A DNA stretch of 54,403 nucleotides from Thiomonas sp. (GTDB taxonomy: Bacteria > Pseudomonadota > Gammaproteobacteria > Burkholderiales > Burkholderiaceae_C): contig DAICZP010000139.1 in NCBI GenBank assembly GCA_027311065.1, forward strand, positions 1-54,403, written 5' to 3'. The notes beneath the pieces are model-generated. The model had not been told where the DNA came from. It saw only the letters and a list, made by a program, of their open reading frames with translations, and searched no databases. The translations under genes were made by a program, and so were the position numbers. The first letter of the stretch is position 1. The number at the start of each line of letters is the position of its first letter. Below are positions 1 to 54,403 of this stretch, piece by piece.

Positions 1-1
1 G

Positions 2-181
2 TCCGCGGCGCCGGCGGTGTTCGATGGCGATGTGGACATGGATCATGGCCCTTGCCGGATGGATGGTAGGGCGCGCGCGGCAGCCGCCAGCCTGGCCTTG
101 AGCGGGCGCCAGTCCTTCGTGCACGTGGTGCTGCCGCCGGCGCTGCGCGTGTCCATCGCGCCGCGGCGCGCAACACGGTGA
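2..181 (+). pseudogene. Possible relic of a polar amino acid ABC transporter permease (3' part)
   Basis: The open frame enters from the window edge and stops at 179-181. Its last 35 residues (AAASLALSGRQSFVHVVLPP and what follows) line up without gaps with the EAA loop of HisM/GlnP-type permeases, which normally reads like EAAxSLGLSxxQxFxxVVLPQALR. The conserved Glu and Gly of the loop are both Ala here. The sequence before it does not look like a membrane protein, and the frame ends 14 residues after the LPP motif, where a permease would continue into a last helix. I infer a decayed fragment. A chance match in GC-rich DNA is possible, and the part left of the window could change the picture. 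Confidence 0.3.
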
Positions 182-190
182 ATGCGCGGT

Positions 191-1105
191 TCAGCGTGGC
201 CGAGGGTCGACATGGGGCGCGCGTCGCGTCTGCTGGAACAGGTCGAACAGCTGGGCCGCGCTGGCCGACAAGGCGCCCGCGCGGCGGCGGATCAGGCCCA
301 CGGTACGCCACACCTCGGGCTCGCACAGCGGCACGCTTTCCAGTGTCGGATGACCCGCCAACGCGGCCGCCGGCATCGGCGCCACGCCGAGACCGGCCTC
401 GACCAGCGCCAGCGCGGCGGCGCCGGTCTGGACCTCGTAGGCCACGCGTGGACGCAGTCCGCGACCCGCCAACGCGCGGTCGAGCACCAGCCGGTTGCCC
501 GACGTTCGGGCCAGCGCGATGAATGCGTGCGCGTTCAGCTCCGCCCAGGCAACGGCGGGGCGCGTGCTCAACGGGTGATCGGGCCGGCACGCGAGCATGA
601 ACTGCTCGTCAAACAAGGGCGCGAACTCGACATTGCCGTCGGGCATGTCGACAAAGCTCATGCCGAAATCGGCCTCGCCTTGCGACACCGCCTCACGCAC
701 TTCGTTCGACTTCACGTCCAGCAGGACCACCTGGACCCGTGGATGGCTTTGACGATACCGATCCAGCAACGGTGCCACGATACCGGTCAGCACGCTGGGA
801 ACGCAGGCGACCGTCACGCGGTCTCCGCGTGTCGCGGGATCGCCTCGTATCGCGAGCAGGGCGTTGTCCAGATCGTCAAGCAGCACGCGCATCTTGCGCT
901 CAAACTCGCGGCCAGCAGCGGTCAGTGTGACCCGCCGCGTGGTGCGCTCGACCAGGCGCATGCCAAGGGCGCGCTCGAGCTTTTCGATGCGCCTGCTGTA
1001 CGCAGGTTGCGAAAGATGCACGGCGGCGGCGGCTTTGCGGAAGCTTCCGAGGTCGGCTAGCGTGCGCAAGGCGATCAGATCGTCGATGTCGAAAGGTGTG
1101 CTCAT
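191..1105 (-). CDS. LysR-family transcriptional regulator, likely regulator of the tcu operon
   Basis: A 304-residue protein of normal LysR length. Residues about 8-65 form the winged helix-turn-helix (LRTLADLGSFRKAAAAVHLS, then QPAYSRRIEKLE). Residues about 95-295 form the substrate-binding domain, with the usual SFVDMPDGNVEFAPLF and GVAPMPAAAL segments. It is transcribed away from tcuA across 99 bp, the standard LysR layout, so I infer that it senses tricarballylate or a related acid and activates tcuABC. In Salmonella the tcu operon is controlled by the LysR protein TcuR. The ligand here cannot be read from sequence. The start ATG at 1105 is the only one that gives a complete HTH. Confidence 0.85.
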   Translation of the reverse strand: MSTPFDIDDLIALRTLADLGSFRKAAAAVHLSQPAYSRRIEKLERALGMRLVERTTRRVTLTAAGREFERKMRVLLDDLDNALLAIRGDPATRGDRVTVACVPSVLTGIVAPLLDRYRQSHPRVQVVLLDVKSNEVREAVSQGEADFGMSFVDMPDGNVEFAPLFDEQFMLACRPDHPLSTRPAVAWAELNAHAFIALARTSGNRLVLDRALAGRGLRPRVAYEVQTGAAALALVEAGLGVAPMPAAALAGHPTLESVPLCEPEVWRTVGLIRRRAGALSASAAQLFDLFQQTRRAPHVDPRPR

Positions 1106-1141
1106 GGGCCGCGGTGGCTGGAGTTCTATTCATGCGGATTT

Positions 1142-1153
1142 TCGATCAATCGA
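1142..1153. promoter_or_regulatory. Candidate LysR binding site between lysR and tcuA
   Basis: TCGATCAATCGA is a perfect dyad (5-bp arms, 2-bp centre) in the AT-richest part of the divergent intergenic region. It is followed by ATTGCAAT, another perfect dyad, at 1161-1168. Position and symmetry fit a LysR operator. The strict T-N11-A spacing is only approximate, so this is a suggestion. Confidence 0.3.
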
Positions 1154-1204
1154 TGCTTTTATTGCAATTGACGTGCGGTCCCGGGAGATGGAAACTTCCG
1201 CACC

Positions 1205-2647
1205 ATGTCAATGTCGTCGTCCCCGTTCGAGTTTCCCGGATCTCCCGTCGACGTGCTCGTCGTCGGGGGCGGCAACGCCGCGTTGTGCGCCGCGCTCACC
1301 GCTCGCGAGGCCGGCGCGTCGGTGATGCTGCTGGAGGCTTCGCCGCGCGCGTGGCGGGGCGGGAACACCCAGCACACGCGCAACCTGCGCTGCATGCACG
1401 ATGCGCCGCAGGACGTGCTCGTGGACGCGTATCCGGAAGAGGAGTACTGGCAGGACCTCCTGAAGGTGACCGGAGGCCAGACCGACGAGGCGCTGGCGCG
1501 GCTGGTCATCCGCGCGTCCGCGAGCGTGCGCCCCTGGATGCGCCGCCACGGTGTGCACTTCCAGCCGTCGCTGTCGGGCGCCTTGCACACCGCCAGGACC
1601 AATGCATTCTTCATGGGCGGAGGCAAGGCACTGGTCAATGCGTATTACCGCAGTGCCGAGCGCCTCGGCGTGCAGGTGCGCTACGACGCGCCGGCCGACC
1701 GCCTGGATCTCGAGGATGGTCGGTTCGTCGCGGCCTGGAGCGCGGGCCGCAGGATCGCCGCGCGTGCCTGCGTGCTGGCAGCCGGGGGGTTTGAATCCAA
1801 CCGCGAATGGCTGCGCGAGGCCTGGGGGCAAAACGCCGACGGCGAGTATCCCTCGGAGAATTTTCTTATCCGCGGCACGCGCTTCAACACCGGCGTGCTG
1901 CTGCGTTTCATGCTCGACGCGGGCGCCGATTCGATCGGCGACCCCACACAGGCCCACATGGTCGCCATCGACGCGCGCGCGCCACTGTACGACGGCGGCA
2001 TTTGCACCCGCATCGACTGCGTGTCGCTGGGCGTCGTGGTGAACCGCCATGGCGAGCGTTTCTACGACGAGGGCGAGGATTTCTGGCCCAAGCGCTACGC
2101 CATCTGGGGACGACTGGTGGCGCAGCAGCCAGGGCAAGTGGCATGGTCGGTCATCGATGCCAAGGCAGTCGGGCGCTTCATGCCTCCGGTGTTCCCGGGG
2201 ACGACGGCCCGAACGCTGCCCGAGTTGGCGCGGTTGCTCGAGATACCGGAGGCGACGTTCTTGCGCACGCTGCAGGCCTACAACGCCGCCTGCCGTGGCG
2301 GCGACTTCGATCACACGCGACTGGACGATTGCCACACCGCCGGTCTGGCGCCCGCCAAGAGCCATTGGGCACGCCCCATCGAAACGCCCCCCTTCACGGC
2401 CTACGCCTTGCGCCCCGGCGTGACGTTCACCTACCTCGGGCTGCGCACCGACGCCACCGCAGCGGTGCGTTTCGGCGGAGTGCCAAGTCCGAACCTGTTC
2501 GTCGCCGGCGAGATGATGGCCGGGAACGTGCTGGGTCGCGGCTACACGGCGGGGGTTGGCATGAGCATCGGCACGGCGTTTGGGCGCATTGCCGGGCAGC
2601 AAGCGGCGTCAGCCGCGCGAAGGGAGCGCCATCGTGTCGCCGCTTGA
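1205..2647 (+). CDS. tcuA: FAD-dependent tricarballylate dehydrogenase TcuA
   Basis: A 480-residue flavoprotein of the succinate dehydrogenase/fumarate reductase fold. An N-terminal dinucleotide-binding motif GGGNAA lies at residues 21-26, followed by LEASPRAWRGGNTQHTRNLR, which is characteristic of TcuA. The C terminus has the GEMMAGNVLGRGYTAGVGM FAD-closing motif. TcuA oxidises tricarballylate to cis-aconitate, which enters the TCA cycle, and TcuB re-oxidises its FAD. The stop overlaps the tcuB start by 14 bp, so the two are translationally coupled. Two start ATGs lie 6 bp apart (1205 and 1211), and neither has a strong Shine-Dalgarno sequence. Substrate assignment rests on family and on the tcuB neighbour. 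Confidence 0.88.
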   Translation: MSMSSSPFEFPGSPVDVLVVGGGNAALCAALTAREAGASVMLLEASPRAWRGGNTQHTRNLRCMHDAPQDVLVDAYPEEEYWQDLLKVTGGQTDEALARLVIRASASVRPWMRRHGVHFQPSLSGALHTARTNAFFMGGGKALVNAYYRSAERLGVQVRYDAPADRLDLEDGRFVAAWSAGRRIAARACVLAAGGFESNREWLREAWGQNADGEYPSENFLIRGTRFNTGVLLRFMLDAGADSIGDPTQAHMVAIDARAPLYDGGICTRIDCVSLGVVVNRHGERFYDEGEDFWPKRYAIWGRLVAQQPGQVAWSVIDAKAVGRFMPPVFPGTTARTLPELARLLEIPEATFLRTLQAYNAACRGGDFDHTRLDDCHTAGLAPAKSHWARPIETPPFTAYALRPGVTFTYLGLRTDATAAVRFGGVPSPNLFVAGEMMAGNVLGRGYTAGVGMSIGTAFGRIAGQQAASAARRERHRVAA

Positions 2648-3803
2648 GCAACTCGTGCGTGAAGCCCAGGCAACGGCCGACCCGCTCGCGGGCAGTGATA
2701 CGCCGGAGCTGGCCGAGCAGGAGGCCTCGCGCATCCTCCACATCTGCAATGCGTGTCGTTATTGCGAGGGCTTTTGCGCCGTGTTCCCGGCGATGACGCG
2801 GCGGCTTGAGTTCCCGGCCGCCGACGTGCACTACCTGGCCAATTTGTGCCACAACTGCGGCGCCTGCCTGCATGCATGCCAGTACGCCCCGCCCCATGAA
2901 TTCGGCGTCAACGTGCCGCGCACCATGGCGCGGGTGCGCGTGCAGACCTATGCCCGCGCCGCGTGGCCGCGTGCTTTCGGTGCGCTGTACGCCCGCAACG
3001 GAAGTATGGTCGGCTTGGCGCTGGCCGGCGGCATCTCACTCTTTCTCATCCTCGCGCTGGTCTTGCACGGTTCCCTGGCCAGGCCGTCCGGTGACGGGGA
3101 CTTCTACCGCGTGTTTTCGCATGGCCTGATGGCAGGTGTGTTCTCGGTGGCGTTCATCGGGGCGCTCGTCGCCATGGGCATCGGCGTGGCGCGCTTCTGG
3201 CGAGAGCTCGCGCCGACTGCGCCGAGCCTGCGGGCGGTGGGCGACGCGGCCGGCGCGGCGGCCAGCCTTCGTTACCTGGGTGGCGGACACGGGCAAGGGT
3301 GCAACAACGCGGACGACAGTTTCTCGCTGGCGCGCCGCCGGTTTCACCACGCCACCTTCTACGGCTTCACGCTGTGTTTCCTGGCGACATCGGTAGCGAC
3401 CTTCGACGACTATATGCTGCACTTGCCGGCGCCGTACGCATACACCAGTCTTCCCCCTCTGCTCGGGATCGCCGGCGGCCTGCTGATGGTGGTGGGTTGC
3501 GTCGGCCTGCTGGTGCTCAACTTGCGCCGACCGGCCTTGCACGGCGACCCCGCGCAGCGTCCGATGGACAGAGGTTTCATCGTCCTGCTCCTGTTGATCG
3601 CGACCAGCGGGCTCGCCTTGGCGGCGTGGCGCGCCAGTGCGATGATGCCAACGCTGCTGGCGTTGCACCTGGGTGCGGTGCTGTCCTTGTTCGTCACCAT
3701 GCCTTATGGAAAGTTCGCCCATGCGCCGATGCGGGTCGCGGCACTGCTGGCCTGGAGCATCGAGCGCAGGTTGCCGCTGCGGCTCGGGCTGGCCGAAGAC
3801 TGA
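2634..3803 (+). CDS. tcuB: Tricarballylate utilization iron-sulfur membrane protein TcuB
   Basis: A 389-residue electron-transfer partner of TcuA. Two CxxCxxCxxxC clusters (C38-C48 and C72-C82) predict two [4Fe-4S] centres. About six hydrophobic helices follow (from about residue 125 to the end), with His residues that could carry haem or quinone contacts. It passes electrons from FADH2 of TcuA to the membrane quinone pool. I chose the GTG at 2634 because AAGGGAG sits 8 bp upstream and this removes the non-homologous N-terminal extension of the longer frame. It overlaps the end of tcuA. Confidence 0.88.
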   Translation: MSPLEQLVREAQATADPLAGSDTPELAEQEASRILHICNACRYCEGFCAVFPAMTRRLEFPAADVHYLANLCHNCGACLHACQYAPPHEFGVNVPRTMARVRVQTYARAAWPRAFGALYARNGSMVGLALAGGISLFLILALVLHGSLARPSGDGDFYRVFSHGLMAGVFSVAFIGALVAMGIGVARFWRELAPTAPSLRAVGDAAGAAASLRYLGGGHGQGCNNADDSFSLARRRFHHATFYGFTLCFLATSVATFDDYMLHLPAPYAYTSLPPLLGIAGGLLMVVGCVGLLVLNLRRPALHGDPAQRPMDRGFIVLLLLIATSGLALAAWRASAMMPTLLALHLGAVLSLFVTMPYGKFAHAPMRVAALLAWSIERRLPLRLGLAED

Positions 3804-3915
3804 TTGCAGGGCCAGGAGGCGTCGCCGGACCAATCCGATTCCAAAGAGTCGCCACGAAGCGGCCAATTGCTTTAAAACCACCAATCGCGGTCTCGAACCG
3901 CAGGGGAGACAGGAC

Positions 3916-5232
3916 ATGACAGTCAGCACAAGGGATACGGGCACGCCCTCGCAGGATGCCATCTACAAGGTGGCGCTGGCCAGCATCATCGGCTCGGTGA
4001 TCGAACAATACGACTTCCTGGTCACGGGGATCATCGCCGCGACGGTCTGGGGCAAAGTGTTCTTCAAGTTGCCCTCGCTGGCGGCGATCGCCGCGGCGAT
4101 CGCGGTCTACGGTCTGGGCATCGTCATCCGCCCGGTCGGCGCGTTTATCTTCGGCAACATTGCCGATCGATACGGGCGCAAGGACGCCATGGTCTGGGCG
4201 CTGCTGCTCATGGGGGTCAGTACGCTGTTGATCGGGTTGACTCCCAGCTATGACAGCATCGGTATGGCGGCCCCGATCCTGCTGATCGTGTTCCGGCTGG
4301 CGCAGGGCATCAGCTTCGGCGCCGAGTTCGGTACCGCGTCGACCTGGGTCGTCGAGCAGGCCGCGAAAAGCCCCAACCGCGCGTTCTGGGGGGCCTGGGT
4401 CGGCTTCGCGATCCCCCTCGGCCTGCTGCTGGGATTCGGGTCGGTGCTGATCGTGCGCTCGAACATGGCGCCGGCCGATTACATATCGTGGGGGTGGCGG
4501 ATCTTCTTTTTCATCGGTTTTGCGGTTGCCATCGTTGGCATCGTCATCCGGGCGCGCACCCAGGACAGCTTCGTGTTCGAGCGCCTGCAGCAAGGCAGCG
4601 GGACGCTGGCCAGCCCCGCGGCGCAGGTCTGGAAGGAAATGCCCTTGCGCATTTTGCGCACGTCGTTGGTCAACGCCATGTTCGGCGGGGCCTTTTTCCT
4701 CAGTTTCGTGTTCGGCACTGGCTACATGAAGGCCGTCGGCTTCACCGGCACGCAAGCCGAATCGGTGGGGTTGATCGCCGCCGCGTCGATGCTGGTGTTC
4801 ATGTATATCGGCGCGCGACTGGCCGACCGCATCAATCGGCGCACCGTGTTGCTGGTTTCGGCTGTGGTGTTCCTCGTGTGGGCCATTCCCTACTTCTACC
4901 TGCTCAATATGCACGTCTTCGCGCTCGCCGTGCTGGCCGAGGTCATCGGGTTCGGCTTTGTGTTCGGCTTCGGCTACGGCGCGATTCCGACCTTCTACAC
5001 CGAGAACTTCCCAACCCGCTTCCGTGCTTCGGGCGCGAGCGCGGCCTACCAGGTGTCGCAGGTTTACGGAGGCGGCCTGATCCCGATCATCGCCGGGCTC
5101 ATCTTGCACGCCTACGGCATTCATCAGGCATGGTTCTACATCGGCCTATTCGTGATGGTCTACGCGGTGCTGGCGATTTTCGCCATTCTCGCGACACCGG
5201 AAACCAAGGGCGTGGACCTCGAAACGTTGTGA
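3916..5232 (+). CDS. MHS-type MFS transporter, probable tricarballylate uptake (TcuC role)
   Basis: A 438-residue twelve-helix major facilitator. The N terminus IIGSVIEQYDFLVTGIIAA and the loop GNIADRYGRKDAMVW are typical of the metabolite:H+ symporter branch (citrate, alpha-ketoglutarate, shikimate carriers). The ATG at 3916 follows GGGGAGAC with good spacing; the open frame upstream (from 3673) only overlaps tcuB. It lies 112 bp after tcuB. In Salmonella the third tcu gene, tcuC, is also an MFS tricarballylate permease, so an analogous role is likely. The exact substrate is inference. Confidence 0.8.
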   Translation: MTVSTRDTGTPSQDAIYKVALASIIGSVIEQYDFLVTGIIAATVWGKVFFKLPSLAAIAAAIAVYGLGIVIRPVGAFIFGNIADRYGRKDAMVWALLLMGVSTLLIGLTPSYDSIGMAAPILLIVFRLAQGISFGAEFGTASTWVVEQAAKSPNRAFWGAWVGFAIPLGLLLGFGSVLIVRSNMAPADYISWGWRIFFFIGFAVAIVGIVIRARTQDSFVFERLQQGSGTLASPAAQVWKEMPLRILRTSLVNAMFGGAFFLSFVFGTGYMKAVGFTGTQAESVGLIAAASMLVFMYIGARLADRINRRTVLLVSAVVFLVWAIPYFYLLNMHVFALAVLAEVIGFGFVFGFGYGAIPTFYTENFPTRFRASGASAAYQVSQVYGGGLIPIIAGLILHAYGIHQAWFYIGLFVMVYAVLAIFAILATPETKGVDLETL

Positions 5233-5260
5233 GTCGGCGCGGCGGTCGGGGCGTGCGGGC

Positions 5261-6661
5261 ATGGATACGCTGGCGCACGCCCTGAGCGCGCGCATCTGGG
5301 ACGCGCTGGGAGGAGATCCCGCGCGCCTTGCGCGCCTGAGCATCGGCGGCGAGGGTGCATTGCCGGGTTTGTTCCCCATCAGCGATCTCGCCGCCGCAGC
5401 GGTGGCATGCGCCGCGCTGGCGGCGGACGAATTGCGCGACCTCGCCGGCTCGCGGCCGGGCACCGGCCCAGGCGCCGTTCGGGTGGATCGCCGGCTGGCG
5501 GCCGCGTGGTTCGGCGTCACCTTGCGGCCGCTTGGCTGGGCGCCTCCCCCGCTGCGCGACGCCTTGACTGGAGACTGGCGCTGCCGTGACGGATGGATTC
5601 GTCTGCATGCGAACGCGCCGCATCACCGGGCCGCGGCCCTGGGCGTGCTGGGATTGCGCGATGCCAGGGGGCAGGTGGATGCGGCGGGGGTGGCCGCCGC
5701 GGTCGCCTCGTGGCATGGTGCTTCGCTCGAGCAGGCGGTGGTCGAAGCCGGCGGGTGCGCCGCTGAAATGCGGGATATCCAGGCTTGGCGCGCGCACCCG
5801 CAGGGCATCGCGGTCCAGGGACACCCGCTGGTGGAGTGGCGGTGCGCGCCGGCGTCGACTGCCCCGTGGAGCCCCCATTCAAGCGTCCTGCTTCGGGGGT
5901 TGCGCGTGCTTGACATGACGCGCGTGCTCGCCGGACCGGTGGCCACGCGCATGCTGGCGGGGCTCGGCGCCACCGTGCTGCGCATCGACCCGCCGCAATG
6001 GAACGAACCTGGAGTCGTGCCGGACGTCACCCGCGGGAAGCGTTGCGCGCGCCTGGACCTGAAAACCGCCCCGGGGCACGCCCGATTCGTCGAGCTGCTC
6101 GCGCAGGCCGACGTATTCGTGCACGGTCTGCGGCCGGGAGCCCTGGAGGCGATCGGGCTGGGCGCGCCGGTACGTACCCGCATTCGCCCAGGCCTGGTCG
6201 ACGTGAGCCTCGACGCGTACGGCTGGCACGGCCCCTGGGCGCTGCGGCGCGGGTTCGACAGTCTTGTGCAGATGAGTTGCGGGATCGCCGATGCGGGCAT
6301 GCGCGCGGCCGGCGCAACACGCCCCCTGCCGCTGCCCGTTCAGGCCCTGGATCATTCCACCGGCTATCTCGCCGCCGCCGCGGTCCTGCGTGGCCTGACG
6401 CGGCGCGTCGACGCTGATCAGCGCACCGAGGCGCAACTGTCATTGGCGGCAACCGCGGAAATCCTGCTCGACCTTACCCACCGCACGGAAACAGGGCAGG
6501 CGCCGCACGCCCCGCTCTCCGAAACAGACTGGGTCACGCGCATTGAGCGCACCCCATGGGGCCCGGCCCGGCGCCTCCGGGCGCCGTGGGGAATCGTGGG
6601 TGTGCCCACACGCTGGCACCTCCCGGCCGCGGAGTTGGGCAGCGCACCGGCGCGCTGGTGA
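5261..6661 (+). CDS. Class III (CaiB/BaiF) CoA transferase with rearranged domain order
   Basis: 466 residues, longer than the usual 380-420. The motif that normally opens these proteins (LRVLDMTRVLAGPVATRMLA) starts only near residue 214, and the probable catalytic Asp is D364 (QALDHSTG). The first 200 residues resemble the second half of the fold: an ISDLAAAAVACAALA segment around D42, like the region after the catalytic Asp, and a DGWIRLHAN strand like the C-terminal lobe. The true C-terminal lobe after D364 is short, about 100 residues. The gene starts 28 bp after the transporter, so it belongs to the tcu operon and may activate a carboxylic acid with CoA. The substrate is unknown. Confidence 0.75.
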   Translation: MDTLAHALSARIWDALGGDPARLARLSIGGEGALPGLFPISDLAAAAVACAALAADELRDLAGSRPGTGPGAVRVDRRLAAAWFGVTLRPLGWAPPPLRDALTGDWRCRDGWIRLHANAPHHRAAALGVLGLRDARGQVDAAGVAAAVASWHGASLEQAVVEAGGCAAEMRDIQAWRAHPQGIAVQGHPLVEWRCAPASTAPWSPHSSVLLRGLRVLDMTRVLAGPVATRMLAGLGATVLRIDPPQWNEPGVVPDVTRGKRCARLDLKTAPGHARFVELLAQADVFVHGLRPGALEAIGLGAPVRTRIRPGLVDVSLDAYGWHGPWALRRGFDSLVQMSCGIADAGMRAAGATRPLPLPVQALDHSTGYLAAAAVLRGLTRRVDADQRTEAQLSLAATAEILLDLTHRTETGQAPHAPLSETDWVTRIERTPWGPARRLRAPWGIVGVPTRWHLPAAELGSAPARW

Positions 6662-6687
6662 GACAGAGGCGCGCCGCGTATCCGGAA

Positions 6688-7146
6688 TCATTTCACAATG
6701 GCGTCGGGGTGTTGATCCAGAAGTTTGACGTACTGCGCCGACATTGCCTGCCTGGGAAAGAAGGCTTTCCAGATCGATGCCGGCAAGAGTTGCGCAGGCG
6801 GAGGAGCAAATACGAAGTCCTGCTTCGTCACCATCGCGTGGCATGCAATGCAAGCTTGCACTTTCCCGTGGGACACCACTTGCCCATCCGGTTTGTAGGC
6901 TCCCATCACCCAGTCACGATCGGCCTTGTCGTAACCGTCCAGCTTGAGCATGGCCGTGACGCCAGTCAGCTTCTTGTGCGCGTCGTAGTTTTCCTTGATC
7001 AACAAGGCGCCATTGGGATAGCGTTTGACCTTTTCGATGCTACCCGCCCGGTTGATCGCATCATTCGCGGAGGGACCCGCCGCAGCCGAACGGGGACTGC
7101 AAGCTTTTGCGAAGGAAAAATCGCGGCAAAACATGGTTCTGATCAT
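6688..7146 (-). CDS. Cytochrome P460-family protein
   Basis: 152 residues. The P460 signature is present: YPNGALLIKENYDAHKK, RDWVMGAYKPDG, then a c-type haem site C99-I-A-C102-H103 and the FVFAPP tail. Family members are periplasmic haem proteins; some oxidise hydroxylamine, and many small ones have no known function. The start ATG overlaps the anti-sigma stop (ATGA), so it is the last gene of the ECF operon. Odd point: the N terminus has no convincing signal peptide, although haem attachment to CxxCH needs export. Either a frameshift has removed it or the real start differs. I did not find a hydrophobic leader in the other frames. Confidence 0.78.
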   Translation of the reverse strand: MIRTMFCRDFSFAKACSPRSAAAGPSANDAINRAGSIEKVKRYPNGALLIKENYDAHKKLTGVTAMLKLDGYDKADRDWVMGAYKPDGQVVSHGKVQACIACHAMVTKQDFVFAPPPAQLLPASIWKAFFPRQAMSAQYVKLLDQHPDAIVK

Positions 7147-7958
7147 GTCTGGGGGGCAGGCGAGGCTGCGAACGCGCGAGCCCCTCCTCCGTAGCTTGCG
7201 TACAGCGCCTGCGCCGCCTCCAGAAGGCGAGCACGAGACAGGTCACCGGTGACGGCGTAGCCCCAATCGCGGTCGACCCAATACAGCGTCGTGGTGCCAC
7301 CCGAGGAAACAATGCGAAACGCCGTCTGTGCGGTCGGCTTCGCCATCCCGCGTAGATAGACGGTGAGCCGATGACCTTGCGCGTTCTGATACATGAGCTG
7401 GGCAGCCGGCTTCCCGGGCATGCCCGGGAGCAAGCGACCTCCCATGAGCAGCAGTCCACCAGGCAAGCTGTCGGGTGCCACAATGGGGCGGTCCAGTCGA
7501 CGGGACAGCCATGTCGTGAGGTCGTTGGAGTTACGTACCTCCACCGGCCGGCGCGGGTCTGGCGTGTAGACGGAGTACGCCAGGAGGGCTTGACGCACGA
7601 AATGCTGCTCGCCTTCGGCCCTCGCGAGCGCCGCCGTGGCGTCACGACTTTGCCACTGCGCACTGCCCACACCGCCGGCGACCGCACCCAATCCAATCCA
7701 TAAGGCGACGACCGCCGCGCGCGCCCATCGCCGGGGGGGTACGACCGTACGTTGCAGCAGTTGCGATGGGACGGGTTGGTCAAGCAGGGGATCGAGCGCA
7801 GCGCGCAGCGCCAGGGTCTGCTGCTGCATCGCCTGCACCTCGGCGGCCAGCTGCGCATCGTTGGCCAGCGCGTGCTGCACTTGCGCGCTACGCGCGTCAT
7901 CAAGCTGACCGTCCACATAGGCCATCAGGGTATGGTGATCGGGTCGAAACGTGCTCAT
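7143..7958 (-). CDS. Anti-sigma factor, single-pass membrane protein
   Basis: 271 residues. The N-terminal cytoplasmic part (DHHTLMAYVDGQLDDARSAQ) is an anti-sigma domain of the zinc-finger-associated type, but with no second cysteine-containing motif, so probably zinc-free. One membrane helix follows at about residues 83-101 (AAVVALWIGLGAVAGGVGSA), and the remaining 170 residues would be periplasmic. It overlaps the sigma gene upstream and the P460 gene downstream by 4 bp each. It should hold the ECF sigma inactive until an envelope signal is sensed. The signal is unknown. Confidence 0.82.
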   Translation of the reverse strand: MSTFRPDHHTLMAYVDGQLDDARSAQVQHALANDAQLAAEVQAMQQQTLALRAALDPLLDQPVPSQLLQRTVVPPRRWARAAVVALWIGLGAVAGGVGSAQWQSRDATAALARAEGEQHFVRQALLAYSVYTPDPRRPVEVRNSNDLTTWLSRRLDRPIVAPDSLPGGLLLMGGRLLPGMPGKPAAQLMYQNAQGHRLTVYLRGMAKPTAQTAFRIVSSGGTTTLYWVDRDWGYAVTGDLSRARLLEAAQALYASYGGGARAFAASPAPQT

Positions 7959-8497
7959 CCCGTCGTCCTTTCCCGCTCGACCACGCGCAGCGTCGGCCTC
8001 GGTTGTGCAACTTCAGGGTTCATGCGCTGCCAAAGATCGGTGCGCGCTCTTGAAAGCCGCGACATCACTGTCCCCTGTGGCACCCCGAGTGCGCGCGCAG
8101 TCTCCGCATAGCTGAGACCTTCCACGGCCACGAGCAGCAACACTTCGCGCAATGGCAAGGGTAGTCGTTGTAGCGCCTCGAGCAGTTGCAGAGCCTGCAG
8201 CCGCAGCTCCTGATTGGCGGGCTGAAAAGGGTGATGTGGCTCTGGAATGTCTTCCAGCGTCACGGTTGCGCTGCGCGCGCTGACCGTGCACTGGTCGACA
8301 AACAGATTGTGCATGATGGAAAACAGCCAGGGTCGCACGCTCCCACTGCCGCGCCAGAGCCCCCACTTGATGATGGCGCGTTCCAGCGTGTCTTGCACCA
8401 GATCGTCAGCTTCAGCCCAGCGACCGCCATGGAGGACGAGTGCGTAACGGCGCAGGTGCGCCATCTGCTCAAGCAGAAGCTGCTGGCGGTCCGCCAT
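7955..8497 (-). CDS. ECF-type RNA polymerase sigma factor
   Basis: 180 residues with only sigma regions 2 and 4, as in ECF sigmas. Region 2 contains WAEADDLVQDTLERAI and WLFSIMHNLFVD. Region 4 contains REVLLLVAVEGLSYAETARA and GVPQGTVMSRLSRAR, its DNA-binding helix-turn-helix. The stop overlaps the anti-sigma start (ATGA), which ensures paired synthesis. The gene follows the NTF2-like gene by 41 bp. An ECF-type promoter precedes the whole operon, so autoregulation is likely. Confidence 0.9.
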   Translation of the reverse strand: MADRQQLLLEQMAHLRRYALVLHGGRWAEADDLVQDTLERAIIKWGLWRGSGSVRPWLFSIMHNLFVDQCTVSARSATVTLEDIPEPHHPFQPANQELRLQALQLLEALQRLPLPLREVLLLVAVEGLSYAETARALGVPQGTVMSRLSRARTDLWQRMNPEVAQPRPTLRVVERERTTG

Positions 8498-8538
8498 GGC
8501 AGTCGCGTGTCGTGGCGTTCGCGATCGGTCGCGGCGAC

Positions 8539-9000
8539 TTAGTACTTGCTCTTGGCCGCCAGCGCGGGGTCGACTTGCCAGATTTCTTCCACGAGCCTTT
8601 GGTCACGGTAGGTCAGCACATAGCGCACGGGAATCTTTCCCTTACCCTCGAAAATCACGTCAGCCGTCACAGTCGCGCCTTTGGGGTTTGCGGCCTCCGT
8701 GAGCTTGGACACGTGGGCCTTGAGGTTTGGATTCGCTTTGCCGAACTTGGACCAGACGCCAGCGATCGACGTCGAGGTGGTGTAGCGGCCGTCGAGCGGA
8801 CCGCCCACCCACTCCAGTACGGCATCGGTCGCATAGGCGGCGTTGATCGCAGCCTCATTTCCCTGGGCGATGGCGTCGATATGCGCCTTGGCCGCATCAG
8901 CAGCACTGCCAGCATGCGCGAGCGGAGCGCCAAGTGCAATGGCGGCGGCGAAGAGCGCCGCGCACAGTCGCGAGGCGGTGGTGTGAAACGTTTGCGGCAT
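8539..9000 (-). CDS. Secreted NTF2-like (SnoaL-type) protein
   Basis: 153 residues. A signal peptide (RLCAALFAAAIALGAPLAHA) precedes a single NTF2/SnoaL-like alpha+beta domain, starting AKAHIDAIAQGNEAAINAAYATDA. I chose the ATG at 9000, which follows GGGAG at good spacing; the longer frame would add 16 residues before the signal peptide. It is the first gene of the ECF operon, just after the predicted ECF promoter, so it may be the main output of the stress response. The ligand or enzymatic activity cannot be inferred; such domains can bind small molecules or simply dimerise. Confidence 0.8.
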   Translation of the reverse strand: MPQTFHTTASRLCAALFAAAIALGAPLAHAGSAADAAKAHIDAIAQGNEAAINAAYATDAVLEWVGGPLDGRYTTSTSIAGVWSKFGKANPNLKAHVSKLTEAANPKGATVTADVIFEGKGKIPVRYVLTYRDQRLVEEIWQVDPALAAKSKY

Positions 9001-9089
9001 CGAAGTCTCCCGATAAAAGTCGAAGGATGTCGTGCGGCCAACGTCCACCGCGGGTGCCCGGGGGCCGATGGAGCAGCACGACGATCACA

Positions 9090-9117
9090 TAGACGTCGAA
9101 TCCCGCATTTTTATTCC
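9090..9117 (-). promoter_or_regulatory. ECF sigma promoter of the NTF2-like/sigma/anti-sigma/P460 operon
   Basis: Reading the minus strand, GGAAT, a 17-bp spacer and CGTCTA match the classical ECF consensus (GGAAC/T, 16-17 bp, CGTC). The -10 element ends 90 bp before the start codon of the first gene, leaving a leader of about 80 nt. It lies exactly where an autoregulatory promoter is expected. Confidence 0.65.
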
Positions 9118-9200
9118 AGTACCGGGGCAGGAAATTTTCTGGCTGCGCTCCCGGCCGGGTCGCCCCGCCCTTGGCGTTGCGCGTGCAACGGACCACTTTG

Positions 9201-9222
9201 ACCGTGGGCTGACGCCCACGGT
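9201..9222 (-). terminator. Perfect hairpin after the dienelactone hydrolase gene
   Basis: ACCGTGGGC and GCCCACGGT form a 9-bp perfect stem with a 4-nt loop, 28 bp after the hydrolase stop and before the ECF promoter. It could terminate the hydrolase transcript. There is no T-run on the minus-strand side, so intrinsic termination would be weak. Confidence 0.4.
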
Positions 9223-9250
9223 GCATGGTCAATCCAGGTTCAACCGGTCT

Positions 9251-9943
9251 TCAGCGCAAATTTTCCTGGAAGAACGCCATCGTGCGGTCCCAGGCGAGTT
9301 TCGCGGCATCCGGGTTGTAGCCGAGCGGTGGCATGTTGCGCGCATCGGATTCCTCGTTCGCGAAAGCATGCTTGGCGTCGTAACGGTAGAACGCGTACGT
9401 CGCGTTTGCTGCCTGGAGCCTTTGTTCCAGCGTGTCTACACCGGCGATGGCGAAAAACTGATCCTGGGTAGCCCAGTGGCCGAGCAGCGGCGCCTTGATC
9501 TTGCTGGCGTCGACGTATTCGATTGGCGGGTAGCCGTACCAGGTCGTGTTTGCGTCGCTTTCAGGAACAAAGACTGCAGCCAGCAATGTGAGTGCGCCGC
9601 CCATGCAGTAGCCCATCACGCCCGCTTTCGAGCTGCCCGTCGCTTTGAGATACTGCACGGCGCCGCGAATGTCCTGACCCGCTGCATCGGCGAAATCCAG
9701 ACCGTTCATCAGATGTTCGGCCTCATTCGCCTCCAGCGCCAGCTTGCCGCGATAGAGGTCGGGAACCAGGGCACGATATCCGCGAGCGGCCAGCTTCTCG
9801 GCGACGCCTTTGATCTGGTCATCGAGACCCCACCACTCCTGGATGACCACGATGCCGGGCGCTCCACTGCCCTGCGTCGGTTCCACCATGTAGCCGCTCG
9901 AGGCTTTGCCGTCCGGCCGTGTGTAGCTGATCATTCCACTCAT
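9251..9943 (-). CDS. Dienelactone hydrolase family protein
   Basis: 230 residues, the family length. An alpha/beta hydrolase with the DLH nucleophile motif GYCMGG (Cys nucleophile), the acid in ATQDQFF and the His in DAKHAFANE. DLH enzymes open dienelactone in chlorocatechol routes, but most genomic copies have broad or unknown esterase substrates. I chose the ATG at 9943 because AGGAG lies 8 bp upstream; the longer frame adds 33 non-homologous residues. It is a single gene, with no chlorocatechol genes nearby, so a general hydrolase role is more likely than aromatic catabolism. Confidence 0.85.
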   Translation of the reverse strand: MSGMISYTRPDGKASSGYMVEPTQGSGAPGIVVIQEWWGLDDQIKGVAEKLAARGYRALVPDLYRGKLALEANEAEHLMNGLDFADAAGQDIRGAVQYLKATGSSKAGVMGYCMGGALTLLAAVFVPESDANTTWYGYPPIEYVDASKIKAPLLGHWATQDQFFAIAGVDTLEQRLQAANATYAFYRYDAKHAFANEESDARNMPPLGYNPDAAKLAWDRTMAFFQENLR

Positions 9944-9964
9944 CCTTGTTCTCCTGTGTGCATT

Positions 9965-9983
9965 GGCGACGGTTCCCGTCGCC
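9965..9983 (-). promoter_or_regulatory. Perfect hairpin in the leader of the dienelactone hydrolase gene
   Basis: GGCGACGG-TTC-CCGTCGCC is an 8-bp perfect inverted repeat, about 9 bp upstream of the AGGAG ribosome-binding site of the hydrolase. It could be an operator or an mRNA hairpin that tunes translation. No protein is identified as its ligand. Confidence 0.35.
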
Positions 9984-10393
9984 GACGGCTTGACCAATTT
10001 GGGGGTCTGGCGCGCAGGCCTGCATCGCATCGGCACCAGCACCTGAAGCTTATCCCAGGCGACGCGCCCGCATGGAACTGCGCGTTGCGCCGCTTGGCGA
10101 TGGCCGCAGGTACGTCTTCAGCTGCATGGTCCAGGCATGCGCATTGCCAGGTGCATCGGCAACGACGTCGATGCCCGTTCGTGGTGCGCGGCTCCCCGCC
10201 GTGGGGATTCGCCTGCACCGCAAACGTCCCGTGCGGGCCGGCGCGAGCCCCGCGACGGCTCTGCGTCCAGGCCGAACTGGCTGGCCCGACTTTTGCACGC
10301 TCGTGTCCCGATCTGGTGCATCGCGGCTCTCCAGGTGTTTGTCGTGTGCGCCTTTTGCTTTTCCTCATGGCTGGGTTCTACAGGGAGCTTGCA
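9984..10393. other. Intergenic stretch upstream of the OFA transporter operon
   Basis: About 410 bp without a convincing gene. Open frames on both strands are low-complexity Arg/Ala/Pro-rich and show no homology that I recognise. The last 60 bp become T-rich on the plus strand and end in AGGGAGC, the ribosome-binding site of the transporter, so the promoter of that operon should lie here. I could not pick out -35/-10 boxes with confidence. Confidence 0.4.
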
Positions 10394-11671
10394 ATGTCGA
10401 GTGTCATTGATTCTTCGGTCGGGCGCGTCAGCGCGTCGACCCTGTACGGCAAAGAGCGCTGGCTGCAGCTTGCGCTGGGGGTGGTCTGCATGATGGCCAT
10501 CTCAAGCCCGCAGTATGTGTGGGCGCTGTTCACCAAACCTCTGCTCGGGCAGGTGGGCGGCAGTCTCGCCACTCTGCAGGTGACGTTTTCCATCCTGATC
10601 GTGCTGCAAACCTTTTTCTCGCCGTTCCAGGGCTATCTGGTCGACCGTTTTGGGCCGCGTCCGCTGCTGTCGGCGGGGGCCGTGCTGACCGGGCTGAGCT
10701 GGGTGCTGGCAGCGGGTGCAAGCACCCCGATGCAGCTGTATCTCACCTACGGCATGTTGGGGGGGATCGGCACCGGGGTGATCTACGTCGGCGTGGTCGG
10801 CCTGATGGTGCGCTGGTTCCCGCGCCAGCGCGGGCTTGCGGTGGGTCTTGTGGCAGCGGGTTACGGCTTTGGCGCCATCGCCACCACCTTCCCGATCGCC
10901 AGCAGCCTGGCCAGCTCGGGGTTCGCGCATACCGTCACCGTGTTCGGCTATCTCATCGGTGCGGTCGGTCTGCTTGCCGCACAGGGCATTCGCCGCCCGC
11001 CTGTCGATCTGGTGGCCGACGTCGCGCCGCCAGCGGAGCGCGCGGTGGGCGCCAGCCCGGCGCAGATGCTGGGCACGCCGGTGTTCTGGTTGATGTTCCT
11101 GATGATGACCATGATGTCCACGTCGGGACTGATGGTGATTTCTCAGATGGGAGCGTTCGCGAAGGACTTCGGTATCGCCTCGACCCTGGTCTGGGGCATG
11201 GCGGCGCTGCCGCTGGCGCTGACCATCGACCGTTTCGCCAACGGGCTGACCCGTCCGTTCTTCGGCTGGTTGTCTGACCGCATCGGGCGCGAGAACACGA
11301 TGGGCCTGGCGTTCGGGCTGGAGGGTGTGGCGATGGCGGCGTGGCTGGCCCTGCACAACGACCCGCTGCTGTTCGCACTGCTTTCGGGGGTGGTGTTCTT
11401 CGGCTGGGGAGAAATCTTCTCGCTGTTCCCGTCGACGCTCACCGACACCTTCGGCACGCGTCACGCCACCACCAACTACGGCATCTTGTACATGGCCCAG
11501 GGCATCGGCTCGATCCTGGGCGGCCCGATCGCCGCGTTGATCCACCAATCCAGCGGTTCGTGGGCGCCGGTGTTCGGCATCATGATCGCGCTCGACCTGA
11601 TGGCTGCCGCGCTGGCGCTGTTCGTGCTCAAGGGCGCGCGCGCGCGCTATCTGGCGCGGGCCACTGCCTGA
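10394..11671 (+). CDS. MFS transporter of the oxalate/formate antiporter (OFA) family
   Basis: 425 residues, twelve predicted helices. QYVWALFTKPLLGQ in helix 1, GYLVDRFGPRPLL in the 2-3 loop and GWLSDRIGRENTM in the 8-9 loop are OFA family marks, as is the second-half motif FFGWGEIFSLFPSTLTDTFG. The ATG at 10394 follows AGGGAG; the 454 residues of open frame before it run antisense to the hydrolase gene and are not protein-like. It heads a tight operon with DUF1275 and gamma-glutamyltransferase-like genes (9 and 22 bp gaps). Known members exchange oxalate and formate; others move monocarboxylates. The substrate here is open. Confidence 0.85.
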   Translation: MSSVIDSSVGRVSASTLYGKERWLQLALGVVCMMAISSPQYVWALFTKPLLGQVGGSLATLQVTFSILIVLQTFFSPFQGYLVDRFGPRPLLSAGAVLTGLSWVLAAGASTPMQLYLTYGMLGGIGTGVIYVGVVGLMVRWFPRQRGLAVGLVAAGYGFGAIATTFPIASSLASSGFAHTVTVFGYLIGAVGLLAAQGIRRPPVDLVADVAPPAERAVGASPAQMLGTPVFWLMFLMMTMMSTSGLMVISQMGAFAKDFGIASTLVWGMAALPLALTIDRFANGLTRPFFGWLSDRIGRENTMGLAFGLEGVAMAAWLALHNDPLLFALLSGVVFFGWGEIFSLFPSTLTDTFGTRHATTNYGILYMAQGIGSILGGPIAALIHQSSGSWAPVFGIMIALDLMAAALALFVLKGARARYLARATA

Positions 11672-11680
11672 GGACAACCG

Positions 11681-12367
11681 ATGTCATCATCCCAACGCCT
11701 TGACCGCCGCGACCTGCTGCTCGGGCTGCTGGCCTTCGCGGCGAGCTCCACCGACGTGATCGCCTTTCTCAAACTGCAGCACGTGTTCACGTCGGCGATG
11801 ACCGGCAATACCGCCCTGCTGGGCATGGCGCTGGGCCAGGGCCGGCTGCTGGCGGCGCTGCTGTCGCTGCTCGCGCTGGTTGGCTACGTCGCCGGCGCGG
11901 CGGTCGGCGCATTGGTGCTGCGCCACGATCCGCAGCACGAGTTACGCGATATTCTCGGTCTGGAGTCGGCGGTGCTGCTGGTGATCACGCTGGCGTGGTG
12001 GTTTCAGGGCTTCCCAGGCTCCGGCCCGGTGTTGCAGCTGTCGGTGCTGGGCGCAGCGCTGGCGATGGGGCTGCAGAGCGTCGCGGCGCGCAAGATCAAC
12101 GTCGACGGTGTGCCCACCGTGGTGTTCACCAGTACACTGACCAGCATCGTCATGACCCTGATGCAGGTCGGTGTGCGGGGCCGTCCGGGCTCGCTGTTCG
12201 GCGCGCGCAGGCAAGCGCTGGCCTTCGGTATCTACGCCACCGCTGCGGTGCTCACCGCGGCGGCATTACAGTGGCGCGAGCCGGTCGCGGCGGCGTTGCC
12301 GCTCGCCGCCGTGCTGGTCGCGCTCGGCTTGCAGGGGGCCGTGACCCGGGGCGCGCCCCCGTCCTGA
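11681..12367 (+). CDS. DUF1275 (YoaK-type) inner membrane protein
   Basis: 228 residues, about six hydrophobic helices. Family motifs: AASSTDVIAFLKLQHVFTSA at the start, MTGNTALLG, and ASQ-like LQSVAARKINVDGVPTVVFT in the middle. DUF1275 proteins are common inner membrane proteins without a settled function; transport has been suggested. It lies 9 bp after the OFA transporter with its own AGGA ribosome-binding site, so the two are co-transcribed and may act on related substrates. Confidence 0.85.
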   Translation: MSSSQRLDRRDLLLGLLAFAASSTDVIAFLKLQHVFTSAMTGNTALLGMALGQGRLLAALLSLLALVGYVAGAAVGALVLRHDPQHELRDILGLESAVLLVITLAWWFQGFPGSGPVLQLSVLGAALAMGLQSVAARKINVDGVPTVVFTSTLTSIVMTLMQVGVRGRPGSLFGARRQALAFGIYATAAVLTAAALQWREPVAAALPLAAVLVALGLQGAVTRGAPPS

Positions 12368-12389
12368 TTTTCCTTTCCCGAGGTTTTCC

Positions 12390-13979
12390 ATGCAACATAC
12401 CTGTCAGGCCCTGGGCGGCATGGTCGTGGCTCCCCACCATCTGGCGGCGCAGGCCGGGCGCGACGTGCTGCGCGACGGCGGCAACGCGGTGGAGGCGATG
12501 GTGGCTGCTGCGGCCACCATCGCGGTGGTTTACCCGCAGATGAACTCGATCGGCGGCGACGCCTTCTGGCTGGTCCACCGCCCGGGCGAGGCGCCCTGGG
12601 CCATCGACGCCAGCGGGCCGAGCGCGGCGCTGGCCGACCGCGGGTTCTACGCCGGGCATGCGACGATTCCGAGTCGCGGCCCGCAGGCTGCGCTGAGCGT
12701 GGCCGGCACGCTGGGGGGCTGGCGCCTGGCGTTGCAGCGAGCGGCCGGCATGTCGGCTGCACCACTGCCGCTGGAGCGCCTGTTGCGCGACGCCATCGGT
12801 CACGCCCGTCACGGCATCGTGGTCAGCGCCAGCCAGGCTGAGCTGACAAGTGCCAAGCTCGCCGAGCTGCGCCCGGTGCACGGGTTCGCCGACGTGTTCC
12901 TGCGCGACGGGCAGCCGCCGCGCGTCGGGGATATCGTGCGCCAGGGCGCGCTCGCCGACACTCTCGCGCATCTGGCGCGCCATGGCCTCGACGATTTCTA
13001 TCGCGGCAGTCTGGGGGCGATGATCGCTGCCGAACTCGAGCGCATTGGCAGCCCGCTGCGCCGTGCCGACCTGGTCGGCTACGAGGCCGAGTCGGTCGAG
13101 CCGTTGCAGCTGCGTCTGGCCGACTGCACGTTGTACAACCTGCCACCTTCGACCCAGGGGTTGGCCTCGCTGATGATTCTGGGCATTTTCGAGCAGCTCG
13201 GCGTGCGCGAAGGCGAAGGGTTTGCGCACCTGCACGGCCTCATCGAGGCGACCAAGCGCGCGTTCTCGGTACGGGCACGCGTGGTCACCGACCGCGGCCG
13301 CGTCCCGCTCGACCCGCAGGGTCTGCTGCACCCCGACCGGCTGGCCGAACTGGCTGCGGGGATCGATCCCGCGCGCGCGCTGCCGTGGCCGCAACCAGCC
13401 GCCCCCGGCGACACCATCTGGATGGGCGCGATCGACCGCGACGGCTGTGCGGTCAGCTTCATTCAGAGCACCTACTGGGAGTTTGGCAGTGGGGTGGTGC
13501 TGCGCGATACCGGCATCACATGGCAGAACCGCGGCATCAGCTTTTCGCTCAACCCCGCCGACCTCAACACCCTGGAGCCGCGGCGCAAGCCCTTCCACAC
13601 GCTGAACCCGGCGCTGGCGCTGTTCGACGACGGGCGCTGCATGCCCTACGGCACGATGGGGGGCGAGGGCCAGCCGCAGACCCAGGCGGCGGTGTTCACG
13701 CGCTATGCGCGTTTTGGCATGTCGCTGCAGCAGGCTGTCGATGCGCCGCGCTGGCTGCTCGGACGCACCTGGGGAGACGCCAGCACCAACCTCAAGCTGG
13801 AGAGCCGGTTCGACCCCGCGCTGGTGCGCCAGCTGCGCGACGCCGGCCACGAGGTCGAGTTGTTGACACAGCCCTACAGCGACACCATGGGGCATGCCGG
13901 GGCGCTGGTGCGCCACCCCGACGGTCGCATCGAGGGCGCCCACGACCCGCGTAGTGACGGCGGTGCAGCCGCCGTGTGA
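12390..13979 (+). CDS. Gamma-glutamyltransferase family protein
   Basis: 529 residues. It has the Ntn-hydrolase architecture of gamma-glutamyltransferases: the large-subunit start APHHLAAQAGRDVLRDGGNA, MNSIGGDAFWLV, and the autocleavage site GDTIWMGAIDRDG with T342 as likely nucleophile, then PNNF-like and TMGGEGQPQTQ segments. Classical enzymes read TTH after the cleavage site; here the Thr is followed by Ile-Trp, as in the diverged YwrD-like branch, so activity on glutathione is not certain. There is no signal peptide, which suggests a cytoplasmic enzyme, unlike periplasmic Ggt. It is the last gene of the OFA/DUF1275 operon and is followed by a terminator-like hairpin. Confidence 0.85.
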   Translation: MQHTCQALGGMVVAPHHLAAQAGRDVLRDGGNAVEAMVAAAATIAVVYPQMNSIGGDAFWLVHRPGEAPWAIDASGPSAALADRGFYAGHATIPSRGPQAALSVAGTLGGWRLALQRAAGMSAAPLPLERLLRDAIGHARHGIVVSASQAELTSAKLAELRPVHGFADVFLRDGQPPRVGDIVRQGALADTLAHLARHGLDDFYRGSLGAMIAAELERIGSPLRRADLVGYEAESVEPLQLRLADCTLYNLPPSTQGLASLMILGIFEQLGVREGEGFAHLHGLIEATKRAFSVRARVVTDRGRVPLDPQGLLHPDRLAELAAGIDPARALPWPQPAAPGDTIWMGAIDRDGCAVSFIQSTYWEFGSGVVLRDTGITWQNRGISFSLNPADLNTLEPRRKPFHTLNPALALFDDGRCMPYGTMGGEGQPQTQAAVFTRYARFGMSLQQAVDAPRWLLGRTWGDASTNLKLESRFDPALVRQLRDAGHEVELLTQPYSDTMGHAGALVRHPDGRIEGAHDPRSDGGAAAV

Positions 13980-13993
13980 GTGGACCTAAGATT

Positions 13994-14011
13994 GGCGCGT
14001 TTCGCGCCTTT
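13994..14011 (+). terminator. Rho-independent terminator after the gamma-glutamyltransferase operon
   Basis: GGCGCG-TTT-CGCGCC followed by TTT, starting 15 bp after the stop codon. The stem is short but GC-only. It separates the operon from frmA. Confidence 0.5.
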
Positions 14012-14091
14012 CGCCAGCCTGGCCGCGTCATCCTCGATGGCGGTTCGGGGCGGGCGCTGCCGCTTGTCGCAACCCAATGAAGGAAGGTTGA

Positions 14092-15204
<1,113 letters not shown>

Positions 15205-15214
15205 GGGCCGCATC

Positions 15215-16057
15215 ATGCAGCGCATCGAGCAGCACGCGAGCTTTGGCGGTCGCCAGGAAGTGTGGAATCACTTCGCCGGCAGCCTCGGCTGCGACATGCG
15301 GGTTGGCGTCTACATGCCGCCGCAGGCGCTGCGTGGTGAGCCCTGCCCGGTGCTGTACTGGCTGTCGGGCCTGACCTGCACCGAGCAGAATTTCCTCACC
15401 AAGTCCGGAGTGCAGGAGCACGCGGCGCGCCACGGCATCGTGGTCGTCGTCCCCGACACCAGCCCGCGGGATCCCGACGGCAAGCTTGGCGTGGCCGACG
15501 ACGAAGCCGACGATCTCGGTCAGGGTGCCGGCTTCTACGTCGACGCCACCGAGCCGCCGTGGGCGCGCCACTACCGCATGCAGGCGTACGTTGCCGAGGA
15601 GTTGCCAGCGTGGGTGGAGGCGCACTTCCCGGCAACCGCGGCGCGCGCCATCAGCGGCCACTCGATGGGCGGTCATGGCGCCCTGGTCACCGCGTTGCGT
15701 CATCCCGGGCGCTATCGGAGCGTTTCGGCGTTCTCACCGATCGTCGCTCCCACGCAGGTGCCATGGGGTCGCAAGGCGTTCCAGGCCTACCTGGGGCCCG
15801 ACGTGCAGGCATGGAAGGCCTGGGACGCGGTCGAACTCGTAGCCGCGGCGCGCGAGCGCCTGGCGCTGCTGGTCGACGTCGGCGACGCCGACCCTTTTCT
15901 TGCCGGGCAATTGCGCCCGGAGTTGTTGCGGGCGGCCTGTGACGCGGTGTCGCACCCGCTTCGCCTGCGCCTCCATCCGGGCTACGACCACAGCTACTAC
16001 TTTGTCGCCACCCTGCTCGGCGAGCATATGGAGCACCACGCGCGCGCGCTGCGCTGA
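15215..16057 (+). CDS. frmB: S-formylglutathione hydrolase
   Basis: 280 residues, esterase D family. The nucleophile motif GHSMGG has S150, the acid is in VDVGDADPFL and the His in HPGYDHSYYF. LSGLTCTEQNF is diagnostic. It hydrolyses S-formylglutathione to formate and glutathione, the second step after FrmA, in the cytoplasm. The gene is co-transcribed with frmA. Also called fghA. Confidence 0.97.
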   Translation: MQRIEQHASFGGRQEVWNHFAGSLGCDMRVGVYMPPQALRGEPCPVLYWLSGLTCTEQNFLTKSGVQEHAARHGIVVVVPDTSPRDPDGKLGVADDEADDLGQGAGFYVDATEPPWARHYRMQAYVAEELPAWVEAHFPATAARAISGHSMGGHGALVTALRHPGRYRSVSAFSPIVAPTQVPWGRKAFQAYLGPDVQAWKAWDAVELVAAARERLALLVDVGDADPFLAGQLRPELLRAACDAVSHPLRLRLHPGYDHSYYFVATLLGEHMEHHARALR

Positions 16058-16088
16058 CGCGTGTCACCCCGGGTCCTCCCGCCGCGAA

Positions 16089-16337
16089 TCAGCGCTTGTG
16101 CTGGCGCCGGTATTCCTCGAACAGGCGTTGGCGCTGCCTGGGAGGCAGACGGTGGAACCGCCGTTGCGCGCGCAGGATGTCCTGGCGCTGCTGTTGCGGG
16201 CGCTGTTGCCAACGGTGCATGCCGCGTTGCCAATTTCGCGGACCGGCTGCCGCCTCGGTCCACGCCAAGGCCAGGAGCACGGCGCACGCCAGCGCGCGAG
16301 CAGCGCCGCGGCGCAGACCCTCAGCTCGAGCCGTCAT
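16089..16337 (-). CDS. Small exported basic protein, DUF3106-like
   Basis: 82 residues. A signal peptide (ALACAVLLALAWTEAAA) is followed by a short mature part very rich in Arg and Gln (NWQRGMHRWQQRPQQQRQDI) ending in LPPRQRQRLFEEYRRQHKR, the DUF3106 pattern. I took the ATG at 16337; the longer frame adds 33 unlikely residues. Its start lies within the last codons of the anti-sigma-like gene (17 bp overlap). DUF3106 genes commonly follow sigma/DUF3619 pairs in Burkholderiales. Function unknown, periplasmic by inference. Confidence 0.7.
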   Translation of the reverse strand: MTARAEGLRRGAARALACAVLLALAWTEAAAGPRNWQRGMHRWQQRPQQQRQDILRAQRRFHRLPPRQRQRLFEEYRRQHKR

Positions 16338-16749
16338 CATTTTGCGCGTCCTCCATGGCCTGGGGGTGGGCTGCCAGCCAGGCGTAGAAGTCCTGGTTTT
16401 GCACGGCGTCGGCCATTTGCGCATTGTCCGGCGCAAGCGCGCCCGACAGCGGGAGCCGCACTGCGGGCGACAGCATCAAGGTCAAACCAGCCAGCGCGAC
16501 CGATGCGGTGATGAACCCGGCGCCTGCCACCCTGCCCCAGCGCAGCCTGCGTCCAGCGGTACGGCGCCGGGCGGCGAGCTCGGGCAGGGGCTGAAGCCCG
16601 GTGGCAAGCGTGGAGCCAAAGCGGGCAGCGGCGGCAAGGCGCGGATCGGCGCGCACGGCTGCCTCGACCTCGGCGGCACGATGGGGTCCTGGCAGGCCGG
16701 CGCGCCATCGGTCGACGTCGGCCACGGTGATGTCCTGACGTGGATTCAT
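16321..16749 (-). CDS. DUF3619-like membrane protein, probable anti-sigma factor
   Basis: 142 residues. A cytoplasmic N-terminal helical part (VDRWRAGLPGPHRAAEVEAA) precedes one membrane helix at about 75-95 (GAGFITASVALAGLTLMLSP) and a short acidic periplasmic tail with DFYAWLAAHPQ, seen in DUF3619 proteins. It overlaps the sigma gene by 4 bp (ATGA). Position and topology argue that it restrains that sigma factor, but no experiment that I know of fixes this for the family. Confidence 0.72.
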   Translation of the reverse strand: MNPRQDITVADVDRWRAGLPGPHRAAEVEAAVRADPRLAAAARFGSTLATGLQPLPELAARRRTAGRRLRWGRVAGAGFITASVALAGLTLMLSPAVRLPLSGALAPDNAQMADAVQNQDFYAWLAAHPQAMEDAQNDDGSS

Positions 16750-17357
16750 CGCGGGATTTCCGGAGCTGCGCGGTCAGCTGGCCGCGGATCATGATCGTGC
16801 AACAGTTCCCGCAGCCTGGTCAAGGCCCGCAGGTGATGGGTCTTGGCGCTGCCTTCGCTCACCCCCATGGCGCGGGCGGTGTCGATGACGCTGAGTTCCT
16901 CCACCTCGCGCAGCAGGAAGGCCTGACGCTGACGTGGGCTGAGAGCGGTGACGGCGTCGGCGATGCGCCCAGCCAGCTGCAAACGCCCCAGGCCCTCGTC
17001 CGGAGCGGGGCCGGGGTCCGCCAGGCTCTCCCAAGGCGCTGCTTCGTCAGTCTCCTCGTCATCACGCGAGAAGAAAAAATCAAGCACCTGTTCGACCCGG
17101 CGTCGCCGGTGCCAGTCGGTGGCACGGTGACGCAGGATCCCGAAGAACAGCGGTGGCCACTCGGCGGCGGGCTTGTGGCGATAGCTGGCGATCAGCCGGG
17201 CCAGACTGTCCTGGACGATATCCGCCGCAGCGTGGCTGTTGCCCCCGGTCTCGAGCAGGGCCATGCGAAGGGCCCGCGGACGCACGTCGGTGCAGAAGCG
17301 CGCCAGCGCAGGGTCGTCATTCACGGTCGGCAGGGGCAGGGCGAAGGCGGTGCTCAT
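16746..17357 (-). CDS. ECF-like RNA polymerase sigma factor (second sigma operon)
   Basis: 203 residues. Region 2 (AADIVQDSLARLIASYRHK, then PLFFGILRHRATDWHRRRR) and region 4 (LSPRQRQAFLLREVEELSVI, GVSEGSAKTHHLRALTRLRE) are clear. The linker is longer than in standard ECF sigmas and acidic (SRDDEETDEAA). I prefer the ATG at 17357; a TTG lies 9 bp upstream in frame. It heads a three-gene operon with the DUF3619-like and DUF3106-like genes. I found no ECF-consensus promoter ahead of it, so autoregulation is unproven here. Confidence 0.85.
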   Translation of the reverse strand: MSTAFALPLPTVNDDPALARFCTDVRPRALRMALLETGGNSHAAADIVQDSLARLIASYRHKPAAEWPPLFFGILRHRATDWHRRRRVEQVLDFFFSRDDEETDEAAPWESLADPGPAPDEGLGRLQLAGRIADAVTALSPRQRQAFLLREVEELSVIDTARAMGVSEGSAKTHHLRALTRLRELLHDHDPRPADRAAPEIPR

Positions 17358-17581
17358 CAGGGTCAACCGCGCTGGCGCGGCAGGGGCATGTGGCTACAAC
17401 GTGGAAGGTGACCGTCGCGGCGACAGCGTTGCGGTAATTAACTGTAACAAGCACGCATCTGCGGCCGCCGTCTTGCTGTTCACACACGGGCGCGGCGAAT
17501 CAGCACCAGCGACGAATCCGGCGCGGTTGCCCGCACCGATCCGGGGTTGGTCAGCGACGCGCACCGGGGAAAGATCCGGTC

Positions 17582-17761
17582 TTAACGGCAGTTCCCCCAA
17601 TGCGCGGGATGCCATCCCCACGGCCCCCACCATCCGGGGTGCCAGCATGCCGCCGGCCCCGGGCGAACCACGACGGCGACCGGGCGAAGAGGGGCGACAT
17701 AACAGCCCCCCAGCGCCGTGGCGGCAATGGCGGCGAGCAGTGCGAGTCGGATACGACGCAT
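17582..17761 (-). CDS. 59-residue lipoprotein rich in Trp, Pro and Gly
   Basis: A short gene. MRRIRLALLAAIAATALGGC is a signal peptide with lipobox LGGC (Cys20 lipidated). The mature 40 residues are YVAPLRPVAVVVRPGPAACW, then HPGWWGPWGWHPAHWGNCR, a Trp/His/Gly/Pro-rich tail with two further cysteines that could pair. The start lies 8 bp after the stop of the secreted-protein gene upstream, so the two form an operon. Small outer-membrane lipoproteins of this composition are frequent in Burkholderiales and uncharacterised. The lipobox and the tight spacing support a real gene. Confidence 0.65.
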   Translation of the reverse strand: MRRIRLALLAAIAATALGGCYVAPLRPVAVVVRPGPAACWHPGWWGPWGWHPAHWGNCR

Positions 17762-17768
17762 GCCCGGC

Positions 17769-18113
17769 TCAGTTCCCGACGCGCCGGCTGAGACCGTTTT
17801 CCTGCCGATTCAAGGCAGCCTGCTGCTGCGGCGTGATGTAGCCACCATTGCGGCGCGCCATCGCCTGTTCCTCCGCCCGAATGTGTCGATCCTGCATGCG
17901 CAGGGCGCGCGCGCGGCGCGGGCTGATCTCGCCTTCGCGCCGCTGCTGGGCGGTTCGACGCAGCAGGTTATGGGTCCGGTCGAGAACCTGGTCACGCCGC
18001 GGGTGCGCAGCTTCCCAGTGGGTTGCGGCTTGTGCCGCGGTGACCGCGGTAAGTGCGGCAACGCCAAGCAACACGGCGACGATGCTGGGAATCAGTGGGC
18101 GATGGTTTGACAT
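17769..18113 (-). CDS. Secreted helical protein of unknown function
   Basis: 114 residues. A signal peptide (PSIVAVLLGVAALTAVTAAQA) precedes a charged helical mature part: HPRRDQVLDRTHNLLRRTAQ, then GEISPRRARALRMQDRHIRA, EEQAMARRNGGYITPQQQAA, ending LNRQENGLSRRVG. This pattern (RRDQVNxR..., REGxIS..., RxxxxQNGGxIT, LNxQEN) is a widespread family of small periplasmic proteins that I recognise but that has no assigned function. The ATG at 18113 follows GGAGC at good spacing. The open frame continues upstream with a cysteine-rich stretch, which I rejected as coding. Downstream partner: the 59-residue lipoprotein. Confidence 0.72.
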   Translation of the reverse strand: MSNHRPLIPSIVAVLLGVAALTAVTAAQAATHWEAAHPRRDQVLDRTHNLLRRTAQQRREGEISPRRARALRMQDRHIRAEEQAMARRNGGYITPQQQAALNRQENGLSRRVGN

Positions 18114-18338
18114 GATCTTGCTCCAGAGTGGGTCACGTTGACAGAGACTGCCTTGGCGTTTGCCGCAGGTGTTGCAATAACGCGGGTCGACGTGGCACCG
18201 GCGACAGGGGCGATCACGCAAAGATGTCACGAGACGTTTCATTGCTCTGCGCCCTCCAGGCCGGAGGCTGAGCAATCGCGGTCCTTGACGCCATGCGATC
18301 CAGCGTGATCGCTGCTCCGCGCCGACGACCACGTGTAT

Positions 18339-18356
18339 CTACCTACTGATAGATAG
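18339..18356 (+). promoter_or_regulatory. TetR-type operator and promoter of the gst-cupin-tetR operon
   Basis: CTACCTACTGATAGATAG is an 18-bp imperfect dyad (six of nine base pairs match) resembling TetR/AcrR boxes. A -10-like TAAGAT follows at 18363-18368, so the dyad overlaps the expected -35 region, an effective place for a repressor. The TetR protein encoded at 19878 in the same operon is the natural candidate. The rest of the 18114-18452 stretch holds no gene that I can support. Confidence 0.5.
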
Positions 18357-18452
18357 TCTTGGTAAGATGAAACATCCGCCATACCGGCTGCAACTGCAGC
18401 GGCGACGTATAGGCGAACCCCTGTCAACCACTTCCGGCTCGCTGGTACCCCC

Positions 18453-19070
18453 ATGAAAATCCACGACTTCAAAGGCTTCCCCAACCCCGCCCGCGTACGC
18501 ATTGCCCTGGCTGAAAAAGGGGCCACCGACAAGGTGGAGTTCGTGCACGTCGACGTGATGAAGGGGGAGCACCGCCTGCCCGCCTTTGTGGCCATGAACC
18601 CGAATGCGGCCGTGCCTGTGCTCGAGCTGGACGATGGCACCTTCATCAGTGAATGCACGGCCATCACCGCGTACATTGACCATGCTTTCGACGGCATTTC
18701 GCTGACCGGCAAGACCGCCAAGGACCGCGCGGTCATCCACATGATGCAGTGCCGCGCCGAACAGGGCGTGATGGACGCCGTGGGCACCTATTTTCACCAT
18801 GCCACGCCCGGCCTCGGTGCGCTGGAGCTGTACCAGAACAAGGAATGGGGTTTGAAGCAGCGCGAGCGCGCCGTCGCCGGCATGCGCCACTTCGACGGCG
18901 TGCTGGCCTCGCAACCGTTTGCCGCCGGTCAGAACTTCTCGATCGCCGATATCACCTTGTTCGTGGGTCTGAACTTTGCTGACTTCGCCAAGATCGAGAT
19001 TCCGTCGGACTTGCCGCATCTGACCGCCTGGCGCGCCCGCATGGCCGAGCGTCCCAGCATGGGCGGCTGA
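18453..19070 (+). CDS. Glutathione S-transferase
   Basis: 205 residues. The N-terminal thioredoxin-like domain has FPNPARVRIALAEKG, the cis-Pro region NPNAAVPVLELDDG and the glutathione-contact motif ISECTAITAYID. The C-terminal helical domain has the N-capping box FSIADITLFVG. There is no Cys at the active-site position (PNPARV), so this is not a thiol-transferase type. It likely conjugates glutathione to electrophiles in the cytoplasm. First gene of an operon with cupin and TetR genes, behind a probable TetR operator, which suggests induction by an electrophilic compound. The natural substrate is unknown. Confidence 0.9.
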   Translation: MKIHDFKGFPNPARVRIALAEKGATDKVEFVHVDVMKGEHRLPAFVAMNPNAAVPVLELDDGTFISECTAITAYIDHAFDGISLTGKTAKDRAVIHMMQCRAEQGVMDAVGTYFHHATPGLGALELYQNKEWGLKQRERAVAGMRHFDGVLASQPFAAGQNFSIADITLFVGLNFADFAKIEIPSDLPHLTAWRARMAERPSMGG

Positions 19071-19118
19071 CCCGAACCACGGTAACGACTTCACGTGCAC
19101 ACCCAACCGGAGACACCC

Positions 19119-19832
19119 GTGGACCTTCATACCCGGTTCGACCAACGCGTGCTCTTGCACGGCGGCGAGCTGCCGTGGGTGGACTCTCCGGTGGCGGGCG
19201 TGCAGCGTCGCATGCTCGACCGCATCGGCGGCGAGGTGGCTCGTGCCACGTCCATCGTGCGGTACGCGCCCGGTCGTCATTTCAGCCCGCACACCCACCA
19301 CGGCGGTGAGGAGTTTCTGGTGCTGGACGGCGTGTTCCAGGACGAGCATGGTGACTATCCTGCCGGCAGCTACATCCGAAACCCGCCCACCACACGGCAC
19401 ACGCCGGGCTCGCAGACCGGTTGTGTGATTTTCGTCAAGCTGTGGCAGTTCGACCCCGCGGACCGCACCCCGGCGGTGATCGACACGAACAAGATCGGCC
19501 GCGTGAATGACGCCACCCGCCCCGGGGTGGCGGTGACGCCCTTGTTCGAGGACAAGCGCGAGTCCGTGACTCTGGAGGTCTGGCAACCCGGCGCCCGGCT
19601 TGACGCCGTGATGCCCGACGGCGCTGAGCTGCTGGTGGTCGCCGGCAGCTTCACGGATGGCGAGGACGCATTGCGCGTCTGGTCTTGGTTGCGCATCCCT
19701 TGTGGGGGTCGCCTCGCGGCCGTCGCCGGGCCGCAAGGTGCGACCGTCTGGGTCAAGACGCGTCACCTGCGCTCGGTGGAAGCCCCTCCAGCCGCCGCCG
19801 CGGGCCGCACGACTTTTGAACAGCATCCCTAG
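19119..19832 (+). CDS. Two-cupin protein of the ChrR-like cupin family
   Basis: 237 residues from the GTG at 19119, which has GGAGA 6 bp upstream (a GTG 24 bp earlier is also in frame). The first cupin carries the metal motif HTHHGGEEFLVLDG (two His and a Glu) with the matching RNPPTTRHTPGS. The second half (VTLEVWQPGARLDAVMPDGA, ELLVVAGSFTDGED) is a degenerate cupin without a complete His set. Such proteins are known as the C-terminal part of the ChrR anti-sigma and as free-standing proteins. A redox or metal-sensing or detoxifying role alongside the glutathione transferase is inference. Confidence 0.78.
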   Translation: MDLHTRFDQRVLLHGGELPWVDSPVAGVQRRMLDRIGGEVARATSIVRYAPGRHFSPHTHHGGEEFLVLDGVFQDEHGDYPAGSYIRNPPTTRHTPGSQTGCVIFVKLWQFDPADRTPAVIDTNKIGRVNDATRPGVAVTPLFEDKRESVTLEVWQPGARLDAVMPDGAELLVVAGSFTDGEDALRVWSWLRIPCGGRLAAVAGPQGATVWVKTRHLRSVEAPPAAAAGRTTFEQHP

Positions 19833-19877
19833 CACGTGCGGTTGGGAAGGATCCGTGCGTTTGCGACAATGCGGCCC

Positions 19878-20444
19878 ATGTCCGAGAAACGCACCGAGTT
19901 GCAAACCCTGGCGCAGGCCATCGTCCAGCGATCGGGTGTGCGCGCGCTGAGTTTTCGCCAACTCGCCGAACAGACGGGCGTCAAGTCGGCGAGCGTGCAC
20001 TACTACTTTCCGGAAAAGCACGACCTTACCGCCGCGCTGATCGCCGGTTACAGCGAAGCCTTCGCGCAACGCCTGGCCGCCATCGCCGAGAAGCCGGTCA
20101 GCTTGACGCGCAAGCTCTCCGCCTTCGCCGATTTGTTTGAAGAAGCCGCGCAAGACGACAAGCTGTGTCTGTGCGGCATGCTGGCAGCCGAGATTTCGTC
20201 ACTCGACGAGCATTCCCGCGCCCTCTTGCGCGGTTTTTTCGAACATGCGGAAGCCTGGCTGGTCCGGATCATGGAGCGGCACGCCGACGAATGGCGATCC
20301 CCCCTGCCGCCGAGTCGACTCGCCGCGGTACTGATGTCCGGGTTGGAAGGCGCCCTGTTGTTGGACCGCGTGCACGCCACCGGGGACCATCTGAAGGCAC
20401 AACGCCAGTTCATCAACGCGTTCGCCGCCGGCAAGGCATTCTGA
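19878..20444 (+). CDS. TetR/AcrR-family regulator
   Basis: 188 residues from the ATG at 19878. Helix-turn-helix: SFRQLAEQTGVKSASVHYYF in residues about 26-45, the signature of the family. The ligand domain begins LCLCGMLAAEISSLDEHSRA, which holds a CxC pair at about residues 95-97. A redox-active cysteine switch, as in some electrophile-sensing TetR proteins such as NemR, is conceivable. It lies in the operon with glutathione transferase and cupin, so it probably represses its own operon through the site at 18339. A strong terminator follows the stop. Confidence 0.85.
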   Translation: MSEKRTELQTLAQAIVQRSGVRALSFRQLAEQTGVKSASVHYYFPEKHDLTAALIAGYSEAFAQRLAAIAEKPVSLTRKLSAFADLFEEAAQDDKLCLCGMLAAEISSLDEHSRALLRGFFEHAEAWLVRIMERHADEWRSPLPPSRLAAVLMSGLEGALLLDRVHATGDHLKAQRQFINAFAAGKAF

Positions 20445-20448
20445 TCGC

Positions 20449-20486
20449 GGATCGGCCGCCGGTGCGTCCACAGCGGCGGCCGATCC
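20449..20486 (+). terminator. Strong hairpin terminator of the gst operon
   Basis: GGATCGGCCGCCG and CGGCGGCCGATCC form a perfect 13-bp stem with a 12-nt loop, 4 bp after the tetR stop. TTCTT follows four bases after the stem. It is the strongest hairpin that I saw in the window and separates the operon from ohr. Confidence 0.7.
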
Positions 20487-20593
20487 AGGGTTCTTCCGGC
20501 AACGTGACTGCAGCATTGCGTGAACCGTCCTAGACTGGGTTGGGGCGCTTCGGCGCCGCCGTTCCCGACAAAACGAGACAGGAGATTTGCAGC

Positions 20594-21031
20594 ATGGACA
20601 GCATCCAGGTCGTCTACACCACCAGCGCCACCGCAACCGGAGGCCGCAACGGGCATGCGAGCTCGCATGATGGGCAGGTCAGCGTCGACCTGTCGGTGCC
20701 CAAGGCCATGGGCGGACCAGGGCGGCCGGATACGACCACCCCGGAAGATCTGTTCGCGGCAGGCTACGCGGCCTGCTTCGGTGGCGCGCTGGATTTCGTT
20801 GCCAAGCAGCACCACAAGAACGCGGCGGGCGCTTCGGTGACCTGCCAGGTGTCCATTGGGCCGCGCGACAAGGGCGGCTTTGGGCTGGCGGTGCAACTGC
20901 GGATCGAGGACTCCTCGTTACCGCAGCACGAATTGCAGGCCTTGGCGATGGAGGCGCACGAAAGCGTTTGCCCGTATTCGCATGCCACGCGCAACAACGT
21001 CGACGTGCAGATCGAGGTGATTGGGGGCTGA
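20594..21031 (+). CDS. ohr: Organic hydroperoxide resistance peroxidase (Ohr)
   Basis: 145 residues, the typical length. The two redox cysteines are C61 (AACFGGAL) and C126 (ESVCPYSHATRNN), with the Ohr-specific start IQVVYTTSATATGGRNG. Ohr reduces organic and fatty acid hydroperoxides, using lipoylated proteins as electron source. The ATG at 20594 follows AGGAG. No ohrR gene is adjacent and I see no OhrR-like AT-rich dyad, so its control here differs or lies elsewhere. Confidence 0.94.
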   Translation: MDSIQVVYTTSATATGGRNGHASSHDGQVSVDLSVPKAMGGPGRPDTTTPEDLFAAGYAACFGGALDFVAKQHHKNAAGASVTCQVSIGPRDKGGFGLAVQLRIEDSSLPQHELQALAMEAHESVCPYSHATRNNVDVQIEVIGG

Positions 21032-21037
21032 GTGGCG

Positions 21038-21056
21038 CGCCCGGCGCGACCGGGCG
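21038..21056. terminator. Hairpin after ohr
   Basis: CGCCCGG-CGCGA-CCGGGCG, a 7-bp perfect GC stem with a 5-nt loop, starting 7 bp after the ohr stop and lying between convergent genes. There is no T-tract, so it is a weak or Rho-assisted terminator at best. Confidence 0.4.
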
Positions 21057-21107
21057 GAGGTCATGCCGGGCAAATCATGCGCGGCGGTGCGCGATGGCGA
21101 CGCCCAG

Positions 21108-21527
21108 CTAGCGCGTGTCGCCGTGATGCGCGCCGGACGGCCGAAGTGCGAATGCGCCATCGCCGAGCAGGCTCAACACAATGAGCGAAACAGCCCAGAA
21201 CGCCGGATACTCCCAGCCTCCGCCTTTGTTCGTGAACAGCCATCCGTTGGCGCCGTGCACGATGACGATGGTTCCCAGCATTTCGAGCGCCAGTGGAACG
21301 GCTATCCAGGGCGCGTAGATGCCCAGTACCAGCGCGATGCCACCCAGCGCCTCGAGGGCGATGGTTCCGTACGCGAGGATCGCTGGCATGTGCAGTGACG
21401 CGAAGTAGGCGACAAAACCCGGAATGGTGAACACGAACACCTTGAGGGCGACGTGCGCGAGAAACAAGATGCCCAGGCTGATGCGCAGCAGCGCAATGCC
21501 ATAAGGGGCCGTGGATGAACGATGCAT
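21108..21527 (-). CDS. DoxX-family membrane protein
   Basis: 139 residues with four predicted helices. The DoxX pattern is YGIALLRISLGILFLAHVAL at the start and EALGGIALVLGIYAPWIAVP in the middle. DoxX-like proteins are small quinone-linked or structural membrane proteins; the function of stand-alone ones is mostly unknown. It lies 33 bp after the reductase gene in the same operon, opposite a LysR gene. Confidence 0.85.
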   Translation of the reverse strand: MHRSSTAPYGIALLRISLGILFLAHVALKVFVFTIPGFVAYFASLHMPAILAYGTIALEALGGIALVLGIYAPWIAVPLALEMLGTIVIVHGANGWLFTNKGGGWEYPAFWAVSLIVLSLLGDGAFALRPSGAHHGDTR

Positions 21528-21560
21528 GGTTTGCTCCAGATTCGATGTCGGTTAGGGGGC

Positions 21561-22184
21561 TCAGGCCTGACGTAGCCAGGTCGGGGCGATCATGGTGCCC
21601 AGGCCGGCGCCGTAGCCGAGATAAATATTGAGCGCGGCCAGCGGCTCGAGATAGCGGGCGTTGCGCAGAGGTCCGGCGTCGATGACATCGAATCCCAAGG
21701 AGCGCGCCAGCTCCGCGACGCGCTCCTTGGCCTGCGCGTCGTTGGCCGCCACGAACACCGGGATGGTCTGGGATGGTGTGGCCTGCGCACCGGCGGCCAG
21801 GCGTTGCGCGAACACCGTGTTGAAGGCTTTGACCACCCGCAGTTCCGGCCGGGCCTCGGCGATTTGCTCGCTTGCGGATGTCGAATGTCCCAGTGTCAGA
21901 CCCATGTAGTCGGCCGTCAGCGGATTCGTGACGTCCACGACCACGGTTCCCGCAGGCAGTTCGGCGCCGCGCAGCGCCTGGACTGCGTCGCCAAACCCGG
22001 TGGCGAGGATCACGATGTCGCTGGAACCTGCGCGCGCAACGTCTGCGCTGGCGCCGAAACGGGCGGCGAGGGCCTGTGCCTTGGCGCGGTCGCGTCCCAC
22101 GATGTTGAGAGCATGACCGGCCGCATGCAACTGCTGCGCGAACGCGCTGCCCATGTTGCCGGTGCCGAGGATGGTGATGTTCAT
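21561..22184 (-). CDS. NADP-binding oxidoreductase, F420-dependent NADP reductase-like
   Basis: 207 residues. A Rossmann fold opens with ITILGTGNMGSAFAQQLHAAGHA. The domain belongs to the NADP oxidoreductase/coenzyme F420-dependent family: VVVDVTNPLTADYMG and RVVKAFNTVFAQRLAAG are typical. Betaproteobacteria generally lack F420 metabolism, so the name should not be taken as function; it may reduce a small quinone or ketone with NADPH. Operon with doxX, divergent from the LysR gene at 22344. Confidence 0.82.
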   Translation of the reverse strand: MNITILGTGNMGSAFAQQLHAAGHALNIVGRDRAKAQALAARFGASADVARAGSSDIVILATGFGDAVQALRGAELPAGTVVVDVTNPLTADYMGLTLGHSTSASEQIAEARPELRVVKAFNTVFAQRLAAGAQATPSQTIPVFVAANDAQAKERVAELARSLGFDVIDAGPLRNARYLEPLAALNIYLGYGAGLGTMIAPTWLRQA

Positions 22185-22302
22185 GATGGATTTCCTTCAA
22201 GGGTGCCTGGATCGTCCAGTCCGTGCGCGGCTTTGGGATGATCGGCCGTGCCATGAACGACACTTTAGGCTCGTGTTTTATGCAAAAAAAGATCCTAAAA
22301 GA

Positions 22303-22333
22303 CAATAAACTATTTCTAATTTGGCAATAAACT
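22303..22333. promoter_or_regulatory. Direct repeats in the lysR/reductase intergenic region
   Basis: CAATAAACT occurs at 22303-22311 and again at 22325-22333, exactly 22 bp apart (two helical turns), within an unusually AT-rich stretch 11-41 bp before the LysR start codon. Same-face repeats suit binding of a regulator dimer or tetramer, plausibly the LysR protein itself. Confidence 0.45.
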
Positions 22334-22343
22334 TTGCCTGATC

Positions 22344-23243
22344 ATGGATCTTCTTGCCGCAACCCGGATATTCGTGCAGGTGGTTGACGCGGGCAGCTTC
22401 GCGCGCGCAGCGGATGCGCTGGATGTGTCGAATGCCGTGGTGACCCGGCAGGTAGCCGCGCTCGAGGCCCATCTGGGTGCGCGCTTGCTTCATCGAACCA
22501 CGCGGCGCATGTCGCTGACCGAAGCGGGAGAGGATTTTCACGCGCGTGCCCGCTCCATCCTGGAACAATTCGCCGAAGCCGAGGCGGTGGCTGCGCAGGG
22601 CGCGCGCAGTCCCGTGGGATTGCTGCGACTGTCGGCACCGCTGTCCTACGGAATCTCCCACCTCGCGCCATTGCTGGCTCGATTCCACGAGCGGTATCCG
22701 CACCTGCGTCTGGACGTCGATCTCAGCGATCGTCTGGTCGATCTCGCCAACGAGGGCGTCGACATCGCACTGCGCATTGCGACACGGCTCGACCCCGGGG
22801 TCGTGTCGCGTCGTATCGTGGCGCTGGACGCCGTGGTGTGCGCTGCCCCGGCCTATTTGCAGCGGCGTGGCCGACCTGGCGTACCCGCCGAACTCACCAA
22901 CCACGATACTTTGAGCTTCAGCTATTTGTGGGCCGGTGATGAATGGCCATTCATCGGCGCCGATGGGCGCCGTGAACAGGTTCGGGTGCATCCGAACGTG
23001 CACTCGAGCAACGGCGAGTTGCTTCGCGAGCTTGCCATCGCGGGCGCTGGCATCATCCTGCAACCGCGCTTCATCGTCGCGCAGGCCTTACGTGCCGGCA
23101 CCCTCGTATGCGTGCTGGAGCAGTACCGCACGCTCGACCTGAACCTGTACGCGGTCTACCTGAGTCAGCGTCATTTGCCAAACAAGGTACGGGTATTCAT
23201 CGACTTTCTGGTCGACGCGCTGGGAACGGGGGCTCTGCTATGA
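22344..23243 (+). CDS. LysR-family regulator (AaeR/DsdC-like branch)
   Basis: 299 residues. HTH: FVQVVDAGSFARAADALDVS, then NAVVTRQVAALEAHLGARLL, the form typical of the large group beginning MDLLAATRIFVQVV. Effector domain from about residue 90 (GLLRLSAPLSYGISHLAPLL). Divergent from the reductase-doxX operon across 159 bp, which it probably represses or activates. Members of this branch often respond to quinones or aldehydes, but the ligand is unknown here. Confidence 0.88.
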   Translation: MDLLAATRIFVQVVDAGSFARAADALDVSNAVVTRQVAALEAHLGARLLHRTTRRMSLTEAGEDFHARARSILEQFAEAEAVAAQGARSPVGLLRLSAPLSYGISHLAPLLARFHERYPHLRLDVDLSDRLVDLANEGVDIALRIATRLDPGVVSRRIVALDAVVCAAPAYLQRRGRPGVPAELTNHDTLSFSYLWAGDEWPFIGADGRREQVRVHPNVHSSNGELLRELAIAGAGIILQPRFIVAQALRAGTLVCVLEQYRTLDLNLYAVYLSQRHLPNKVRVFIDFLVDALGTGALL

Positions 23244-23424
23244 ACGACAACCTTGCCGTTTCCTCCGAGCCGTGGACGATACTGACCACCGATGCAGCTC
23301 CTTGCGCACGCATCCGCGTCGCCCGTGCGCGTGCGCAAGATTCTCTGTGCCTCAGATACCCGCGGAATGACCTGCCTCACGCTTGGGGCGACAATGTGGT
23401 CCCACTGTCCTACCGCCACTTGCC

Positions 23425-24054
23425 ATGACCGACGCCATTGCCCCCACGGCCGACCTTGATCGCCTTGCCGAGCTGCTCGGCAGCAACGCCTCTCCCGAGC
23501 ATGTCATGGATATCTCGACCCTGGACGGTTTCATTGCAGCGGCACTTGCGGGTCCCGATCAACCCCGACTCGCCGACGTCTTGCCGTGGATCCTGGATCC
23601 GGAGCGTACCGAACAGGATGTCGGCTTCGGCAGTGAAGAGGAGGCGCAAGAACTGATCGCCTTGATCGGTCAGCACTGGCATGACACCGCCGACATCCTG
23701 GCGGACAGCCCGGAAGACTACGAGCCCGTGCTGTACCTGGAGGGCGCTGATGATGCGGATGGCGACGTCTTCGTCGATGGCGAGGAGGTCTCGATCATCG
23801 ACGACTGGTGCTATGGCTTCGTACTCGGGCTGCAACTGCAGACCGACGTGTTCGAGCGCCTTCCGGATGCGCTGAAGGACATGCTGGGTCCGATTTTCCT
23901 GTACGGAACCGAGGAAGGCCGGCCCGAACTCGAGCGGCTGCAACTGACACCCGAGCAACACGAAAGCATCGCCGAGGCGCTGCCTGGAATCGTCGCCGCG
24001 GTGTACGCGCATTTCCGCGGCGATGCCGAGAGCATCCCGACGGTCAGCGCGTAG
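23425..24054 (+). CDS. YecA/UPF0149-family protein
   Basis: 209 residues, acidic. UPF0149 pattern: MDISTLDGFIAAALAGPD near the N terminus, VSIIDDWCYGFVLGLQLQTD in the middle, and an all-helical C terminus. It lacks the C-terminal SEC-C zinc motif found in some YecA proteins. The function is unknown. It starts 182 bp after the LysR gene and is convergent with the next one. Confidence 0.75.
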   Translation: MTDAIAPTADLDRLAELLGSNASPEHVMDISTLDGFIAAALAGPDQPRLADVLPWILDPERTEQDVGFGSEEEAQELIALIGQHWHDTADILADSPEDYEPVLYLEGADDADGDVFVDGEEVSIIDDWCYGFVLGLQLQTDVFERLPDALKDMLGPIFLYGTEEGRPELERLQLTPEQHESIAEALPGIVAAVYAHFRGDAESIPTVSA

Positions 24055-24128
24055 CGCGCTCTGCACCGGGTTGCGACGGTGTCCAGGGAAAAGTTCTCGT
24101 GGTGATCCATGACCCCATGACTTTCTGG

Positions 24129-25091
24129 CTAACCTGTGCGGACCACCACCCTGGAGCGTTCTGCCGCGCCGGGCGGCGTGCGTCGCGCACGATCGCGAAC
24201 CATGGTCACCAAAGCCCTCGCAGACGACGATAGCGAGGCCTCGTCACGCATCACCAGCAGCAGCTGACGGCGAGTCTGCATGCCGGACAGCTTTCGCAGT
24301 GCCAGACCCATCGACTTGACGTGAGGTTCCGCGCCGGCCATCGGCAGGATACCGATACCAAGGCCGGCCATGATCATGCGGCAGACCTCGTCGAAACCGC
24401 GTACCTGCACGCGGATCTTCATTTGCAAGCCCCTGGCGTCGGCCACCGCCGCGACCTGGCGCATCAGCGAGGTGGCGCGGTTCAGGCCGACGATGTCATG
24501 GCCCAGCACCACATCGATGGGAACCACCTCATGGCTGGCGAGGGGATGCGCTGCCGGCAGCACCAGCACCAGCTCGTCGCAGTCGCAATCCAGCGACTGC
24601 AGGTCGCCGATGGGTGTGTTGTGGCCGATGATCCCCAGCTCGGCATTGCCGCGCGCGACGGCCCGCACCACTTCCTCGCTGAGGGCGTCCTCCAGGTCGA
24701 GCATGACCGACGGATAGGTCGCCGAATACAGCGCCAGCAGGTTTGGCAGAAACCCGGTGAACGCGGACGTATTAGCCCAGAGGCGCAGGTGGCCGCCCGC
24801 GCCCTTGTGGTAGTCCAGCATGGCCATCGACAGCTGTTCGACGCCGGCGACGATGCTGATGGCGTGGCGCAGGAACGTCAGTCCCGGGCCTGTTGGCGTG
24901 ACCCCTTTCTTGTTGCGCACCAGCAGTACGCTGCCGATGTGGCTTTCCAGTTCGGCCAGCCGCTTGCTGGCCGCAGGCAGGCTGATCGCCAGGTGCTCGG
25001 CACCCAGCGTCAGGCTCCCGGTTTCGACTGCTGCGACAAACAACCGCAAGGTTGTAAGGTCGAATCGGGCCGGGTTGATCGTCTTTTCCAT
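24129..25091 (-). CDS. LysR-family regulator of the citramalate-type operon
   Basis: 320 residues from the ATG at 25091 (a TTG 15 bp upstream is in frame). HTH: LTTLRLFVAAVETGSLTLGA, then EHLAISLPAASKRLAELESH. The effector domain carries ELGIIGHNTPIGDLQSLDCD and GLGIGILPMAGAEPHVKSMG. It is divergent from the transporter/CoA transferase/lyase/leuCD operon with 135 bp between them, so it is the prime candidate for its activator. The inducer could be citraconate or citramalate, by inference. Confidence 0.87.
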   Translation of the reverse strand: MEKTINPARFDLTTLRLFVAAVETGSLTLGAEHLAISLPAASKRLAELESHIGSVLLVRNKKGVTPTGPGLTFLRHAISIVAGVEQLSMAMLDYHKGAGGHLRLWANTSAFTGFLPNLLALYSATYPSVMLDLEDALSEEVVRAVARGNAELGIIGHNTPIGDLQSLDCDCDELVLVLPAAHPLASHEVVPIDVVLGHDIVGLNRATSLMRQVAAVADARGLQMKIRVQVRGFDEVCRMIMAGLGIGILPMAGAEPHVKSMGLALRKLSGMQTRRQLLLVMRDEASLSSSARALVTMVRDRARRTPPGAAERSRVVVRTG

Positions 25092-25094
25092 TGT

Positions 25095-25106
25095 TTGGTT
25101 AATCAA
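25095..25106. promoter_or_regulatory. Candidate LysR site at the divergent promoter
   Basis: TTGGTTAATCAA is a near-perfect dyad (five of six pairs) directly upstream of the LysR ATG. GGTTAA recurs 11 bp further on (25097-25102 and 25108-25113). This fits an autoregulatory LysR box. Confidence 0.35.
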
Positions 25107-25226
25107 TGGTTAAGGATAGGTCAACCACTTTCGAATCGACAACAAAAATCTGCGCGTAAGCTCATCAACACTGGCGGGCGTTGCGATATGCGACCGAGAT
25201 CCAGCCCAAAGCATAAGGAGGAGACG

Positions 25227-26579
25227 ATGGACACAAACAAGACGATGGTGGCGCAGCCCGCCCAGGGACGCTGGAATGCTGAGCTCACGACAATGCATTG
25301 GCGGGTACTCGCGGGGGGGTTCCTCGGCTGGGTCTTCGACGGTTACGAGGCGATTGCCCTGGTCATGGTCCTGGTGCCCATGCTGCATGCGCTGCTGACA
25401 CCCGCGCAGCTGACGTCGTTTCCGGTGTACGCGGGGACGGCGATCGGCATTACCCTCCTGGGCTGGGGTTTGGGGGGTCTGGTTGGTGGCGTGCTCGCGG
25501 ATTACATCGGCCGCAAGCGCATGATGCTGTGGTCGGTGTTTCTGTATGCCGTATTTTCCGGGCTGACGGCGTTCGCCGGCAGCTTTGCGATGTTGTGCGC
25601 GCTGCGTTTTCTCACGGGCCTGGCGCTCGGCAGTGAATGGAGTACCGGCATTTCACTCCTGGCCGAGACCTGGCCTCAAAAGGCGCGCGCCAAGGGCGCC
25701 GGTTTTCTGCAATCGGGTTTCGGCTGGGGCACGTTGCTGGCGTCGGTGGCCTGGTACGTGCTTTCGACCACGCTTCCACTGGGGGCGCAGAGCTGGCGCT
25801 TGATGTTCATTCTTGGGGCTTTGCCGGCATTTTTCGTGTTCTACCTGCGACATGGCATCGACGAGTCGGAGAAGTGGCGCGAGGCAGTGCGTGAGCGCCG
25901 CTGGGCGCCGACCGAGGCCAGCCTGGGCAGCGGCAGCAAGGTCGCCCGGCGACCGTTCTCGCTGGCCCAATTGTTCCGCGATCCTGTGGCCCGCCGGCGC
26001 ACCATCATCACCACGGTGCTGTCGATCGTCACCACCGTCGGCTGGTGGGCGATCTCCAGCTGGCTGCCGATCTACACCATCGGCCTGGCCAAGGCGCAGG
26101 GTCTGGCTGCCGCTCCCGTGTGGGGAGCGCGCGTCTCCATGTCCTATACGGTGGGCGCCATCGTGGCCTATCTGGTCGCTGGTTTCATCGCCGACGCCAT
26201 GGGTCGTCGATGGTTCATGTTCCTGACGTTCGTCGGCTGCCTGGTGACGACGATCATGACCTACAAATTCACGCATACGGTTGACGGCATGATGCTCGTC
26301 GCGCCAGTGAATGGGTTTTTCACCCTTGGCTGTGCCTATGTGTGGATGGCGATCTATCCGGTTGAACTCTTCACGTCGACCGTGCGCTCGACGGCTATCA
26401 GCGTTGTATTCAATGCGGCGCGACTCATCGCCTGGGTGTTTCCCATCATCGCCGGCACGCTGATCCACTCGTTTGGCGGAATCAGCCAGGCGGCGCTGAT
26501 CATGGGCTCTGTCTACATCCTGGGGCTGGTTCTGCCGTGGATGCTGCCAGAGACAGCGGAGACCGGTTTGCCGGATTGA
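25227..26579 (+). CDS. MFS transporter of the AAHS/sialate type, probable carboxylate uptake
   Basis: 450 residues, twelve helices. GWVFDGYEAIALVMVLVPML in helix 1 and GGVLADYIGRKRMMLWSVFL in the 2-3 loop are typical of acid:proton symporters of the aromatic-acid and sialate branches. The ribosome-binding site AAGGAGGAG is near ideal. First gene of a six-gene operon, 45 bp before the CoA transferase, so it should import the acid that the operon degrades, likely citraconate, mesaconate or (R)-citramalate. Confidence 0.83.
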   Translation: MDTNKTMVAQPAQGRWNAELTTMHWRVLAGGFLGWVFDGYEAIALVMVLVPMLHALLTPAQLTSFPVYAGTAIGITLLGWGLGGLVGGVLADYIGRKRMMLWSVFLYAVFSGLTAFAGSFAMLCALRFLTGLALGSEWSTGISLLAETWPQKARAKGAGFLQSGFGWGTLLASVAWYVLSTTLPLGAQSWRLMFILGALPAFFVFYLRHGIDESEKWREAVRERRWAPTEASLGSGSKVARRPFSLAQLFRDPVARRRTIITTVLSIVTTVGWWAISSWLPIYTIGLAKAQGLAAAPVWGARVSMSYTVGAIVAYLVAGFIADAMGRRWFMFLTFVGCLVTTIMTYKFTHTVDGMMLVAPVNGFFTLGCAYVWMAIYPVELFTSTVRSTAISVVFNAARLIAWVFPIIAGTLIHSFGGISQAALIMGSVYILGLVLPWMLPETAETGLPD

Positions 26580-26624
26580 ACGTGCCGCGCTGTCGGGACC
26601 ACTGTCCTGTGAGGGTCTTTCATC

Positions 26625-27848
26625 ATGCAAGAAAAAGCCTTTGCTCCCGGGCCTGACGCGCCCCTTCCCCTGGCGGGAGTCCGTGTCGTCGAGCTCGGAA
26701 CCCTGATCGCCGGACCCTATGCAGCCTCCCTGCTGGCACAGTTCGGAGCTGAAGTCCTCAAGATCGAGTCACCCGGCCTCGGCGACCCGCTGCGCTCCTG
26801 GCGCAAGTTGCACCAGGGCACGTCGCTGTGGTGGTATGCGCAAAGCCGCAACAAGAAATCGCTGACGGTCAATTTGAAGCATGCCGACGGGCAGCGCATC
26901 GTGCGCGAACTCGCGAGCACCGCGGATATCGTGATTGAAAACTTCCGCCCGGGAACCCTCGAACGCTGGGGTCTGGGCTGGGAGGATCTGCATCGCATCA
27001 ACCCGTCGCTGATCATGGTGCGCGTGTCGGGTTACGGGCAAACCGGACCGTACAAGGACCGTCCGGGCTTCGCGGCGATCGCTGAGTCCATGGGCGGGCT
27101 TCGCCATCTCGTGGGCGAGCCCGGCCGACCGCCGGTACGCACAGGCGTGAGTCTGGGGGATACCCTGGCCTCGCTCTACGGGGTGATCGGGGCGATGATG
27201 GCCATGCACCACCTGAAAGTCAACGGTGGCAGCGGCCAGTTCATCGATGTGGCGCTTTACGAATCCGTGTTCGGAATCATGGAGAGTCTCATCCCCGAGT
27301 ACTCCGCCCACGGTTTCGTGCGCGAGCCGTCTGGCGCCACGCTGCCTGGTATCGCACCGTCCAACACCTATGCCTGTCGGGACGGCCGTTACGTGATCAT
27401 TGCCGGCAATGCGGACAGCATCTACCGGCGCATGATGCATGCGATCGGTCGTGGAGACCTCGCCGATGACCCCCGATTCGCGCACAACGAAGGGCGCGTG
27501 CGCCATGTCGACACCATTGATGGTGCGATCGCTGCGTGGACGGAGGCCCACGACCTCGAGCACGTGCTGAAAGTGCTCGAAGACGCAGAGGTGCCCGCGG
27601 GGCGCATTTACACGGCAGCCGATATCCATGCCGACGCGCACTATCGCGCGCGCGCGATGATCGAGCCGCACGCGCTCCCGGGAGGGCAGCAGGTCGACTT
27701 TCCGGGTGTGGTGCCGAAGCTGTCCCAGACGCCTGGCCGCACGCGGTGGCTCGGTCCCGCATTGGGTGAGCATACCGATCAGATACTCGAGGAACTCGGA
27801 TACGGATCTCAGGCGCGCGCGCAACTGCGTGCCGACGGTGCGATCTAA
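26625..27848 (+). CDS. Class III CoA transferase, probable succinyl-CoA:(R)-citramalate CoA transferase
   Basis: 407 residues in standard CaiB order. N-terminal motif VRVVELGTLIAGPYAASLLA, then VNLKHADGQRIVRELASTAD, and the catalytic Asp in SLGD, D179. In Chloroflexus a homologous transferase makes (R)-citramalyl-CoA from citramalate and succinyl-CoA and is encoded beside a citramalyl-CoA lyase. The same pairing occurs here: the lyase gene begins 12 bp downstream. The substrate is therefore inferred from context; the class alone does not define it. Confidence 0.82.
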   Translation: MQEKAFAPGPDAPLPLAGVRVVELGTLIAGPYAASLLAQFGAEVLKIESPGLGDPLRSWRKLHQGTSLWWYAQSRNKKSLTVNLKHADGQRIVRELASTADIVIENFRPGTLERWGLGWEDLHRINPSLIMVRVSGYGQTGPYKDRPGFAAIAESMGGLRHLVGEPGRPPVRTGVSLGDTLASLYGVIGAMMAMHHLKVNGGSGQFIDVALYESVFGIMESLIPEYSAHGFVREPSGATLPGIAPSNTYACRDGRYVIIAGNADSIYRRMMHAIGRGDLADDPRFAHNEGRVRHVDTIDGAIAAWTEAHDLEHVLKVLEDAEVPAGRIYTAADIHADAHYRARAMIEPHALPGGQQVDFPGVVPKLSQTPGRTRWLGPALGEHTDQILEELGYGSQARAQLRADGAI

Positions 27849-27860
27849 AGGAGATTCGCC

Positions 27861-28844
27861 ATGCTGCAAGCATCCCGGGGCAAGCGCCTCTACATCCAGG
27901 ACGTCTCGCCGCGCGATGGCTTCCAGATCGAGCCGGTGTTCGTCCCGACGGACGACAAGATCGCGCTCATCAATCGCCTCTCGCGCAGCGGGCTGGCGAA
28001 GATCGAGGTGACGTCGTTTTCCTCGCCCAAGGCGATTCCAGCCTTGGCCGATTCCGTCGAGGTCATGGCTGGCATCGAGCGTGTTCACGGTGTCGAGTAT
28101 GCCGCACTGGTGCCCAACGCCAAGGGCGCCGAGCGCGCAATGACTTGCCGGATTGACGAGATCAACGTCGTGATGTCCGCCAGTCAGAGCCATAACCGTG
28201 CCAACCTGCGGATGGACCAGGAGCGCTCGTTGGCCCAGTTCGCTGACATCGTCGCGCTGGCGCGCGGGCGCAGCGAGGTCAATGCCTCGCTGTCGGTGGC
28301 GTTTGGCTGTCCCTTCGAGGGGGAGGTCCGTCAGGCCGAGGTGCTGCGGCTGGTCGACAGCATCGCCGCGCTTGGCATTCGGCGTTTGACGCTGTGCGAC
28401 ACCACTGGAATGGCGAACCCCGCGCAGGCGCAGCAGCTCTGCGCCGCAGTCATCGCGTGTCACCCGGAGCTGTCACTGACCGCGCATTTTCACGATACCC
28501 GAGGCATGGGCCTGGCCAACGTCCTCGCGGCGCTGCAAGCCGGTGTGGACCGTTTCGACGCCTCGCTGGGAGGACTGGGCGGGTGTCCATTCGCGCCCGG
28601 CGCCAGCGGCAACGTCTGCACCGAGGACATGGTCCACATGCTCGACGCGATGGGCTACGCCACCGGCGTCGACCTGACCGCGCTCATCGAATGTTCGCGC
28701 ATCCTTCCCGGCCTCGTCGGCCATGATGTGCCCGGCCAGGTCGCCAGGGCGGGACCGGCGAGCCGGCGATATCCTTTGCCAGATGACCTCGGACAGACCC
28801 GCCTCGCGGGGGCTGTACCAGCCTGCCGCGGAGCCGCGGCATGA
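27861..28844 (+). CDS. HMG-CoA lyase family enzyme, probable (R)-citramalyl-CoA lyase
   Basis: 327 residues, TIM barrel of the DRE-TIM family. Residues matching HMG-CoA lyase: R18-D19 (DVSPRDGFQ), metal ligands H209 and H211 (AHFHDTRG), catalytic C242 and N251 in the signature [23 protein letters not shown]-CoA lyase cleaves HMG-CoA to acetoacetate and acetyl-CoA. Homologues next to citramalate CoA transferases cleave (R)-citramalyl-CoA to pyruvate and acetyl-CoA, which I favour because leuCD-like genes follow and there are no leucine-catabolism genes (liu) here. The stop overlaps the next start (ATGA). Confidence 0.82.
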
Positions 28845-30274
28845 CGGCGCAGACCCTGTTCGACAAACTTTGGCAGCGTCATCGCGTTCCCACAGGAGCG
28901 GACGCGGACCCCGAGGCCCCCAGCCTGCTGTATATCGATCGCCACCTCATCTACGAGGTCACCAGCCCGCAGGCCTTCGCAGGCCTGCGTATGGGGGGTC
29001 GCCAGCCCTGGCGCGCCGCAACAGCGCTTGCGACCGCCGACCACAACGTGCCGACCACGGCGCGCGGGCTCGGGGTGGACGGGATCGCCGACCCGTTGTC
29101 GCGGCGCCAGGTTGCGCAGCTCGGCCGGAACTGCGCCGAGTTCGGCATCACTGAATTCGGGCTTGGCGATCGGCGCCAAGGCATCATCCACGTTGTCGGC
29201 CCCGAGCAGGGTGCGACCTTGCCCGGAATGACCGTGGTCGCGGGTGATTCCCACACCAGCACGCATGGAGCGTTCGGTGCCCTGGCGTTCGGTGTCGGCA
29301 CTTCCGAGGTGGAGCATGTGCTGGCCACCCAATGCCTGGCGGTGCGGCGCATGAAAACCATGCTGGTGCGTATCGATCCGGTGCTCCCCGCTGGCGTCAG
29401 CGCGAAAGATCTGGCGTTGCACATCATTGGTCGCATCGGCACGGCCGGTGCGACGGGCCATGCGATCGAGTTCGCGGGCGAGGCCGTGTCGCACTTGTCC
29501 ATGGAAGGGCGCATGACCCTGTGCAATATGGCCATCGAGGCGGGCGCTCGCGTCGGTCTGATCGGTGTCGACCAGACCACCATCGACTATCTCAAGGGAC
29601 GCCCTTATGCACCGTCGGGGGCGTTGTGGGAGCGTGCGGTCAGCGATTGGCGCGGCATGCACAGCGACGCTGGCGCGGTGTTCGATGCGTGCATTGACAT
29701 CGACGCGCGCCAGATCCGGCCGATGGTCACCTGGGGCACGTCGCCCGAGATGGTGGTCTCGATCGACGCCGAGGTGCCAGATCCGGCGCTGGAGCGCGAC
29801 CGTGTGAAAGCCGCGGCCATGTCCCGGGCGCTCGAATACATGGGCCTTCGGGCCGGCACACCGATGCGTGACATTGTTCTCGACAAAGTGTTCATCGGTT
29901 CCTGCACCAACGCCAGGATCGAAGACTTGCGAGCCGCCGCCGCGGTGCTGGCGGGGCGGCGCATTGCTGCGAACATTCGGCTTGCGCTGGTCGTCCCTGG
30001 CTCCGGGCTGGTCAAGGAGCAGGCTGAAGCCGAGGGCTTGCATCGGGTGTTCCTGCATGCTGGATTCGAATGGCGTGATCCGGGCTGCTCGATGTGCCTG
30101 GGGATGAACGACGACCGTCTGCAGCCCGGCGAGCGATGCGCGTCGACATCGAACCGGAACTTCGAGGGCCGGCAGGGCGCCGGCGGTCGTAGCCATCTTG
30201 TGAGCCCCGCCGTCGCGGCAGCGTCGGCGCTGGCTGGTCGCCTCGTCGGTCCTGATGCCGGAAGGGTCTCGTGA
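28841..30274 (+). CDS. LeuC-type aconitase-superfamily hydratase, large subunit (probable citraconate hydratase)
   Basis: 477 residues. All [4Fe-4S] cysteines are present: C355 ([11 protein letters not shown]), C416 and C419 (GCSMCLGMN), plus [22 protein letters not shown]. This looks like the large subunit of isopropylmalate isomerase, but leuA/leuB are absent and the gene is locked between a lyase and the small-subunit gene (4-bp overlap and TGATG overlap). LeuCD enzymes are known to hydrate citraconate to (R)-citramalate. I therefore infer (R)-2-methylmalate dehydratase. Duplicate leucine biosynthesis is the alternative. Confidence 0.85.
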
Positions 30275-30915
30275 TGCAAGCTTTTACCCTGCACGACGGA
30301 TTGGTGATGCCGCTCGACCGCGCGAATGTCGACACCGACGCGCTGATCCCGAAACAATTCATCAAATCCATCGAGCGCACGGGCTTTGGGCCCAATCTGT
30401 TTGACGAATGGCGCTACCTGGACCGGGGTGAGCCGGGCCAGGACCCGTCGGAGCGTCGTCCCGACCCTGCGTTCCCCATGAACCAGGCGCGCTACACCGG
30501 CGCCTCGATTCTGCTGGCCAGGGAGAATTTCGGCTGTGGTTCGAGCCGCGAACACGCGGTCTGGGCACTCGAAAACGCTGGGTTCCGTGCGGTGGTCGCA
30601 CCGACTTTCGCGGATATCTTTTACGGCAACTGCTTCAAGAACGGGGTGCTGCCGATCACGCTCGATGCGGCATGCATCGACGAAATGTTCCGCCGTGTCA
30701 CCGTGCGGCCTGGCTGGCGCGCAAGCATCGATCTGATGGCGCAGACGCTCACGACCCCGGAAGGCGACGTTTTCGAGTTCCGCGTCGATGCGCATCGCAA
30801 GCGAGCGTTGAGCGAAGGACTCGACGACATCGCGCTGACCCTGGCGGAGGCCCCTCACATTCGCGCCTACGAGCAGCGCCGGCGCGTCAGCGAACCCTGG
30901 CTGTTCCAGGATTGA
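30274..30915 (+). CDS. LeuD-type hydratase small subunit
   Basis: 213 residues from the ATG at 30274, which shares one base with the LeuC stop (TGATG); a GTG one codon earlier is an alternative. Swivelling-domain marks: [35 protein letters not shown] and [13 protein letters not shown]. It completes the active site of the LeuC-type subunit. Subunit pairing and immediate overlap argue for a heterodimeric hydratase in the predicted citraconate pathway. Confidence 0.87.
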
Positions 30916-30942
30916 AATCCACGACCTATTGGCCCTTACCCC

Positions 30943-32055
30943 ATGAGCACACTATTCACTCCCATCCGGCTCGGTGAACTCGAGCTGGCGAACCGCATCG
31001 TCATCGCGCCGATGTGCCAGTATTCCGCCGACGCGGGCTGTGCCACCGATTGGCATTTGATGCACCTGGGTCAGCTGGCAATTTCAGGCGCCGGCCTCTT
31101 GATTCTCGAGGCCACCGCGGTTGAACCGGTCGGCCGTATCACGCCACAGGACCTTGGCCTATGGTCCGACGCCAACGAGGACGCGCTGCGCCGTGTGCTG
31201 GCCGAGGTGCGGCGCCATGCGCCAACCCCGATCGGGATACAGCTTTCGCACGCCGGCCGCAAGGCATCGAGCAGCGCTCCCTGGATGGGCGGTGCCCTGC
31301 TTGCGCCGGACCATGGGGGCTGGGAATGCGTGGCGCCCTCCGCCGTGCCGCATGCTGACAACGAACCACCACCGCACGCGCTCGATGCCGACGGGTTGCA
31401 GCGTATCCGCCAGGCGTTTGTCGACGCCGCGGTTCGCGCAGTGCGCCTGGGCCTGGATTTGATCGAGCTCCATGCCGCGCACGGTTACCTCCTGCACCAG
31501 TTCCTGTCGCCGCTATCGAACCGGCGCGATGATGCCTATGGCGGCTCCCTGGAGAACCGCATGCGCTTCGTGCTCGAGGTCTTCGACGCGGTGCGCGCAG
31601 CGGTGCCGGCCCGTATTCCCGTTGGCGTGCGGCTGTCGGCGACAGACTGGGTCGACGGCGGCTGGGATCCGGAACAAAGCGCGGTGCTTTGCGCAGCCCT
31701 CGAGCCGCGTGGCTGCGCCTACATCCACGTCTCGAGCGGCGGCTTGTCGCCACGGCAGGCCATCACGGCCAGCCCGGGTTACCAGGTCGGATTTGCCGAG
31801 ACGATCCGCGGCCAGGTCGATATTCCGGTGATTGCCGTCGGCCTGATTACCGAACCCGAGCAAGCCGAGGCTATCGTCGCTGAAGGCCGCGCCGACCTCG
31901 TGGCGCTGGCACGCGCGATGCTTTACAACCCGCGCTGGCCCTGGCACGCAGCGGCGCGCCTGGGCGCGCAGGTCGTTGCACCGCCACAGTACTGGCGTTG
32001 CCAGCCGGTGGCGCACAAGGCCTTGTTCGGCACCATTCGAATTGGCCAGCGGTGA
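30943..32055 (+). CDS. Old Yellow Enzyme family ene-reductase (YqjM/XenA class)
   Basis: 370 residues. FMN barrel: C25 (APMCQYSA) is the FMN-tuning cysteine of the YqjM/XenA class, and H-x-x-H in LHAAHGYLLHQFLSP binds the substrate carbonyl. It ends with GRADLVALARAMLYNPRWPW. It reduces activated C=C bonds with NAD(P)H. It starts 27 bp after leuD, so it belongs to the operon; a reductive entry from unsaturated dicarboxylates or detoxification of reactive enoyl compounds is conceivable, but acids without esters are usually poor substrates. Role uncertain. Confidence 0.88.
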   Translation: MSTLFTPIRLGELELANRIVIAPMCQYSADAGCATDWHLMHLGQLAISGAGLLILEATAVEPVGRITPQDLGLWSDANEDALRRVLAEVRRHAPTPIGIQLSHAGRKASSSAPWMGGALLAPDHGGWECVAPSAVPHADNEPPPHALDADGLQRIRQAFVDAAVRAVRLGLDLIELHAAHGYLLHQFLSPLSNRRDDAYGGSLENRMRFVLEVFDAVRAAVPARIPVGVRLSATDWVDGGWDPEQSAVLCAALEPRGCAYIHVSSGGLSPRQAITASPGYQVGFAETIRGQVDIPVIAVGLITEPEQAEAIVAEGRADLVALARAMLYNPRWPWHAAARLGAQVVAPPQYWRCQPVAHKALFGTIRIGQR

Positions 32056-32321
32056 ACCGCGGCCGCGGCACCGCCGCACCGCGCTGCATTGTCCATCCCT
32101 GGCCGCTCCCTGCCATGCAAGCGTCCCGCGAGGCGTTTCCGGCAGGTGATGTTGGCGACAGGGGCTGATTTTCGGCGGCATCCGGCTGCTGTTTCATGCG
32201 ATGTCGGGCTGGCACGCGAAATGCTCGCATGCGAGAGGCGCTCGGCGCGAACCCGGCGTGTGGTCACGCACGCGCGCGTTCGCGCCATCAACCCCGACCC
32301 TCACGTGAAAGGAATCTTGAA

Positions 32322-32765
32322 ATGAACCGCAACGACGTCACCGAGGCGATCATCGCCGCCAGGATCGCCAAGGGTATCAAGTGGGCCGATGTGGCCAAGC
32401 GCCTTGGTCTGTCGAAAGAGTGGGTGACCGCGGCCTGTCTGGGCCAGATGACACTCGACGCACAACAAGCGACGGTGATCGCTGAAATATTCGGCCTGTC
32501 TGGCGAGGCGGTGGCGCTGTTGCAGGAGGTTCCCTACAAAGGGTCGCTGCCGGCCGCGGTGCCCACTGACCCTCTGATCTACCGGTTCTACGAACTTGTC
32601 AGCGTCTACGGCACCACGTTCAAAGCGCTGATCCACGAGGAGTTCGGCGACGGGATCATGTCGGCGATCGATTTCAGGATGGATTTGCAGCGCGAGCCGG
32701 ATCCCAAGGGAGACCGCGTGAATATCGTTCTGTCGGGAAAGTTCCTTCCCTACAAGACGTATTGA
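32322..32765 (+). CDS. cynS: Cyanate hydratase (cyanase)
   Basis: 147 residues, typical length. The catalytic triad aligns with E. coli R96/E99/S122: R88, E91 and S114 (LIYRFYELVSVYG, DGIMSAIDF). The N-terminal domain is helical. It converts cyanate and bicarbonate to ammonia and carbon dioxide as a decamer. I chose the ATG at 32322, which follows AAAGGAA; the longer frame adds 42 unlikely residues. Neither a cynT carbonic anhydrase nor a cynR regulator is adjacent, so it stands alone here. Confidence 0.96.
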   Translation: MNRNDVTEAIIAARIAKGIKWADVAKRLGLSKEWVTAACLGQMTLDAQQATVIAEIFGLSGEAVALLQEVPYKGSLPAAVPTDPLIYRFYELVSVYGTTFKALIHEEFGDGIMSAIDFRMDLQREPDPKGDRVNIVLSGKFLPYKTY

Positions 32766-32820
32766 CTGACTCGCACCGTGCGGGGTCATGTCGGCCCCGG
32801 CGCGAACCGATGCAATTTCG

Positions 32821-33660
32821 CTACCGCAGCCGCAGGCGTCGATCGAATTCTTCGTCGCGCGCGGCATCGATCTCGCGCATGACGCTGTTCAGATCCACCG
32901 CGCCCTTCGGGCGTTCAAAGCGCCCCGTGAGCGGCACTTCGCGACTGAGCAGGCCGCGGCTGTACAGCCCCCAGATTTCATTGGCATGTTCGCAGGCACG
33001 CAACTCCGGTGCGAAGCGACCGAAAAATCCATTCAGATTGGCCACATCGCGCGACAGCATGCGGGCGGCGTGATGATTGCCGGCGGCGTCGACCGCCTGC
33101 GGCAGGTCGATGATGACCGGGCCCTCGGCGCCGAGCAGGATATTGAACTCGGAGAGGTCGCCGTGCACCACGCCCGCGCACAGCATGCGTACGACTTCAC
33201 GCAGGAGGGTCTGGTGGTGCGCGCGCGCCAGCTCCGGCGTGAACTCCACGTCGTTGAGCCGGGGTGCCGCGTTGCCGTCTTCACCGACCACCAGCTCCAT
33301 GAGCAGCACTCCGTCGTGGAAGTTGATCGGCCGCGGCACGCGCACGCCCGCCGATGCCAGCCGGTACAGCGCGTTGACTTCGGCGCTTTGCCACGCCGAC
33401 TCCTGCGCCTCGCGTCCGAATCGCGATCCCTTGGCCATGGCGCGGGCCTGGCGGCTGTTCTTGACCTTGCGGTTTTCGGTGTAGTCGACGGCCTGGCGGA
33501 AACTGCGTTGGGTTGCCTCCTTGTAGACTTTGGCGCAGAAGGTGTCGTCGCCAAGGCCGACGACGTAGACCATGGCTTCCTTGCCGCTCGTGAGTTGACG
33601 CACGACGTGGTCGATCAAGCCTTCGTCGATCAGGGGTTGCAGCCGTTTGGGGACTTTCAT
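32821..33660 (-). CDS. RIO-type protein kinase
   Basis: 279 residues. Kinase marks: the nucleotide Lys in FCAKVYKEA (K44), the RIO flexible loop region around 60-95 (TENRKVKNSRQARAMAKGSR), catalytic VHGDLSEFNILL (D168, N173) and the metal motif IIDLPQAVD (D185). RIO kinases are ATPases/kinases of ribosome maturation in eukaryotes and archaea; bacterial copies are unexplained. The small 103-residue gene lies 58 bp upstream on the same strand. Confidence 0.88.
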   Translation of the reverse strand: MKVPKRLQPLIDEGLIDHVVRQLTSGKEAMVYVVGLGDDTFCAKVYKEATQRSFRQAVDYTENRKVKNSRQARAMAKGSRFGREAQESAWQSAEVNALYRLASAGVRVPRPINFHDGVLLMELVVGEDGNAAPRLNDVEFTPELARAHHQTLLREVVRMLCAGVVHGDLSEFNILLGAEGPVIIDLPQAVDAAGNHHAARMLSRDVANLNGFFGRFAPELRACEHANEIWGLYSRGLLSREVPLTGRFERPKGAVDLNSVMREIDAARDEEFDRRLRLR

Positions 33661-33718
33661 GCCGGCATTTTGCGCCGTAACCGACGTCGATGGGGCGGCG
33701 CGCTGCCCGACCGGACAA

Positions 33719-34030
33719 TCAAACTTCGACCGGCGCGGGTGGCCAGCCCAGCAATTCGGCCAACCGCGTCATGACCCACCAGGCTTCCTTGTGGTCGAGA
33801 CCCGACTCCCCGGCGAGCAGGCCACGACGAATCCGCACGAGGACATCGTATTCCGTGACTTGCAACTCCCACTTGAGATCGATCGCCTTCTCGGTCAACA
33901 TGGTCGCGAGGTCTTCGCAAAAATCGTAACGACGGGTGATGTGTTCGCGCGACGCGCCAGGCTTGATGCGTCCGGGTTCGACGAACAGCGCAATGAACGA
34001 TGGTGGAATCGTGATCTGGTCATCGGTCAT
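33719..34030 (-). CDS. Conserved small protein of unknown function
   Basis: 103 residues from the ATG at 34030. Acidic and helical: ITIPPSFIALFVEPGRIKPG, then RRYDFCEDLATMLTEKAIDL and HKEAWWVMTRLAELLGWPP. I recall this as a conserved betaproteobacterial family sometimes labelled as ATPase or chaperone-like, without evidence for either, so I assign no function. The longer frame upstream would reach over 62 non-homologous residues. It is 58 bp upstream of the RIO kinase gene, possibly co-transcribed. Confidence 0.65.
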   Translation of the reverse strand: MTDDQITIPPSFIALFVEPGRIKPGASREHITRRYDFCEDLATMLTEKAIDLKWELQVTEYDVLVRIRRGLLAGESGLDHKEAWWVMTRLAELLGWPPAPVEV

Positions 34031-34299
34031 CGTGGCGGGGCATGTTTCAGAGAAGGCGTGATCGGGGATGGCAAGGGCGTTGTGCGGACCATGACGGGGG
34101 CATCCACGCCCGCATACGCACACCATTGGTGCATGACCGTGCGCGCGCACCAAGACGGAGACCCGCGGTGCCATGATGTGGGGCGCGCGCACGGTGCCCT
34201 GATTTTCGTGCCGCACCGATTTTGCGAAGGTTCCTGGCCCGCTACTTGCATTCCCTGAGACTGAAGCCGCGAATGCGGCACCCGATGCGCGAGACCACG

Positions 34300-35721
34300 A
34301 TGCGTTTTTTTGACGAGATGTGCGATGCAGCCGGCACAGTGCGCGGGCATTATGCGCCGTACGAAGGCTGGCTGAAACATCAGCCAGCCGATGTGATGCA
34401 GGCCAAACGTGATGAAGCCGAATTGATATTCCGGCGGGTTGGCATCACTTTTGCCGTTTATGGCGACGACGCCGGCACCGAACGTCTCATTCCCTTCGAC
34501 CTCATTCCGCGCATCATTCCCGCGTCGGAATGGACGACCCTGCAAGCGGGACTGGTGCAAAGGGTCGGCGCCTTGAACCGCTTCATTCACGACATCTACC
34601 ACGGACAGGACATCCTTCGCGCGGGGATCGTGCCGCGCGAGATGGTGTCGGGGAACAAGCAGTTCCGGCCCGAGATGATGGGTTTGAACCTGCCGCATCA
34701 GGTGTACGCGCACATTGCGGGTGTCGACGTTGTGCGTGCCGCCAATGCAGATGGCCAAGGTCAGTATTACGTACTGGAAGACAACCTGCGCGTCCCGTCG
34801 GGGGTCAGCTACATGCTGGAGAACCGGCGCATGATGATGCGGCTGTTTCCCGACCTTTTTTCGCGCTACGCCATCGCTCCGGTTGCGCATTATCCGGACC
34901 TGTTGTTGCACACATTGCGCGAGGTCGCCCCGCAGGGCGTGGATGACCCGACCGTGGTGGTGCTGACGCCGGGGATGTACAACTCTGCATACTTCGAGCA
35001 TGCATTCCTCGCACAACAGATGGGGGTCGAACTGGTCGAGGGCGGTGATCTGTTCGTGAAGGACGAATTCGTGTACATGCGAACGACGCGCGGCCCGCAG
35101 CGTGTCGATGTCATCTACCGACGCATTGACGATGACTTCATCGACCCCCTGGTATTCCGCGCGGACTCCGCGCTGGGATGCGCAGGTCTGATGGATGCCT
35201 ATCGCGCAGGCAACATCAATCTGGCGAACGCCCTCGGTACCGGAGTGGCGGATGACAAGTCGATCTACCCGTACGTTCCGGCGATGATCGAGTTCTATCT
35301 CGGCGAAAAGCCCATTCTGACCAACGTTCCCACATACCAGTGCCGCGAACCCGAAGCGCTGGCCTACGTGCTGGCGCACTTGCACGAGCTGGTTGTCAAG
35401 GAGGTGCATGGCGCCGGCGGCTACGGCATGCTGGTCGGTCCGGCCGCCAGCCGTGCCGAAATCGCGTCCTTCGCGGAACGGCTCCGTGCAGCGCCTGCAG
35501 GCTACATCGCGCAGCCCACGCTGGCACTGTCGACCTGCCCTACGTACGTCGAGTCGGGCATCGCCCCCCGCCACATCGACTTGCGCCCGTTTGTCCTGTC
35601 TGGTCGCAGCGTCGCACTCGTTCCTGGCGGACTCACCCGCGTCGCGCTCGGCGAGGGCTCGCTGGTCGTCAACTCCTCCCAGGGTGGCGGCACGAAAGAT
35701 ACCTGGGTTCTCGAGCGCTGA
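34300..35721 (+). CDS. Circularly permuted type 2 ATP-grasp protein
   Basis: 473 residues from the ATG at 34300, which gives the family start MRFFDEMCDAAGTVRGHY. Key motifs: YYVLEDNLRVPSGVSYMLEN (about 156-175), VVLTPGMYNSAYFEHAFLA, LANALGTGVADDKSIYPYVP, KEVHGAGGYGMLVGP and RHIDLRPFVLSG. Permuted ATP-grasp enzymes are predicted to join carboxylates to amines through acyl phosphates (peptide ligases). First gene of a five-gene run with alpha-E and transglutaminase genes, the context from which a peptide synthesis or modification system has been predicted. Substrates are unknown. Confidence 0.88.
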   Translation: MRFFDEMCDAAGTVRGHYAPYEGWLKHQPADVMQAKRDEAELIFRRVGITFAVYGDDAGTERLIPFDLIPRIIPASEWTTLQAGLVQRVGALNRFIHDIYHGQDILRAGIVPREMVSGNKQFRPEMMGLNLPHQVYAHIAGVDVVRAANADGQGQYYVLEDNLRVPSGVSYMLENRRMMMRLFPDLFSRYAIAPVAHYPDLLLHTLREVAPQGVDDPTVVVLTPGMYNSAYFEHAFLAQQMGVELVEGGDLFVKDEFVYMRTTRGPQRVDVIYRRIDDDFIDPLVFRADSALGCAGLMDAYRAGNINLANALGTGVADDKSIYPYVPAMIEFYLGEKPILTNVPTYQCREPEALAYVLAHLHELVVKEVHGAGGYGMLVGPAASRAEIASFAERLRAAPAGYIAQPTLALSTCPTYVESGIAPRHIDLRPFVLSGRSVALVPGGLTRVALGEGSLVVNSSQGGGTKDTWVLER

Positions 35722-35756
35722 AGCGCTGCCCGCGCCCCCGACTGGAAACCCGCACC

Positions 35757-36701
35757 ATGCTCAGCCGCACTGCCGATCACCTGTTCTGGATGGCCCGCTA
35801 CACCGAGCGCGCGGAGAACACCGCGCGTATGCTCGATGTACAAGTGCAGCACGAATTGCTGCAGCAATCACGGAGCGATGCCGGCAGTGGATGGGCCGCA
35901 GTGCTGGGGCTGTCCGAGTTGAGCGCCGACTACCGCGCGCGTCATGGCGATGTCACCGCGCGGCGCGTGCTGGACTACATGGTCCGGGATCCGGAAAACC
36001 CGTCGTCGATTTTCAGCTGCCTGCGAGCGGCTCGCGAAAGTGCACGTGCGGTACGCGGCGCCATCACGACCGAGACCTGGGAAACGGTCAATCAGACCTG
36101 GCTTGAACTGATGCGCATGTTGCACCAGCCGCTGCACGATCCAGGCGCACTGTTCGAGTGGGTCAAGTATCGTTCGCACCTCACGCGCGGGGTCACCGCG
36201 GACACCATGCTGCGCGACGAGGCGTTTCACTTTTTGCGTCTTGGCACGCTGATCGAGCGTGCCGACAACACCGCACGTCTGCTTGACGTGAAGTTTCATG
36301 CCCCTCAGGTGGAACAGGCCCAGACTGCCGAGGCACGGATGCAGGAGCAGGATTTCTACCACTGGTCGGGCGTACTGAGGTCGGTGTCGGGCTTCGAGAT
36401 CTACCGCAAGTTCTATCGCTATGCCATCACCCCGGAACGCGTGGTCGAGCTGCTGATTCTGCGGCCTGACATGCCACGCTCGCTGGCGGCGTGCACCATG
36501 GACATCATCGACACGCTGACCAAGGTGGCCAACCCGCAGTCAGCCGATACGCTGCGCAGCGCCGGCATGCTCGATGCCGAGTTGCGTTACGGTCGCATCG
36601 ACGACATCATGGCCACGGGGCTGCACGCTTACCTCACGCGCTTTCTGTTGCGTATCAACGATCTGGCCAGCCGCATCAGCCAGGATTTTCTCGCCGCGTG
36701 A
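35757..36701 (+). CDS. Alpha-E domain protein
   Basis: 314 residues, all-helical. The start MLSRTADHLFWMARYTERAE is diagnostic, with a repeated helical unit RLGTLIERADNTARLLDVKF near residue 160-180. Alpha-E domains occur only with permuted ATP-grasp enzymes in operons or fusions, and probably act as partner subunits. It lies 35 bp after the ATP-grasp gene. The fusion at 40149 in the same cluster supports direct contact between the two domains. Confidence 0.88.
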   Translation: MLSRTADHLFWMARYTERAENTARMLDVQVQHELLQQSRSDAGSGWAAVLGLSELSADYRARHGDVTARRVLDYMVRDPENPSSIFSCLRAARESARAVRGAITTETWETVNQTWLELMRMLHQPLHDPGALFEWVKYRSHLTRGVTADTMLRDEAFHFLRLGTLIERADNTARLLDVKFHAPQVEQAQTAEARMQEQDFYHWSGVLRSVSGFEIYRKFYRYAITPERVVELLILRPDMPRSLAACTMDIIDTLTKVANPQSADTLRSAGMLDAELRYGRIDDIMATGLHAYLTRFLLRINDLASRISQDFLAA

Positions 36702-36786
36702 AACGCGGTCGCCGCCCCAGACGGTCAAACGCCGGACACTGTCCAGATCCCGTCTTCTCCCGCCTTCATTTGCGTCCCGATCCCGC

Positions 36787-39700
36787 ATGTCGATCCACGT
36801 TGCCCTGACCCATGTCACTCGCTACCGCTTCGATCGCGCGGTGAACCTTTCCCCGCATGTGGTGCGACTGCGGCCGGCGCCGCACACCCGCAGCCGCGTA
36901 CTGTCCTATAGCTTGCGCATCGAGCCCGAGCTGCATTTCGTCAACTGGCAACAAGATGCTTTCGCCAATTACCTGGCGCGGGTGGCTTTTCCAGAGCGCA
37001 CGACGGAGCTCGTCGTCACGGTCGACCTCGTGGTCGAAATGGCGGTCTACAACCCGTTCGACTTTTTCCTTGCGCCCCAGGCTGAGCATGTGCCATTTGC
37101 ATATGATGCAGCGCTGCGCGCCGACCTCACCCCCTACCTCGCGCACGAACCGCTGACACCAAGGCTCGACGCACTGCTCAACAGCATCGACCGTCGCCGG
37201 CGCCGTACCGTCGACTTCCTCGTCGACGTCAATCAGCGTCTGCACGCGGAGGTGCGCTACCTGATCCGCCTGGAGCCGGGGGTCCAGAGCCCGGAGCAGA
37301 CACTTGAACGCGGCAGTGGCTCATGCCGTGACAGCGCCTGGCTGCTGGTGCAACTTCTGCGCCACCTCGGCCTCGCGGCACGTTTCGTTTCCGGCTACCT
37401 GATCCAGCTCACCGCCGACGTCAAGCCGCTCGAAGGTCCGAGTGGTGCGGCGCAGGATTTCACCGACCTGCACGCGTGGTGCGAGGTCTACCTGCCGGGC
37501 GCCGGGTGGATCGGTCTCGACCCCACGTCCGGCCTGTTTGCGGGCGAAGGCCATATTCCCCTGGCTTGCACGCCCCAGCCTGCTGGCGCCGCTCCCGTCG
37601 AGGGTGCGGTCGATGCTTGCGAGGTCGTGTTCGATCACGAGATGCGAATTACCCGCTTGCGCGAATCGCCACGCGTGACCCTGCCATACCGCGAGGAGCA
37701 GTGGCAGCACGTGTTGGAGCTGGGGGCGCAAGTTGACGAGCGGCTGCGCGCCGGCGATGTCCGGCTGACGCAGGGCGGCGAGCCGACGTTCGTCGCGCCC
37801 GGTGACCCGGATGCTCCGGAATGGAATACCGACGCCATCGGTCCCACCAAGCGCGGCTACGCCGCAGCGTTGATTGGGCGGCTGGCGGCGCGTTACGGCT
37901 CCGGCGGCTTTCTTCACTTCGGGCAGGGAAAGTGGTATCCGGGCGAGCAACTGCCGCGCTGGGCGCTGACAGCCGTCTGGCGCCGCGACGGACAGCCCTG
38001 CTGGCATGATCCGCGGCTGTTCGCGGACGAGCGCGCAAGTGGGAGCGCCACTCCTGAGGACGCGCGCATGTTCATGCTTGCGCTCGTGGATGCCCTGGGC
38101 GTCGAACCCAGGCATGTGTGCGAGGGTTACGAAGACACCTGGTACTACCTGTGGCGCGAACGACGGCTTCCAGTGAACGTCGATCCTTTCGACTCGCGGG
38201 TCGAAGATGAGCTTGAGCGCGCGCGTCTGCGCAAGGTGTTCGAGCAGGGGCTGCGCAAGGTCATCGGTTACGTGTTGCCACTTCGTCGCGACGCCGGCGT
38301 GCCGACGCGGCGTGATGGACGCTGGGTCTCCGGGCCCTGGTTCATGCGCGACGGGCGTCTTTACCTCATTCCGGGGGATTCGGCGATGGGCTGGCGGTTG
38401 CCGCTCGACACCCTGCCCTGGGCGCGCGAGTCGGAGCGCCAGTTCGACATTCCCCCGGACCCGTTTTCGAGTTTTCCACCGCTGGCACCGGCGTCGCGCT
38501 TGCGCGTGCGCGACCAACCCCTGGACGCAGCCGGCGCCTCGGTGCCGCGGGGCCTGCCCGAAGCAGTCCCGGAGCGGTTCAGCTCGGCGGGTTCCACGAT
38601 ACGCACTGCCCTTTGCGTCGAAGTACGCGATGGTGTGCTGCATGTGTTCATGCCCCCGCTGGCCAGCGCCGATGACTACCTCGATCTGCTCGCGGCGGTG
38701 GAGGTGACGGCGCAGCGGCTGCGCGCTGCCATCGTTCTGGAGGGTTACCCGCCTCCGCGCGACCCGCGCCTCGAGCAACTGCAAGTGACTCCCGATCCGG
38801 GGGTCATCGAGGTCAACATTCATCCGGCGCATGACTGGGAGCAATTGGTCGAACACACCGAATTCCTGTATCAAGCCGCGTTCGAGACCCGGCTCGGTGC
38901 GGAGAAGTTTCAGCTTGACGGCCGTCACACCGGGACCGGCGGCGGCAACCACGTGGTGCTCGGGGGCGCCACCCCTGCCGACAGCCCGTTCCTTCGCCGC
39001 CCCGACCTCCTCGCCAGCCTCATTGCCTATTGGCACAATCACCCGAGTCTGAGTTACCTGTTCAGTGGTCTGTTTCTAGGCCCGAGCAGCCAGGCGCCAC
39101 GTCTTGACGAGGCACGCGACGATCAGGTGTACGAGCTTGAGATCGCGCTGGCAGAATTGCGTGCGAACCGCGTTCCGCCGGACGGCGAAGTGCCGCCGTG
39201 GCTGATTGATCGAAGCCTGCGCAACCTTCTCATCGACGTCACCGGCAACACCCACCGCGCCGAGTTCTGCATCGACAAGCTCTACAGTCCCGATAGCGCG
39301 ACCGGACGACTGGGTCTGCTCGAACTGCGCGCTGTCGAGATGCCCCCGCATGCGCGCATGAGTGTCGTCCAGCAGTTGCTGCTGCGAGCCCTGGTGGCGC
39401 GTTTCTGGGAGCAGCCTTACGAGGCACGTCTGCAGCGTTGGGGCAATGCGCTGCACGACCGTTTCATGTTGCCCACGTTCATCGCCATGGATTTCGAGGA
39501 CGTGCTGGACGAGCTTCGTCAGTGCGGATTCGGTTTTGACGACGCCTGGTTCGCGCCGCATTTTGCGTTCCGGTTTCCGCTACTTGGAGACCGTGCGGTG
39601 CGCGGCGTGCAGCTTGAACTGCGCATGGCGCTGGAGCCATGGCACGTGCTGGGCGAAGAGGGTTCGGCCGGCGGGACCGTGCGCTATGTGGACTCTTCGC

Positions 39701-40113
39701 TGGAGCGTCTCGAACTCAAGGTCAGCGGCCTGACCGATCATCGTCATGTCGTCACCGTGAATGGTCGCGCGGCGCCGCTGCAGCCGACCGGGCGCACCGG
39801 CGAGTATGTGTGCGGGGTCCGGTATCGCGCGTGGCAGGTGCCCTCGGCGCTGCATCCGGCGATCGGGGTGCACGCCCCGCTGACCTTCGATCTCGTCGAT
39901 ACCTGGGCGCAACGTTCGCTCGGCGGATGCCGCTACCACGTCATGCACCCAGGAGGGCGCAGCTACGAGACGTTTCCGGTCAATGCCTACGAAGCCGAGA
40001 GCCGCCGGATGGCGCGGTTCGAGCGCATCGGGCATACACCAGGGCGTATGGTGGTGGCGCCGTGCCGACCCAGCCTGGAGTTTCCTTCCACGCTGGATCT
40101 GCGCCGGCGCTGA
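36787..40113 (+). CDS. Transglutaminase-like protein fused to DUF2126
   Basis: 1108 residues from the ATG at 36787; the longer frame overlaps the alpha-E gene. Residues 1-90 are the bacterial transglutaminase N-terminal beta domain. The transglutaminase core follows with the triad C180 (ERGSGSCRDSAW), H229 (TDLHAWCEVY) and D245 (IGLDPTSG). From about 325 (VRLTQGGEPTFV) to the end runs DUF2126. There is no signal peptide, so it is probably cytoplasmic. The core can cleave or join amide bonds; in this cluster it may hydrolyse or cross-link the product of the ATP-grasp ligase. Function unproven. Confidence 0.88.
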   Translation: MSIHVALTHVTRYRFDRAVNLSPHVVRLRPAPHTRSRVLSYSLRIEPELHFVNWQQDAFANYLARVAFPERTTELVVTVDLVVEMAVYNPFDFFLAPQAEHVPFAYDAALRADLTPYLAHEPLTPRLDALLNSIDRRRRRTVDFLVDVNQRLHAEVRYLIRLEPGVQSPEQTLERGSGSCRDSAWLLVQLLRHLGLAARFVSGYLIQLTADVKPLEGPSGAAQDFTDLHAWCEVYLPGAGWIGLDPTSGLFAGEGHIPLACTPQPAGAAPVEGAVDACEVVFDHEMRITRLRESPRVTLPYREEQWQHVLELGAQVDERLRAGDVRLTQGGEPTFVAPGDPDAPEWNTDAIGPTKRGYAAALIGRLAARYGSGGFLHFGQGKWYPGEQLPRWALTAVWRRDGQPCWHDPRLFADERASGSATPEDARMFMLALVDALGVEPRHVCEGYEDTWYYLWRERRLPVNVDPFDSRVEDELERARLRKVFEQGLRKVIGYVLPLRRDAGVPTRRDGRWVSGPWFMRDGRLYLIPGDSAMGWRLPLDTLPWARESERQFDIPPDPFSSFPPLAPASRLRVRDQPLDAAGASVPRGLPEAVPERFSSAGSTIRTALCVEVRDGVLHVFMPPLASADDYLDLLAAVEVTAQRLRAAIVLEGYPPPRDPRLEQLQVTPDPGVIEVNIHPAHDWEQLVEHTEFLYQAAFETRLGAEKFQLDGRHTGTGGGNHVVLGGATPADSPFLRRPDLLASLIAYWHNHPSLSYLFSGLFLGPSSQAPRLDEARDDQVYELEIALAELRANRVPPDGEVPPWLIDRSLRNLLIDVTGNTHRAEFCIDKLYSPDSATGRLGLLELRAVEMPPHARMSVVQQLLLRALVARFWEQPYEARLQRWGNALHDRFMLPTFIAMDFEDVLDELRQCGFGFDDAWFAPHFAFRFPLLGDRAVRGVQLELRMALEPWHVLGEEGSAGGTVRYVDSSLERLELKVSGLTDHRHVVTVNGRAAPLQPTGRTGEYVCGVRYRAWQVPSALHPAIGVHAPLTFDLVDTWAQRSLGGCRYHVMHPGGRSYETFPVNAYEAESRRMARFERIGHTPGRMVVAPCRPSLEFPSTLDLRRR

Positions 40114-40148
40114 ACGCGGCTCGCGTGGCGCGTGCCACAATCACCGGC

Positions 40149-42704
40149 ATGGCAAGTCTGTTCCCCTATGAATCCGGTGCCCGGCTGAGCGCACTGGCCC
40201 GCGATCTGGCGGCGCCGGTGCCGGCCGGCCATTGGGATGTGCTGCGCGGCACCTCCTCCGACGGTCGCGGCGGAGGACCCTTGCGCGGCTGTTGGGAGCG
40301 GTTTTTCGACCTCCTTGGTGGCGACGGTTTCGATGAGTTGGACGCGCGTGAGGCCAGCCTGCGCCAGCACATTCTTGACGACGGTGTCACCTACAACGTG
40401 CATGGTGACAGCGAGCGCGCCGCGCGCAACTGGTCCGTTGATCTGTTTCCGCTGATCGTCGATGCCGCTGACTGGGCCCGCATCGCTGCCGGCGCTGCCC
40501 AGCGCGCCGCGCTGCTTGACGGCATTCTGCGCGATGTCTATTGCGGCGAACAGCATGTGTTGGCGCGCGGCCTGCTGCCGGCCGCGCTGGTGCACGGTCA
40601 TCCCGGCTACCTGCGTGCGCTGCACGGCCACCGCCCGCCAGGTGACGTCTGGTTGCACGTGGCGGCATTCGATCTCGCCTGTGGTCCCGACGGCATCTGG
40701 CGCGTGATCAATCAGCGCGTCCAGGCGCCCAGCGGGTTGGGTTATCTGCTGCAGAACCGGCTGCTGGTGTCGCGTCTTTTCCCCGATGCCTTCGCTGCGC
40801 TGCGCGTGCAACGCCTGGCCGCCAGCTACCGCCTGTTGATGGACAACCTCCAACGCCTGGCGCCCGGCGACGGCGCGCCGCGTGTGGTCCTTCTTACGCC
40901 CGGCCCGTACAGCGAAACGTATTTTGAACAGGTATTTCTTGCGCGCTACCTCGGCATCACGCTGGCCGAGGGCAGCGACCTCACGGTACGCGAGGATCGG
41001 CTTTACCTGAAGACGGTGCGTGGACTGGAGCCGGTGCACGCGGTGCTGCGCCGACTCGACGACAGTTTCTGCGACCCGCTGGAGCTACGCCCGGATTCCA
41101 TGTTGGGGATTGCCGGTCTGCTGCAGGCCGTGCGTGCTGGCAATGTGCTGCTCGCCAACGCGCTCGGAGCCGGCTTCCTTGAGTCGCCGGCACTGCAAGG
41201 TTTTCTGCCCAAGCTGTGCCTGTCGCTGCGAGGCGAGGAGTTGTTGTTGCCATCGCTTCCGAGTTGGTGGTGTGGCGAGGCCGGCGTGTGCCGGGCTCCG
41301 CTGGAGGATTTGCGCAACTGGGTGGTCAAGCCAGTGCATGCCGAGTGCGGCTTCGATGCCACGGTGATGGCCAGCATCGATGCCAACGATCTCCCGTCCT
41401 GGCGTGCGCGGGTGCTGGAGCAGCCCGATGAAGTGACGCTGCAACGCTACATGCCGTTGCCGCAGGTCCCGGTATGGCGCGATGGGCGCATGGGCGCGCG
41501 CGCCGCGATGTTGCGCGTGTATGCGCTCGCCGATGGCAATGGTGGCTGGCGTGTGCTCCCCGGCGGACTGGTTCGCACCGCCACGCACGGCGGAAACACC
41601 GTGTCGATGCAGCACGGCGGCAGCAGTCAGGACGCCTGGGTCATCACCGGAGAGGCGGTGGATGCATCGACGCTGCTGCCGGCGCCCATGCGTCCGCAGG
41701 ATGTGATCGCGCGGCACCGTGTCGTCACCAGCCGCGCTGCCGAAAATCTGTTCTGGGCTGGGCGTTACTGCGAGCGGGCTGAACACGCGGCGCGGCTGGC
41801 GCAGTTGACGCTGCGGGCGATCGCCGAGGACGACGATCTCAGGGCCGGCCCCGGCGCCATGTTGGACACGTGGTGCCGAGAGGCGGCCCTCGTTTCCGCC
41901 GAATCGCCGCCGCTGACCAACAACCGCAGCGCATTCGCGCGCAGCGTGGTCGAGGGGCTGGAGCAAGGCGCGCACGCCGGCGGCCTGCTGCAAAGCCTGC
42001 GTGCCATGGGACACGCCGCGGCGCAGGTGCGTGAGCGCCTGGGCGGCGAGCATCGCCAATGGATCGCGTCGGCAACGGCGTTGCGTCTGATGCCGAATGC
42101 GACAGGGCGTGAGGCGCCGAGCGCCCTGCAGGCGTTGCAGGGTCTCGAGCGACTGAGCGAGCTGCTCGGCGCCATCACTGGCGCGCAGACCGACCGCATG
42201 ACACGTGACGACGGCTGGCGTCTGCTCAGCATCGGGCGTCACATCGAGCGTCTGACCCTGCTTGGCGAAGCGCTACGGGTGGCCTTCGCCAGTGGCGGCG
42301 TGCATGCCGACAGCGGCTTCAACCATTTGTTGGCACTGTTCGACAGCACCATCACCTACCGCGCGCTCTACCAAAAGCGCCTGGAAGTTCCGCCGCTGCT
42401 CGATTTGCTGATGCTCGACCGCGAGAATCCCCGCAGTCTGGGCTGGGTGGCACAGACGCTGATCGCGCGCATACGCAAGCTGCCAGGGCGGCGCGAGGAC
42501 ATCGACGAGTTGCTCGAGATGGCACCCGATCCCGACGGCTGGCAGCTGACCGAGCTTTGCGCACACGGGCAGGACGGGCGTCATGCCTGGCTCGAGAACA
42601 GCCTGGCAAACGCGGTGCAAGGCGCCTACCGGATTTCCGACGAAATCAGTCTGCGCTACTTCGCGCATGCGGCCGCGCCGGCGCGCTCGCTGGGTGGCTA
42701 TTGA
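40149..42704 (+). CDS. Fused permuted ATP-grasp / alpha-E protein
   Basis: 851 residues. Residues 1-505 are a second permuted ATP-grasp domain (VINQRVQAPSGLGYLLQN, LLTPGPYSETYFEQVFLARY, VKPVHAECGFDATV, MLRVYALADGNG). From about 525 (TSRAAENLFWAGRYCERAEH) the rest is an alpha-E domain. The equivalent first pair is two separate genes, so the fusion indicates that the two parts work as one complex. The ATP-grasp half differs from the first copy, with several loops replaced, so a different substrate is likely. It starts 35 bp after the transglutaminase-DUF2126 gene. Confidence 0.87.
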   Translation: MASLFPYESGARLSALARDLAAPVPAGHWDVLRGTSSDGRGGGPLRGCWERFFDLLGGDGFDELDAREASLRQHILDDGVTYNVHGDSERAARNWSVDLFPLIVDAADWARIAAGAAQRAALLDGILRDVYCGEQHVLARGLLPAALVHGHPGYLRALHGHRPPGDVWLHVAAFDLACGPDGIWRVINQRVQAPSGLGYLLQNRLLVSRLFPDAFAALRVQRLAASYRLLMDNLQRLAPGDGAPRVVLLTPGPYSETYFEQVFLARYLGITLAEGSDLTVREDRLYLKTVRGLEPVHAVLRRLDDSFCDPLELRPDSMLGIAGLLQAVRAGNVLLANALGAGFLESPALQGFLPKLCLSLRGEELLLPSLPSWWCGEAGVCRAPLEDLRNWVVKPVHAECGFDATVMASIDANDLPSWRARVLEQPDEVTLQRYMPLPQVPVWRDGRMGARAAMLRVYALADGNGGWRVLPGGLVRTATHGGNTVSMQHGGSSQDAWVITGEAVDASTLLPAPMRPQDVIARHRVVTSRAAENLFWAGRYCERAEHAARLAQLTLRAIAEDDDLRAGPGAMLDTWCREAALVSAESPPLTNNRSAFARSVVEGLEQGAHAGGLLQSLRAMGHAAAQVRERLGGEHRQWIASATALRLMPNATGREAPSALQALQGLERLSELLGAITGAQTDRMTRDDGWRLLSIGRHIERLTLLGEALRVAFASGGVHADSGFNHLLALFDSTITYRALYQKRLEVPPLLDLLMLDRENPRSLGWVAQTLIARIRKLPGRREDIDELLEMAPDPDGWQLTELCAHGQDGRHAWLENSLANAVQGAYRISDEISLRYFAHAAAPARSLGGY

Positions 42705-42714
42705 GGCCGATGCG

Positions 42715-43638
42715 ATGGACGACGCGCAACTGACCAGCCACGGTGTGTTGTACGAGGTACGCCATGACACGCGTTACGCCTACGAGACGTCGGTTGAGCT
42801 TGCCTACCACCTGGCCCACCTGCGGCCGTTGACCATACGCCGCGTGCAGGCGTGCGAGTATCACGACTGCCGGATCGACCCCGCCCCGGCACACAGCAGC
42901 AGCAGCGTCGACGTACTGGGAAATGTACGCCTGTATTTCTCCTGCTATGCCCCCCACCAGACGCTCGTGGTGAGCGCGCGCAGCCGTGTGCGGGTCCAGG
43001 CGCCCGCAGACCCGGACTGGGACGGCAGCGAGGCCTGGGAGTTTGTGCGCAACCGTCTCATCTACCGCGCCGGGCAGCCCGGCGAGCGCGCTGCGCAATT
43101 CGCATTCGGAAGTCATTTTGCGCCGCGTTTCGCCGACGCCGGCGACTACGCCGCACCCAGTTTTCCGCCTGGGCGGCCGCTGTTGCAGGGTGCCCTGGCG
43201 TTGATGCATCGCATTCATGCCGACTTCACCTATGACCCCGCGAGTACCGAGGCGCACACGCGAGCGCCGCAGGCGCTGCAGCTGCGTCACGGGGTTTGCC
43301 AGGACTACGCGCATGTCATGTTGTCGGCCTTGCGCAGCCTGGGGTTGGCCGCGCGGTACGTCAGCGGCTATTTGCGTTCGCGTCCGCCGCCGGGGCAGCA
43401 GCAGTTGGTCGGTGCCGACGCGTCGCACGCCTGGGTGGAGGTCTGGTGCCCGGCCAACGGCTGGGTCGAGTTCGACCCCACCAACAACCGTCGCCCGGCT
43501 GACGACTACGTGCGCCTTGCGCTGGGGCGCGACTTCGCCGACGTGTCGCCGCTGCGAGGGGTGATCCGCGGCGGTGGCGGCCATACGCTGGAGGTCGCCG
43601 TGCGCGTCAGCCCCGTGGGGACGCAAGTCACTGGGTGA
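42715..43638 (+). CDS. Transglutaminase-like protein
   Basis: 307 residues from the ATG at 42715, 10 bp after the fusion gene. N-terminal beta domain (LYEVRHDTRYAYETSVELAY), then the core with triad C195 (RHGVCQDYAHVM), H238 (DASHAWVEVW) and D254 (VEFDPTNN). No signal peptide. It is a compact version without DUF2126 and the last gene of the cluster. It presumably works with the ATP-grasp/alpha-E fusion as the larger transglutaminase works with the separate pair. Confidence 0.88.
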   Translation: MDDAQLTSHGVLYEVRHDTRYAYETSVELAYHLAHLRPLTIRRVQACEYHDCRIDPAPAHSSSSVDVLGNVRLYFSCYAPHQTLVVSARSRVRVQAPADPDWDGSEAWEFVRNRLIYRAGQPGERAAQFAFGSHFAPRFADAGDYAAPSFPPGRPLLQGALALMHRIHADFTYDPASTEAHTRAPQALQLRHGVCQDYAHVMLSALRSLGLAARYVSGYLRSRPPPGQQQLVGADASHAWVEVWCPANGWVEFDPTNNRRPADDYVRLALGRDFADVSPLRGVIRGGGGHTLEVAVRVSPVGTQVTG

Positions 43639-43751
43639 AAAGCCGCACACGGCGCGTGCTCTGTCGCGCTCATCGCTGACATTTGCGACGACGCGTACCA
43701 TCGGCCCCGCGATGACGACGCGTTGGCGATCGCACGTGCACGGAGCAAGAC

Positions 43752-44300
43752 ATGGCATTGAAGGCGACCATTTACAAGGCGGAGTTGCAACTCGCCGACA
43801 TGGACCGGAACCACTATGAGGATTTGGCACTCACCATTGCCCGCCACCCGTCGGAAACGGATGAGCGAATGATGGTGCGGGTGCTCATGTACGCGCTGTA
43901 CGCGCAGGAAGGAATCGCGCTCACAAAGGGCTTGTTCGACGTCGACGAGCCAGAAATCTGGGTGAAGGACCTGACCGGTGCGATCAAGCTGTGGATCGAT
44001 ATCGGTCAGCCCGACGAGGCGAGGCTGCGCAAGGCCTGCGGCCGTGCCGACCAGGTCGTCGTGGTCTGCCACGCCAGCAGCTGCGAGGTCTGGTGGAAGC
44101 AGATCGAGGGGCGCCTGACCCGTCTGCGCAACCTCACCGTGCTGCGCCTGCCAGCGGTGGCGGCGCAAGCGCTGGCAGCGCTGGCCGCGCGGACGATGCG
44201 ATTGCAATGTCTGGTGCAAGACGGTGCCATGACCCTCAGCACCGAGGCGATGGCGGTGGACATTGCGCTCGAGGCCCTCAAACGGGCGGCCGTCGGCTGA
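43752..44300 (+). CDS. YaeQ-family protein
   Basis: 182 residues, full length. YaeQ pattern: ALKATIYKAELQLADMDRNH, RHPSETDERMMVRVLMYALY and PEIWVKDLTGAIKLWIDIGQ. The fold is PD-(D/E)XK nuclease-like, with E and D residues in EPEIWVKD and LWIDIGQP at the expected place; a nuclease activity is not established. It is transcribed alone, 113 bp after the transglutaminase. Confidence 0.92.
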   Translation: MALKATIYKAELQLADMDRNHYEDLALTIARHPSETDERMMVRVLMYALYAQEGIALTKGLFDVDEPEIWVKDLTGAIKLWIDIGQPDEARLRKACGRADQVVVVCHASSCEVWWKQIEGRLTRLRNLTVLRLPAVAAQALAALAARTMRLQCLVQDGAMTLSTEAMAVDIALEALKRAAVG

Positions 44301-44371
44301 ACATGTTGTGCAAGCGGTGCGGTGGCATGGCTCCGCCCCGGCGCAAAATAGGTGGCTCCTGGCGATGGTGT

Positions 44372-44385
44372 GGACCGTGCGGTCC
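44372..44385. promoter_or_regulatory. Short palindrome upstream of the aldehyde dehydrogenase gene
   Basis: GGACCG-TG-CGGTCC, a perfect 6-bp dyad 30 bp before the start codon. It may be an operator. No regulator gene is adjacent, so this is weak. Confidence 0.25.
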
Positions 44386-44414
44386 GTGCCGCCGGCAACG
44401 TTCGGGTGACCACG

Positions 44415-45839
44415 ATGGATTCCAGCTGTTCTGCCCAGACCGCACAATTGTTGATCGATGTGCTTCGCCAGCAGCGTGACGCATATGCGCGCGACCCGTT
44501 CCCCGACCTGGGGCAGCGCATAGCCGACTTGCGCACCTTGCAGCGCTTCCTGCGCGACCACAAGCACGCCTTGTGCGCGGCGATTGACGCCGATTATGGC
44601 CATCGGTCGCGGCACGAAACGATGATGGCGGAAATCGTGCCGGCGTTGGCTGGCATCGATCACGCCGTGCGGCACCTGCGTCGTTGGATGCGGCCACGGC
44701 GTCGCGAGGTCGATCGGTTGATGTTCGGCCTGGCCGGCAACCGTGTCATTCCACAGCCCCTGGGTGTCGTGGGGGTGATCGTGCCGTGGAATTTCCCGGT
44801 CAATCTCAGCTTTGTTCCCTTGACCTGCATTCTCGCGGCCGGCAACCGCGCGATGGTGAAAATGAGTGAAAACTCGCGTCATCTCGCTGCCCTGCTCCTG
44901 GCGAAAATGCCAGGCTATTTTCCACCCGAGAAGCTGTGTTTCTTTGACGAGACGGGTGGCGTCGGCGCGGCGTTTTCGCAGCTGGCGTTCGACCACTTGC
45001 TCTTTACCGGATCTGGGCAGACGGGCCGCGCCGTCATGGCGGCAGCGGCCCGCAATTTATGCCCCGTCACGCTCGAACTCGGAGGCAAGGCGCCCGCGAT
45101 TGTCTGCGACGATTTTGAGTTGAGCACCGCGGCGGAGCGTATTTTGTTCGTCAAGTTTCTCAACGCTGGGCAGATATGTACTACGGTCGACCATGCTTGG
45201 ATACCGAAAGCACGGCTGGACGCCTTCGTCGAACTGGCGCAATCCATCGTGCCGTCGAGCTTCAAGGACCTGCACTCACCCGACTACACTTCGATCATCG
45301 ACGCGGCCGCTTTTGACCGTCTCGTCGCCGCGCTCGATGAGGCGCGGGCAGGCGGCGCCTCCGTGGTGCAGTTGCTCCCCGGGCCTGCATACGACCGCGC
45401 CACGCGGCGCATCGCGCCGCACATCGTGCTCGACGCACCGGCTGACTGTGCGTTGATGCAAGGCGAGATTTTTGGTCCGATTCTCCCGCTTCGAGGCTAC
45501 GACTCACTCGAAGAGGTCATCACCAGTGTCAACGCCGGTCCCCGGCCGCTCGCGATCTACCCTTTCACCCACGACGGTCGCGTCCTCGACCAGCTGCTCG
45601 CGCGGGTGATGTCGGGGGGGGTGTCGGTCAATGATGCGCTGTTCCACGTTGGACAGCACGACCTGCCATTCGGCGGCGTGGGCGCCTCCGGGATGGGCCA
45701 TTACCATGGCCGGGAGGGGTTCGAGACGTTTTCCAAGCTGCGGCCCGTGTTCCAACAGGCGCGCTGGAGTTCGTTGCGCCTTCTGCGCCCGCCGTATGGT
45801 CGCGTGGCCGACTGGATTCTGGCCTTCCTCGCACGCTGA
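44415..45839 (+). CDS. Coniferyl-aldehyde-dehydrogenase-like enzyme
   Basis: 474 residues, class 3-like aldehyde dehydrogenase. Catalytic C255 (AGQICTTVDH), general base E221 (ELGGKAP), N126 (PWNFPVN). The C-terminal motif FGGVGASGMGHYHGREGFET and the hydrophobic tail RPPYGRVADWILAFL match coniferyl aldehyde dehydrogenases (CalB-type). Members oxidise medium-chain or aromatic aldehydes to acids. No aromatic degradation genes are adjacent, so a broad aldehyde role is as likely as lignin use. The ATG at 44415 was chosen over the longer frame for homology. Confidence 0.88.
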   Translation: MDSSCSAQTAQLLIDVLRQQRDAYARDPFPDLGQRIADLRTLQRFLRDHKHALCAAIDADYGHRSRHETMMAEIVPALAGIDHAVRHLRRWMRPRRREVDRLMFGLAGNRVIPQPLGVVGVIVPWNFPVNLSFVPLTCILAAGNRAMVKMSENSRHLAALLLAKMPGYFPPEKLCFFDETGGVGAAFSQLAFDHLLFTGSGQTGRAVMAAAARNLCPVTLELGGKAPAIVCDDFELSTAAERILFVKFLNAGQICTTVDHAWIPKARLDAFVELAQSIVPSSFKDLHSPDYTSIIDAAAFDRLVAALDEARAGGASVVQLLPGPAYDRATRRIAPHIVLDAPADCALMQGEIFGPILPLRGYDSLEEVITSVNAGPRPLAIYPFTHDGRVLDQLLARVMSGGVSVNDALFHVGQHDLPFGGVGASGMGHYHGREGFETFSKLRPVFQQARWSSLRLLRPPYGRVADWILAFLAR

Positions 45840-45871
45840 AGCGCAGGGGGCCAGAATCCCGTCCCAGTGGA

Positions 45872-47002
45872 TCAGATCAATGCAAGGTCGTTCCCGCTGT
45901 CGATCTTGCCAGGCGACCGCTTGCCGTGCAGTTTGATTCGCAGACGCAGGTCGTTGACCGAATCGGCTGCACGCAGTGCATCCTCATAGCCGATTCGCCC
46001 AGCCTCGTAAAGGTCGAACAGGGCCTGGTCAAAGGTCTGCATTCCGATGTTGGTCGACCCTGCCATGACCGTCTTGATGTCGGCAACTTGCCCTGACATG
46101 ATCTTGTCGGCGATCAGCGGGGAGTTGATCATGATTTCCACCGCCGCCGCACGCCCTTTGCCGTCATCGTTGCGGATCAGACGCTGCGACACGATCGCAC
46201 GAATGTTCATGGACAGATCCATCAGCAATTGCGCGTGCCGATCCTCCGGGAAGAAGTTGAGGACGCGGTCGATGGCCTGGTTGGCGTTGTTCGCGTGGAG
46301 GGTGGCGAGCACCAGGTGTCCGGTTTCGGAGAAGACGACGGCGCGGTCCATGGTTTCGCGGTCGCGGATTTCTCCCATGAGAATGACGTCAGGAGCCTGC
46401 CGCAGTGTGTCCTTGAGAGCGTCGTCCCAGCCCTCGGAGTCCTGGCCGACCTCGCGCTGATTGACGATACACCGTTTGTGACGGTGCAGGAACTCGATGG
46501 GGTCCTCGATCGTGATGATGTGCCCCTGCGTGTTCTCGTTGCGGTAGTCGAGAAGCGCCGCCATGGAGGTGCTCTTGCCGCTCCCCGTCGAGCCCACGAA
46601 CAGAATCAGCCCGCGTTTCGTCAAGGACAGCTCCGCCAGGATCGGCGGCAGGCCAAGCTGCGCAATGGTTGGAATTTCGAGGGGGATCGTTCTAGCGACC
46701 ATGGCGACACTGCCGCGTTGCGTGAACACGTTGCAGCGAAACCGACCGACCCCATTCGGGGCGATGGAAAAATTCGTCGCGCGTCGATGCTCGAAATCCG
46801 CGCGTTGGCGATCATTCATGATCGACATGGCGAGTGCCTTGGTCTGCTGCTCGTTCAGCGGATGGGCTGACAGCGGCTCGACGTGGCCGTCGAGCTTGAT
46901 CGCGGGGGGGAATCCTGCCGTGATGAAAAGATCAGACCCGCCGCGTGACATCAACGCGCCCAAGGCCTTGTGAATGAACATCGTCGCTTCAGATTGTTCC
47001 AA
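45872..47002 (-). CDS. pilU: PilU-type twitching motility ATPase
   Basis: 376 residues. Walker A GSTGSGKST (137-145), Asp box around 162-170 (IITIEDPIE), Walker B DVILMGEIRD (205-214), His box HLVLATLHANNA (229-240). The N-terminal GSDLFITAGFPPAIK is the PilU form. PilU is an accessory retraction ATPase of type IV pili that acts with PilT. The start is TTG at 47002: AGGAG sits 8 bp before it and the resulting MEQSEATMFIHKAL aligns with known PilU starts; the ATG at 46981 would drop this. pilT, which usually precedes pilU, is not adjacent. Confidence 0.85.
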   Translation of the reverse strand: MEQSEATMFIHKALGALMSRGGSDLFITAGFPPAIKLDGHVEPLSAHPLNEQQTKALAMSIMNDRQRADFEHRRATNFSIAPNGVGRFRCNVFTQRGSVAMVARTIPLEIPTIAQLGLPPILAELSLTKRGLILFVGSTGSGKSTSMAALLDYRNENTQGHIITIEDPIEFLHRHKRCIVNQREVGQDSEGWDDALKDTLRQAPDVILMGEIRDRETMDRAVVFSETGHLVLATLHANNANQAIDRVLNFFPEDRHAQLLMDLSMNIRAIVSQRLIRNDDGKGRAAAVEIMINSPLIADKIMSGQVADIKTVMAGSTNIGMQTFDQALFDLYEAGRIGYEDALRAADSVNDLRLRIKLHGKRSPGKIDSGNDLALI

Positions 47003-47146
47003 TCAACGTGCTCCTGCCAGGTCTCGATTCCGAACCGGTCGCGTTGCCGCGCCGTATGTGGCGGGTGCAATCGATGTCCACCGCGTTTGCCACCGACATC
47101 ATGATAGGCGGCGCGGAGCGAGCGCCGTTTTCAACAGCCCTCCAGC

Positions 47147-47842
47147 TCAGAACCAGTGCCCGAGAATCGGAGCGATGAGCACGTTGAGAATTCCCACCAG
47201 GACCATCAGCAGTCCGGCGACGGCACCCTCTTCGCGTCCAAAGCCATGGGCTCGCGCGACACCCGCGCCATGGGCGCCCATGCCGAGCAGCGCGCCCGCG
47301 GCCATCCGCGAGCGCAGCGGGAGCAGGGGCAGCACCAACTCTCCCAGCGCGCTGCCCAGGATGCCCGTGAAAACGACAAAGACCGCCGTCAGGTCGGGTT
47401 TGCCGCCGATGTCACCCGATACGGTCATCGCGAACGGAGTGCTCATCGACCGTGGCAGCAGGCTCAGCAACAGGCTTCGATCCAATCCCAGCACATCGGC
47501 CAGTGCCCACACCGAGAGCATCGCGGTGCAACTGCCGATGACCGCGCCGCCAAGAAGTACGGGCCAATGGCGTCGGATCAGACCGCGTTGTTCCCATAGC
47601 GGAATGGCGAAGGCCACGGTTGCGGGGCCGAGCAGGGCGACCAGCCAGTGGGTGCGACGAATGTAGTCCACATAAGGTTCGTGCAAGGCCAGCGCAATCG
47701 CGATCAACAAGGCCGGGGCCAGCAGCAGCGGTGTTGACCACCATTGCCGCAGACGCGCATGAAGCCATCGCCCGATCTGGTAGCTCGCGATGGTCGCGAG
47801 TGACCAGAACATGGCGTCAAGAACGGGGTTCTGCAGCAGCAT
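47147..47842 (-). CDS. LrgB/CidB-family membrane protein
   Basis: 231 residues, about seven hydrophobic segments. LrgB pattern: MSTPFAMTVSGDIGGKPDLT and AGALLGMGAHGAGVARAHGF. Together with LrgA-type proteins it forms a system first described as holin/antiholin-like murein hydrolase control; plant and bacterial homologues also export glycolate, pyruvate or related acids. The start lies inside the lrgA-like gene (26-bp overlap), so the pair is coupled. Confidence 0.9.
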   Translation of the reverse strand: MLLQNPVLDAMFWSLATIASYQIGRWLHARLRQWWSTPLLLAPALLIAIALALHEPYVDYIRRTHWLVALLGPATVAFAIPLWEQRGLIRRHWPVLLGGAVIGSCTAMLSVWALADVLGLDRSLLLSLLPRSMSTPFAMTVSGDIGGKPDLTAVFVVFTGILGSALGELVLPLLPLRSRMAAGALLGMGAHGAGVARAHGFGREEGAVAGLLMVLVGILNVLIAPILGHWF

Positions 47843-48251
47843 GATGGTCCTCCGTGGGTTGGGCGTGCAGCCGCATGCCGAATTCGACCGTGAGCGCGGT
47901 GACTGTCATGACCAGAATCGTGCTGACGAGGATCAAGGTCAGGACCTTGAGACCCAGCATCCCGATCAACTCGGGGTGGTTCAGGATCGCCAGCACGGCC
48001 GGAACGAAAAACAGCAGCATCTCGGCGACGAACCAGTTGGCGCCTCCCCGAACCGTCGTTTCCCGCACGCCCCCACTGGCGAGCAGCGCCAGCAGCAGCG
48101 CCATGCCGATGATGCCGCCGGGGATCGGTACGTGTGTGCGTTCGGCGATGGCGTTGCCGGCGAGCCAGAACCCGATGACCACCGCGATTTGCAGCGGACG
48201 GTGCGTTCTGATGGTGCGGCGGGCCGCCGCGAGGACGTTGCGCAGTTGCAT
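47817..48251 (-). CDS. LrgA/CidA-family membrane protein
   Basis: 144 residues from the ATG at 48251, with AGGGAG upstream. Four helices; HVPIPGGIIGMALLLALLAS is the LrgA motif, with MLLFFVPAVLAILNHPEL after it. Co-transcribed with the LrgB-type gene and divergent from a LysR gene, the same arrangement as cid/lrg loci under CidR-type control. Confidence 0.9.
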   Translation of the reverse strand: MQLRNVLAAARRTIRTHRPLQIAVVIGFWLAGNAIAERTHVPIPGGIIGMALLLALLASGGVRETTVRGGANWFVAEMLLFFVPAVLAILNHPELIGMLGLKVLTLILVSTILVMTVTALTVEFGMRLHAQPTEDHHAAAEPRS

Positions 48252-48280
48252 GACGAGCTCCCTGGATGGAAACCAAGTGT

Positions 48281-48301
48281 ATGCCGCATAGCACAATGCA
48301 T
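48281..48301. promoter_or_regulatory. Candidate LysR operator between lrgA and lysR
   Basis: ATGCCGCAT (48281-48289) and ATGCAT (48296-48301) are two dyads in the divergent intergenic region, 30-50 bp from both start codons. This spacing is typical of LysR-type binding sites. Confidence 0.4.
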
Positions 48302-48350
48302 AAAATGAATTCTTTGACTATGTTGAAGTCGTTATAAGAATGGAGACGTC

Positions 48351-49235
48351 ATGGATGTTCGCAAGCTTCGCGCATTTGTCGAGGTGGTTCGTCACGGCGG
48401 GTTTACGCGTGCGGCGAAGGTTGTGTTCCTGACGCAGTCGACGATCAGCAAGGCGGTGAAGCAACTCGAGGACGAGTTTGGACTGCCTTTGCTCGACCGC
48501 GCGGGCGGCCGTCAGTCGCTCACGGCGGCGGGCGAGATCGTGTTTCGGCGCGCGCTCGCGATGCTCGCCGAACGCGACAGTCTGATCGAGGAGCTCAACG
48601 CCCTGCGAGGCTTGCAGCGCGGAACGCTGCGTCTGGGGCTGCCGGCCATAGGGTCGAGCGCGCTGTTTGCCCCGGTGTTCTCGATCTACCGGAAAAACTA
48701 CCCTGGCATCGACGTCCGCATCGTCGAGCAGGGGAGCAAGCGCCTCGAGGAGTTGATCCTGAGCGGGGAACTCGATCTGGCAGCATCGTTGCTCCCGGTG
48801 CCCGCGTCGCTCGCGTGGGAGGAGGTACGGTGCGAGCCCCTGGATCTCCTCGTCGCAGCCACCGACTCTCTCGCCGCGCGCGCGAGCGTCGTGCTCGGCG
48901 ACCTCGCCACCCGGCCTTTCATCCTGTTTGGCGAAGGCTTCGCCTTGAGCCCCGTCATCATCGACGCCTGCGCCGCGCAGGGCTTCGTTCCGACCGTCGT
49001 GGCCCGATCGAGTCAGATCGATTTCGTGCTTGAGCTCATATCCGACGGGCTTGGCGTCGGCTTTTTGCCGAGGTTCATTGCCCAGCAGCGCCTGCCGCCG
49101 GGCGTGTGCCGAATTCCCATCGACGACCCGGCAATGGTCTGGAACATTGCCCTGGTGTGGCGCCGGGGAGGTTATCTCTCACAGGCAGCGCAAGCCTGGA
49201 TCGGCGCGGTACGCGAGCAACGTGCCCGGTCGTGA
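48351..49235 (+). CDS. LysR-family regulator, CidR-like
   Basis: 294 residues. HTH: AFVEVVRHGGFTRAAKVVFL, then TQSTISKAVKQLEDEFGLPL. Effector domain with RIVEQGSKRLEELILSGELD and SDGLGVGFLPRFIAQQRLP. It faces the lrgA-lrgB pair across 99 bp. CidR in Gram-positive bacteria activates cid genes in response to acetate or weak-acid stress. A similar role is inferred from the layout only. Confidence 0.88.
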   Translation: MDVRKLRAFVEVVRHGGFTRAAKVVFLTQSTISKAVKQLEDEFGLPLLDRAGGRQSLTAAGEIVFRRALAMLAERDSLIEELNALRGLQRGTLRLGLPAIGSSALFAPVFSIYRKNYPGIDVRIVEQGSKRLEELILSGELDLAASLLPVPASLAWEEVRCEPLDLLVAATDSLAARASVVLGDLATRPFILFGEGFALSPVIIDACAAQGFVPTVVARSSQIDFVLELISDGLGVGFLPRFIAQQRLPPGVCRIPIDDPAMVWNIALVWRRGGYLSQAAQAWIGAVREQRARS

Positions 49236-49305
49236 GAGCCGAGGCCCTCCGTGCGCCCCGAACCCGTGCGCCGCCCTGGCGGGATGGATGTCGGTGCTCG
49301 CTTGT

Positions 49306-50028
49306 TCATTGCGTCGGTGGCGTCGGCGGCATCGTGGCGGCCAGGCCATCGAGTCCGCCGAGGAACAGTGCGACGCTATCGCTGACCCAGCGCGTGCGCT
49401 GCGCCGCCGAGAAGGTTCGTCCGAGCCCGAGCGCCTGCATTTGCGGCAGCGAAACCAACAACTGCAAAAGCTGCGTGGCCGCGAATTCTGCGGTTTGTGG
49501 TGGGAGGTCCTGCCTGGATCGCAGCAGTCCCACCACATGAGCCACCACGGTTTCCCGTCCGCGCGACAGCGTGACCGCCTCGAGCAATTCCGGAAACCTG
49601 GACGATTCGGCGACGATGAGTCGATGCAAGGCAAGAATCCGGGGTGTCAAGGCCGCGTCGAGCACGCGTGCGCCGAGGTTTTGCAAGGCAGTTTCGAGAT
49701 CCGTGTCACTCGCACCTGACGCGCCGGTGGTGGGGCGGGCGGCATCGATGAGGCCGCCGACGACCGCACGCATCAGCGCTGCCTTGTCCGGATAGCGGTG
49801 ATAGAAGGTTCGCTTGGAGACCCCGGCGCGCGCTGCGATCGCCTCGATGGTGGTGGCACCATACCCATGCGCGAGCATCAGTTCGGTGGCGGTATCGAGA
49901 ATGCGCGCACCCAGTTCGGCAGCGGCCTCGCGCGATGGCCTCCCCCCACGGGATGGTTGCGCTCCCGGCGTATTCCGGGAGGACGGCGCCGGGGCGTTCG
50001 GGACACTTGCGTGGGGGCTGCTTTTCAT
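49306..50028 (-). CDS. TetR/AcrR-family regulator
   Basis: 240 residues from the ATG at 50028. Before the HTH is a 40-residue basic, low-complexity leader. HTH: TTIEAIAARAGVSKRTFYHR, in a helical region starting ARILDTATELMLAHGYGATT. The C-terminal domain resembles the TetR_C families that bind hydrophobic ligands. It is a monocistronic gene without an evident efflux partner nearby. A strong inverted repeat 68 bp upstream suggests autoregulation. Confidence 0.85.
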   Translation of the reverse strand: MKSSPHASVPNAPAPSSRNTPGAQPSRGGRPSREAAAELGARILDTATELMLAHGYGATTIEAIAARAGVSKRTFYHRYPDKAALMRAVVGGLIDAARPTTGASGASDTDLETALQNLGARVLDAALTPRILALHRLIVAESSRFPELLEAVTLSRGRETVVAHVVGLLRSRQDLPPQTAEFAATQLLQLLVSLPQMQALGLGRTFSAAQRTRWVSDSVALFLGGLDGLAATMPPTPPTQ

Positions 50029-50095
50029 GGCGCGGGATACGTGGTGCCGTGTCCGAAGGTTTGATGATTGTTCCCACTCTATGGGATCGTGAAAC

Positions 50096-50116
50096 GCAAC
50101 GCAACCGGCGCGTTGC
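50096..50116. promoter_or_regulatory. Inverted repeat upstream of the tetR gene
   Basis: GCAACGC-AACCGGC-GCGTTGC: perfect 7-bp arms around a 7-bp spacer, 68 bp before the TetR start codon. Size and place fit a TetR operator. Confidence 0.5.
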
Positions 50117-50302
50117 ATTATCTCGCCACTGGACCGTGAGGCGCGTCAAGAAAGTACAAAACTGACGAGCGCTTCACCTGTCAAGGGCACTCAGCGACGC
50201 CGATGTCATTCTGAAAGGCATCTCGCGTATCCAGGTGGACTATGCTCGGAGTTCCGACGCCGGCACCCCGAGCCGGACATTGCCGACCGGCACGCTTCAA
50301 CC

Positions 50303-50494
50303 ATGTATTCGCTCATCATTTCCACGCTTGCCTACCCCATCGTCGCCTGGTGGATGCATCGCAGGCTCGAGGACGTCCTAGAGCCCGGGGGTACCCGTAA
50401 AATTCTGGTCGTGGTGGCCGCTTCCGTGGTGTGCTGGGCGATCGGCGCCGGGATCGACTGGGCCTTTCCGGGGCAGGTGTTGCATCTGCTTTGA
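50303..50494 (+). CDS. Small two-helix inner membrane protein
   Basis: 63 residues. First helix MYSLIISTLAYPIVAWW, a charged loop (MHRRLEDVLEPGGTRK) and a second helix ILVVVAASVVCWAIGAGIDW. The clean membrane-loop-membrane pattern and the hydrophobic content unlike the antisense frames suggest a real small membrane protein. No family recognised. It stands between the tetR operator region and a small orphan gene. Confidence 0.5.
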   Translation: MYSLIISTLAYPIVAWWMHRRLEDVLEPGGTRKILVVVAASVVCWAIGAGIDWAFPGQVLHLL

Positions 50495-50632
50495 GTCTGC
50501 GATGCCAGACCTGGTTTCGCCTCCAGCTTGATCTCGCGCAAGCGGGTTGCGACGTGTTTGCGCAAGGCGCCGGCGCGTGCACCTACACTCCTTGAAAGCG
50601 GGGGCGCCTGACGAAGCAAAAAAGGAAGTACA

Positions 50633-50932
50633 TTGACTGATGCACACTACACGCACGAGCACCTGGTGGCGTTGGGGTTCAGAATTCAAAGCTCGGGCGA
50701 TCTCGCGTTTGCGCGTTGGATCGTGAAGCAGGTGGGGGCTGAGCGCGCCGCCGCGGCCGCGCATACATTGCGGAGCCGACGACCGCCGCGGCCGGCCAGG
50801 GTTGCCGCTGAGCTGGGTCTTGGCGATACGGACTGGGTCGGCGTGGTGCACGTCTGCTCGCCGCTGGCGCGCGCGTTCGCGGCGCGCCGTACCGACCCGG
50901 ATGGAACACAGGGCGGCCTCAGCGCCCGGTGA
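50633..50932 (+). CDS. Possible small protein with TTG start, function unknown
   Basis: 99 residues. The TTG at 50633 follows AAGGAAG at 4 bp, an unusually good ribosome-binding site. The sequence (DAHYTHEHLVALGFRIQSSG, then DLAFARWIVKQVGAE) has helical and neutral character, but the second half turns Arg/Ala/Pro-rich, as in non-coding GC-rich frames. Its end overlaps the convergent hydrolase gene by 14 bp. I do not recognise a family, so treat as tentative. Confidence 0.4.
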   Translation: MTDAHYTHEHLVALGFRIQSSGDLAFARWIVKQVGAERAAAAAHTLRSRRPPRPARVAAELGLGDTDWVGVVHVCSPLARAFAARRTDPDGTQGGLSAR

Positions 50933-51764
50933 TGAAGGCGCGGGTGGCCGCGATCAGCGCCTCAGGCTGGTCGCGGTGGGGAACATGGCCGCAGTTTTCC
51001 CACGCGAGCACTTGGGTTCCCGGCAGGCGGCGGGCGATGCCGCGAACCTGGTCCAGGGTTCCGTAGGGATCATCGATCCCCTGCACCGCCAGCAGCGGAC
51101 AACGTATGTTCGCGAGGTCGGTCTCGATCGACCAGGTCCGGAAGCGAGGGTCGAGCCAGATCCGGTTCCAGCCCCAGAATGCCGAGTCGGGATCATCGTG
51201 ATAACGTGCCAGACGCGCACGCAGACCGGAACGCGCATAAGCGTCTCGCGTGACGGCGATGCCGTCCAGAGTCATCTGCTCGACCATGATATGCGGCGCC
51301 AGCACCACCGCGCCCGCGACGCGATCGGGAAAGCGTGCCGCGTGGAGCAGGGCAATCGAGCCGCCGTCGCTGTGGCCGAACAGCCAATAGCGCCGGTTTG
51401 CCACGCCGATGGCTTCCAGCAGCGCCGGTAACACCTCCCATGCCTGGCGATGCAGGTAGTCGGTATCCCAGAACTCCTCGGGTGCCCGCGGCGTCGATCG
51501 GCCATAGCCGGGGCGGCTGTACACGAGGGCGCGGCAGCCCAGGGCTTCGCACACGCGGCGCGGAAAATCCTTCCACATTGCGATCGACCCCAGGCCCTCG
51601 TGCAGGAAGACCACCAGCGGCGTGTCTGCGGCGGCGCCGATCCATTCGACTTCGACGTTCACGCGTCGTCCGCGCCAGTCGATTCCGATGTGCCGGATGG
51701 AGGCGTCCCCGTGCGCTTCGGTCGGGTCGTTCCGGACGTGTCGGGCATCCATGCGATCGAGCAT
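50919..51764 (-). CDS. Alpha/beta hydrolase with Ser nucleophile
   Basis: 281 residues from the ATG at 51764 (another ATG at 51752 is equally possible; neither has a clear ribosome-binding site). Oxyanion-loop region VFLHEGLGSIAMWKDFP, nucleophile LFGHSDGGSIALL, acid in AVQGIDDPYGTLDQ and His in WENCGHVPHRDQPEA. The nucleophile loop GHSDGG is typical of carboxylesterases and related hydrolases. Divergent from the hydrolase at 51853. Substrate unknown. Confidence 0.85.
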   Translation of the reverse strand: MLDRMDARHVRNDPTEAHGDASIRHIGIDWRGRRVNVEVEWIGAAADTPLVVFLHEGLGSIAMWKDFPRRVCEALGCRALVYSRPGYGRSTPRAPEEFWDTDYLHRQAWEVLPALLEAIGVANRRYWLFGHSDGGSIALLHAARFPDRVAGAVVLAPHIMVEQMTLDGIAVTRDAYARSGLRARLARYHDDPDSAFWGWNRIWLDPRFRTWSIETDLANIRCPLLAVQGIDDPYGTLDQVRGIARRLPGTQVLAWENCGHVPHRDQPEALIAATRAFITGR

Positions 51765-51852
51765 AGCGTTGATTGCATCGACGCGCAGTTCCTGCGGAGT
51801 GCTTTGCCGTCCCCGAGCAGCGTTTTTTCGACAGTGCAAGAATGCACCCATC

Positions 51853-52749
51853 ATGCACCATCACACACTTCGCACCGATGTTCTTGAGATTGCCTTTGAG
51901 GCGCACGGCCCGACGTCCGGCCCAACGGTGATTCTTCTGCACGGGTTTCCTTACGACCCCCGAGGGTTTGACGCGGTTGCACCGCCATTGGCCGCAGAAG
52001 GGTGCCGCGTGCTGGTGCCGTACCTGCGTGGCTACGGTTCCACCCGTTTTCTGTCCGACGCGACGCTGCGTTCGGGCCAGCAGGCGGCGCTGGCCCATGA
52101 CCTGCTGGGGTTCATGGATGCTCTCGGCATCGAGCATGCGGTGCTCATGGGTTATGACTGGGGTGGACGCGCCGCATGCATCGTCTCTGCCTTGTGGCCG
52201 CAGCGCGTGCAAGGGCTCGTCACTTGCACGGGCTACAACATCCAGGATATCGCGGCGGCGGCAAAGCCGATGCCGGCGGCGCAGGAGCACAGGCTGTGGT
52301 ACCAATACTACTTTCACACGGCGCGAGGTCGTGCCGGTCTGGAACAGGATCGGCGTGATATCGCGCGGCTGCTGTGGTCGTTGTGGTCGCCTGACTGGAG
52401 TTTCGACGAGACCACGTTCATGCGCAGCGCAGCATCGTTCGACAACCCTGATTTCGTGGACGTCGTGATTCATTCCTACCGTCATCGTCATGGTGCCGCC
52501 CCGGGCGATCCGGCCCTGGAGCGGATCGAGGCGCGGCTGGCGACCCAGCCGGTCATTCCGGTTCCCACCATCAACCTGCACGGCGCCAGCGACGGCCTCG
52601 GAGAGCCGCTACAACCCGATGCCCATGCGCGCATGTTCACCGGAGATTATGCGCGACGCATTTTGCCGCGGATCGGACACAACGTGCCGCAAGAGGCCCC
52701 GGGCGAGACGGTGGCGGCCATTCGCGACCTCCTGGCGCGTTCGCGCTGA
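51853..52749 (+). CDS. Alpha/beta hydrolase with Asp nucleophile (epoxide hydrolase/dehalogenase-like)
   Basis: 298 residues. HGFPYDPRGFDAVAPPLAAE, then the nucleophile elbow MGYDWGGRAA with D102 in place of Ser, and His in RIGHNVPQEAPGE. An Asp nucleophile points to epoxide hydrolase or haloalkane dehalogenase chemistry rather than to an esterase. The lid region has the YQYYFHTARGRAGL stretch. The ATG at 51853 is preceded by no obvious Shine-Dalgarno. Followed by srkA after 16 bp. The compound is not predictable. Confidence 0.83.
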   Translation: MHHHTLRTDVLEIAFEAHGPTSGPTVILLHGFPYDPRGFDAVAPPLAAEGCRVLVPYLRGYGSTRFLSDATLRSGQQAALAHDLLGFMDALGIEHAVLMGYDWGGRAACIVSALWPQRVQGLVTCTGYNIQDIAAAAKPMPAAQEHRLWYQYYFHTARGRAGLEQDRRDIARLLWSLWSPDWSFDETTFMRSAASFDNPDFVDVVIHSYRHRHGAAPGDPALERIEARLATQPVIPVPTINLHGASDGLGEPLQPDAHARMFTGDYARRILPRIGHNVPQEAPGETVAAIRDLLARSR

Positions 52750-52765
52750 GTTCCCAACCTGCCCC

Positions 52766-53743
52766 GTGAACCACGAAACTCCTTATGCCGACCTGGGGCC
52801 GGACGACGTGCTCAACGCGGTCGACGCCCTCGGGCCGCGCTGCGACGGCAGGCTGCTTCAACTCAACAGTTTCGAGAACCGCGTGTTCCAGCTCGGTCTG
52901 GAGGATGGCGGCCAATGCGTGGCCAAGTTCTATCGTCCCGGGCGCTGGAGCGATGCGGCCATCCTTGAAGAGCATGCCTTCACCCTCGAGCTGGCGCACC
53001 GCGAAATTCCGGCCGTGCCGCCCCTGGACGTCGGCGGCAGTACCCTGCATCACATCGCGGGCCACCGGTTCGCACTGTTCGCGAGGCAAGGCGGAAGGGC
53101 CCCCGAACTTGAACGCGAGGAGGCGCTAGAGTGGCTGGGGCGCTACCTTGGCCGCATTCATGCGGTCGGTGGCGCCCAGGCCTACCGGGCACGCCCCGCC
53201 CTGGACGTGCAATCTTTTGGTGTCGAAAGCCGCGACCGCATCCTCGCCGGCGACTGGCTGCCGGGAGCGTTGCGGACGCCATGGGGCGATGTCGCGACAC
53301 AGGCCATCGATGGGGTGCGCGCTGCCTATGCGCGTGCCGGAGATGTCCGTATGCTGCGACTCCACGGTGACTGTCACATCGGCAACGTGCTGTGGACCGA
53401 CGATGGACCGCATTTCGTCGACTTCGATGACAGCCGTACCGGCCCGGCGGTGCAGGACTTGTGGATGCTGCTCTCGGGTGACGAGGATGCCATGCGCAGG
53501 CAGCTTGCAGCCCTGTTGCGTGGCTACGAAATGTTTTCCGCTTTCGATGACCGCGAGCGGCACCTCATCGAAGCGCTGCGTACCCTGCGCCTGCTGCATT
53601 ACAGCGCCTGGATCGCCGGGCGCTGGAACGACCCGGCTTTTCCGGCCGCGTTCCCGTGGTTCGGTACGGCCGGTTACTGGCAGGAGCGCATCATCGAACT
53701 GCAGGAGCAGGTGGCGCTGATGCGGGCTCCACCGAGAATCTGA
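52766..53743 (+). CDS. srkA: Stress response kinase A (SrkA/YihE-type)
   Basis: 325 residues from the GTG at 52766; the longer frame overlaps the hydrolase. Family start DLGPDDVLNAVDALGPRCDG, RLLQLNSFENRVFQLGLEDG, K54 in VAKFYRPGRW, catalytic LRLHGDCHIGNVLW (D202, N207) and metal site FVDFDDSRTGP (D219). In E. coli SrkA is a protein kinase that counters MazF-mediated death and stress damage. Substrates in other bacteria are unknown. Confidence 0.92.
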   Translation: MNHETPYADLGPDDVLNAVDALGPRCDGRLLQLNSFENRVFQLGLEDGGQCVAKFYRPGRWSDAAILEEHAFTLELAHREIPAVPPLDVGGSTLHHIAGHRFALFARQGGRAPELEREEALEWLGRYLGRIHAVGGAQAYRARPALDVQSFGVESRDRILAGDWLPGALRTPWGDVATQAIDGVRAAYARAGDVRMLRLHGDCHIGNVLWTDDGPHFVDFDDSRTGPAVQDLWMLLSGDEDAMRRQLAALLRGYEMFSAFDDRERHLIEALRTLRLLHYSAWIAGRWNDPAFPAAFPWFGTAGYWQERIIELQEQVALMRAPPRI

Positions 53744-53769
53744 AGCCCATGCAACCGACAGGACATCGT

Positions 53770-53943
53770 ATGCGATCCATTTTCATCATGGCCTTGCTGC
53801 TCGGCGTGGGTACCGCGTTGTCGGGTTGTGGCGTGGTGGCGGCACCGTGCCGGATCGCGTCGGCAGTCATCAAGGTCGTTCCGGTCGTCGGCCATGCCGC
53901 TGCCGTTCCGACCGACGTCTGTGCCGACGCCATCGACCCCTGA
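53770..53943 (+). CDS. Small DUF6726-type lipoprotein
   Basis: 57 residues. Signal peptide with lipobox LSGC (MRSIFIMALLLGVGTALSGC), then a short mature part GVVAAPCRIASAVIKVVPVV ending AAVPTDVCADAIDP, with two further cysteines. I recognise this as a small betaproteobacterial lipoprotein family (DUF6726) of unknown role. An ATG 21 bp upstream is in frame; the chosen start gives a proper signal peptide. It follows srkA by 26 bp. Confidence 0.75.
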   Translation: MRSIFIMALLLGVGTALSGCGVVAAPCRIASAVIKVVPVVGHAAAVPTDVCADAIDP

Positions 53944-53953
53944 GAGTCGCGGG

Positions 53954-53971
53954 AACACGGCGTGCCGCGTT
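53954..53971. terminator. Hairpin between convergent genes
   Basis: AACACGGC-GT-GCCGCGTT is an 8-bp dyad with one mismatch, filling the gap before the convergent thioesterase stop codon at 53972. It may serve both strands. There is no strong T-run. Confidence 0.3.
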
Positions 53972-54403
53972 TCAGCGCGGGCGTACGAACAGCGTGTGCA
54001 GGCTGCGCCCACAGGGCCCCCCGCTGTCGAACACCGTGGCGTCGGTCGTGCCGACGCCTGATGGATCGATGACACTGCGCGCGTCCATGCCCGTCCAGTC
54101 ACGATCATCGGCGACCGGTCTGTGCAGGCTGAGCTGCAAGTCGACGGGAACGAAGGTCCAGTCACGCAGGGGAAGTTCGGCACTGACACCGTTGGCTGAA
54201 TCAAGCATCAGCAGCAGGCGATCAAGTCCGGTCGTGGCTTCGCTGTCGACGAGTCCGATGCGCGGACGCGCCCACACGGTGGCGGGGCCCAGCGTATCGA
54301 AGCCGCCGCGCCAGAAACGCCACTCCATCGCTTGCGCGTAGGGGAAGGAAGCCACGCCTGGAAACAGCACCACCTCGGCGCCGGCCCCGGGCAGGGGCGG
54401 GAG
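53972..54403 (-). CDS. Thioesterase-like (4HBT_3) protein, 5' end cut by the window
   Basis: 144 residues of the C-terminal part; the frame is still open at the window edge, so the start lies beyond 54403. Thioesterase superfamily marks: LRDWTFVPVDLQLSLHRPVA, then DDRDWTGMDARSVIDPSGVG and TTDATVFDSGGPCGRSLHTL. This is the second hot-dog repeat of acyl-CoA thioesterase-like proteins (TesB-related). Substrate chain length cannot be said. Confidence 0.75.
   Translation of the reverse strand, partial: LPPLPGAGAEVVLFPGVASFPYAQAMEWRFWRGGFDTLGPATVWARPRIGLVDSEATTGLDRLLLMLDSANGVSAELPLRDWTFVPVDLQLSLHRPVADDRDWTGMDARSVIDPSGVGTTDATVFDSGGPCGRSLHTLFVRPR

Follow-up and report, generated by a model that had tools for sequence, protein, structure and literature searches.

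A Five-Gene ATP-Grasp, Alpha-E and Transglutaminase Run in Thiomonas sp. with an Apparent Pseudo-ATP-Grasp Fusion

This study focused on a run of five genes in Thiomonas sp. in which the ATP-grasp, alpha-E and transglutaminase families each occur twice, and on the question that such a run raises: does it hold two equivalent, complete ligase sets, or has the second set become something else? Described in 2008-2009, the related Anbu-type systems still lack a product or target in the parts of the literature found. The reading preferred here, to which we assign a probability of about 0.5, is that the run is a nitrogen-starvation operon of the predicted peptide-modification kind, in which the first two proteins (A and B) form an active ligase, and the fused ATP-grasp/alpha-E protein (D) is a conserved pseudoenzyme within a second unit, C-D-E.

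The run and its promoter

The window (the whole stretch of DNA analysed, 54,403 nucleotides) carries five intact genes between positions 34300 and 43638, all on the plus strand in head-to-tail order, and a promoter-like box before the first of them:

34235..34249, plus strand: sigma-54 (-24/-12) promoter-like box TGGCCCGCTACTTGC with 1 mismatch, lying 50 bp upstream of the A start codon
34300..35721, plus strand: A, circularly permuted ATP-grasp of active type, 473 aa; CP_ATPgrasp_2 (Pfam), E=2.7e-167
35757..36701, plus strand: B, separate alpha-E protein, 314 aa; Alpha-E (Pfam), E=1.1e-95
36787..40113, plus strand: C, transglutaminase-DUF2126 protein, 1108 aa; DUF2126, Transglut_core and Bact_transglu_N (Pfam)
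40149..42704, plus strand: D, fused ATP-grasp/alpha-E protein, 851 aa; CP_ATPgrasp_2, E=4.8e-131, and Alpha-E, E=5.4e-52
42715..43638, plus strand: E, short transglutaminase, 307 aa; Transglut_core and Bact_transglu_N (Pfam)

The coordinates, protein lengths and intergenic distances (A-B 35, B-C 85, C-D 35 and D-E 10 bp) were re-derived identically to those of an earlier, sequence-only reading of this DNA. The metal motif of the ATP-grasp in D, the sigma-54 promoter and the link to nitrogen had gone unremarked there. The alpha-E domains of B and D are the only two in the whole genome at E<=0.001. No signal peptide was recognised by eye in any of the five proteins, NCBIfam and PADLOC gave zero matches for all five, and scans of the window for tRNA and Rfam families came back empty.

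Both transglutaminases retain the Cys-His-Asp triad, which had already been described as intact. When matches below the score and length limits were omitted, the triad was complete in 108/108 copies of C, while the 123 copies of E carried the Cys in 123, the His in 123 and the Asp in 121. The DUF2126 domain of C is a putative amidoligase by its Pfam name. Its structural model was poor (pLDDT 60.7) and gave zero fold matches at E<=0.001; the top five Foldseek matches, glutamine synthetases or their close kin (E 0.039-0.19), fit the Pfam name. The ligase domain of C is predicted to be glutamine-synthetase-like, and C may have ligase activity.

Promoter boxes were sought within 400 bp before each gene using TGGCAC-N5-TTGC, the consensus for -24/-12 boxes, with the GG and GC required. 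A box with up to 2 mismatches preceded A in 44/45 loci (4.4 in mononucleotide shuffles), and one with up to 1 mismatch in 29/45 (shuffles 0.41); 40 of the 44 best boxes ended within 120 bp of the start. Before C, a box with up to 1 mismatch was present in 38/61 loci (shuffles 0.47). Where C is divergent from A, such a box was found in 28/30 loci at up to 1 mismatch and in 30/30 at up to 2; where C lies in line inside the run, in 0/13 and 1/13, respectively; and where A was not seen or lies elsewhere, in 10/18 at up to 1 mismatch. The control positions gave 0/37 for B, 0/79 for D, 5/77 for E and 2.7% for random 400-bp windows at up to 1 mismatch, and 0/37, 8/79, 30/77 and 16%, respectively, at up to 2. 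NtrC-type dyads with up to 4 mismatches were not clearly enriched over shuffled sequence, occurring before A in 8/45 loci (5.7 expected) and before C in 7/48 (5.6 expected).

Two features of a sigma-54/NtrC nitrogen regulon are present: the -24/-12 box at the promoter, and RpoN, which is encoded in the Thiomonas genome from which the window derives. Among relatives, Burkholderia cenocepacia I35_5080-83 need NtrC and sigma-54, according to the portion of PMC5491218 available, and Pseudomonas putida PP_2685 and PP_2688 changed by +4.4 and +4.0 log2 on nitrate versus ammonium in the available part of PMC8050072. The run is probably switched on under nitrogen shortage, and nitrogen would then be the signal in this organism also.

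Gene linkage and the occurrence of Anbu

The arrangement of the five genes was compared across the window and 80 named loci. The run is also carried by environmental strains, namely Thiomonas delicata DSM 16361 (L034) and Variovorax beijingensis (L039). C lies upstream of D on the same strand in 60/66 loci with at least 5 kb before D, and within 500 bp of it in 52. E follows D in 76 of the 77 loci with at least 2.5 kb beyond the ATP-grasp half of D, and is within 1300 bp of that half in 69. Where 9 kb or more of sequence precedes D (61 loci), A was in line upstream in 13 loci, divergent in 30 and downstream in 1, and it was not seen in the remaining 17. C-D-E is therefore the usual unit in loci that have D, and A-B is a movable partner.

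A panel of 299 Pseudomonadota genomes gave a similar picture. Here D was defined by A1-profile matches of at least 537 bits, with no more than a few candidates scored in each genome at the first look. DUF2126 was found in 92 genomes, D in 90 and both in 81; among these 81, C immediately precedes D on the same strand in 66 genomes, lies no more than 3 kb away on the opposite strand in 11, and has some other placement in 4. DUF2126 occurred without D in 11 genomes, and D without DUF2126 in 9/90, which means that D can exist without C. In a smaller, 60-genome panel all 24 D genomes carried DUF2126, which was present in 32, and the best D matches fell in the same genus. Nor is C tied to D alone, since C adjoins A-B in 6/6 fetched loci that have C but not D (L113-L118). 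The expectation that the two sets stay linked in close relatives was contradicted in part: within the genus there are genomes that hold A but neither DUF2126 nor D (G008, G017, G018, G019 and G025), and others that hold A and DUF2126 without D (G003, G006, G020 and G021).

The Anbu operon, as described by Valas and Bourne 2008 and Iyer et al. 2009 (via the available parts of PMC5666114 and PMC6376114), comprises ATP-grasp, alpha-E, transglutaminase and Anbu genes. The sequence-only reading had remarked that no proteasome-like protease is adjacent, and indeed no Anbu gene was found adjoining the run; the Anbu alignment gave a single match in the genome, on another contig (G000:C136:102673-103410), and in the 16 kb fetched there, ATP-grasp, alpha-E and transglutaminase genes like those of the run were all absent. 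Of 14 D genomes in the same genus, Anbu was present in 3 and none was seen in 11. Those without a match included G012 (100% complete) and G011, G022 and G026 (99%), while others among the eleven are incomplete, down to 84%. In the phylum panel Anbu was present in 54/90 D genomes, and none was seen in 36.

Two stronger statements about Anbu were considered and dropped. One, based on PF00227, was that the genus has no Anbu; PF00227 misses copies, and the Anbu alignment finds one in this very genome. The other was that Anbu and D exclude each other in the fetched loci, where Anbu was seen in 10/64 loci with A, C and D, 6/6 with A and C only and 4/5 with A only; it was abandoned because the divergent layout puts the expected place of Anbu off the locus.

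A more specific proposal, less likely than not, is that C-D-E is a distinct three-gene machine, widely conserved in Pseudomonadota, that would carry out Anbu-independent amide conjugation under nitrogen starvation, with D as an obligate non-catalytic platform for C. Genomes in which Anbu went undetected may allow the conjugation half to be examined by itself.

A rather doubtful alternative is that the run serves protein recycling under nitrogen starvation, the ligases tagging proteins or peptides that the unlinked Anbu then degrades or trims. The genome does encode Anbu (on contig C136), D and Anbu occur together in 54/299 genomes, which is above chance with relatedness uncorrected, and in the available part of PMC8050072 the Anbu and ATP-grasp genes of P. 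putida are under nitrogen control. Against this, Anbu was not seen in 36 of the 90 panel genomes and 11 of the 14 genus genomes with D, and the Anbu proteins assayed showed no amidase activity in the literature as far as it was available.

Loss of the metal motif in D

In glutathione and glutathionylspermidine synthetases, the metal ions are bound by the Glu and Asn of the ExN motif. Residues 160-164 of A read EDNLR (EDNLRVPSG), and D has NQRVQ at the same place (NQRVQAPSG). Copies were pooled from the window, the 80 named loci and 60 fetched neighbourhoods, leaving out A matches of up to 400 bits and D matches of up to 350 residues. In the resulting 76 A and 128 D copies, among which a few rows possibly come from the same species, every copy of A kept the motif's Glu, Asn and Arg (EDN[L/A]R), while the complete ExN was absent from every copy of D. 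E160 was retained in 2/128 D copies, N162 in 0/128 (R 109, H 15, S 2, P 1, Q 1), R164 in 3/128 (Q in 119) and D427 in 0/128. A glycine-rich GGYG loop that is invariant in A (76/76) was missing from most D copies. ExN has thus been lost from D and uniformly replaced. Other positions have persisted: D250, D282 and N310 are present in 128/128 D copies. K367, presumably the lysine on the ATP side of the site, is present in 89/128, so that D may still bind nucleotide.

As the replacement is itself conserved, D looks, on comparison of its copies, like an old pseudo-ATP-grasp. All 76 A sequences are set apart from all 128 D sequences by a single branch with support 1.0; under midpoint rooting A forms one clade and D does not. 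Relative to four close relatives, pN/pS was 0.27-0.31 for the ATP-grasp half of D, 0.25-0.30 for C and 0.17-0.24 for A, and the C-like values of D argue for constraint rather than decay. By entropy, conservation of the replaced columns within D is at most moderate, with percentiles (low meaning conserved) of 0.68 at 160, 0.22 at 162 and 0.16 at 164. The alpha-E half of D carries both ER pairs, which are kept at 93-100% across the 128 copies, and D175 and R179, which neighbour the ER in B, are not. The sequence-only reading had taken the fused copy to show that the two domains act together, and the fusion in D is consistent with ATP-grasp and alpha-E domains working together.

The fold of D has been kept. 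Its model (pLDDT 79.6, pTM 0.61) had as top fold match 3N6X, with a TM of 0.85 by target, and also matched glutathione synthetases. 3N6X aligned to A over its length with E=6.5e-216 and to D with E=1e-77, and was the only hit in an A-profile search of PDB sequences, made to align the metal motif with glutathione synthetases. The nearest folds to the ATP-grasp are those of glutathione and glutathionylspermidine synthetases and YgiC, and this lends something to the suggestion of a small-molecule pathway, in which a glutathione-like or peptidyl-polyamine-like amide would act as nitrogen carrier and no protein would be tagged. Kinship of fold does not fix the substrate, however, and we regard this pathway as a rather improbable one.

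It is unlikely that D is a catalyst with altered chemistry, R or H at 162 and Q at 164 forming another nucleotide or acyl-phosphate site, for example for nucleotidyl transfer or a phosphate-independent step. The uniformity of the replacement (R 109, H 15 and Q 119 of 128), which is not that of random decay, and the constraint on the D gene would fit such a role, and an ATP-grasp enzyme of other chemistry, an RNA ligase, is reported in the opening of an abstract; but the glycine loop and D427 have gone too, and this reaches beyond a single re-tooled metal site. Very unlikely is the view that the run holds two full, independent ligase sets, with D an active ATP-grasp/alpha-E ligase and E its transglutaminase, yielding a product of their own: Pfam thresholds are passed widely by both ATP-grasps, 89 of 128 D copies retain K367 and no DUF2126 was seen in 9 of 90 D genomes, but not one of the 128 copies has a full ExN, most are without the GGYG loop, and C adjoins D in most genomes. 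The two equivalent, complete sets of the sequence-only reading therefore give way to one set with an intact ExN and a D that lacks it and usually sits beside C.

Proposed mechanism and known systems

Under the preferred reading, of an active A-B ligase and a pseudoenzyme D, the box at 34235 would direct transcription of the run by sigma-54 RNA polymerase. A, together with B, would act as an ATP-grasp ligase that converts a carboxylate to an acyl phosphate and joins it to an amine. C-D-E would form the second unit, to which C brings its predicted glutamine-synthetase-like ligase domain and a transglutaminase, and E, the second transglutaminase, may transfer, cut or trim the amide. With its fold kept and its metal site replaced, D would not be a second ATP-grasp ligase; it is most likely a scaffold, substrate-binding or regulatory subunit, whose alpha-E domain would be presented to C, and possibly to A as well. 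Weighing against this reading are the K367 kept in 89/128 D copies, the two D copies with Glu160, the occurrence of D without C and of C without D, the boxes before E and D at up to 2 mismatches, the NtrC-type dyads that showed no clear enrichment, the poor DUF2126 model and the outcome of a published pull-down in which Anbu bait brought down no specific partners. Gene content, C-D-E linkage, sigma-54 boxes, intact triads and the loss and uniform replacement of ExN in D are observed here; the role of D, the ligase activity of C, the product and nitrogen as the signal in this organism are what we infer. Should the second ATP-grasp indeed be a conserved pseudoenzyme, A-B and C-D-E are best assayed as units, and the sigma-54 boxes point to a growth condition for such experiments.

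The gene families bear out the assignment of the run to the sets predicted to make or modify peptides. In agreement with the sequence-only reading, which knew of no product or target, the titles and abstract openings among the literature matches listed reported no product for this ATP-grasp family, alpha-E or DUF2126. The ATP-grasp of an Anbu operon frees phosphate from ATP, ligation and hydrolysis not being told apart in the available part of PMC6376114; in the cited papers, to the extent available, ligation by any such protein is not shown.

Among known systems, 3N6X, a putative glutathionylspermidine synthase of Methylobacillus flagellatus, is a close sequence relative of A as well as the top fold match of D, and it keeps EDNLR, whereas D does not. 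A-B has the features of an active ligase, a circularly permuted ATP-grasp with an intact ExN beside an alpha-E protein, and D, for want of the ExN metal motif, does not. The systems predicted in 2009 reportedly comprised the same gene families as this run, the amidoligase prediction for DUF2126 included. The B. cenocepacia I35_5080-83 genes are alike in coding for DUF404/407, DUF403, transglutaminase and large transglutaminase proteins, as given in the available part of PMC5491218; six neighbouring locus names were absent from the main text of that article. With the Anbu operon the run shares its ATP-grasp, alpha-E and transglutaminase families and its nitrogen-responsive relatives (PMC5666114 and PMC6376114, as far as available), but here Anbu is not adjacent, and there is an additional C-D-E unit with DUF2126 and a putative pseudo-ATP-grasp fusion. 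The run is a variant of the predicted peptide-synthesis and peptide-modification systems.

Genes flanking the run

Three further genes of the window, and one promoter-like motif, lie outside the run of ATP-grasp, alpha-E and transglutaminase genes (A-E):

12390-13979, gamma-glutamyltranspeptidase gene, about 20 kb from the run
32210-32224, sigma-54-like box of cynS, separate from that of the run
32322-32765, cynS (cyanase), upstream of the run
43752-44300, YaeQ-family gene, immediately after the run

Three loci of the same genus (L117, L118, and L132) likewise have cynS close to the cluster, but a search of L033, L034, and L040 found none. No YaeQ gene was found by that search across the 80 named loci.

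A solitary Anbu gene

The same genome carries a gene for the proteasome-like protease Anbu on another contig (C136), with none of its usual operon partners within the 16 kb fetched:

L173 8674-9411, minus strand, solitary Anbu

Its score against the Pfam Proteasome model was slightly below the cut-off.

Divergent fused copies

Two more divergent fused ATP-grasp/alpha-E copies were recovered, both without the ExN metal motif:

L163 4904-7084
L164 5937-7310

No DUF2126 was present in the stretch of L163 that was read, and the fused copy of this locus reads RDHALLPAG.
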